Positions 1-36,357 of a DNA stretch of 36,357 bases are shown here, piece by piece. Source of the DNA: Rhodospirillales bacterium. Its GTDB lineage: Bacteria > Pseudomonadota > Alphaproteobacteria > CACIAM-22H2. The stretch covers positions 1 to 36,357 of the forward strand of contig JAEUKY010000112.1 in assembly GCA_016794005.1 (NCBI GenBank). The letters are read 5' to 3'. Every line of letters begins with the position of its first letter. Within the stretch, counting starts at the first letter, position 1. A program made the position numbers and the translations under genes. Below the pieces are notes generated by a model. It was not told the DNA's origin. It ran no database searches and saw only the letters and a program-made list of their open reading frames with translations.

Positions 1-53
1 CCGGTCTGGTCGTAGATGTACTTCGTGAAGTAGGCGAAATCGTCGGGCTTCAC
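1..53 (-). CDS. cheR: CheR chemotaxis methyltransferase, N-terminal fragment (cut by window edge)
   Basis: Only the first 17 codons lie in the window. The reading frame opens with GTG and reads V-K-P-D-D-F-A-Y-F-T-K-Y-I-Y-D-Q-T, which resembles the helical N-terminal domain of CheR, the SAM-dependent methyltransferase that methylates glutamates on chemoreceptors. The GTG start shares four bases (GTGA) with the cheB stop codon, the usual sign of translational coupling. The identification rests on this short match plus the position directly after cheB, where CheR is the common partner. The rest of the gene is outside the window. Confidence 0.7.
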   Translation of the reverse strand, partial: MKPDDFAYFTKYIYDQT

Positions 54-1246
54 GGGCGGCCCCCTGCGAGCTTGGCGATCTCGGCCGGAAGCTTGTCGAG
101 CGGCAGGACCGCCGAACAGATGCCCGCGTTCGCCGCGGCACCGGGCATGCCCCAGACGACGCTCGTCGCCTCGTCCTGCGCGATCACGGTGCCGCCCGCC
201 TCGACGAGCACCTTGCCGCCCTTGGTGCCGTCCGAGCCCATCCCCGTGAGCACCACGCCGAGCACGGCGGCACCATAGGCAGCGGCCAGACTGCGGAACA
301 TCGGGTCGACCGCCGGGCGGCAGAAATTCTCCGGCGGCTCCTTCGTCAGCCGGATGACCTTCTGCGTGCCCTGCGTCTCGATCTTCATATGGTTGTCGCC
401 GGGCGCAAGGTAGATGCGCCCCGCTTCGAGGGCCTGCCCATCCACGCCCTCGGCACAAGGTCGCTTCGCCGTGCGCGTGATGTGCTCGGCCAGGATCGTC
501 GTGAAGGTCGCGGGCATGTGCTGCGTGATGCAGATCGGCAGCCGCAGCGTGGCCGGCAGCGCCGACAGAAGCGAGAACAGGGCCTGCGGCCCGCCGGTCG
601 AACTGCCGATCGCGATGATCTGCGGCATCGTGCGCGAGGCCGGCCGCAGGACGATCGGTGCGGTCGGCGACAGCAACGACGTGCGGGCCGGCGCCGCCGA
701 TGCGGCGGCGGCCGTCGCCGCGCGCGTCGCCGCGGTCGGCTGCGGCTTCGCGTCCGGCAGGCCCGCCGCGCGATTGCGGTCGCGCTTGTCGCGGCGTGCC
801 CGGCCGAGCGCCTTCACCTTTTCCGTCAGATCGCGCTTGAATTCGGCCGAGCCGTGGATCTCGCCGGTCGAAGTCGGCTTCGGGATATAGTCAGCGGCAC
901 CCTTCTGCATCGCCTCGATGCTGACCTGCGCGTTTCGCTGCGTCAGCGTCGAAGCCATGATGATCTTTACGTCGGGCGCGGCTTCCAGAAGCTTGGGCAG
1001 CGCGGTCAGCCCGTCCATCACCGGCATCTCGATGTCGAGGACGATGACGTCGACGTCGCTGCGGCCGAGTTGCCCGATCGCGAGCTGGCCGTTGCCGACC
1101 GTCGCGACGACCTGGACGCCGGGATCGGCTTCGAGCGCGCGCGTGATCAGGCCACGGATCACGGCCGAATCGTCGACGACCATCACGCGGACCGCCGAAG
1201 GGCCCGTCGCGCCAGCCGTCACGGGTTCGGTCGGAGCCAGCGCCAT
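50..1246 (-). CDS. cheB: CheB protein-glutamate methylesterase / response regulator
   Basis: 398 aa. CheB removes methyl groups from, and deamidates, chemoreceptor glutamine/glutamate residues, which resets receptor signalling during adaptation. The N-terminal receiver domain (about residues 18-130) has the acidic pair D25-D26, phosphoacceptor D71 and K123. An Ala/Arg-rich linker (about 150-208) leads to the methylesterase domain, whose catalytic triad is visible: S216 in GSSTGGP, H243 in QHMP and D339 in MGSDG. Length is slightly above the usual 350 aa because of the linker. The start lies 2 bp after the cheY stop, and the stop overlaps the cheR start, so cheY-cheB-cheR read as one operon. 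Confidence 0.95.
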   Translation of the reverse strand: MALAPTEPVTAGATGPSAVRVMVVDDSAVIRGLITRALEADPGVQVVATVGNGQLAIGQLGRSDVDVIVLDIEMPVMDGLTALPKLLEAAPDVKIIMASTLTQRNAQVSIEAMQKGAADYIPKPTSTGEIHGSAEFKRDLTEKVKALGRARRDKRDRNRAAGLPDAKPQPTAATRAATAAAASAAPARTSLLSPTAPIVLRPASRTMPQIIAIGSSTGGPQALFSLLSALPATLRLPICITQHMPATFTTILAEHITRTAKRPCAEGVDGQALEAGRIYLAPGDNHMKIETQGTQKVIRLTKEPPENFCRPAVDPMFRSLAAAYGAAVLGVVLTGMGSDGTKGGKVLVEAGGTVIAQDEATSVVWGMPGAAANAGICSAVLPLDKLPAEIAKLAGGRP

Positions 1247-1248
1247 CT

Positions 1249-1614
1249 TCAGAGCAGGCCGACTTGCTGCAGCTTCGATTCGACGATCTCGCTGTCGAAC
1301 GGCTTCATGATGTACTCGTTGGCACCGGCTTCGATGGCCTGCTGGATCTTGGTCATCTCGGTTTCGGTCGTGCAGAACAGCACGATCGGCGTATCGCCGC
1401 CCGGCGTGGCGCGAAGCGCGCGCAGGAACTCGATGCCGTTCATCACCGGCATGTTCCAGTCGAGCAGGATTCCGTCGGGCATCGCGCGCTTGCAGGCGTC
1501 GAGGGCGAGCTGGCCATCGGCGGCTTCCTCGATCCTGAAGCCGAGAGCCTCGAGAATCCGGCGCGCCACGTTCCGGATCACCCGGGAATCGTCGACCACC
1601 AAGAATGACTTCAT
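1249..1614 (-). CDS. cheY: CheY-like single-domain response regulator
   Basis: 121 aa, a stand-alone receiver domain. The acidic pair D8-D9, phosphoacceptor D52, the T82/T83 switch position and K104 are all present, and there is no output domain. Such proteins carry the CheA phosphate to the flagellar motor or act as phosphate sinks or phosphorelay intermediates. The ATG at 1614 is preferred over a longer reading to 1635 because a strong GGAGG ribosome site lies six bases upstream and the protein then begins directly with beta-strand 1 (MKSFLVVDD). It sits just upstream of cheB, after a 132-bp gap from chpT that may hold its own promoter. Whether it contacts FliM or another partner cannot be told here. 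Confidence 0.9.
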   Translation of the reverse strand: MKSFLVVDDSRVIRNVARRILEALGFRIEEAADGQLALDACKRAMPDGILLDWNMPVMNGIEFLRALRATPGGDTPIVLFCTTETEMTKIQQAIEAGANEYIMKPFDSEIVESKLQQVGLL

Positions 1615-1746
1615 CAAGAACCTCCGTCCCGGCACGAACCCGAAGGGTGCCCGGCAGCCCTCAGCGCCGGAAACCTGTCGAGCGGAACACTCCCCGGACA
1701 GGTATAGCCGACGGGCTGGTCCGAGCCAACCGTACCCGCATGCGCC

Positions 1747-2403
1747 CTAGTCGTCTCCAAGTGCCGGGAAAATTATGGATAATTCGATAACGTCCTTGCC
1801 CGGCGTGACGCCGACGCGACCGCCGAGCGCCGTCGCGAGAATTCGCAGCATTTCAGCCGGGGCCGCTTTTGCGGTCAGTTCCTCGGATGGAACCTTGCCG
1901 GCGATCGTCGCCGAGACTTCCTCGAACAACCGTGCCCCCTGCCCGCGCGCGGTCGCGACAAGCTTGACGGAATTTCCGGCAAACTCGGTATCCAGCCGGA
2001 CCTCGCCGCCGCGCGGCAGCGCTTCGACCAGCAGGAAGGCCGCCAGCAGCGCCACGCGGGCACCGGCCCGCCCGGCCGCAGCCTCGACCGCGGCATTCGC
2101 CGCCCAGGGCGCGGCGTTTACTTTTTCGCCTTCGAGCATACCGGACAGAAGCTGCGAAGCCGCTGCGAACGGTGCCCCCGCCGGAAGCGCCCCGGGCGTT
2201 CCATAGATCGCGCGAAACACCTGCAGGCGGCGGCTCGCCTGCCGGGCCGAATGGCCGATCAGCCGGACGACGTCGGCATCGGCAGCCTGATCCTCGGCAA
2301 GCAGTTCGACCCCGTTGACGGTGGCGCCGACGGGACCGACCAGATCGTGACTCATTCGGGCGGCGATCAGCTCGACGAGCCTGAGTTCGTTTTTTTCGGT
2401 CAT
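1747..2403 (-). CDS. chpT: ChpT-type histidine phosphotransferase
   Basis: 218 aa. The N-terminal helix contains ARMSHDLVGPVGA with H19 as the likely phosphoryl-accepting histidine, followed by a degenerate GHKL-like ATPase fold (about 100-218). This is the ChpT/DUF2265 architecture. In Caulobacter, ChpT passes phosphate from the hybrid kinase CckA to CtrA and CpdR. The reading frame stays open to 3177, but the extra N-terminal part is antisense to DUF3553 and cytochrome c. The ATG at 2403 has AGGA upstream and starts at the family's usual place. Its position next to cheYBR suggests a link between the CckA-ChpT relay and motility, which is an inference. TAG stop. Confidence 0.88.
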   Translation of the reverse strand: MTEKNELRLVELIAARMSHDLVGPVGATVNGVELLAEDQAADADVVRLIGHSARQASRRLQVFRAIYGTPGALPAGAPFAAASQLLSGMLEGEKVNAAPWAANAAVEAAAGRAGARVALLAAFLLVEALPRGGEVRLDTEFAGNSVKLVATARGQGARLFEEVSATIAGKVPSEELTAKAAPAEMLRILATALGGRVGVTPGKDVIELSIIFPALGDD

Positions 2404-2472
2404 GATTCCTGAAGATTCGCCCGAAACGGTGCCGGGTTTCAAGTTCGGCACGTCCTGCGCTAGGATACGCCG

Positions 2473-2649
2473 ATGCGGCATCTCGTCCCCGGCGCGTTCG
2501 TCCGACACCCCGACTGCCCCGACTGGGGTATAGGCCAAGTCCAGTCTGCCATCGCCGGCCGTGTGACCGTCAATTTCGAGCATCGCGGCAAGCTGCTGAT
2601 CGACGCCGACGTCGTCGAACTCGAACCGGTCGAGCCGGAATCCCGCTGA
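2473..2649 (+). CDS. DUF3553 small protein
   Basis: 58 aa, too short for many gene callers. The sequence reads MRHLVPGAFVRHPDCPDWG, then G-Q-V-Q-S, then V-T-V-N-F-E-H-R-G-K, ending in an acidic tail. This matches DUF3553, a small beta-barrel-like domain (G-x-V-x-H-P, W-G-x-G-x-V, V-x-F-x-x-x-G-K) found mostly in alphaproteobacteria and resembling CarD/UvrD-tail folds; its function is not established. It is divergent from chpT across 69 bp. A possible AGGA ribosome site is at 2462-2465. Its TGA is followed immediately by the ATG of the cytochrome c gene (TGAATG), so the two are probably co-translated. Confidence 0.75.
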   Translation: MRHLVPGAFVRHPDCPDWGIGQVQSAIAGRVTVNFEHRGKLLIDADVVELEPVEPESR

Positions 2650-3027
2650 ATGCCGACGCCCCTCCTCGCGTGGGTCGCCTTCGCCACCCTCGTGGCCGGT
2701 GCCGGGTCCGCATCGGCCGCCGACGCGCGTCGCGGCGAGGAGATTTTCCGCAAATGCGCGACCTGCCATACGGTCGAAGCCGGCGGGCGCAACCGGGTCG
2801 GCCCCCGCCTGACGGGGTTGTTCGGGCGTACCGCAGGGGCGATCGGCGATTTCCGCTATTCCGAAGCCCTCAAGCATTCGGGCATCGTGTGGAACGAGGC
2901 GACCCTCGACGCCTACCTGAAGGATTCCGAGGGGTTCGTGCCGGGCACGAAGATGTACGGCGGCCTGACGCTGGACGCCGACCGGGCCGACCTGATCGCC
3001 TACCTGAAGACCGCGACCGCCCGCTGA
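2650..3027 (+). CDS. Secreted class I cytochrome c
   Basis: 125 aa. A signal peptide (about 1-23, ending A-S-A-A) is followed by the heme-binding motif C36-A-T-C39-H40 and a distal ligand M102 in GTKMYGG. The fold signature ([13 protein letters not shown], then [10 protein letters not shown], then ADLIAYLK) is that of the mitochondrial-like class I cytochromes c, which carry single electrons in the periplasm. Residue 102 is near the end, as expected for a protein of about 100 mature residues. It starts directly at the DUF3553 stop. The nearby formate dehydrogenase makes it a possible electron acceptor or carrier, but nothing in the sequence proves that pairing. Confidence 0.92.
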
Positions 3028-3054
3028 AAAGCGGCGCCCAAACCTGAGCGGCAA

Positions 3055-3082
3055 TTGCAAAATCGGACCGGTCGGGTAGACT
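3055..3082 (+). promoter_or_regulatory. Candidate sigma-70-type promoter for the 41-aa membrane peptide
   Basis: TTGCAA (3055-3060) and TAGACT (3077-3082) are separated by 16 bp, each matching the consensus at four of six positions. The predicted start of transcription would be near 3089, giving a leader of about 30 nt before the ATG at 3121. It is a pattern match only. The same TAGACTCG -10 string recurs at 28927. Confidence 0.35.
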
Positions 3083-3120
3083 CGTCCTCGTTCAATTCGC
3101 GTTCCTGCGGGAGACTGAAA

Positions 3121-3246
3121 ATGCAGTCCATGTTCCTCGGTTTTGCCGTCGCGATCGTTCTGGCCATCGGCGCGCACTTCGCCTTGGGATCGATGCAGTC
3201 GTCGACTGCCGAGCGCTACGCAGCCCCTGTCAGCGTCCGCCTCTGA
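3121..3246 (+). CDS. 41-aa single-pass membrane peptide
   Basis: The peptide MQSMFLGFAVAIVLAIGAHF continues with A-L-G-S-M-Q-S-S and ends R-Y-A-A-P-V-S-V-R-L. Residues 3-23 form one hydrophobic helix, and the tail is short and polar. The ATG at 3121 follows a good ribosome site (GGGAGAC, about 6 bases away); the frame is open further upstream to 3055 but without a good start. Short peptides of this kind are common in alphaproteobacteria and have no assigned role. It may be transcribed from its own promoter at 3055-3082 or from the cytochrome c unit. It converges on the WD40 gene, with 14 bp between the stop codons. Confidence 0.65.
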   Translation: MQSMFLGFAVAIVLAIGAHFALGSMQSSTAERYAAPVSVRL

Positions 3247-3260
3247 TCGACCGGCAAGGG

Positions 3261-4214
3261 CTACTGCAGCGCCTCGACTTCGGTACCCGTTTCGAGGTTC
3301 CAGACCTTCGCCACCTCGTCGTAGCCGGCCGACACGGCTAGCCTGTCGCCTGGAACGAACGCCACGCCCCAGACCGGCCGCTTGTGGCCCAGAAACTCGC
3401 GGACCTGAGCGCGATCGGCGACGCGCCAGAGCCGTATCGTACGGTCCCCGCCGCCAGACAGGACCGACTGTCCGTCGGCCGAAAGCGCCACCGACGTGAC
3501 GAAGCCGCGATGGCCTTCAAGCACGGCCGTCTCGCGGCGGGCGGACAGATCCCAGATCCGGACGGTCGCGTCCGTCGAAGCCGAAGCGGCAATCCGGCCG
3601 TCGGCCGAGACCGAAACGGCGTTCACGCTGTTCGTGTGGCCTTCTAACATCGCAAGCTCGTTGCCCGCATCGATGTCCCACAGCCGCAGCGACAGGTCGT
3701 AGCTTCCCGAAAGAACCGTCCTTCCGTCCGGAAGGAACGCGACCGACATGACGTTCGCCTTGTGGCCTTCGAGCGAACGCAGCAGCCGTCCGGTCGCGAC
3801 ATCCCACACGGCGATCGTCCGGTCCCAGCTTGCCGAGACCGCGCGGTTCCCATCGGGATTGACCGCGACGGATGCCACGTTGGCCTTGTGCCCCTCGAAC
3901 GTGCGAATCGATCGGCCGGTCTCGAGGTCCCACAGGCGCAGCGTCGAATCCCAGCTTGCGGAGATGCCGCGCCGCCCGTCGCGCAGGATCGCCACGCCGT
4001 TGACCGACGCCTTGTGCTCGTCGAAGACGCGGATCTCGCGCTGCGTGGCGAGATCCCAAAGGCGCAGCGAATAGTCCCATGAACCGGTAAGCACGCGCGT
4101 TCCGTCTGGCGATACCGCGATCGCGTTGACCATCGCGCCATGCCCGGCCATTTCGGCACGGGCAACGGGGAGGCCGGCCAGCAGGGTAACGAGCAGGATA
4201 CGAACGAACGTCAT
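3261..4214 (-). CDS. Secreted seven-repeat WD40 beta-propeller protein
   Basis: 317 aa. A Sec signal peptide (about 1-20, ending A-R-A) is followed by seven WD40 repeats and nothing else. Each repeat ends in a recognisable strand: DYSLRLWD, DSTLRLWD, DRTIAVWD, DLSLRLWD, DATVRIWD, DRTIRLWR and DEVAKVWN. Seven repeats make one closed propeller, so the protein is most likely a periplasmic interaction scaffold with no catalytic residues to point to. The ATG is 28 bases past the formate dehydrogenase terminator, so expression depends on read-through or on a promoter in or near that short gap. The partner is unknown; the flanking cytochrome c and formate dehydrogenase are candidates by position only. 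Confidence 0.88.
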   Translation of the reverse strand: MTFVRILLVTLLAGLPVARAEMAGHGAMVNAIAVSPDGTRVLTGSWDYSLRLWDLATQREIRVFDEHKASVNGVAILRDGRRGISASWDSTLRLWDLETGRSIRTFEGHKANVASVAVNPDGNRAVSASWDRTIAVWDVATGRLLRSLEGHKANVMSVAFLPDGRTVLSGSYDLSLRLWDIDAGNELAMLEGHTNSVNAVSVSADGRIAASASTDATVRIWDLSARRETAVLEGHRGFVTSVALSADGQSVLSGGGDRTIRLWRVADRAQVREFLGHKRPVWGVAFVPGDRLAVSAGYDEVAKVWNLETGTEVEALQ

Positions 4215-4237
4215 TCGGAACAGCGGCTCCGGACACG

Positions 4238-4271
4238 AAAAAGGCCCGCGCCGATCGCTCGGCGCGGGCCT
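4238..4271 (-). terminator. Intrinsic terminator of the formate dehydrogenase operon
   Basis: A perfect 13-bp inverted repeat, AGGCCCGCGCCGA (4242-4254) and its complement (4259-4271), surrounds a 4-nt loop. On the minus strand it is followed by five T residues (4242-4238). It begins 16 bp past the fdhC stop codon. Stem quality and the T-run make it a textbook Rho-independent terminator. Confidence 0.9.
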
Positions 4272-4286
4272 ATCCTAGCCTGCAAT

Positions 4287-5372
4287 TCAGTCGTGGCCCA
4301 TCTTGTAGGCCGGCATGGCCTGCCCCTTGACCTTGGCAAGCCAAACGCCGTGATGCTCCTTGGCCCAGTTCTCGTCGACCTGGCCGGTGCCCATCGCGTC
4401 GAAGGCCTGCTCCATGCCGAGCGAGCCGATGTAGATGTGCGCGATCACGATGGCCGTCAGCACGAGGCCGACGATCGCGTGGATCACCTGCATCAGCTGC
4501 ATCGAGGAAACGTCGCCGAACTGGAACGGGAACAGCAGCCAGATGCCCGTGAAGCTCAGCGTGGCGCCGCCGACGATGACCGACCAGAAAATCAGCTTCT
4601 GCCCGGCGTTGAACTTGTCGGCCGGCGGGTGCACGCCCTTCGAGAACAGCCCGCCGCCGACCGCCAGCCACTGGAGGTCGAGCTTCGACGGAATGTTGTG
4701 CCGGACCCACATCACGAACATCAGCACGACGCCGAGCATGAAGGCGAACGACAGGTAGTTGTGGGCGTATTTGAGCAGTACCGACAGGCTGGTGAAAGCG
4801 TCGGGACCGAGCAGTGGCAGCAGCAGGTAGCGGCCATAGGTGATGTTGAGCCCCGATATCGCCAGCACGACGAAAGCCCCTGCCGTCATCCAGTGGACAA
4901 ATCTCTCGGTGCCGTTGAAACGCTCGATCGTTCGGCCGGAAAGACCGCTGTCGATCATGATCTTGCCGCGCAGCAGATAGAATGCGATCAGCAGGCAGCA
5001 CATGCCGAGGATCAGCCAGGAGCCCCACACCCGGATCGGGCCCTTGACCGTCTGGCGCCAGTCGCGGCCGGCGGGCTGGATCAGCGTCGCGGCCTTCTGG
5101 TCCGGGATCGAAACCCACCCGCGCGTCGGCGTCAACGCATGAAGAAGTTCTGCGTCGTTCGCCATCAACCCGGCTTCGGGCCGCTGCGACGGGCTCTGAT
5201 AGGCGCCGACGGCCGGCGGCATCAGCCGCGCGCCCTCGGTAGCACTGACCGGCGGCGTCGACGTGGCGTTGACCGGCGCCGGGGGCGTCTGTGCGACCGA
5301 CTGTCCGGCGACGAAAAATCCGAGCGCACATGCGACCAGAGCGAGGGTGCGGATCTTTGTGGCGAGCGTCAT
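4287..5372 (-). CDS. fdhC: Formate dehydrogenase gamma subunit (membrane cytochrome b556)
   Basis: 361 aa. This subunit anchors the complex and passes electrons from the Fe-S subunit through two b hemes to the quinone pool. A signal-like segment (1-28) is followed by a Pro/Ala-rich stretch to about residue 110 and then by about five membrane helices (115-135, 157-178, 200-223, 262-282, 293-315). H160, H204, H298 and H312 in the helices are the likely heme ligands. The protein is about 150 residues longer than E. coli FdoI/FdnI because of the N-terminal extension, which is usual for this alphaproteobacterial type. It is the last gene before the terminator. The symbol follows common usage; fdoI or fdh3C would be equivalent. 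Confidence 0.92.
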   Translation of the reverse strand: MTLATKIRTLALVACALGFFVAGQSVAQTPPAPVNATSTPPVSATEGARLMPPAVGAYQSPSQRPEAGLMANDAELLHALTPTRGWVSIPDQKAATLIQPAGRDWRQTVKGPIRVWGSWLILGMCCLLIAFYLLRGKIMIDSGLSGRTIERFNGTERFVHWMTAGAFVVLAISGLNITYGRYLLLPLLGPDAFTSLSVLLKYAHNYLSFAFMLGVVLMFVMWVRHNIPSKLDLQWLAVGGGLFSKGVHPPADKFNAGQKLIFWSVIVGGATLSFTGIWLLFPFQFGDVSSMQLMQVIHAIVGLVLTAIVIAHIYIGSLGMEQAFDAMGTGQVDENWAKEHHGVWLAKVKGQAMPAYKMGHD

Positions 5373-5394
5373 ATTGCTTCTCCCCTCTGCCGGC

Positions 5395-5625
5395 CTAGTA
5401 ACGCTGGGCCGTATTGGCGCGATTGGCGAGCGCGTCGCGCGCAGGTGCCGGAACCGGCTGCGCCTGGCGAACTTCGCGCCCCAGGTAGCTGCCCTGCGCG
5501 CCTTCCCGCAGGCCGTTGTCGCGCGCGCTGAAGCCGATGGCGATCACCAGCAGCACCGCGAAAATGAGCCACATCACCGTTCGTTGATTGCTGGACATCG
5601 CTTCGTACCCTTGACTGCTTGCCAT
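5395..5625 (-). CDS. 76-aa single-pass membrane protein inside the formate dehydrogenase operon
   Basis: The sequence starts MASSQGYEAM, has one membrane helix (about 17-33, VMWLIFAVLLVIAIGF) and a polar tail of about 43 residues rich in R, Q, A and P. The start at 5625 has a GGAGG site nine bases upstream; an internal ATG at 5598 is the alternative. It lies between fdhB and fdhC, in the same direction, with 68 bp before it and 22 bp after it. I do not recognise the family. The position suggests an accessory or structural role, for example helping FdhB, which lacks its own membrane helix, dock to FdhC. That role is an inference. Confidence 0.7.
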   Translation of the reverse strand: MASSQGYEAMSSNQRTVMWLIFAVLLVIAIGFSARDNGLREGAQGSYLGREVRQAQPVPAPARDALANRANTAQRY

Positions 5626-5648
5626 GTGTGCTTACCTCCGGATCCGCC

Positions 5649-5681
5649 GCCGGAAATGCCCGCCGAACGGGCATTTCCGGC
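5649..5681 (-). promoter_or_regulatory. Stem-loop between fdhB and the 76-aa gene
   Basis: A perfect 14-bp inverted repeat (GCCGGAAATGCCCG at 5649-5662 with its complement at 5668-5681) surrounds a 5-nt loop. It starts 13 bp past the fdhB stop. No T-run follows on either strand, so it is unlikely to be a full terminator. It more likely shields the 3' end of the upstream mRNA or tunes subunit ratios. Confidence 0.6.
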
Positions 5682-5693
5682 GCAGATCGTGTG

Positions 5694-6290
5694 TCAGGTA
5701 CGCGAGCCTTCGCCGTAGGCCGTGGCCCAGCCCCAGGCACCCGAGCCATAGCCGCGCGTGGTGACGCGCTCGCGGTAGATGCCCGCGATCACGTCGCCGT
5801 CGCCGGCGAGCAGAGCCTTGGTCGAACACATCTCGGCACAGAGCGGCAGCTTGCCTTCCGCGATGCGGTTGCGGCCGTACTTGGCGAAGCTGGCGTCGGT
5901 GTTCGAGGGTTCCGGGCCGGCCGCGCAGAAGGTGCACTTGTCCATCTTGCCGCGCGTGCCGAAGTTGCCCGCCTGCGGGTACTGCGGCGCACCGAACGGG
6001 CACGCGTAGAAGCAGTAGCCGCAGCCGATGCACAGATCCTTCGAGTGGAGGACCACGCCTTCGGCCGTCTTGTAGAAACAGTCGACCGGGCAAACGGCCA
6101 TGCACGGCGCGTCCGTGCAGTGCATGCATGCCATCGAGATCGAACGCTCGCCCGGCTTGCCGTCGTTGAGGGTGACGACGCGCCGTCGGTTGATGCCCCA
6201 CGGCACCTCGTGTTCGTTCTTGCAGGCGGTGACGCAGGCGTTGCATTCGATGCAGCGCTCGGCGTCGAGGAGGAACTTCATACGAGCCAT
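5694..6290 (-). CDS. fdhB: Formate dehydrogenase beta subunit (four [4Fe-4S] clusters, FDH3 type)
   Basis: 198 aa. Four cysteine groups typical of DmsB/FdnH-like ferredoxins are visible: CIECNACVTAC, CMHCTDAPCMAVCPVDC, CIGCGYCFYACPFGAP and CTFC with the distal CAEMC. Together they hold four [4Fe-4S] clusters that form a wire from the FdhA active site to the FdhC hemes. Unlike E. coli FdnH/FdoH (about 294 aa) it has no C-terminal membrane helix, which is the normal form in the FDH3 subfamily. The ATG at 6290 has GGGAG eight bases upstream; an alternative ATG lies three codons in. It follows fdhA by 19 bp and has no signal peptide, so it is expected to be exported together with FdhA. Confidence 0.93.
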   Translation of the reverse strand: MARMKFLLDAERCIECNACVTACKNEHEVPWGINRRRVVTLNDGKPGERSISMACMHCTDAPCMAVCPVDCFYKTAEGVVLHSKDLCIGCGYCFYACPFGAPQYPQAGNFGTRGKMDKCTFCAAGPEPSNTDASFAKYGRNRIAEGKLPLCAEMCSTKALLAGDGDVIAGIYRERVTTRGYGSGAWGWATAYGEGSRT

Positions 6291-6309
6291 GTCAATCGCT
6301 CCCTAGCCC

Positions 6310-9243
6310 TTAGGCCTTCTCGATGCGGCACAAGGTGGTCTTGGTTTCCTGCATCTGGGTCACAGGATCGTAGCCGTAGGTCGTGACGGTGTTGACCGCC
6401 TCGCCAAGCACGATCGGGTCGGTCCCCTGCGGATAGGACGAACGCATGTCCTTGCCCATCCAATGGCCCGCGAAGTGGAACGGCATCCACGCCACGCCGC
6501 GGCCCACGCGCTCGGTCACCAGCGCCTTGACCTTGATCCGGGCGTTGTTCTCCGGACCGAAGACCCAGACGTCGTCGTTGTTCTTGGCGCCGATACGCGA
6601 GGCATCGGCCGGATTGATCTCGACGAACATCTGCTGCTGGAGTTCCGCGAGCCATTTGTTGGACCGCGTCTCGTCGCCGCCGCCCTCGTACTCGACCAGG
6701 CGTCCCGAGGTGAGGACGATCGGGAACTGCCTGGACACGTCGCGGTCCTGGATCGTCTTGAACAGCGTCGGCACGCGGTGGAGCATCCGGTCCGTATAGG
6801 TCGGATATTTCGCCACGAGCTGGCGGTCGGGCGAGTAGAGCGGTTCGCGATGGACCGGAACAGGGTCCGGGAAGTTCCACACGTTCGCCCGCGCGCGCGC
6901 GTTGCCCTTCGGATCGCAGCCGTGGAGGATCGCCACGCGGATGACGCCGCCCGACGTGTCGAAGTTCCAGGTGACGTTGTCGGCGTTGCCGCCGAACACC
7001 ATCCGCCCGATCTCCTCGATCTCGGTGCGCTCCGCCTCGGTCAGGTCCTTGTCCCAGCCCAGACGCTTGAGCATCCCGAAGCTGAAGGCCGGATAGCCGT
7101 CCTTGATCTCGGAATCGCGCGACGCCACGCCGTCGGCGAGAAGGCTCACACCTTCGCGCTCTGCGCCGAACAGGGCGCGGAAATTGCCGCCGCCCTTCGC
7201 GACCGGGATCGACTGGTCGTAGAGGACGTGCGTGCCGGTATGGCCGTGTTCCGGCTTGCCCCAGCACGGCCAGGGCAGGCCGTAGAACTCGTCCTTGGCG
7301 ATCGCGGCCATACCGTCCTTGGCCGGAATGTCCTTGAGCGCGCGCAGGCTGACGCGGTCGAACGCGTCCTGATTGGCCATGTGCGCCTTGAGACGTTCCG
7401 GACTCTGGCCGGAGTAGCCGGCCGTGAAGCAGGTCCTGTTGATCTCGCGCAGGATGTCCTCGGCGACCGGCTTCTTGCCGTTGACCTTGATGTTCTTGAA
7501 CATCTCGGCCGCGAAGCCGAACTTCTCGGCGAGGAGATACATGATCTCGTAGTCGTTCTTCGATTCGAAGATCGGCTCGACGATCTGATTGCCCCACTGC
7601 AGCGAACGGTTCGACGCCGTGCGGCTGCCGCTCATTTCCAGCGACGTGCAGGCCGGCAGCAGGTAGACGCCGTCCTTGCGCTCGGCCGCCATGACCGGGA
7701 TCTGTACGGGATGCGGATCGATGACGACGAGCGTATCGACCTTCTCCATCGCCTTCTTGCCGTCGGGACCGCGCGTCTGGGTGTTAGCGCCGTGCCCCCA
7801 GAATACCATCGCCTTGAGCGGCTCGGGCTGCCCTTGGATGTTGGTCTTCGCTTCGAGCGCCAGGTCGTGCCAGCGCGACGCCGGCGTACCCGGAAGTTCC
7901 ATGAGGGCCTTCGACTTGAACCGGCCCAGCATGTACTCGTACGGCACGCCCCAGCCGCGGGCGAAGTGGCGCCACGCCTGCTCGGTCAGGCCGTAGTAGT
8001 TCGGCAGGTTCAGCACGTCGAGGCCGAGATCGGTCGCACCCTGCACGTTGCAGTGGCCTCGGAAGATGTTCGTTCCGCCGCCCGACGTGCCGATCGTGCC
8101 GAAATTCATCGCCATGATGCAGTAGGCGCGCACGTTGGCGGAACCGACGGTGTGCTGCGTGCCGCCCATGCACCAGATGATGCTGAACGGCCGGTTGTTC
8201 CACAGCGTCTGCGCCACGCGGCGAAGCTGCGCGCCGGGAACGCCGGTGATGCGCTCGACCTCCGCCGGCGTGTACTTGGCGACTTCCTTCTTGACGTCCT
8301 CCCACCCGTAGACGCGGCGGCGGATGAACTCGTGGTCCGTCCAGCCGTTCTCGATCGCGTGCCAGAGGATGCCCCAGATCAGCGGAATGTCCGTGCCCGG
8401 GCGCAGGCGGACATGTTCGGTCGCATGCGCCGCCGTGCGCGTGAAACGCGGATCGCAGACGATGAACGGCGCCTGATTCTGCTCCTTGCCGCGCAGCACA
8501 TGCAGCATCGAGACGGGATGCGCTTCGGCCGGGTTGCCGCCGATCAGGAACGAGGAACGCGAGTTCTGGATGTCATTATACGAATTCGTCTGCGCGCCGT
8601 AGCCCCACGACTGGGCAACACCCGCCACCGTCGTCGAGTGGCAGATACGCGCCTGATGGTCGACGTTGTTCGTACCCCAGAACGCCGCGAACTTGCGATT
8701 GAGATAGGCCGCCTCGTTCGTGAACTTCGCAGAGCCGAGCCAGTAGACCGAGTCAGGCCCCGCGCTTTCGCGGATCTTGAGAAGGCGATCGCCCACTTCG
8801 TTGACGGCCTGGTCCCAGCTCATCCGGACCCAGCGACCGTTTTCGAGCTTCATCGGATACTTCAGACGGCGGTCGCCGTGCACGAGTTCGCGGATCGCCG
8901 CACCCTTGGCGCAGTGCGCGCCGAGATTGATCGGCGATTCGAAGGTCGGCTCCTGGCCGGTCCACACGCCGTTCTGCACTTCGGCGGTCACCGTGCAACC
9001 AACCGAGCAGTGCGTGCACATGTTCTTGACGATCTTCGTCTCGACGCCCGACTTCGGCGGCCCGAAGGCGCCGGCGGCCTCGACCGTCTTGAGCTTGAGC
9101 GTCGCGGCGGCGGCAACACCGCCCGCCACAAGGCCGGAGCGGCGCAGGAATGCGCGGCGATCCATCGCTCCGCCGGCGGCACCCGCAAGAGCGACCGTCA
9201 GACGCGAGCCGGCGGCCTTGCCGGAGGATTTCTTGGTCAGCAT
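6310..9243 (-). CDS. fdhA: Formate dehydrogenase alpha subunit (Mo/W-bisMGD catalytic subunit, Cys form)
   Basis: 977 aa. It oxidises formate to CO2 at a molybdenum or tungsten bis-MGD centre. After a 26-residue lead comes a twin-arginine signal (MDRRAFLRRSG, R29-R30, then an Ala-rich h-region). The [4Fe-4S] ligands are C76, C79, C83 and C111. The metal ligand is C201, next to the conserved H202 (ARICHSTTVAG); the gene carries a cysteine codon where E. coli FdnG and FdoG have selenocysteine. The C-terminal MopB domain (VLTSGRLVEYEGGGDETRSN, then FVEINPADASRIG) is complete. AGGAGG precedes the start, and the formate_TAT gene ends 12 bp upstream. The folded enzyme should be exported by Tat with FdhB and face the periplasm. 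fdoG/fdh3A are equivalent names. Confidence 0.96.
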   Translation of the reverse strand: MLTKKSSGKAAGSRLTVALAGAAGGAMDRRAFLRRSGLVAGGVAAAATLKLKTVEAAGAFGPPKSGVETKIVKNMCTHCSVGCTVTAEVQNGVWTGQEPTFESPINLGAHCAKGAAIRELVHGDRRLKYPMKLENGRWVRMSWDQAVNEVGDRLLKIRESAGPDSVYWLGSAKFTNEAAYLNRKFAAFWGTNNVDHQARICHSTTVAGVAQSWGYGAQTNSYNDIQNSRSSFLIGGNPAEAHPVSMLHVLRGKEQNQAPFIVCDPRFTRTAAHATEHVRLRPGTDIPLIWGILWHAIENGWTDHEFIRRRVYGWEDVKKEVAKYTPAEVERITGVPGAQLRRVAQTLWNNRPFSIIWCMGGTQHTVGSANVRAYCIMAMNFGTIGTSGGGTNIFRGHCNVQGATDLGLDVLNLPNYYGLTEQAWRHFARGWGVPYEYMLGRFKSKALMELPGTPASRWHDLALEAKTNIQGQPEPLKAMVFWGHGANTQTRGPDGKKAMEKVDTLVVIDPHPVQIPVMAAERKDGVYLLPACTSLEMSGSRTASNRSLQWGNQIVEPIFESKNDYEIMYLLAEKFGFAAEMFKNIKVNGKKPVAEDILREINRTCFTAGYSGQSPERLKAHMANQDAFDRVSLRALKDIPAKDGMAAIAKDEFYGLPWPCWGKPEHGHTGTHVLYDQSIPVAKGGGNFRALFGAEREGVSLLADGVASRDSEIKDGYPAFSFGMLKRLGWDKDLTEAERTEIEEIGRMVFGGNADNVTWNFDTSGGVIRVAILHGCDPKGNARARANVWNFPDPVPVHREPLYSPDRQLVAKYPTYTDRMLHRVPTLFKTIQDRDVSRQFPIVLTSGRLVEYEGGGDETRSNKWLAELQQQMFVEINPADASRIGAKNNDDVWVFGPENNARIKVKALVTERVGRGVAWMPFHFAGHWMGKDMRSSYPQGTDPIVLGEAVNTVTTYGYDPVTQMQETKTTLCRIEKA

Positions 9244-9255
9244 CGTGCGGCCTCC

Positions 9256-9450
9256 TTACTTCGCGAGGGCGTAATAGGTCTTCACGTGCGCCGTCTCGGC
9301 GTAGCCGGCGGACTGCGCGGTCGTCTCGGCCGCAGCCGCAGGCGCGGGGCCGGCGACGCTTCCGGCGCCGGCGGCGGCGACCGCGCCGATGCCGGCGGCC
9401 TTGAAGAACTGGCGGCGCGAAGCCACCTTGATTTCCGGGTTCTGGCTCAT
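9256..9450 (-). CDS. Small twin-arginine peptide of formate dehydrogenase operons (formate_TAT type)
   Basis: 64 aa. A twin-arginine motif (SRRQFFKAAG, R12-R13) is followed by an Ala/Gly-rich h-region to about residue 41 and a short tail ending HVKTYYALAK. This matches the 'formate dehydrogenase region TAT target' family, which occurs almost only next to FDH3-type operons. Its role is not established; an accessory part of the exported complex or a Tat-linked maturation factor are both possible. It has an AGGAAACG ribosome site, starts 14 bp after the chaperone stop and lies 12 bp before fdhA. Confidence 0.88.
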   Translation of the reverse strand: MSQNPEIKVASRRQFFKAAGIGAVAAAGAGSVAGPAPAAAAETTAQSAGYAETAHVKTYYALAK

Positions 9451-9464
9451 CGTTTCCTGCCTCT

Positions 9465-10325
9465 CTATCCCGCGTGTTCGTTGCCGTGCGGCGTTTCGCC
9501 GATGGCGAATGCCGCACGCTCGATCTCGATGAAAATCCGGCCGATCTGCCCGATCGGCATGTAAAGCCGGGCCGCCTTGGCGCTCGCCAGGTCGGCAAAG
9601 AACTTCTCGGCCCAGGGGGCGATGTGCGCGTCGAAGAAGCGCTTCTGCGCATCGAGCGGCGCCGGTGCGCCGAACGCACCGACGATCATGCCTGCCATCA
9701 TCTCGCACAGCGACGCGATGTGGTCTTCCGGCTCCGGCCGGTCGCCCGCGCGTGCGATGCCGAGCTCGGCCATCGCGCCGCGCAGGTTGGCGAGCGGCTT
9801 CTCGTGCAGGAACCCGGTCAGGTAGAACGACGCGTAAGGCTGAAGCTCGCCGCGCGAGAGGCCGATGAACAGGTCGTGGAACTCGTCGCTCGCCTCGCGC
9901 GCCGTCGTCTTGCGCGCCACGGCGGAAAGCGCGCCGATATGCCCGCCGAGTTCGCCGGCATCGCCGCCCATCGCGCCCAGGCGCGCGAGCATTTCCTGCG
10001 AAGGTGCCTCGGCGAGGAGTTCTCCGAGCAGCGCGTACCAAGATGCGCGCAGCGCTTCGTCCGGATCGATATCGAATTCGGGTTCGGCCTTGTCCATCTT
10101 CGATGTGCTGCCTGCAGTCGGATAGACGTCGGGACGAAGTTCGTGGCGCGGCACGCCGGTGGCCCCTTCGATCGAGAGCACGGCCTCGGCGGGAACGCGC
10201 TTGGCGACCTTCAGCCAGTGCCAGACATGGCCCTGAGACTTGCCGATCAGGCGCGCAAGCGCAGACTGACCGCCGGCGACGGCGATCGCGCGCTCGAGTG
10301 CCGAAAGACTATCGACGTCGTTCAT
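9465..10325 (-). CDS. Fusion protein: YdaS/Cro-like HTH domain + TorD-family chaperone
   Basis: 286 aa in one uninterrupted frame. Residues 7-68 form a YdaS/Cro-type helix-turn-helix unit (AGGQSALARLIGKSQGHVWHW, then KRVPAEAVLSIEGATGVPRHELRP), normally found as a free protein of about 70 aa. After a linker (70-88), residues 89-280 form a TorD/DmsD-type all-helical chaperone with the family core DEFHDLFIGLSRGELQPYASFY. TorD proteins bind Tat signals and hold Mo apoenzymes ready for cofactor insertion. As first gene before formate_TAT and fdhA, it is the expected FdhA chaperone. The HTH part implies DNA binding, with a palindrome 13 bp upstream of the start as a possible target. An internal ATG (codon 77) could yield a chaperone-only product. 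The combined function is an inference. Confidence 0.85.
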   Translation of the reverse strand: MNDVDSLSALERAIAVAGGQSALARLIGKSQGHVWHWLKVAKRVPAEAVLSIEGATGVPRHELRPDVYPTAGSTSKMDKAEPEFDIDPDEALRASWYALLGELLAEAPSQEMLARLGAMGGDAGELGGHIGALSAVARKTTAREASDEFHDLFIGLSRGELQPYASFYLTGFLHEKPLANLRGAMAELGIARAGDRPEPEDHIASLCEMMAGMIVGAFGAPAPLDAQKRFFDAHIAPWAEKFFADLASAKAARLYMPIGQIGRIFIEIERAAFAIGETPHGNEHAG

Positions 10326-10337
10326 GCAGCCACCGCT

Positions 10338-10351
10338 ACAAACAGGTTTGT
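10338..10351 (-). promoter_or_regulatory. Palindrome ACAAAC-N2-GTTTGT just upstream of the HTH-TorD start
   Basis: A perfect 6+2+6 inverted repeat lies 12 bp before the start codon at 10325. Its size and symmetry fit a dimeric HTH repressor site, and it overlaps the region where ribosomes would load. No transcription start is known, so it could act on DNA or as a short RNA hairpin. Confidence 0.5.
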
Positions 10352-10479
10352 CGCGAAACCCGCGCCGATTTGGACCTTCAGTTGACCCATGCTTCCCGAG
10401 TGTTGGAGAAGGCGTTCCTTGAGGCGACCTTGGCGTTGATTATCGCCGGTCTTTCTTGTTGCGAATCATTGTCAACACC

Positions 10480-10495
10480 TTCGTTCTACAACGAA
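10480..10495. promoter_or_regulatory. Inverted repeat TTCGTT-N4-AACGAA
   Basis: A perfect 6+4+6 inverted repeat in the leader region between the proposed promoter and the HTH-TorD gene. The dyad with a 4-bp centre resembles common transcription factor sites, but no specific regulator can be named. Confidence 0.35.
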
Positions 10496-10518
10496 ATCGG
10501 CGCCAACAAGATCGTCAG

Positions 10519-10546
10519 TAGATAGTGCGGCACGCCGCACTGTCAA
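10519..10546 (-). promoter_or_regulatory. Likely fdh operon promoter with an operator filling the spacer
   Basis: On the minus strand a perfect -35 box TTGACA (10546-10541) is followed by 16 bp and TATCTA (10524-10519) as a weak -10. The 16-bp spacer is exactly the inverted repeat GTGCGGC-N2-GCCGCAC. Transcription would start near 10512 and give a leader of about 190 nt. The -35 match and the dyad are directly visible; promoter activity and repression are inferred. Confidence 0.5.
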
Positions 10547-10568
10547 CAGCGCCCTGCATGGCAGTGGA

Positions 10569-10587
10569 GATGCTGCGATGCAGCATC
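10569..10587. promoter_or_regulatory. Inverted repeat GATGCTGC-N3-GCAGCATC
   Basis: A perfect 8+3+8 inverted repeat about 23 bp upstream of the proposed -35 box and 67 bp past the DUF3306 stop. It lacks a following T-run, so it is not a clear terminator. It could be an activator site for the fdh promoter or a hairpin at the 3' end of the fdhD-DUF3306 transcript. Confidence 0.4.
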
Positions 10588-10654
10588 CGGATAACCTGAA
10601 AAATGCCCGCGCCATCGCCCGAATGGCCAGCCGTATTGCGGCGCGAAAGCTGAA

Positions 10655-11170
10655 TCAGGACGCCTCTTTCGGAGGCTCATCCGCAGGCACCACCTCCGCT
10701 TGGGCCGAATCGACCCGCTTCTCGGTTGCTGCGGCCAATCTTGCTTTCTCCGCCGCTTCAGCCCGTTCGATCTCCTCCACTGCCTCGACCATGCCGGAGC
10801 CGACCCGGTAGATCGTGTTCTTCAGACCCTCGGGGAAACACTGGACGGCGTTGAAGTCGATCGAATGGCATTCGGTAATATCAATCGCCGCGAAGTGCGG
10901 ATCGAGCGTCCAGAGCTTGCGCAGCGCCTGAGTGCGCAGGTCGGCCGCCACGTCGCCGCGCATGAACAAGCTGTAGTCCGAGTCACGTGTCAGCGTTTCG
11001 AGCGGCGGAAGCTCGACCGGCTTCGCTTCGGCGGGCAGCTCGGCGGGTTCGTGCGCCTGCGGCAGCGCGTCGACGGCCGGCTCGACGGGCTTTGCGGCGC
11101 GCGCCTCGGCCTTGAGACGCGACCAGCGGCCCGCGAACCCCTCCGCCGGTTTGTCGGTCTCATCCGTCAT
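10655..11170 (-). CDS. DUF3306 protein of formate dehydrogenase loci
   Basis: 171 aa. The N-terminus reads GFAGRWSRLKAEARAAK, then a Pro/Glu-rich stretch, then the DUF3306 core with TRDSDYSLFMRGDVAADLRTQALRKLW and DPHFAAID. There is no signal peptide or membrane helix, so it should be cytosolic. The ATG at 11170 has AAGGA upstream and lies inside the last codons of DUF3305 (11-bp overlap); the longer open frame to 11404 is antisense-like shadow. DUF3305 and DUF3306 proteins regularly co-occur with FDH3 operons, and no biochemical function is known. The tail (about 115-171) is highly charged and low in complexity. Confidence 0.85.
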   Translation of the reverse strand: MTDETDKPAEGFAGRWSRLKAEARAAKPVEPAVDALPQAHEPAELPAEAKPVELPPLETLTRDSDYSLFMRGDVAADLRTQALRKLWTLDPHFAAIDITECHSIDFNAVQCFPEGLKNTIYRVGSGMVEAVEEIERAEAAEKARLAAATEKRVDSAQAEVVPADEPPKEAS

Positions 11171-11726
11171 CGTTTTCCTTCTGCGCGAAGGAGGCGCGGT
11201 AGTCGTTACCCTCGGCCCCCTTGCCGAAGCCCTTGCGCGGATCGATGCGCGTGCGTTTGCGCTTCTTGAAAGTTTCCTCGACGTGAAAGGCCGCGACGTA
11301 GTCCGACAGCCACTGCACGAGTGCCGCCGGCATCGGAACCTTCTCGACCGAGTGCACGCCATCGACCGTGAAGGCTTCGGCTTCGCCCGGGCTTGCGGTG
11401 ACATGGCGAACGACGATGCCGGGTGCGGGAAGTGCCGGATCTCGACGCAGCACCACGTAGACGGAAGGTACCGGTTCCGCGAGGTTCATGCGGTACATGA
11501 CCGTCTCGGCGACGAACAGGGCAAGTTCGAACTGGCCGGCGTACCAGATCGTCGCGTCGCCTTCCGTGCGGACCTTGGTCCACGGCGCAAGACCGGTTGT
11601 TCCGGCGACGATGTCGTGCGGCATCCATTGCTCTTCACCCCACGCCGTCCTGGGCGCGCGCGCGGCCAGCAGCACGCCCACCGGCATGCGTTCGTCGCGC
11701 GAAACCCGGGGCGGCTGGTCATTCAT
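11160..11726 (-). CDS. DUF3305 protein of formate dehydrogenase loci
   Basis: 188 aa. The sequence has the DUF3305 features near the N-terminus ([22 protein letters not shown], then PHDIV), a central LYVAET-like block ([22 protein letters not shown]) and a basic C-terminus ([15 protein letters not shown]). It has no membrane segment. The start overlaps the mobA stop by four bases (ATGA), and its end overlaps the DUF3306 start by 11 bp, so three genes are tightly coupled. Function is unknown; the context with mobA and fdhD suggests maturation or electron delivery for formate dehydrogenase. Confidence 0.85.
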
Positions 11727-12343
11727 CGGGCCGTCTTCTCCAGTTGCCGGCGTGCGGCATCGAGATCGTCGGGGCGGTTGGCGTTGAAAAACGGATCATC
11801 CGGAACGGCCGGATACTCGACCGTCGCGAGCCGGTACCGGGCCGTCCAGCGATCGACCTTGTATATCTTCTCGCGCACCATCGCATCGCGCAATGCCTCG
11901 CGCAGGTCGACGCGCCAGAGCCCGAACACCGGATGCGCCTGCCCGCCGGATGCCGCGCACGCGAGTTGGGCACCTTCGGCGGCGATCGCCGCGTGCATCC
12001 GGGCGACCAGATCGGCCGGGAAGAACGGCGCGTCGGAAGCGAAGCTCGCCACCCACGCTGCCTCCGGCGCGTTCGCTGCCGCCCAATCGAGCCCGGCCAA
12101 CACCCCGGCAAGCGGGCCAGCATAGCCCTCCACCGTATCGGCGACGACAGGCAGGCCGAACGCCGCGAACCGTTCCGGCGGGCCATTGGCGTTGAGAACA
12201 AGGGCGGAAACCTGCGGCCGGGCGCGTGCGACGATATGCGCCAGGAGCGGCCTGCCACCGAGATCGCGAAGACACTTGTCGCCGCCGCCCATGCGCGTCG
12301 ACTGGCCGCCCGCGAGGACGACGCCGGCGGTGTCAGTCCTCAT
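11723..12343 (-). CDS. mobA: Molybdenum cofactor guanylyltransferase MobA
   Basis: 206 aa. MobA joins GMP from GTP to molybdopterin, producing the MGD that formate dehydrogenase needs in bis form. The N-terminal nucleotide-binding signature [16 protein letters not shown] (G12-G13, R17-M18-G19, K23) and the later DAPFFP motif are clear, and the length is normal. The ATG at 12343 is chosen because the protein then starts just before the nucleotide loop; a longer frame to 12391 lies inside fdhD. It overlaps fdhD by 11 bp and DUF3305 by 4 bp. This gives a dedicated cofactor supply inside the formate dehydrogenase locus. Confidence 0.92.
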
Positions 12344-13211
12344 CGCGCGTTCCCTTGCGGCGCGCCTTCGCGTCCTCCTCGGCGACCGCACGCGCGTCGG
12401 CGTCGAACTCGATACGCTCCGCTCCCGCCAGCACGACGAAGCGCGAACCCTTTGCGCGACCGACCAGCGTCAGGCCCGCCTTGCGCGCCAGATCAACGCC
12501 CCATGCCGTGAAGCCGGACCGCGAGACGAGGATCGGAATGCCCATCTGGACGGTCTTTATGACCATCTCCGACGTCAGGCGCCCGGTCGTGTAGAATATC
12601 TTGTCGTGCGCCGTCAGCCCGTGGCGGAACATGTAGCCCGCGATCTTGTCGACCGCGTTGTGGCGGCCGACATCCTCCATGTAGACGAGCGGCCTGTCCT
12701 CCTGGCAGAGCACGCAGCCGTGGATGGCGCCGGCCTCGAGATAGAGCGACGGCGCCATGTTTATCTTGCGCGTGAGCCGATAGAGCCAGGACGTCTTCAA
12801 CCGGGCGTCCTTCGCGAGCGATACGCTGTCGAACTTCTCCATCAGGTCGCCGAAGGCCGTACCCTGAGCGCATCCCGACGTCAGCGTCTTCTTGCGCAGC
12901 TTGTCCTCGAAATCCGTCGTCCGGTCGGTGCGGACCACGACGACGTCGAGCTCGGGGTCGTGTTCGACCGCGACGATCTTCTCGCCCGCACCCAGCATGT
13001 TCTGGTTCAGAAGGTATCCGATCGCCAGATATTCGGGATAGTCGGCGATCGTCATCATCGTGACGATCTCGCGCGCATTGAGGTAGAGCGTCAGCGGCCG
13101 CTCGACGACGACTGCAGTCTCGACATCGGCACCGTTCTGGTCGATCCCGCGCACGCGCTCGACCAGGCGCGGATCTTCCGGATTCGGCTTCAGCAGGAAC
13201 TCGTTGGGCAT
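12333..13211 (-). CDS. fdhD: FdhD sulfurtransferase for formate dehydrogenase (variant cysteine pattern)
   Basis: 292 aa. FdhD passes sulfur from a cysteine desulfurase to the Mo/W centre and is essential for active formate dehydrogenase. Conserved blocks include [26 protein letters not shown] and [12 protein letters not shown]. In E. coli FdhD the reactive pair is a CxxC (C121/C124) in a mobile loop. Here that loop reads [11 protein letters not shown] with a single C114, while a CxxC occurs later (C166-V-L-C169 in HGCVLCQED). I believe this pattern belongs to a recognised FdhD branch, so it need not mean loss of function. The ATG at 13211 is chosen over a GTG seven codons upstream. The divergent Fe-S gene starts 86 bp away. 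Confidence 0.92.
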
Positions 13212-13297
13212 GCGCCGAGAATGGCCCCCCACTTCCCCGCTTTCAAGGCCCCCGAGAAACGCCTTGATCGCCTGCGCCAGCTTTGCAACATAGCCCT

Positions 13298-15370
13298 ATG
13301 GAGATCGGCGGCAAGCGCGTTCTGGTGTGCGACTGCACGGGCACAATTCCGCTCGACGGGAAAGCATTGCGCAAGGCTTGTTCTGCCGCCGCCGGCACCG
13401 ATGTCGGCGAAGTGGTGCCCGACACGATCCTTTGCCGGGCGCAGCTCGGAAACTTCGAAGCCGCACTGAAATCGGGCCAGGAGCTGATCGTCGCATGCAC
13501 GCAGGAAGCGCCGTTCTTCGCCGAAACGCGTGCCGAGATCGGCGTCGATAACGACATCCGCTTCGTGAACATCCGCGAGCGTGCCGGCTGGTCCGACGAG
13601 GCGGACCGGGCGCTGCCGAAGATCGCCGCCCTGCTGGCCGAAGCCGCGATCGAGGTGCCGCCGACCGCCAGCGTTGCGATGCGTTCGCAAGGCGTGGCGC
13701 TGATCTACGGCCGCGACGAAACGGCGATCGAGGCGGCCAAGCGTCTCGGCGAACGGCTCGACTGCACGATCTTGCTGACCAAGCCCGCGTCGGTAAGCCC
13801 GCCGCGCCTGACCGACGTGCCGATTTTCAAGGGCACGATCATGCGCGCGAGCGGCCATCTGGGCGCGTTCGAGATCGTGGTCGACGATTATGCCCCCGCC
13901 CTGCCCGCGTCCCGCGGCCAGCTCGGCTTCGAGCATGCGCGAGACGGCGCTTCGTCCAAGTGCGACCTGATCCTCGATCTGACCGGCGGCACGCCGCTGT
14001 TCCAAGCGCATGAGAAGCGCGACGGATATTTCCGGCCCGATCCGAAGGACCCGATCGAGGTCGAGCGCACCCTCTTCGCGATGGCCGACATGATCGGCGA
14101 GTTCGAGAAGCCGCGCTATGTCGACTACGACGCGGGAATCTGCGCGCACAGCCGCAACACCAAGAAGGGGTGTTCGCGCTGCCTCGACGTCTGTCCGACC
14201 GGGGCCGTCGCCTCGAAGGGCGACGGCGTCGAGTTCGACGCCTATGTGTGCGCCGGGTGCGGCTCGTGCACGTCGGTCTGCCCGACCGGGGCCGTCACCT
14301 ACGCGCTGCCGCCGCAGGAAACGGTGTTCGAGCGGCTCCGCACGCTGCTGCTGGCCTATGCGCGCGCGGACGGAAAGCGGCCGGTCCTGTTCGTCCACGA
14401 TTCGCGCCACGGCGAGGCGATGATCGACATGATCGCGCGCCATGGCCGCGGCCTGCCCGCCAACGTGCTGCCCTTCGCGGTCAGCGAGATCACGCAGGTC
14501 GGCTTCGATTTCCTTGCCGCAGCGCTCGCATTCGGCGCTTCGCAGGTCCGTCTGCTCGTGGATCCGGCCAAACGCGACGAACTTGCCGGTCTCGCCGGGC
14601 AGATCGGCCTTGCCGAAACGGCGATGGTCGGACTCGGATTCGGCGAAGGTCGCGTCGCGATCATCGATGCGACCGATCCGGAGGCCGTCGAGGCGGAACT
14701 TCACGGCACGCGCGCGCAAGAACCTGCGAAGGCCGGCGGCTTCCTTCCGGCCGGCGGAAAGCGGGAGATCACGATGCTGGCGCTGCGCCACTTGCACGCA
14801 GTCGCCCCGACGCCCGTCGACGTGCTGCCGCTCGGCGCCGGCTCGCCCTACGGGACACTTGCCATCGACACCGACGGCTGCACGCTTTGCCTGTCGTGCG
14901 TGGGCACCTGCCCGACCGGTGCCTTGGTCGACAACCCCGACCTGCCCCAGCTCCGGTTCATCCAGGAAGCTTGCGTGCAATGCGGCTTGTGCAAGGCGAC
15001 CTGCCCGGAGAAGGTCATCCAGCTCAAGCCGCAGATCGATTTCACCAACGCCGCGAAGTCGCCGCGACTGGTCAAGGAGGAAGAACCGGCCTGCTGCGTG
15101 CGCTGCGGCAAACCATTCGGGACGCTGTCGGCGATCGAGAAGATCACGGAGAAGCTTGCCGGCAAGCACTGGATGTTCCAGTCGGGCGAAGTGGTCGAGC
15201 GCATCCGCATGTGCGAGGACTGCCGTCTGGTCCGACAGGCCGAAGTCGCCATCGATCCGTTCGCGGGTCCGGCCCGGCCGGTCACCCGCACGACCGAGGA
15301 CTATCTGCGCGACGCCGAACGGGCCAAGCGGGCCGCGGAAAACCGAAACGACGGTCCGACCAAGGCTTGA
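13298..15370 (+). CDS. Large multi-cluster Fe-S protein linked to formate dehydrogenase
   Basis: 690 aa. Four ferredoxin-type CxxCxxC...CP groups come in two pairs: about residues 282-299 (ICAHSRNTKKGCSRCLDVCP) and 318-328, then about 528-538 (CTLCLSCVGTCP) and 559-569 (CVQCGLCKATCP). They are separated by an alpha/beta region of about 190 aa. A Cys-rich zinc-ribbon-like tail follows (CCVRCGKPFG and CEDCR, about 599-642). The N-terminal 270 aa have no domain I recognise apart from a VCDCTG start. No signal or membrane helix is seen, so it should be cytosolic. Homologues sit beside fdhD/mobA/DUF3305 in related loci; the likely role is electron transfer, partner unknown. The ATG at 13298 is preferred to a TTG at 13283. 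Confidence 0.82.
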   Translation: MEIGGKRVLVCDCTGTIPLDGKALRKACSAAAGTDVGEVVPDTILCRAQLGNFEAALKSGQELIVACTQEAPFFAETRAEIGVDNDIRFVNIRERAGWSDEADRALPKIAALLAEAAIEVPPTASVAMRSQGVALIYGRDETAIEAAKRLGERLDCTILLTKPASVSPPRLTDVPIFKGTIMRASGHLGAFEIVVDDYAPALPASRGQLGFEHARDGASSKCDLILDLTGGTPLFQAHEKRDGYFRPDPKDPIEVERTLFAMADMIGEFEKPRYVDYDAGICAHSRNTKKGCSRCLDVCPTGAVASKGDGVEFDAYVCAGCGSCTSVCPTGAVTYALPPQETVFERLRTLLLAYARADGKRPVLFVHDSRHGEAMIDMIARHGRGLPANVLPFAVSEITQVGFDFLAAALAFGASQVRLLVDPAKRDELAGLAGQIGLAETAMVGLGFGEGRVAIIDATDPEAVEAELHGTRAQEPAKAGGFLPAGGKREITMLALRHLHAVAPTPVDVLPLGAGSPYGTLAIDTDGCTLCLSCVGTCPTGALVDNPDLPQLRFIQEACVQCGLCKATCPEKVIQLKPQIDFTNAAKSPRLVKEEEPACCVRCGKPFGTLSAIEKITEKLAGKHWMFQSGEVVERIRMCEDCRLVRQAEVAIDPFAGPARPVTRTTEDYLRDAERAKRAAENRNDGPTKA

Positions 15371-15468
15371 CGGCCGTACGTTCCGGCACCACGTAAATGT
15401 CGAAATCCGCCGCTCCGACCGCTATATTCGTCCGGACATAACGCTTGGGATGCAAACCAGACCACAAG

Positions 15469-16497
15469 ATGGACGGAAACGCCTCACCGCACGCCGACGC
15501 GCCGCTGATCGACCCGTTCGCCCGGGCGATCTCGTATCTGCGCGTTTCGGTCACGGACCGCTGCGACTTCCGCTGCGTCTACTGCATGTCCGAAGACATG
15601 ACGTTCCTGCCCAAGGCAGAAATCCTGAGCCTCGAAGAGCTCGACCGCCTCTGCTCTGCCTTCGTGCGCCTCGGCGTACGCAAGCTGCGACTGACAGGCG
15701 GGGAACCGCTCGTGCGCCGCAACGTGATGAGCCTGATCCGGAACCTCGGCCGTCACGTGCGCAGCGGAACGCTCGACGAGTTGACGTTGACGACCAACGG
15801 ATCGCAGCTTGCCAAGTTCGCCGACGAGCTCGTCGATGCCGGCGTACGGCGTATCAACGTGTCGCTCGACACGCTCGATGCCGGCCGGTTCGCGCAGTTG
15901 ACCCGCTGGGGGAAGCTCGATCAGGTTCTCGACGGACTGAAGGCGGCCAAGCGCGCGGGCCTGCAGGTCAAGATCAACGCGGTCGCTCTGAAGGGGATGA
16001 ACGACGACGAGTTCGACCGGCTGATCGCCTGGAGCGGCGACGAAGGCTTCGATCTCGTGTTCATCGAGGTCATGCCGATGGGCGAGATCGGCGGCGACGC
16101 GCGTCTCGACCAGTACCTTCCGCTCTCGATGGTCCGCGCGGAGATTTCGAAGAGCTGGACGCTCGACGAGACCGACTATCGTACCGGCGGCCCTGCCCGG
16201 TATTTCACCGTCCGGGAGACCGGACGTCGGCTCGGCTTCATCACGCCGCTGACGCATAATTTCTGCGAGAGCTGCAACAGGGTCCGGCTGACCTGCACCG
16301 GCACGCTGTATATGTGTCTGGGCCAGGACGACGCAGCCGACCTGCGCGCACCCTTGCGCGCCTCGGACGACGACGGTGCGCTCGACCGGGCGATCCGGGC
16401 GGCGATCGCGCGCAAGCCGAAGGGGCATGATTTCGTGATCGACCGCCGGCATTCCGGCCCGGCCGTCCAGCGTCACATGTCCGTCACCGGCGGCTGA
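15469..16497 (+). CDS. moaA: GTP 3',8-cyclase MoaA (molybdenum cofactor step 1)
   Basis: 342 aa. MoaA is a radical SAM enzyme that, with MoaC, rearranges GTP into cyclic pyranopterin monophosphate. The SAM cluster motif C32-x3-C36-x2-C39 ([11 protein letters not shown]), the [12 protein letters not shown] block, the second cluster ([14 protein letters not shown]) and the conserved C-terminal Gly-Gly are all present. Length is normal. The ATG at 15469 is used because the upstream extension begins with TTG and adds only eight poorly conserved residues. It is 98 bp downstream of the Fe-S gene and together with mobA supplies cofactor for formate dehydrogenase. No Moco riboswitch-like structure was recognised in the short leader. 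Confidence 0.96.
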
Positions 16498-16549
16498 CGG
16501 CCCTGGCCCGCCTTCGTTTCGAACTGGCACCGCCCCCCCTCCGCGTCGT

Positions 16550-17338
16550 ATGAGTTGGCCCACAATGGCCGAATCCCACCCCAAGCTCGCCTTCGTCGCT
16601 GCGGATACGCCCCAGGCGAAGGCGGCTCTCGCGGCTTTGCGCAAGCGCTACGCGCATGTCCCGCCCGGCAAGGCCGATATCGTGGTGGCTCTGGGCGGCG
16701 ACGGGTTCGTGCTGCAGACCCTGCATGCGCACATCGATCGCGGCGTACCCGTGTTCGGCATGCACAGGGGCTCCGTCGGCTTCCTGATGAACAGCTTCGG
16801 CATCGTCGGCCTTCACACACGGCTCAAGAACACGCAGCGCGTGACTCTCCATCCGCTGCGCATGACGGCCTGGCGCAAGAGCGGACGCAAGGAAGTGGCG
16901 CTCGCAATCAACGAGGTCAGCCTGCTGCGCCAGATGCGTCAGGCCGCGAAGATCCGCATCCTGATCGACGGCGTCGTGCGCATGGACGAACTGATTGCAG
17001 ATGGCGTCCTTCTTTCGACTCCTGCCGGTTCGACGGCCTACAACCTTTCCGCCCACGGACCGATCGTACCGATGGGCGCCGAGCTGCTGGCCTTGACGCC
17101 GATCACGGCATTCCGGCCGCGGCGCTGGCGCGGCGCGCTGCTGCCGTCCGTCGCCAAGGTCGGCTTCGAGGTACTCGAGCCGGAGAAACGCCCGGTCAGC
17201 GCGACTGCCGACCACACCGAGATCCGCGACGTCGTGCGCGTCGAAGTGGCCGAGGACCGCACCAAACGGCTGACGCTGCTGTTCGATCCGGAACACAATT
17301 TCGAAGAGCGCGTGCTGAAGGAACAGTTCGCACCCTGA
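16550..17338 (+). CDS. nadK: NAD kinase
   Basis: 262 aa. It phosphorylates NAD+ to NADP+ using ATP or polyphosphate. The kinase signature GGDGF (G49-G50-D51-G52), the N121-E122 pair in AINEVSLLR and the glycine-rich [10 protein letters not shown] motif are intact. It follows moaA by 52 bp on the same strand and may be co-transcribed. A second ATG five codons in (16565) is an alternative start. It converges on the polyphosphate kinase gene with only 7 bp between stop codons. Some NAD kinases use polyphosphate, but the neighbouring ppk2 is on the opposite strand, so a link is only suggestive. Confidence 0.94.
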
Positions 17339-17345
17339 TCCGCCG

Positions 17346-18131
17346 TCAGGCGCGCCTTCCCAGCATCCGCAAGGCCGCCTTGTGCAGCTTCGGATCGATC
17401 GGCGGGGGCCGCATGTCGATCCCCTTCCCCAGCACGGCGAGCGCGTGGTCCAGCGCGTCGATGCGTGCGCGCCACTTGCTGTCGGCGTGGATGGCCTTCC
17501 ACGGCGCACCCTTCCACGACGTCCGGGCGAGCATGTCGTCGGCGGCCCTGCGGTAGTCGCCGCCCTTGCGATGCGCATCGATGTCCGCCTGCGTGAGCTT
17601 CCAGCGTTTCGTCGGATCGCCGAGACGTTCGGCGAAGCGCTCCAGCTGGACTTCCGGCGTGATGTGGAGAAAGACCTTGGCGACACGCACGCCGTCGTCG
17701 ACGAGCATCCGCTCGAATTCGACGATCTCGCCAAAGGCACGTTTCCATGCTTTCGGCGGGCAGAGCCGGTCGACCCGCTCGACCAGCACGCGCCCGTACC
17801 AGGAGCGGTCGAAGATCGCCAGCATGCCGGGGGTCGGCAGGCGTTGCCAGAATCGGTAAAGATAGTGTCGGCCCTGCTCTTCCGGCGTCGGCGCCCCGAT
17901 CGGCCAGACATGAACGCCGCGCGGATCGAGCGTCTCGGTCATCCGGCGGATCGCCCCGCCCTTGCCGGCCGCATCCGGCCCTTCGAAGACGATCACGCCG
18001 CGGCGTTTCGCGTGCCAGTAGGCCTGCTGAAGCGACAGCATCGCACGCTGCCGCTTCTCGAGAGCGGCTTCGTAGTCCGCCTTGTCGGCGAAACGGGGAC
18101 CTGGCCTCAGGTCGCCAAGCCGCTTCGTCAC
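17346..18131 (-). CDS. ppk2: Polyphosphate kinase 2 family protein
   Basis: 261 aa. PPK2 enzymes move phosphate between polyphosphate and nucleotides, usually making ATP/GTP or ADP from polyphosphate. The Walker A loop (GPDAAGKGGAIRR, about 51-63), the lid arginines, the Walker B-like IFDRSWYGRVLVERV and the KTFLH-like KVFLHITPEVQLERF block are present. Length fits the single-domain class. The start is GTG and overlaps the dppF stop by four bases (GTGA); the longer frame to 18566 is shadow of dppF. It is thus the last gene of the peptide-transporter operon, an unexpected partner. Direction of the reaction (NMP or NDP substrate) cannot be judged safely here. Confidence 0.92.
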   Translation of the reverse strand: MTKRLGDLRPGPRFADKADYEAALEKRQRAMLSLQQAYWHAKRRGVIVFEGPDAAGKGGAIRRMTETLDPRGVHVWPIGAPTPEEQGRHYLYRFWQRLPTPGMLAIFDRSWYGRVLVERVDRLCPPKAWKRAFGEIVEFERMLVDDGVRVAKVFLHITPEVQLERFAERLGDPTKRWKLTQADIDAHRKGGDYRRAADDMLARTSWKGAPWKAIHADSKWRARIDALDHALAVLGKGIDMRPPPIDPKLHKAALRMLGRRA

Positions 18132-19126
18132 GTCGCGTCGTTGAGATGACAGGACGAGCGGCGGCCGGGCGCGATTTCGCGCAGCGCCGGCGCCTCCGTC
18201 TTGCAGCGCGCCATCGCGTGCGGGCAGCGCGGATGGAAATGGCAACCCGACGGCGGGTTGAGCGGCGACGGGATCTCGCCCTTCACGGGCGCGAACACGC
18301 GCTTGCGCGTATCGAGACGCGGAATCTCGCCGAGCAGCGCCACGGTATAGGGATGGTTCGGCCTGGCGAACAGCTCGTCGGTCGTTCCCTCCTCGACCAC
18401 GCGGCCGAGATACATGATCACGACGCGATCCGACAGATGGCGTACCACGCCGAGATCGTGGCTGATGAAGAGATACGTGAGATTGAGCTGCCGACGCAGT
18501 TCGATGAACAGGTTCAGGATCTGCGCCTGGATCGACACGTCGAGTGCCGCAACGGATTCGTCGCACACGACGAACTCCGGCTTGACCGCAAGTGCGCGCG
18601 CGATGCCGATGCGCTGGCGCTGGCCGCCGGAGAACTGGTGCGGGTAGCGCCGCTTGTAGCCCGGGTCGAGGCCGACGCGGCGCATCGTCTCGTCGACATA
18701 TGTCTCGGCGTTGGCGCCGTCGGTAAGGCCGTGATGGAGCGGCGCTTCGCCGATGATGTCGGCGACACGCATTCGCGGATTGAGCGACGCGAACGGGTCC
18801 TGGAAGATCATCTGCACAGCCAGGGCCGCGCGAATTCGCTCGCGGTCAGGCAGATCCGACAGCTTCCGGCCGCGATAGAGCATCTCGCCGTCGCTCTGCG
18901 GCAGGATGCCTGCGACGATGCGCCCGAGCGTGGACTTGCCGCAGCCGCTTTCGCCGACGAGGCCGACCACCTCGCCCTCGTTGACCGCGAGGTCGACCCT
19001 GTCGACCGCGTGGACGACTTCTTCGCGTACGTTCGCGCCGAGCTTCGCGGCGAGCCGTGCAGCGGCATCGAGCCCCTTCACGAAACGCTTGGAAACGCCT
19101 TTGAGTTCGACGATCGGCCCGGCCAT
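18128..19126 (-). CDS. dppF: Peptide ABC transporter ATP-binding subunit (DppF/OppF type)
   Basis: 332 aa. Walker A GESGCGKS, the signature [14 protein letters not shown] and Walker [13 protein letters not shown] are visible, followed by the D-loop and the switch H (ISHDLG). The C-terminal oligopeptide-transporter extension carries the Cys pattern [14 protein letters not shown], which in this family binds a metal or Fe-S cluster. It pairs with DppD as the second ATPase. The ATG at 19126 overlaps the dppD stop by one base (TGATG), and its own stop overlaps ppk2. The longer frame to 19198 is not needed. Confidence 0.93.
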
Positions 19127-20094
19127 CACGCGATCTCCGCAAGCGGATGGCAGCAGCGAACCTGGCGGAGGTGCCCCCGGGGTTTCGGTTCGTCGCAACA
19201 GGTCGCATCGGCATGCGAACAGCGCAGACGGAACGCACAGCCCGACGGCAGGTTCAGCATCGACGGCATGACGCCGGGAATCTGGACCAGCGGCTTGCCC
19301 TTCTCGTTGCGGCTGGGCACCGAGCCAATCAGTCCGGCCGTGTAGGGATGGGCCGGCCGATCGAGCACCTCGTCGACCGAACCGCGCTCGACGATGCGAC
19401 CGGCGTACATCACGCAGATCTCGTCGGCCAGCGACGCGACGACCGACAGGTCGTGCGTGATCCAGATCAGCGCGGTGCGCGTCTCGCGCGCAAGCTTCTG
19501 GACCTCGTAGAGGATCTGGCCCTGGATCGTCACGTCGAGGGCCGTCGTCGGCTCGTCCGCGACGATCAGGTCTGGCTTGTTCAGCAATGCGATCGCGATC
19601 GCCACGCGCTGGCGCATGCCGCCGGAAAACTGGTGCGGATAGGCCGCCAGCCGTTCTTCCGGGCTCGGGATGCCGACCTGGCCAAGTGCATCGCGTGCGC
19701 GCGTCCAGGCGGTCTTCCGGTCGACGCTGTCGTGCGCCTGCACGGCCTCGATCATCTGCGTCTCGACCTTCAGGACCGGATTGAGCGTCATCATCGGGTC
19801 CTGGAAGATCATCGCGATCCGGTTGCCGCGCAGCTTGCGGATCTGGTCTTCCGGCATGCCGACGATGTCCTGCCCTTTGAAACGCACCCGGCCGCCCACG
19901 ATTCGTCCCGGCGGATCGACCAGGCCCATGATCGAGAAACCGGTGACCGACTTGCCCGACCCGGATTCCCCGACGAGACCGAGGATCTTTCCCTGTCGGA
20001 CCTCGAACGACACGTCGTTGACGGCCTTCAGGACGCCGGCCTTCGTGAAGAAGTGCGTCTCGAGATTCTCGACGGAAAGCGTTGCCGCGGTCAT
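19126..20094 (-). CDS. dppD: Peptide ABC transporter ATP-binding subunit (DppD/OppD type)
   Basis: 322 aa. Walker [10 protein letters not shown]-loop [11 protein letters not shown], signature SGGMRQRV and Walker [13 protein letters not shown] are intact. The C-terminal extension again has clustered cysteines ([15 protein letters not shown]). It powers uptake through DppB/DppC in the inner membrane. Start and stop both overlap neighbours (ATGA with dppC, TGATG with dppF), so stoichiometric production is likely. Substrate cannot be read from the ATPase; the adjacent binding proteins and peptidase suggest peptides. Confidence 0.93.
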
Positions 20095-21011
20095 TTCTGG
20101 AGCCGCGGGTTGAGAACGTCGCGCAGATGGTCGCCGACGAGATTGATCGAGACGATGGTCACGAGCAGGGCAAGACCGGGGAAGAAGCTAATCCAGTAGA
20201 CGCCCGACAGGATGTATTCGAACCCGTTGGCGATCAGTAGGCCCAGCGACGGCTCGGTGATCGGCAGGCCGACGCCGAGGAAGGAAAGCGTCGCCTCGAG
20301 CGCGATCGAGTTGGCGATCTGGATCGTGCCGACGACGATCAGCGGCGGAAGGCAGTTCGGAAGGATGTGGCGGAACAGAATGCGGCTTTTCGGAAGGGCC
20401 AGGCAGTGGGCCGCCTCGACATATTCCTTGCGCCGTTCGACGAGCGCCGACGCGCGCACCGTGCGCGCATAGTAGGCGTACTGGATGATGACGAGGGCGA
20501 ACACGATCTTGCCGACCCCTTGCCCCAGCACGGCGAGGAGCACGAGCGCGATCAGGATTGCCGGAAACGCCAGCTTGATGTCGACCATGCGCATCAGGAC
20601 GGTGTCGAACCGGCCGCCGTAATAGGCGGCGAAGAGCCCGACCGACGTGCCGACGAAGGCCGCGAGCACGCCGGACGTGACGGCGACGAGGAACGACGTG
20701 CGCAGGCCGTAGAGGATGGCGGAAACCATGTCGCGGCCCTGGCTGTCGGACCCCAGCCAGAAGACCAGCCCGTCGCCGGAAACGGAGCCGGGGGGCAGCT
20801 TGCCGTCCATGATGTCGAGCTGGCGAAGGTCGTAGGGATTCTGCGGGCTGATGAGCGAGCACAGCATCGCGGCCGCGAAAATCAGGGCGAAGACGCCGAG
20901 CGCGCCGACCGCGACGCGGCTTTCGCGGAAGTCGGCGACGAAGCGCCGGAAAGGCGTCTCGACCCTGGCGCCGCCTTCCGTCGGCGGCGCCGATGCAGTC
21001 GGGCCGCTCAC
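20091..21011 (-). CDS. dppC: Peptide ABC transporter permease (DppC type)
   Basis: 306 aa. An N-terminal membrane helix (about 36-58) is followed by a periplasmic loop and a BPD_transp_1 domain with about five further helices. The EAA loop is visible as EAAHCLALPKSRILFRHILPN. The start codon is GTG, overlapping the dppB stop by four bases (GTGA). It pairs with DppB to form the membrane channel. Confidence 0.92.
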   Translation of the reverse strand: MSGPTASAPPTEGGARVETPFRRFVADFRESRVAVGALGVFALIFAAAMLCSLISPQNPYDLRQLDIMDGKLPPGSVSGDGLVFWLGSDSQGRDMVSAILYGLRTSFLVAVTSGVLAAFVGTSVGLFAAYYGGRFDTVLMRMVDIKLAFPAILIALVLLAVLGQGVGKIVFALVIIQYAYYARTVRASALVERRKEYVEAAHCLALPKSRILFRHILPNCLPPLIVVGTIQIANSIALEATLSFLGVGLPITEPSLGLLIANGFEYILSGVYWISFFPGLALLVTIVSINLVGDHLRDVLNPRLQK

Positions 21012-21988
21012 GACTTGCCAGCGTCCGCAAGGCGGACGCGCGGGTCGAGAACCGAATAGAGGATGTCGACCACGAGGTTGATGACGATGAACATGATGAC
21101 CGTGATCAGGAGATAGGCGACGATGACCGGGCGGTCGAGATTGTTGATGCTGTCGATGATGAGCTTGCCCATTCCGGGCCAGGCGAAGATCGTCTCGGTG
21201 ACGACGGCGAACGCGATGACCTGGCCGATCTCGAGGCCGATCACGGTCACGACCGGGATCATGATGTTCTTCATGACGTGGACGAAGACGACGCGCTTCT
21301 GCGAAAGGCCCTTCGCGCGCGCGAACTTGACGTAGTCCATCGGCATGTTCTCGCGCATGCCGGCGCGGGTCAGGCGGATCACGAGCGAGATGTTGAACAG
21401 CGCCAGGTTGAGCGCCGGAAGGGCGAGGTGCGCGAGCCCGTCGAGCGTGAACAGGCTCGAACGGATGCCGAGAAACTCGCCGAGCTGCCCGCGCCCGGTC
21501 GACGGGAGCCAGCCGAGTTCGACGGCGAAGACGAGTATCAGCATCAGGCCGACCCAGAAGGTGGGCAGGCTGAAGCCCGCGATCGACGTCGCCATGATGG
21601 TCTTCGAAATGCGGCTTTCCGGCCTGTAGCCGGCGAACATGCCCAGCGGAATCCCGATGACGACCGACAGCATCACGGCGCAGGAAGCCAACTCGAGCGT
21701 GGCCGGCATCCGCTGCAGGATCAGTTCGATCGACGGAATGTTGAAGACGAAGGAGCGGCCGAGGTCGCCCGCCAGCGCATTCACGACGAAATAGCCGTAC
21801 TGCGCCCAGATGGGCCGGTCGAGGCCGAGAGCCTTGATCGCACGCTCGCGTTCCGCCTGGTCGGCGTCCGCCGCGACGAAGATCTCGACCGGATCGCCGA
21901 TGGCGAAGACGCCGAAAAACACCAGCAGCGACATGATGATCAGAACCAGCGCGCTCTGCATCAGTCGGCGGATGATGAAGACGGTCAT
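21008..21988 (-). CDS. dppB: Peptide ABC transporter permease (DppB type)
   Basis: 326 aa. It has the N-terminal helix (about 8-29), the conserved LGLDRPIWAQYGYFV segment and six predicted helices, with the EAA-like loop KFARAKGLSQKRVVFVHVMKN. It forms the channel together with DppC. It follows the second binding-protein gene after 76 bp containing a stem-loop, and is the first gene of a chain of overlapping cistrons (dppB-dppC-dppD-dppF-ppk2). Confidence 0.92.
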   Translation of the reverse strand: MTVFIIRRLMQSALVLIIMSLLVFFGVFAIGDPVEIFVAADADQAERERAIKALGLDRPIWAQYGYFVVNALAGDLGRSFVFNIPSIELILQRMPATLELASCAVMLSVVIGIPLGMFAGYRPESRISKTIMATSIAGFSLPTFWVGLMLILVFAVELGWLPSTGRGQLGEFLGIRSSLFTLDGLAHLALPALNLALFNISLVIRLTRAGMRENMPMDYVKFARAKGLSQKRVVFVHVMKNIMIPVVTVIGLEIGQVIAFAVVTETIFAWPGMGKLIIDSINNLDRPVIVAYLLITVIMFIVINLVVDILYSVLDPRVRLADAGKS

Positions 21989-22018
21989 GGATGCTTGCGG
22001 CCGGAGTTCGGAAGAAAC

Positions 22019-22043
22019 GGGGGCCCGGCGCTGCCGGACCCCC
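22019..22043 (-). terminator. Stem-loop between binding-protein and permease genes (partial terminator/attenuator)
   Basis: On the minus strand an 11-bp stem (one G-U pair) with a 3-nt loop spans 22043-22019, 22 bp past the binding-protein stop. It is followed by CGTTTCTT, a weak T-rich tail. Such structures in ABC operons often keep the binding-protein mRNA abundant while limiting permease expression. Full termination is unlikely. Confidence 0.5.
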
Positions 22044-22064
22044 GCATGCGGTCGGTATCCGCGT

Positions 22065-23645
22065 TCAGCGCGGCTTGACCTGATGCGCCAGCGTGTACTC
22101 GTCGCTGCGCGCCTGATACGTCACGTTCGATCGCATCGCCCAGAGATTGACCTGATAGTAGAGCGGGATCAGGCCCAGATCGCCGACGCCGATCTCCGAG
22201 GCTTCGTACAGCAGCTTCTCGCGTGCACCCGTGTCGACGGTCTGGAGAGCCTTGCCCAGAAGCTCGTCAACCTTCGGATTCGAGTAGCGGCCGCGGTTCG
22301 AAGCGCCGTAGCCGAGGTCGCGGTTCGGCGTGGCGAGCAGTGCGCGGATCGGCGACGAGGTTTCGCCCGTGTCCGAACCCCAGCCGACCAGCATCACCGA
22401 GAACGAATAGTTCGGCGCCCCGGCCTGGGCGACGTAGGTCGACCACGGCATCGGCTGGACGGCCGTCTCGATGCCCACGCGCGTGAACATCGGACCGATC
22501 GCCTGCAGGACCTTGTCGTCTTCCGGATAGCGGTCGTTCGGCCCGTGGATCGTCAGCTTGAAGCCGTTGGGGAAACCGGCCGCGCGCAGAAGATTCTGGG
22601 CCGCGGCGGCGTCGAGCGCATCGGGCTTCAGCTTGGGCGAGGCACCGAAGAAGCCGTCGGGCAGCAGGCCGCCCGCCGGGATCGCCTGCCCATCGAACAC
22701 GCGCTCGGCGATCGCCTGCCGGTTGATCGCCTTCGACAGGGCCTGTCGGACGCGCAGGTCCTTGAGCGGGTTCTTGGCCAACGGCTGGCCGCTCGCCTTG
22801 TCGAACGCGAACGGCGTCACGTCGCGGTTGTGGTCGAGATGCAGGTAGATGAGGCGGTTCGAAGTGACCGATTCGATGCGCAGATTCGCGTTCTGGCGCA
22901 GGCGCGGAATGTCCGCCGTCTGGACCTGGTCGATGATCTGCACGTCGCCCGAAAGCAGCGCCGCCGTGCGCGCCGACGAGTTCGTCACGATGCGCGTGGT
23001 CACGGTCGACCACGGCGATTTCGTGCCCCAATACGCGTCGTTGCGCTCCATCGCGACGCGGTCGCCGGGCACGAATTCCTTGAACTTGAACGGACCCGTG
23101 CCGAGCATCGCGCGGCCGGCGTTGAATTCGGCCGTCGGAGCTTCGACGTTCTTGCGGTTGACGATATTGACGATCGCCATGTCGAGCGGCAGCAGCGGAC
23201 GCGGCGCGGCGGTCTTGAAGATCAGCGTATGCGGATCGACGACCGTGACGTCGACCCCGCGCACCATCGCGGTGAAGGACGAAGGCGAGTTGGGCACCCA
23301 CGGCGTGCGCTTGAACGTGGCGAGCACGTCCTGCGCGTCGAAGTCCGAACCGTCATGGAACTTCACGCCCTTGCGGAGCTTGAATTCCCACGTCTTGTCG
23401 TCGATCGCGCGCCAGGATTCGGCGAGCCCCGGGATCGGGCGCTGCTGGTGGTCGAAATGGACGAGACGGTCGAAGAAATACTGGGCGATGTTGTTGTTCG
23501 GACCCAGATTGTGGAAGTGCGGATCCATCGAGGTGATGTTGCCGCCGACGGCGATGGTCAGGTTCTGGGCCTGCACCGCAGGCGCAGCGCACCCGAGAAC
23601 GAGCGCGACCATGGCCGTGGCAAGACGGGGGGAAATGCGAGTCAT
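22065..23645 (-). CDS. Peptide-binding protein of the ABC transporter, copy 2 (SBP_bac_5 family)
   Basis: 526 aa. A signal peptide (about 1-26, ending V-Q-A) is followed by a complete SBP_bac_5 (DppA/OppA-like) domain, with the family's WEFKLRKGVKFHDG, GTGPFKFKEFVPGD and RQALSKAINR blocks. It captures substrate in the periplasm and delivers it to DppBC. It has a strong GGGAGG ribosome site. It is closely similar along its whole length to the gene directly upstream (23750-25351), so the two are tandem paralogues. No lipobox is seen in the signal region, although a Cys occurs at about residue 19. Confidence 0.92.
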   Translation of the reverse strand: MTRISPRLATAMVALVLGCAAPAVQAQNLTIAVGGNITSMDPHFHNLGPNNNIAQYFFDRLVHFDHQQRPIPGLAESWRAIDDKTWEFKLRKGVKFHDGSDFDAQDVLATFKRTPWVPNSPSSFTAMVRGVDVTVVDPHTLIFKTAAPRPLLPLDMAIVNIVNRKNVEAPTAEFNAGRAMLGTGPFKFKEFVPGDRVAMERNDAYWGTKSPWSTVTTRIVTNSSARTAALLSGDVQIIDQVQTADIPRLRQNANLRIESVTSNRLIYLHLDHNRDVTPFAFDKASGQPLAKNPLKDLRVRQALSKAINRQAIAERVFDGQAIPAGGLLPDGFFGASPKLKPDALDAAAAQNLLRAAGFPNGFKLTIHGPNDRYPEDDKVLQAIGPMFTRVGIETAVQPMPWSTYVAQAGAPNYSFSVMLVGWGSDTGETSSPIRALLATPNRDLGYGASNRGRYSNPKVDELLGKALQTVDTGAREKLLYEASEIGVGDLGLIPLYYQVNLWAMRSNVTYQARSDEYTLAHQVKPR

Positions 23646-23749
23646 CGGTTTGGACCTCCCTTATCTATCCGATTTATGGGGCGACATTACGACGGGCCCG
23701 GCGACTTGTCCTAGCGATTCCGGCATCCGGGTCGACGTCGGCGCGCTCG

Positions 23750-25351
23750 TCAGTTTGTAGGGCGGACGTGAAGGGCAAACGTATATTCGTCGGCGCGCGG
23801 TGTGTACTGGACGGTGCGTCGGTGTGCCCAGAGATTAACCTGATAGTAGAGCGGTATCAGCCCCATGTCGGCGATGGCGGCCTCCGATGCGCCGGCAAGC
23901 AGCTTGGCGCGCGCGGCGTCGTTGACGGTCGCCAGCGCCCGGGCAAGCAACTCGTCGACCTGCGGGTTGGAATAGCGGCCGCGGTTCGAGGCACCCATGC
24001 CGGCCTCGCGGCTGACGGTGGCCAGAAGCGAACGCAGGGGCGACGAAACCTCGCCCGTACCGGCACCCCAGCCGACAAGCATGACGCTGAAGGCGTAGTT
24101 CGGCGCGCTCGACTGGGTGGCATACGACGCCCACGGACTGGTCACGACGCGCGTGTCGAGCCCGACCCGGCTGAACATCGGGCCGATCGCCTGCAGGACC
24201 TTCTCGTCCTCCGGGTAACGGTCATTCGGGCCGTGGATCGTCATCGCGAAACCGTTCGGATACCCGGCCTCGCCCAGCAGCTTGCGCGCCGCATCCTGAT
24301 CGAACGCGTCCGGCTTCAGCTTGTCCGACGCGCCGAAGAATCCGTCGGGCAGGAGTCCGCCGGCCGGAATCGCCTCGCCGTCGAAGATCCGCTGGACGAT
24401 CGCCTCGCGATTGATCGCGCGCGAAAGCGCCTGGCGCACCTTGCGGTTCTTGAGCGGGTTGTTGGGCAGGACGGCGCCCTGCTTGTCCGTCACGAACGGC
24501 GTCTGGTCGCGCGCCTGATCGAGCGCAAGATAGATGAGGCGGTTCGACGTGACCTTGGAAAGCGCCACCTGCGGGCTCGCGCGCAGGCGTGGAACGTCCG
24601 CCGTCTGGACCTGATCGATAATGTGGACGTCGCCGGCCAGCAGGGCCGCCGTCCGGGCCGACGCGTTGGTGATGACGCGGATCGTCACCTTGCTCCAGTG
24701 CGCCTTTCCGCCCCAGTAGGCGTCGTTGCGCTGCAGGACGAGACGGTCGCCGGGTGCGAACTCGACGAAACGGAACGGTCCCGTCCCGATCGCGGCGCGC
24801 CCCTGGTTGAAATCGCCGGTCGGCGCCTCGACGGCCTTTCGGGAAACGATATTTACGATCGACAGGTCGTTGGGCAGCAGCGGATAGGGCTTGGCCGTCC
24901 GGAACCGGATCGTCAGGGGATCGACCACCGTCGTCTCGACGATCGACCGGGTCGAGATCGCGAAGGACGACGGCGAGTTCGGAACCCACGGCACGCGCTT
25001 CAGCGTCGCGAGCACGTCCTCGGCGTCGAACGGCGCGCCGTCGTGGAACTTCACGTCCGCGCGGAGCTTGAACTCCCACGTCGTGTCGTCGATCGGACGC
25101 CACTCGGTCGCGAGGCCTGGAATAAGGCGCTGCTGCTCGTCCTGATGGACGAGACGGTCGAAAATGTGCGTCGCCACGCCGTTGTTCGGCGCCAGGTTGT
25201 GATAGTGCGGATCGATCGAGGTGACGTTGCCGCCGACACCGACGATAAGGTCCTGCGCATCGACCGCCTGCGACGGGCCGACCGCAATCCAGATCGCCGC
25301 GAACGCGGTCAGAACCGACCGGCGGAGGGCATCTGCGTAGTTCGCGCGCAT
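23750..25351 (-). CDS. Peptide-binding protein of the ABC transporter, copy 1 (SBP_bac_5 family)
   Basis: 533 aa. The ATG at 25351 gives a signal peptide of about 32 residues (MRANYADALRRSVLTAFAA, cleavage near V-D-A) and then the SBP_bac_5 domain. Long identical blocks are shared with copy 2, such as WVPNSPSSF, IDQVQTAD, IPAGGLLPDGFFGAS and TIHGPNDRYPED. Differences are concentrated in the middle, where ligand contacts may lie, so the copies may prefer different peptides. The frame is open to 25531, but that extension is not signal-like. It lies 169 bp after the M81 peptidase gene and 104 bp before copy 2. Confidence 0.92.
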   Translation of the reverse strand: MRANYADALRRSVLTAFAAIWIAVGPSQAVDAQDLIVGVGGNVTSIDPHYHNLAPNNGVATHIFDRLVHQDEQQRLIPGLATEWRPIDDTTWEFKLRADVKFHDGAPFDAEDVLATLKRVPWVPNSPSSFAISTRSIVETTVVDPLTIRFRTAKPYPLLPNDLSIVNIVSRKAVEAPTGDFNQGRAAIGTGPFRFVEFAPGDRLVLQRNDAYWGGKAHWSKVTIRVITNASARTAALLAGDVHIIDQVQTADVPRLRASPQVALSKVTSNRLIYLALDQARDQTPFVTDKQGAVLPNNPLKNRKVRQALSRAINREAIVQRIFDGEAIPAGGLLPDGFFGASDKLKPDAFDQDAARKLLGEAGYPNGFAMTIHGPNDRYPEDEKVLQAIGPMFSRVGLDTRVVTSPWASYATQSSAPNYAFSVMLVGWGAGTGEVSSPLRSLLATVSREAGMGASNRGRYSNPQVDELLARALATVNDAARAKLLAGASEAAIADMGLIPLYYQVNLWAHRRTVQYTPRADEYTFALHVRPTN

Positions 25352-25461
25352 AGACAATCCCCAAAAACGACGTCGGCGTCCCGGTCCCGGATAGGGCCCG
25401 TTGTCGCCGCCGCCGCGCCAAGCCTTCGACCGGAAAGCAATCGGCGGGCCGGAGCGCCGGA

Positions 25462-25485
25462 CCCTTATCTCCGGCCGGAGGATAC
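25462..25485. promoter_or_regulatory. Near-palindrome upstream of the binding-protein genes
   Basis: A perfect 12-bp palindrome CTCCGGCCGGAG (25469-25480) is extended on both sides by TAT(C)/(G)ATA with a one-base offset. It lies between the M81 peptidase stop and binding-protein copy 1. It could be an operator for the transporter genes; the high GC background makes a chance CCGGCCGG palindrome quite possible. Confidence 0.25.
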
Positions 25486-25520
25486 AGGATGGTCCGTCGC
25501 TGGCAAGCCCGACCGGCGCC

Positions 25521-27044
25521 TCAGGCGGCATCCCAGGCGGCCGAGCGGTCCAGCGGGAAGGCCGGCCGGGGCAGGTGCCGGAACTCGATCCGCTCGAGAA
25601 CCGGGGCGGTAAGCCCGCCGGTATCGATCTCGAACACGTTTTCGGGCCGGAAATGGAGGTCGAAACCGGCCCGGAAATGGCCGCGCGACTTGACGACGAC
25701 CGTCGTCGCCTGCGCCACGTCGAGGCCGTGCATCGTGAAGAAGACCGGATCGGCGCACTGCTTGCGCTCGCTGGCGACGACGACGACGATCCCGCCGAGA
25801 TCGAGGGCGGCCGTCGGGCCGAGCTCGACGCTGCGCCCGCTATAGATGCCGCGCTGGCCGACGACCCGGCCGTCCGTCACCGACAAAACCCGGGCCGGAA
25901 CGGCGAAGCGTTCCCCGAACCTGTCCGATCCGGTCCGGTTGAACTCCGCGTCGAACCGCGCGCCGACCCCGCGCGAATGCGCGTCGGCGGCAAGTGCCGG
26001 ATCGACGAAATTCCCGTAGAGAACGCCGGTCGCGCCAGCCGCGAGGAGCGCACGCAGCAGCTCGGTCGTGTTTCCGCGGCCACCGCCGCCCGGATTGTCG
26101 CCGGAATCCGCGAAGATCACCGGGGGGCGTTCGCCGGTCGCCGCCGCACGCGCAAGGGCGACCGCTTCGGAAATCGGCGTGAGGGTCCGCACGAACCGCT
26201 CCCGACCGGCCCACGCACGCCGCGCAAGATCGAGCGCCGCCGCCCGCGCATGGGTGGCGCTTTCGCGGGAGGTCGCCACGATCGCGACGCCGTTCTTCGG
26301 GGTGTCGCTGAACACGAAGCCGCCGACGACGGAAAGATTCATCAGCCGTGCATCGGCATCCATCCGCGCTTCGGCCTCGTCCATCAGGTCGGCGTAAGGA
26401 CCCGTCGCGGTCAGCAGCGTGACGGAGGCCGGCGTCAGCGGCAGGCGCACGAGTGCGGTCGCCGACCGCCCGCCCCGCAGGAGTTCGACGACATGCCGCG
26501 CGCACTCGGCCCCGCGTTCCCGCTGGTCGACATGCGGATTGGTCCGGTACGACACGAAGGCGTCGACGCTGTCGATCATCCGGTTCGAAATGTTCGCATG
26601 CAGATCGACCGACGCGACGAACGGCACCTGTCCGATGCAGGCGCGGATGGCGGCATAAAGAACACCGTCGGGATCGAATTCGGCCGTCGACGTCATCGCG
26701 CCGTGATTGGTCAGGTAGACCGCGTCGATTCCACCCGCCGCCTTGAGACCATCCACGATCCGGCGCAGGCAATCTTCGAAAAATCCGTGCTCGACCGGAC
26801 CGCCCGGCTCGGCGCCCGTGACGAGGATCGGGACCGGTTCCCATGCGAACGACAGGTGCGCGAGCTCGTCGACGAAGCCCGGCACCTCGAGCGGCATCGC
26901 GGGCGCGGCCTTCGCCGCCTCGACGACGATGGCTTCGCCCTCAAGATAGCAAAGCCGCCTGAAGTCGGCTTCCGTCGTCGGCGGTGCGAAGGAATTGCTC
27001 TCCAGATGCATGCCGATCAGCGCGATCCGCGGCAGCGCAGCCAT
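25521..27044 (-). CDS. M81-family metallopeptidase (MlrC-like)
   Basis: 507 aa. The sequence shows the M81 / DUF1485 features: RIALIGMHLESNSF at the start, TNHGAMTS, SVDLHANIS and the C-terminal MlrC domain beginning near DSGDNPGGGGRGNT. The family is named for MlrC, which cleaves the linear tetrapeptide made during microcystin breakdown; most members have unknown natural substrates and nothing here implies microcystin. No signal peptide, so cytosolic. The ATG at 27044 has a GAGGGGGGAA site and starts at the domain edge. It is first in line with the two peptide-binding proteins and dppBCDF, consistent with hydrolysis of an imported peptide. Confidence 0.9.
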   Translation of the reverse strand: MAALPRIALIGMHLESNSFAPPTTEADFRRLCYLEGEAIVVEAAKAAPAMPLEVPGFVDELAHLSFAWEPVPILVTGAEPGGPVEHGFFEDCLRRIVDGLKAAGGIDAVYLTNHGAMTSTAEFDPDGVLYAAIRACIGQVPFVASVDLHANISNRMIDSVDAFVSYRTNPHVDQRERGAECARHVVELLRGGRSATALVRLPLTPASVTLLTATGPYADLMDEAEARMDADARLMNLSVVGGFVFSDTPKNGVAIVATSRESATHARAAALDLARRAWAGRERFVRTLTPISEAVALARAAATGERPPVIFADSGDNPGGGGRGNTTELLRALLAAGATGVLYGNFVDPALAADAHSRGVGARFDAEFNRTGSDRFGERFAVPARVLSVTDGRVVGQRGIYSGRSVELGPTAALDLGGIVVVVASERKQCADPVFFTMHGLDVAQATTVVVKSRGHFRAGFDLHFRPENVFEIDTGGLTAPVLERIEFRHLPRPAFPLDRSAAWDAA

Positions 27045-27143
27045 GCGTTCCCCCCTCTTCTGCAAGGCCGGAGAGTTGGGCATACTCGCGCCCTTCTTCG
27101 CAAGACCCCTCCCCCCCTCCCCGCGCAACCGTTTCGAGAGATC
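27045..27143. promoter_or_regulatory. Divergent control region with a G-quadruplex-type tract
   Basis: This 99-bp gap separates the M81 gene (minus) from the argE-like gene (plus) and must carry promoters for both. At 27106-27122 the minus strand reads GGGG-A-GGGGGGG-A-GGGG, which can supply four runs of three or more G with one-base loops. I could not identify a convincing -35/-10 pair for either direction. Confidence 0.4.
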
Positions 27144-28316
27144 ATGCCGCCCGTTCCCAGCAAGACCGCGCTCGATATCGTCAAGAAACTCGTCTCGTTC
27201 GATACGACGAGCCGCGACAGCAATCTCGCCCTGATCGACTGGGTTCGCGACTATCTCGCCAAGCTCGGCATCGAATCCCGCCTCGTGTTCGACGAGACCG
27301 GGAAGAAGGCGAATCTCTGGGCGTCCATCGGTCCCGCCGACCGGCCGGGCCTCGTGCTTTCCGGCCACACGGATGTCGTTCCGATCGACGGGCAGGAATG
27401 GACCGTGGCGCCGTTCGAGCCGATGGAACGCGACGGCAGACTCTACGGTCGCGGCACCACCGACATGAAAAGCTTCGTCGGCGTCTGCCTGGCGCTGGCA
27501 CCCGAATTCGTCCGCACGAAGCTGAAGACGCCGATCCATTTCGCCTTTTCCTACGACGAGGAAGTCGGCTGCATCGGCGTGCGCCGGCTCCTGTCCGATC
27601 TTGAGGCGCGCGGCATCCGGCCGATGGGCTGCGTGGTCGGGGAACCGACGAGCATGAAGGTGATCCGCGCCCACAAGGGAAAGCTCTCGTTCCGCGCGCA
27701 CGTGCGCGGCTTCGAGTGCCATTCGTCGCTCGCCCCGCGCGGCGTCAACGCGATCCAGTACGCGGCGCGCGCCATCGCCCGGCTCATCGAGATCGGCGAC
27801 CGCTTCGCCGCCGAAGGCCCGTTCGACCGCGAGTTCGACATCCCGTTCACGACCGTCCACACCGGCACGATCCGCGGGGGTACCGCGCTCAACATCGTTC
27901 CGAAGGACTGCAGCTTCGATTTCGAGTTCCGCCATCTTCCCGTCCACGATCCGCGCTCGCTGTTCGCCCAGTTCGAGAGCTTCGTGCGCGGCGAGCTCGA
28001 ACCGAAGATGAAGGCGATCCACGCCGATACCGGCTTCGCTTTCGAGGAAATCTCCGCGTTCCCCGGCCTTGCCGGCGACGAGGATGCGGAGATCACGCAG
28101 GCGGCGAAAGCGGCTTCCGGCGGCAACGCGACCGGCAAGGTCGCCTTCGGCACGGAGGCCGGCCTGTTCGAGGCGCAGGGCATTCCCACCGTCATCTGCG
28201 GGCCCGGCGACATCGATCAGGCCCACAAGCCGGACGAGTTCGTCGCCCTCGAGCAGATCGCCCAGTGCGAGCAGTTCCTGCGTCGCCTCGTCGAACGGCT
28301 CGAGGTGCGCGCATGA
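27144..28316 (+). CDS. argE: Acetylornithine deacetylase-like M20 peptidase (ArgE family)
   Basis: 390 aa. It is a two-zinc amidohydrolase with the M20 motifs GHTDVVP (H75, D77), GRGTTDMKSF (D107) and DEEVGCIG (catalytic E139, ligand E140), and a late GPGDIDQAHKPDEF block typical of ArgE. Known members remove acetyl groups from N-acetylornithine or related N-acyl amino acids. The placement, divergent from a peptidase-transporter operon and coupled to a HAD gene and an AspA-like deacylase, suggests a catabolic N-acyl amino acid hydrolase rather than arginine synthesis. The ATG at 27144 is chosen at the domain start; the very long upstream frame is antisense shadow. Its stop overlaps the next start (ATGA). 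Confidence 0.88.
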   Translation: MPPVPSKTALDIVKKLVSFDTTSRDSNLALIDWVRDYLAKLGIESRLVFDETGKKANLWASIGPADRPGLVLSGHTDVVPIDGQEWTVAPFEPMERDGRLYGRGTTDMKSFVGVCLALAPEFVRTKLKTPIHFAFSYDEEVGCIGVRRLLSDLEARGIRPMGCVVGEPTSMKVIRAHKGKLSFRAHVRGFECHSSLAPRGVNAIQYAARAIARLIEIGDRFAAEGPFDREFDIPFTTVHTGTIRGGTALNIVPKDCSFDFEFRHLPVHDPRSLFAQFESFVRGELEPKMKAIHADTGFAFEEISAFPGLAGDEDAEITQAAKAASGGNATGKVAFGTEAGLFEAQGIPTVICGPGDIDQAHKPDEFVALEQIAQCEQFLRRLVERLEVRA

Positions 28317-28918
28317 AGCCCGATACGGTCGTGTTCGACCTCGGTGGCGTGCTGGTCGACTGGAATCCGCGCTATCTCTACGGCAAGCTGATTCCCGACA
28401 AGACGGAGCGCGAAAAATTCCTCGCCGAGGTCTGCACGCACGACTGGAACGTGGCGCAGGATGCAGGCCGGACGATCGCGGAGGCGGTCGCCGAGGCGCT
28501 GTCGCGCCATCCGGACAAGGGCGACCTGATCCGCGCCTTCTACGACCGCTTCGACGAGATGCTCGGCGGGCAGATCCAGGGCACGGTCGATATCCTCGAA
28601 CGGTTGCATGCGAAGGGCACGCCGCTCTATGCGCTGACGAACTGGTCGGCCGAGACCTTCCCGATCGGCCGGCGGCGCTTTCCGTTCCTCGGGCTGTTCC
28701 GTCACATCACCGTGTCCGGCGAGCTTAAGCTCGCCAAGCCGGATCCCGCGATCTACCGGCACGTTCTCGCCGCGGCCGGAAAGCCCGCGCAGGCCTGCGT
28801 TTTCATCGACGACAGCCCGAAGAACGTGGATGCCGCCCGTGCGCTCGGCTTTCACGCGGTCCACTTCGTCGATCCGGAGAATCTGGGCCGGAAACTCGCC
28901 GACTTGGGATTTCTGTGA
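28313..28918 (+). CDS. HAD-family hydrolase (haloacid dehalogenase-like phosphatase)
   Basis: 201 aa. HAD motifs are clear: nucleophile D9 in VVFDLGGVLVDW, motif II LTNWS, motif III K in KLAKPDPAIY and the acidic motif IV FIDDSPKNV. A helical cap lies between motifs I and II. The residue two after the nucleophile is Gly, as in many YihX-like and dehalogenase-like members, so phosphatase and dehalogenase activity cannot be told apart by eye. It is translationally coupled to the argE-like gene by a 4-bp overlap. Confidence 0.9.
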   Translation: MKPDTVVFDLGGVLVDWNPRYLYGKLIPDKTEREKFLAEVCTHDWNVAQDAGRTIAEAVAEALSRHPDKGDLIRAFYDRFDEMLGGQIQGTVDILERLHAKGTPLYALTNWSAETFPIGRRRFPFLGLFRHITVSGELKLAKPDPAIYRHVLAAAGKPAQACVFIDDSPKNVDAARALGFHAVHFVDPENLGRKLADLGFL

Positions 28919-28932
28919 AGGCCCGCTAGACT
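28904..28932 (+). promoter_or_regulatory. Candidate promoter for the deacylase gene
   Basis: TTGGGA (28904-28909) and TAGACT (28927-28932) are 17 bp apart, each four of six to consensus. The -35 lies in the end of the HAD gene. Transcription would start near 28939, about 28 nt before the GTG start at 28967. Confidence 0.3.
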
Positions 28933-28966
28933 CGACGCGCGACAGCAAGGATTGGGAGCGAGAGAC

Positions 28967-29920
28967 GTGAGCGAAGACAGCTATCCGGTCGACATCTCGC
29001 CGCCCGACATTTCCGCTTACCGGACCGGAAACGCCGGCGTCGATTACGCAACGACGTTCGATTCCGGCAAGACCGGCCCGCATACGATGATCACGGCCGT
29101 CGTCCACGGAAACGAACTGTGCGGCGCCATCACGCTCGACTGGCTGATGCGCGAGAATGTCCGCCCGATCCGGGGCAGACTGACGCTGATGTTCTGCAAC
29201 GTCGCCGCTTACCTTTCCTTCGATCCGTCCAATCCGCAGGCGTCGCGCTTCGTCGACGAGGATTTCAACCGCGTCTGGAACGAGACGACGCTGGATGGCC
29301 CGCGCAAGTCGCGCGAACTGGCGCGGGCGCGCGAGATACGTCCGCTGGTCGGCCAGGCCGACCTCCTGCTCGACATCCATTCGATGCAGCATCCCACGCT
29401 TCCGCTGATGCTGAGCGGCCCGCTCGAGAAAGGCCGCCGCTTCGCGCGCGACGTCGGCGTGCCGGAAGTGATCGTCAGCGACGAAGGGCATTCCGCCGGC
29501 AAGCGCATGCGCGACTACGGCGCGTTCGCCGATCCGACGAGCCCGAAGAACGCGCTGCTCGTCGAGTGCGGCCAGCACTGGGAGTCGAAATCGGTCGACG
29601 TCGCGAAGGAGACGGCCCTGCGCTTCCTTCTGGCGACGGGTGCCGTGGCGAAGGACTGGATCGAGGCGCGTCTGCCCAAGCGCATGCCCGGCCCGCAGCG
29701 CACGATCGAGGTCACGCAGGCCGTGACGATCGGCAGCGACGATTTCCGTTTCGTCGCCGATTTCCGCGGCCTCGAAGCGATCCCGAAGAAGGGCGACGAG
29801 ATCGCGCGCGACGGCGACACGGTCGTGCGTGCGCCGTACGACAATTGCGTCCTGATCATGCCGTCGCGCCGCCTCGGCAAAGGGCAGACCGCCGTGCGCC
29901 TCGGGCGCTACGTTTCCTGA
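28967..29920 (+). CDS. Succinylglutamate desuccinylase / aspartoacylase family deacylase
   Basis: 317 aa. The zinc site of the AspA/AstE family is visible: H47 and E50 in VVHGNELCG and H138 in LLDIHSM. The conserved DEDFNRVW block and a later LLVECGQHWE, carrying the likely catalytic Glu, are also present. These enzymes cut N-acyl groups from amino acids. The GTG at 28967 is chosen because GGGAGCGAG lies just upstream; a TTG five codons earlier is the alternative. It is 48 bp after the HAD gene and overlaps the AbrB-family gene by one base (TGATG). The exact substrate is unknown. Confidence 0.85.
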   Translation: MSEDSYPVDISPPDISAYRTGNAGVDYATTFDSGKTGPHTMITAVVHGNELCGAITLDWLMRENVRPIRGRLTLMFCNVAAYLSFDPSNPQASRFVDEDFNRVWNETTLDGPRKSRELARAREIRPLVGQADLLLDIHSMQHPTLPLMLSGPLEKGRRFARDVGVPEVIVSDEGHSAGKRMRDYGAFADPTSPKNALLVECGQHWESKSVDVAKETALRFLLATGAVAKDWIEARLPKRMPGPQRTIEVTQAVTIGSDDFRFVADFRGLEAIPKKGDEIARDGDTVVRAPYDNCVLIMPSRRLGKGQTAVRLGRYVS

Positions 29921-31002
29921 TGGCGGCAACGGGAACGGTCGGCGGAATCGACTGGAAGGCACTGCTCGTAACCGTGGCGCTCGGAACGGCCGGCGGCGCC
30001 CTGTTCCGCTGGCTGACGATTCCGCTTCCCTGGATGCTCGGGGCCGTCACCTTCACGACGATCGCCGCGATGTCCGGGAAGGTCCGGGTCGCGATGCCGC
30101 GAAAGCTGCGTGCCGGCTTCCTGACGATCCTCGGCGTGCTGCTGGGGGCCAGCTTCACGCCGGCGATCATCGAGCGGATGCACGACTGGCTGTGGACGGT
30201 GGCCGGTCTCGCCGTCTGGGCCCTCGTCGCGGGCGTCGGTGCCTACATCTATCTCCGGCGCTTCGCGCGGTTCGACAAGGTGACGGCGTTTTTCGCTGCA
30301 ACGCCGGGCGGGCTTGCCGAAATGGTGCTGGTCGGCGGCCAGCTCGGCGCCAACGTCCCCACGCTGGCGCTCTGCCACGCCGTCCGGGTCATGCTCGTGG
30401 TCCTCGCCGTGCCCATCTGGTTCCGGCTGGAAGGGCTGATAGCGCCGCAGCAGACGCAAGCACTGGTCGGCCTGCTCGACGTGGCGCCCGCCGACTATGC
30501 GATCCTCGCCGCCTGCGCCATCGGCGGCAGCTTCGTCGGCAACCGGCTGAAGCTTCCGGCGGCCGGCATGCTCGGGCCGCTGCTTTGCTCGGTCGCAGTC
30601 CATCTTGCCGGTTTTACCGACAGCCAGCCGCCCTACGTACTGACGGCCGCAGCGCAAGTCGTCCTCGGCTCGGCGATCGGCCAGCGCTTTGCCGGCACCA
30701 CGCCGCGCTCGATCGCCGCCGATGCGGCGCACGGCGCCGTCGCGACGGCGATCATGCTCGGCTTCGCGATCCTTTTCGCCGTGGCGTTCGCACGTGTGAC
30801 GGGCCAGTCGTTCCCGGGCCTCGTGCTCGCCTACGCACCCGGCGGGTTCGCCGAGATGAGCCTGATCGCGCTGGCGCTGTCGGTCGATTCCGCTTTCGTC
30901 GCCTCGCACCACCTGATCCGGATCATCCTCGTCGTGACGCTCGCCCCTCTCCTGTTCCGGAAGATCGGCGGGCCGCCACCGCCCGGAGCTAGTGGATTTT
31001 GA
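29920..31002 (+). CDS. AbrB-family integral membrane protein (ammonia monooxygenase-like / putative transporter)
   Basis: 360 aa, almost wholly hydrophobic, with about ten predicted helices in two related halves. Each half carries a similar signature: TPGGLAEMVLVGGQLGAN in the first and APGGFAEMSLIALALSVD in the second. This is the internal duplication of the AbrB/TIGR03082 family, which is often misnamed a regulator or ammonia monooxygenase. The architecture is that of a small-molecule permease or exporter. The start shares one base with the deacylase stop. The 3' end overlaps the convergent SDR gene by 14 bp. Confidence 0.87.
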   Translation: MAATGTVGGIDWKALLVTVALGTAGGALFRWLTIPLPWMLGAVTFTTIAAMSGKVRVAMPRKLRAGFLTILGVLLGASFTPAIIERMHDWLWTVAGLAVWALVAGVGAYIYLRRFARFDKVTAFFAATPGGLAEMVLVGGQLGANVPTLALCHAVRVMLVVLAVPIWFRLEGLIAPQQTQALVGLLDVAPADYAILAACAIGGSFVGNRLKLPAAGMLGPLLCSVAVHLAGFTDSQPPYVLTAAAQVVLGSAIGQRFAGTTPRSIAADAAHGAVATAIMLGFAILFAVAFARVTGQSFPGLVLAYAPGGFAEMSLIALALSVDSAFVASHHLIRIILVVTLAPLLFRKIGGPPPPGASGF

Positions 31003-31798
31003 GCGTGATGCCGCCGTCGACAGGCAGCGCCACGCCAGTCACGTAGCGCGCCTCGTCCGAGGCGAGGTACAGTGCCGCGTACGCAACGTCCCACGCGTCG
31101 CCCATTTTGCCCGTCGGGCACTTTGCATCACGTACGGATACCATCGTCGCGACGTCGCCGTACGCGTCCTTGAGCGATTCGACGATCATCGGCGTATTCA
31201 TGAGTCCAGGCAGGATGCAGTTCGCACGGACGCCCTTGGCTGCGTATTGCAGGGCCACCGCCTGCGTGAACGGGATCACCGCACCCTTGGTCGCGCTGTA
31301 GGCAATGTAGGGCGTGCCGAGATACCTGATGCCGGCAATCGACGCGATGTTGACGATTGCCCCGCCCCGCCCGTCACGCTCGAATTGCGCTCGGAACACC
31401 GGCAGTGCATGCTTGCAGGTGAGGAACATCGACTTGAGATTGACGCGCACGACGCGGTCCCAGTCCGTCTCGTCGAGTTCCTCCGGCCCGCCGAGCGCGA
31501 CGATGCCGACATTGTTGTGCAGCACGTCGAGGCGGCCCCATGCCGAAACGCATGCACCGACCGAGGCGACCACATCTGCATCCTTCGAGACGTCCGCCGC
31601 GACGGCGATCGCCGTTCCGCCTTCCGAAGCAATGATCCCCGCCGTTTCCTCGGCCGCTTCGCGCCGCAGATCGACGCAAAGTACGCGGGCCCCTTCGCGC
31701 GCGTAGAGTACTGCCGCCGCTTTGCCGTTACCCCAACCGGGTCCGGACGATCCGGCACCGGTCACGAGTGCAACTTTTCCGTCGAGCCGTCCGGCCAT
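30989..31798 (-). CDS. Short-chain dehydrogenase/reductase (SDR)
   Basis: 269 aa. The cofactor loop is VTGAGSSGPGWGNG (residues 12-25), slightly longer than the standard TGxxxGxG. NNVG (95-98) and the catalytic S153, Y167 and K171 (IAYSATKGA) complete a classical SDR. It should reduce or oxidise an alcohol/ketone with NAD(P)H. It is last in a four-gene unit with a thioesterase and an acyl-CoA synthetase, which points to an acyl or aromatic acid substrate, but none can be named. The start lies 1 bp past the synthetase stop. Confidence 0.92.
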   Translation of the reverse strand: MAGRLDGKVALVTGAGSSGPGWGNGKAAAVLYAREGARVLCVDLRREAAEETAGIIASEGGTAIAVAADVSKDADVVASVGACVSAWGRLDVLHNNVGIVALGGPEELDETDWDRVVRVNLKSMFLTCKHALPVFRAQFERDGRGGAIVNIASIAGIRYLGTPYIAYSATKGAVIPFTQAVALQYAAKGVRANCILPGLMNTPMIVESLKDAYGDVATMVSVRDAKCPTGKMGDAWDVAYAALYLASDEARYVTGVALPVDGGITLKIH

Positions 31799-31799
31799 C

Positions 31800-33275
31800 C
31801 TATTTCTCCGTTGCCATGCGTGCGCGTAGTTCGGTTTTCAGAATCTTTCCGTAGGCGTTCTTCGGCAACGCCTCCACGAAGCGGTACTCTTTCGGGCGCT
31901 TGAAGCGCGCGATACTCGAAAGGCACAGCGCGTCCAGCTCCTTCGCGTCGAGCTGGCCGTCACGCGCAACCACGAACGCGACGACACTCTCGCCCCACTC
32001 GGCGTCGGGCACGCCGATCACCGACACTTCCGCGACGCGCGGATGCGCCTGCAACGTCTCCTCGACCTCGCGCGGATAGATGTTCGATCCGCCCGAGATG
32101 ATCACGTCCTTCGAGCGATCCTTCAGCGTCAGGAAACCGCGCGCGTCGAACGCGCCGATGTCGCCGGTGTGCAGCCAGCCGCCCGCAAGCGCTCTGGCGC
32201 TCGCCGCCGGATCGCGCCAGTAGCCCTTCATGACGCTGTCGCCGCGCACGAGCACCTCGCCGTCTTCGGCCAGACGGACCTCGACGACCGATTGCGGCGT
32301 CCCGGCCGAACCCAGCACCGCGTCGTCGCCGGCCCGATAGGCGGTCTCCATCGTCGCGCGCGTCATGCCGGTGATGGTCATCGGCGTTTCGCCCTGCCCG
32401 TAGAGCTGCGCGAAGCGGAATCCGTAGAGCCCGATAGCCGCCTTGAGATCGGCGACGTACATCGGCGCACCGCCGTAGACGATCGTGCGCAGCCCGCCCG
32501 GATCGGCGGAACCCGGATGCGCCACAAGCCGCTTGATCATCGTCGGGGCCGCGAACATCGTCGTCGCCGGCCAGCGCGCGAACAGCGCGCCGAGTTCCGC
32601 CGGATCGAAATGCCCGCTTTCGGGCACGACCTGCGCGTTGCCGATCGCCATCATCGGCAGCATGTAGAGGCCGGATCCGTGCGACATGGGCGCCGCATGG
32701 ACGATGGCGCCCGGGGCCGGCGGATCGATGTCGATGAAGTAGCTCGTCGCCATCGCCAGCAGGTTGCGATGGCTCAGCATTGCGCCCTTCGGCCGTCCGG
32801 TCGTGCCGCTGGTGTAGAACAGCCAGGCCAGATCGTCGGCCCCGGCCGGCGCGGTGTCGACCGGGTCGGAGCCGGCCAGCCGGCGCCATTCGCCGCTGCC
32901 GATCTCGACCGCGCGGATCTGTCCCACCGCCTCTCCGACGGGCCCCGCCATGTCGTTCGAATGGAGAACGAGCGAAGATTCGCTATGGGCAATACAATAG
33001 GCGATCTCCTTGGCGTGAAGTTTCGCGTTGACCGGAACGGCCGCGAGCCCGGCATGCCAGATCGCATAGAGCGCACGCGCGTAGTCCGGCGAGTTCGTCG
33101 CGACGAGCGCGACCCGGTCGCCCGGCTTGAGCCCGGAGGAGAGAAGCCCGCCGGCGAGTGCGGCCACGTCGCGCGCCATCGTCGCCCAGTCGGAAACGAC
33201 GCGCGTGCCGAAGCCGAGTGCGGCACCGCCGGGATCGCGCAGCGCGTTGCGCCGAAGATGCGTCGCCAGATTCAC
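31800..33275 (-). CDS. AMP-binding acyl-CoA synthetase (ANL superfamily)
   Basis: 491 aa. It activates a carboxylic acid with ATP and links it to CoA. The P-loop YTSGTTGRPKG (154-164), YGQGETP, GWLHTGDIG and the C-terminal KNAYGKILKTELR containing the catalytic lysine are present. Length is in the range of medium-chain or aromatic acid ligases. The ATG overlaps the thioesterase stop by four bases (ATGA). Substrate cannot be assigned by eye. Confidence 0.93.
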   Translation of the reverse strand: MNLATHLRRNALRDPGGAALGFGTRVVSDWATMARDVAALAGGLLSSGLKPGDRVALVATNSPDYARALYAIWHAGLAAVPVNAKLHAKEIAYCIAHSESSLVLHSNDMAGPVGEAVGQIRAVEIGSGEWRRLAGSDPVDTAPAGADDLAWLFYTSGTTGRPKGAMLSHRNLLAMATSYFIDIDPPAPGAIVHAAPMSHGSGLYMLPMMAIGNAQVVPESGHFDPAELGALFARWPATTMFAAPTMIKRLVAHPGSADPGGLRTIVYGGAPMYVADLKAAIGLYGFRFAQLYGQGETPMTITGMTRATMETAYRAGDDAVLGSAGTPQSVVEVRLAEDGEVLVRGDSVMKGYWRDPAASARALAGGWLHTGDIGAFDARGFLTLKDRSKDVIISGGSNIYPREVEETLQAHPRVAEVSVIGVPDAEWGESVVAFVVARDGQLDAKELDALCLSSIARFKRPKEYRFVEALPKNAYGKILKTELRARMATEK

Positions 33276-33697
33276 GCGACCGGCCCGAGGATCGCGTATG
33301 TGGACGAGACCTGCACGGCCGGTTCACCGCCGATTTCCGCCGCCAGGATGACTTCGCCGAAGGCAAGCGTACGCCCGAGCTTGAGCAGCCGCGCGCGGGC
33401 GAAAACCTCCGCGCCGGCGAGCGGACGGATGAAAGTCGAAATTTGCGAGACCGTCGTCATCGGGCGATAGCCGCCGGACGCGGCCGAAATCGCGAAGACC
33501 ATCGCCGTATCGGCCAGCGCCATGCTCGCCTGCCCGCAGACGACACCGCCGTCGCGCGCGATCTTCGCTCCGGCCGGCATGCGCAGGACGGCGGCACCGC
33601 CGCGATCGATCTCGGCCACGTCGATTCCGAGCTCCACGATCCAGGGAGCGAATTTTGCGGCGAGGACCGAGCGGGCAGTCGCAAGATCGAACGTCAC
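33272..33697 (-). CDS. PaaI-family hotdog thioesterase
   Basis: 141 aa. The hotdog-fold core helix GGVVCGQASMALADTAMVFA, the later YRPMTTVSQISTFIRP strand and GRTLAFGEVIL match the PaaI/YbgC-like acyl-CoA thioesterases. GTG at 33697 is preferred over the longer frame to 33769: it shares GTGA with the stop of the 39-aa membrane peptide, and the extra N-terminal part is just that peptide in another frame. It ends inside the acyl-CoA synthetase start. The thioesterase may act as an editing or recycling enzyme for the CoA ligase. Confidence 0.88.
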   Translation of the reverse strand: MTFDLATARSVLAAKFAPWIVELGIDVAEIDRGGAAVLRMPAGAKIARDGGVVCGQASMALADTAMVFAISAASGGYRPMTTVSQISTFIRPLAGAEVFARARLLKLGRTLAFGEVILAAEIGGEPAVQVSSTYAILGPVA

Positions 33698-33813
33698 GAG
33701 GCCATCCACTGCAACAGGCCGGTTTCCCGGCTCACGAACACGAGAAGCTGGACCACCGCATAGGCGCAAAGGCCGAAGGTGGCGGCGATCGCCAGTGTTT
33801 TCAGATGCGCCAT
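33694..33813 (-). CDS. 39-aa membrane peptide leading the thioesterase operon
   Basis: The peptide starts MAHLKTLAIAATFGLCAYAV, continues V-Q-L-L-V-F-V-S-R-E and ends W-M-A-S. One membrane helix spans about residues 6-28. AAGGA lies about ten bases upstream. The stop codon overlaps the thioesterase GTG by four bases (GTGA), which both supports that start and argues the peptide is translated. I do not recognise a family. It could be a true small membrane protein or a leader peptide used for coupling. Confidence 0.6.
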   Translation of the reverse strand: MAHLKTLAIAATFGLCAYAVVQLLVFVSRETGLLQWMAS

Positions 33814-33896
33814 TCCGCCCGTTCCTTTCGAGCGGCTTTACCGCACGGCTTCTTTGCCTGCATTATCACCCCAGTCGCAACGAACGGGCAACCCGG

Positions 33897-35222
33897 ATGC
33901 CGCCGAGCACGAAAGTCAGCCAGCACGACATCAACCATGCCGTCGGCCTGCACGAGAAGATGGCCAAAGGCCAGACCGGCGGCGTGCGCCTCGTCCTGTC
34001 GTTCAAGGTCGCCGAGCGGATGAACTTCCAGGGGCGCGACCTGTCGGAAGCCGAGCTGGTCGGCGCCTATCTGTGCGAGTCCAACTTCGGCAAGACCAAG
34101 CTATCGCGCGCCAACCTCTTCGGCGCCGACATGACCGGCTGCGACCTGCACGACGCCGACCTTTCGAAGGCCGACCTGCGCGGCGCGCAGCTCAAGCGCG
34201 CCAATCTCGAACGCGCGAACCTGACCGCGGCCGACATCCGCGACGGCTTCATCATCGTGCGCGACAAGGACGGCAACTTCAGCTACCACAACAACCAGCC
34301 GCAGGGCGCGGTCATCACCGACGCGAAATTCAACAACGCCGACCTTTCGAACGCGAAGATGAGCCGCGTGTTCGGTCCGCGAACCGACCTGACCGGCTGC
34401 ATCATGCGCGGCGCCATCCTTCGCCAGGCGGACCTGTCGAACTCCGACCTCAGCGGCGTGGTCCTGACCGGCGCCGACCTGACGAACGCGAATCTTTCGA
34501 ACTGCATCCTGCACGGCGCCACGCTGGCGGGCGCGCTGCTCGACAACACCAATCTCGACGGCGCCGACCTGACGGCGTCGAATTTCGGCACGAAAGACCT
34601 CGCGCGCGTCGATACCTCTAAGGCGGTGCTGCCGGTCAACATCGCCAGCCTCGAGAAATCGATCCAGCAGATATTCATCGATCATCTGGAGTGGCTGAAG
34701 TCGGAAGGCCGCAACGGCGCGCAGGCCGATTTCGAGCGCGTCAATCTCGCCGATCTCAACGCGCCCGGGGTGAACCTTTCGGCCGGGCGGCTGGCGCTGT
34801 GCATCCTGCGCAACGCCAAGCTTTCGGGCGGCTATTTCCAGATGGCCGATTTCTCTTCCGCCTTCATGGCCAACTGCGACCTGTCCGGCGCCAAGCTACA
34901 GGGCTCGAAATTCGACAAGGCGACGCTGACGGGCGCCAAGCTGCGCGATGCCGACCTGTCGCCGATGCCGGTCGACAACATGAACCAGCGCAACTGGAAC
35001 ACGAAGCTCAAGGAGGCAAATCTCTCCAGCGCCGACCTGCGCGGGGCGAACCTGTCGAAGGCCGAAATGACCGGCTCGATCCTGCGACGCGCCGACTTGC
35101 GCGGGGCGGACCTGTCCGACGCGATCCTGCTCGATTGCGACTTTTCGGGTGCGGACCTGCGCGAGGCCAACCTCAAGGGCGCCGATACGCGCGGCACTTC
35201 GGGGCTCGACAAGGCGCTCTAG
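33897..35222 (+). CDS. Pentapeptide-repeat protein with two repeat blocks
   Basis: 441 aa. Two long runs of A(D/N)Lxx-type repeats (about residues 43-245 and 285-435; for example ADLSKADLRGAQLKRANL and SADLRGANLSKAEM) form right-handed quadrilateral beta-helices. Between them lies a non-repeat helical insert (about 248-280, SLEKSIQQIFIDHLEWLKSE), and a short degenerate patch (about 108-125) interrupts the first block. No signal peptide, so cytosolic. The ATG at 33897 lacks a clear ribosome site. Pentapeptide proteins have varied roles (gyrase mimicry, scaffolding); none can be assigned. The next gene on the same strand encodes a cNMP-binding domain protein. Confidence 0.9.
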   Translation: MPPSTKVSQHDINHAVGLHEKMAKGQTGGVRLVLSFKVAERMNFQGRDLSEAELVGAYLCESNFGKTKLSRANLFGADMTGCDLHDADLSKADLRGAQLKRANLERANLTAADIRDGFIIVRDKDGNFSYHNNQPQGAVITDAKFNNADLSNAKMSRVFGPRTDLTGCIMRGAILRQADLSNSDLSGVVLTGADLTNANLSNCILHGATLAGALLDNTNLDGADLTASNFGTKDLARVDTSKAVLPVNIASLEKSIQQIFIDHLEWLKSEGRNGAQADFERVNLADLNAPGVNLSAGRLALCILRNAKLSGGYFQMADFSSAFMANCDLSGAKLQGSKFDKATLTGAKLRDADLSPMPVDNMNQRNWNTKLKEANLSSADLRGANLSKAEMTGSILRRADLRGADLSDAILLDCDFSGADLREANLKGADTRGTSGLDKAL

Positions 35223-35247
35223 GACGATCCGCCGCAGTTTTCTGTGG

Positions 35248-35271
35248 GCAAATGGCCTGTTCGGCCTTTGC
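35248..35271 (+). terminator. Weak terminator-like hairpin after the pentapeptide gene
   Basis: GCAAA-T-GGCC (35248-35257) pairs with GGCC-TTTGC (35263-35271), leaving a single bulged T and a 5-nt loop. The downstream sequence is ATTTCG, only slightly T-rich. It may reduce read-through into the cNMP-domain gene 62 bp further on. Confidence 0.3.
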
Positions 35272-35332
35272 ATTTCGCGAATCCTGACTACAGTCGTGGG
35301 ATGGCCTGTCAGCCCCCCGCAGCCGTCCTTCG

Positions 35333-36016
35333 ATGAGCGAAGGTCCGAAATTCCAGCGCAAGGTCGTCATGACGCTGAAAGGCGTCGATGGTGCGCTGCG
35401 CGATTTCGAGATTACGCAGGGGCCGAAGCTGCTGCGTTTCCGCTTTCCCGCAGGCTCGCTGATTTTCAGAGAGGGCGACACCGGCGACAACGCTTTCCTG
35501 ATCGAAAGCGGGACGGTTTCGATCTTCCAGTCGACGCTGGCGCCCACGCAGAAAACGCTCAATACGACGGCCGCCGTCATCGAGCCCGGCCGCGTCGCGA
35601 TCCATGAATTCACGACGGAAGCGCCGCCGCCGGAGGCCGAGATCGCCCAGCTCGGCGTCGGCGCCATGTTCGGCGAACTGGCGCTGATCGACGGCATGCC
35701 GCGCGCCGCGAGCGCCCGCGCGATCGAGAACACGGTCTGCCTCGCCGTTTCGCCGGAACAGCTCGACACGCATCTGCAGCAGGCTACGCCCGAGCTGTCG
35801 GCACGCATCCGCGTGCTGATGTCGTTCATCCGTGCGGTTCCGGCACGCGCCACCTGGCCGGACGCGAAGTTTCCAAGAGAGCGGCTCGGCGATCTTGCCG
35901 CCGTCCAGACCGCGCTGGATCCGCGCGACAAGGGCGGCCCGCTGGAAATAAAGAGCGCGTTCCTGCGCGCGATCTACCGGTCGCTCTGCGAATACGCGCT
36001 GTCGCGCTTTCCCTGA
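35333..36016 (+). CDS. Cyclic-nucleotide-binding-domain protein
   Basis: 227 aa. A CAP/CRP-type cNMP-binding beta-roll (about 33-150) contains REGDTGDNAFLIESG and the phosphate-binding cassette FGELALIDGMPRAASA (113-128, with the usual E and R). An insert of about 37 residues (66-102) rich in T, P, A and E lies between beta strands, where typical domains have a short turn. The C-terminal 75 residues have helices but no HTH motif I can see, so it is probably not a CRP-like regulator. It follows the pentapeptide gene by 110 bp and may act with it. It ends 1 bp before the convergent DedA stop. Confidence 0.87.
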   Translation: MSEGPKFQRKVVMTLKGVDGALRDFEITQGPKLLRFRFPAGSLIFREGDTGDNAFLIESGTVSIFQSTLAPTQKTLNTTAAVIEPGRVAIHEFTTEAPPPEAEIAQLGVGAMFGELALIDGMPRAASARAIENTVCLAVSPEQLDTHLQQATPELSARIRVLMSFIRAVPARATWPDAKFPRERLGDLAAVQTALDPRDKGGPLEIKSAFLRAIYRSLCEYALSRFP

Positions 36017-36017
36017 G

Positions 36018-36357
36018 CTAGTCCGCCGCCGGCAGCGCCTTGTCGAGCCGCTTTGACAGGAACCAGGCGAGTGCGAGGAACGCGATCAGCATGACGAGGG
36101 CCGCCTGCCCGGCCGCCTCGCCCAGCGCCTTGTCCGACACGTGGCTGAAACCGAAACCGATCCCGACCAGCGTTACGGCCCAGATCGCCGCCGACGGAAC
36201 GTTCAGCAGCGTGAATCGCCAGCGCGGCATGTTCGACATGCCGAACGCGAAGCCGGCGAAGCCGCGGATTCCGTGCGGGTAGCGGTAGACGAACATCATC
36301 CACCAATGGTGCCGGTCGATCAGGCGGGCCGCCGTCTCGACACCCTTGCGCACGCGC
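36018..36357 (-). CDS. DedA-family membrane protein, C-terminal part (cut by window edge)
   Basis: About 113 codons of the 3' part are present. The segment RHHWWMMFVYRYPHGIRGFAG followed by FGMSNMPRWRFTLLN matches the conserved R-x-P...R...G region of DedA/SNARE-associated proteins. These help flip lipid carriers or keep membrane homeostasis. Two further helices (about 53-73 and 82-104 of the visible part) and the basic tail follow. The true start is outside the window; an apparent GTG at 36353 is internal. Confidence 0.82.
   Translation of the reverse strand, partial: RVRKGVETAARLIDRHHWWMMFVYRYPHGIRGFAGFAFGMSNMPRWRFTLLNVPSAAIWAVTLVGIGFGFSHVSDKALGEAAGQAALVMLIAFLALAWFLSKRLDKALPAAD

Follow-up and report, generated by a model that had tools for sequence, protein, structure and literature searches.

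A Cro-type DNA-binding domain fused to a TorD-type chaperone: a predicted autoregulator of formate dehydrogenase operons in Alphaproteobacteria

Why should a DNA-binding domain share one polypeptide with the chaperone of a formate dehydrogenase (FDH), at the head of the operon encoding this enzyme? The question is raised by a gene in a stretch of 36,357 nucleotides from a Rhodospirillales bacterium, the whole of which is called the window below. The window is contig C361 of a draft assembly (3.67 Mb, 402 contigs, 85% complete). An initial annotation described a single open frame joining a YdaS/Cro-like helix-turn-helix (HTH) unit to a TorD-like domain, and proposed that the fusion senses unassembled FdhA.

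The fusion gene and its operon

The following features were assigned to the fusion gene and its surroundings.

4287-5372, minus strand: fdhC, formate dehydrogenase gamma subunit (TIGR01583, 149.7 bits, cut-off 115.85)
5694-6290, minus strand: fdhB, FDH3 beta subunit (NF038355, 335 bits, cut-off 240)
6310-9243, minus strand: fdhA, formate dehydrogenase catalytic subunit (profile match)
9256-9453, minus strand: FdhX-like small Tat-signal protein (TIGR02811 formate_TAT, 47.1 bits, just below the cut-off of 48.45)
9465-10325, minus strand: HTH-TorD fusion gene, 286 amino acids (open reading frame from ATG; 76 non-redundant fusion loci)
9486-10067, minus strand: TorD/DmsD-type chaperone domain, residues 87-280 (PF02613; structure matches; PEDH invariant)
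10068-10115, minus strand: linker, residues 71-86, of low confidence and unconserved
10116-10307, minus strand: YdaS/Cro-type HTH, residues 7-70 (Pfam PF15943; AlphaFold2; match to Cro 3bd1)
10203-10235, minus strand: predicted recognition helix, residues 31-41
10655-11110, minus strand: DUF3306 gene, upstream of the promoter region (PF11748)
11160-11726, minus strand: DUF3305 gene (PF11749)
11723-13232, minus strand: MobA-like and FdhD genes (PF12804, PF02634)

The fusion frame runs without stops over all 286 residues. Pfam placed YdaS_toxin PF15943 at residues 10-70 (67.2 bits against a cut-off of 30) and Nitrate_red_del/TorD PF02613 at residues 125-243 (102.6 bits against 22.2), and the description of a full HTH and a full TorD domain in one frame was thus borne out by a domain search on both halves. 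An AlphaFold2 model built from an alignment of 31 fusions had a mean pLDDT of 85.4, with values of 92-98 in blocks of ten for HTH residues 11-60, about 50 for linker residues 71-80, and an all-helical TorD fold with a few weak loops past the linker. In structure comparisons against the PDB using VIA-align, residues 5-70 matched Cro of Xfaso 1 (3bd1) with Z 12.1 and 1.1 A over 63 residues at 41% identity, the second-best match to the HTH having Z 8.4. The expected HTH fold is therefore present. Residues 85-276 matched YcdY (Z 18.9) and DmsD (Z 17.9), and the chaperone half also matched NarJ with bound signal peptide (Z 12.6). Neither structure search gave matches limited to the linker. The EPEDH motif (EPxDH-type) lies at residues 198-202; its PEDH part is invariant across the 31 aligned fusions and the full EPEDH across 8. 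The TorD domain of the fusion is intact with respect to fold and invariant PEDH motif and, by analogy with its relatives, should bind the Tat leader or the apo-form of FdhA.

The initial annotation had named a translation start only at codon 77, downstream of the HTH, as fatal to its proposal. Such a start is unlikely, since the HTH is conserved, dN is well below dS in the fusion gene in comparisons within the genus, and Met77 is unconserved. The Bradyrhizobium homologue in RefSeq, a single coding sequence that includes the HTH, also speaks against it; it is one gene named 'molecular chaperone TorD family protein'.

As initially annotated, the fusion heads an FDH operon, followed after 11 bases by the FdhX-like gene and then by fdhA, fdhB and fdhC. 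An RR motif is readable in FdhX and FdhA, and the fusion gene is located upstream of both Tat-leader proteins. A divergent gene for a 4Fe-4S protein also lies upstream of the fusion. The TorD fold, the PEDH motif and the place in an fdh operon are shared with the TorD/DmsD/NarJ chaperones (PF02613), from which the fusion differs by its N-terminal DNA-binding domain. While fdh-linked TorD proteins are already known, the TorD survey describing them makes no mention of helix-turn-helix domains or fusions (PMC4464133).

Distribution and origin of the fusion

Separate profiles for the HTH half and the TorD half yielded 76 non-redundant fusions from Alphaproteobacteria and 48 TorD-only loci. Genera with the fusion include Bradyrhizobium, Afipia, Nitrobacter, Bosea, Phreatobacter, Mesorhizobium, Chelativorans, Salinarimonas and Elioraea; TorD-only forms occur in Rhodobacteraceae. 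Of 385 alphaproteobacterial genomes sampled, 56 contained a match, and 10 of these were clear fusions. As judged from these searches, the fusion is not peculiar to this stretch and is widespread in Alphaproteobacteria. Azospirillum oryzae, considered as a split pair of HTH and torD genes, was rejected, its 62-aa upstream open reading frame being a hydrophobic signal-like peptide without HTH. Three TorD-only relatives (L010, L011 and L017) have in common a short N-terminal motif, GRWEASL.

Five relatives within the genus share 68-74% identity with the fusion over nearly its full length. Resolved by part, identity within the genus is 83% for the HTH, 73% for TorD and about 20% for the linker. 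By these comparisons the fusion is old and maintained, and the HTH is more strongly constrained than TorD within the genus. The HTH is very probably a working DNA-binding domain.

The HTHs fall into two types. Type 1, found at 10 loci of the source genus and a few others, has four extra residues past the recognition helix; type 2 (66 loci) is without these residues. When the TorD halves were placed on a tree, type 2 formed a single group (SH-aLRT 97) and type 1 fell elsewhere. AU tests rejected neither a single type-1 clade (p 0.58) nor a shared origin of types 1 and 2 (p 0.27).

The nearest free-standing HTHs, of 99 amino acids and from other genomes, are encoded next to a CI-like repressor gene in divergent orientation, with replication-type genes following. 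By gene order this layout is that of a phage immunity region with prophage Cro-like genes. In prophage CP-933P, YdaS acts as a Cro analogue: it binds its own promoter and represses it (PMC8630535). It has also been argued that YdaS is Cro rather than a toxin (PMC5917428). Of the label YdaS/Cro-like, the fold has stood, and its meaning can be narrowed: the most fitting interpretation of the domain is a phage Cro-type repressor, not a toxin or antitoxin. With YdaS/Cro of lambdoid prophages (PF15943; Xfaso 1 Cro 3bd1; CP-933P YdaS) the fusion shares the HTH fold (41-42% identity, 1.0-1.1 A to 3bd1) and, as predicted from sequence, a palindromic operator upstream of its own gene. In contrast to prophage Cro, the HTH is joined to a chaperone and heads the operon of a respiratory enzyme outside any prophage. 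Because the fusion gene sits in an fdh cluster, outside any phage immunity region, its HTH is considered Cro-derived and not a phage Cro.

Palindromes upstream of the fusion genes

Three candidate control elements were located between the fusion gene and the DUF3306 gene.

10338-10351, no strand: predicted operator, palindrome ACAAAC-AG-GTTTGT (ACAAA-N4-TTTGT), ending 12 bp before the ATG
10519-10546, minus strand: possible promoter TTGACA-N16-TATCTA (-35 at 10541-10546, -10 at 10519-10524), read from the sequence
10571-10585, no strand: PhaR/PhbF-type palindrome TGCTGC-N3-GCAGCA (general form TGYTGC-N3-GCARCA), a second cis-element

The initial annotation had expected a DNA target within 10326-10560, and the predicted operator lies there. 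Genome-wide searches used exact patterns only; ACAAA-N4-TTTGT occurred once in the 3.67-Mb draft assembly, at 10338-10351, and in two sister genomes only two copies were present, both upstream of the fusion. The same pattern emerged when inverted repeats upstream of fusion genes were searched blind, with no motif supplied. ACAAA-N4-TTTGT was recovered upstream of 8 of 10 type-1 genes (background maximum 3 in random segments of the same loci), and CATAG-N7-CTATG upstream of 22 of 66 type-2 genes (background maximum 6). Allowing one mismatch, i.e. at least 9 of 10 bases, all 10 type-1 fusions have the former. The type-2 core ATAG-N7-CTAT was found in 56 of the 76 fusion upstream regions, all belonging to type 2 (56/66), against two copies in 733 kb of other sequence from these loci. 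Neither operator palindrome occurred upstream of any of the 48 TorD-only relatives.

Furthermore, the half-site varies with the recognition helix. The eight type-2 loci with Ala as third residue of the QPx motif all have ATAA-N7-TTAT, whereas 56 of the 58 with Ser (rarely Thr or Pro) have ATAG-N7-CTAT, and the reverse pairing was never seen (Fisher p 2e-10, loci being treated as independent though related). On the tree, residue and half-site each changed three times and concordantly, two of these changes lying on well supported branches, and the co-variation comprises only two to three independent events. Together with the difference between types 1 and 2, it argues more strongly than any other observation that the palindromes are read by the HTH itself. 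Since the palindrome follows the HTH type, is missing from TorD-only loci and shifts from ATAG to ATAA with a change from Ser to Ala, the HTH almost certainly binds the upstream region of its own operon, as far as sequence can tell. The toxin name carried by PF15943 might instead suggest a relic or a protein-protein module, the palindrome belonging to another regulator. This is a very remote prospect given a palindrome that is confined to fusion loci and tracks both HTH type and one recognition-helix residue, and an HTH that is the most conserved part of the fusion.

A few further sites were noted. In genome G315, an ACAAA-N4-TTTGT site at a distance of 4.6 kb from the fusion lies within a long hairpin and was left uncounted; a second site in G057 is located between converging genes. 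In large type-2 genomes, genome-wide counts of CATAG-N7-CTATG were near the reversed control; we therefore claim no type-2 regulon beyond the operon. In two genomes of one genus, a second CATAG-N7-CTATG (L176, 2674-2690; L177, 9199-9215) precedes, at a short distance, an operon near the FDH cluster that encodes a TupB-like tungstate-type ABC permease, the TupB model scoring below its own cut-off. Four members of the source genus have a second operator copy about 220 bp further upstream. At L004-L006, two full operators about 225 bp apart, near positions -278 and -53 relative to the HTH start, flank the predicted promoter, an arrangement that could allow DNA looping. Another palindrome, TGGAATAATTCCA, lies just downstream of the operator at 12 Bradyrhizobium-type loci (L064, L065, L069, L070, L082, L084 and others).

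The sign of regulation was approached through promoter positions. A scored search in the window returned the same TTGACA with a neighbouring -10, and the possible promoter at 10519-10546 is regarded as weak because a consensus scan of the upstream stretch gave none at threshold. The operator is located about 165 bp downstream of this only plausible promoter, and would thus operate as a roadblock or else at a promoter that escaped detection. In several lineages its centre is at -17 to -19, between the apparent -35 and -10, as would suit a repressor; several of the -10 calls overlap operator bases. In Bradyrhizobium-type loci, the operator is centred near -43 or -53, two positions that differ by about one helical turn, and precedes a recurrent TTGACC-N17/18-TA(C/G)xCT promoter. 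Such positions are also used by activators, and the sign may therefore differ between lineages. A role of the fusion as activator of the FDH operon, at least in Bradyrhizobium-type lineages, seems improbable nevertheless: in several other lineages the operator falls between -35 and -10, the type-1 operator lies just before the start codon, and the Cro-type ancestry, with the autorepression known for YdaS (PMC8630535), also speaks against activation. In summary, the upstream sequences make it very likely that the fusion autoregulates its own operon, and repression is the likely form.

The PhaR/PhbF-type palindrome points to a second level of control. G[CT]TGC-N3-GCA[AG]C was found in 44 of 76 fusion upstream regions, 1 of 48 TorD-only regions and three times elsewhere in the same loci. 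The source genome holds 13 copies of the motif against one of the reversed control, and a PhaR gene. The site described for the polyhydroxybutyrate regulator PhbF/PhaR is TG[N]TGC[N]3GCAA or CTGCN3GCAG (PMC3206438). From the motif match, the 13 copies and the PhaR gene the operon is also a predicted PhaR target, which suggests control by polyhydroxybutyrate status.

Coupling of chaperone and regulator

We propose that the fusion is a chaperone-repressor, composed of a Cro-type DNA-binding domain, a flexible linker and a TorD-type FDH chaperone. Presumably as a dimer, it would bind the palindromic operator upstream of its own operon (HTH-torD, fdhX, fdhA, fdhB, fdhC) and control it, most likely by repression. 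The same chain would also bind the Tat leader or the apo-form of FdhA. Free chaperone would repress, and chaperone occupied by apo-FdhA would free the operon, which amounts to chaperone titration within one chain. Chaperone titration is familiar from the repressor systems HrcA-GroEL and HspR-DnaK, where free chaperone capacity sets repression. These systems use a general chaperone and a repressor that is a separate protein, whereas the logic proposed here by analogy would operate in one chain and on one substrate. TorD binds the Tat leader and the apo-form of its enzyme (PMC10609526); with the HTH in the same protein, operon output would depend on chaperone load. Since one chain would bind both DNA and apo-FdhA or its leader, the share of chaperone still available for DNA binding would reflect the quantity of enzyme yet to be assembled.

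The fusion, its constraint, the operator and the co-variation with the recognition helix are established at the level of sequence. Sensing of the apo-FdhA load through the TorD domain, as the initial annotation had proposed, is at least an even prospect. All operator evidence would be explained equally well by plain autoregulation, in which the HTH holds operon and chaperone levels constant, TorD is purely a chaperone sending no signal to the HTH, and the fusion does no more than hold the two functions in one gene. The linker, unconserved and modelled with low confidence, gives no sign of a fixed domain interface, which is in keeping with this simpler scheme. We consider it rather unlikely, as repeated coupling of DNA-binding domains to this chaperone suggests a useful connection. 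In another genus, the IS1595 transposase zinc ribbon PF12760 is in frame with an FDH-linked TorD (L035, G109:C264:19227-20432, minus strand; L037, G389:C126:12181-13377, plus strand), the two sharing 62% identity over 398 residues without stops. If these are expressed as read, a DNA-binding domain has apparently been attached to FDH TorD more than once. The argument is weakened insofar as the type-1 and type-2 HTHs may share one origin by the AU test. A Bradyrhizobium-like genome with the HTH-TorD fusion has, at a second FDH copy, also a DUF3306-TorD fusion (L186, 5539-6678, minus strand; G579:C97:560577-561158).

On balance we modestly favour an autoregulator derived from Cro, probably acting as a repressor, that is covalently joined to the FDH chaperone and titrated by apo-FdhA. 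A broader reading is more tentative, its chances being somewhat short of even: a one-component regulator with an enzyme-specific chaperone as sensor, which binds or lets go of the apo-enzyme or its Tat leader and so reports maturation status directly to the enzyme's own operon, and which arose from captured phage Cro domains and, in another genus, again from a transposase zinc ribbon. Our literature search, with most subscription journals outside its scope, found no paper on an HTH-TorD regulator. The fusion proteins are known to databases under TorD family chaperone names, and it is the regulatory reading that appears to be new.

Judging from the genomes compared, in many Alphaproteobacteria this chaperone very probably also regulates how much is made of the enzyme whose assembly it assists. 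To test whether cells sense apo-enzyme build-up, one purified protein, a single 14-bp operator and one signal peptide would suffice. If the proposal is true, the fusion would be a clean case of a phage repressor recruited to host metabolism, with operator and recognition helix changing jointly. It would also tie the assembly of a molybdoenzyme physically and directly to the transcription of its genes within a single polypeptide, and would do so in common genera such as Bradyrhizobium and Bosea.
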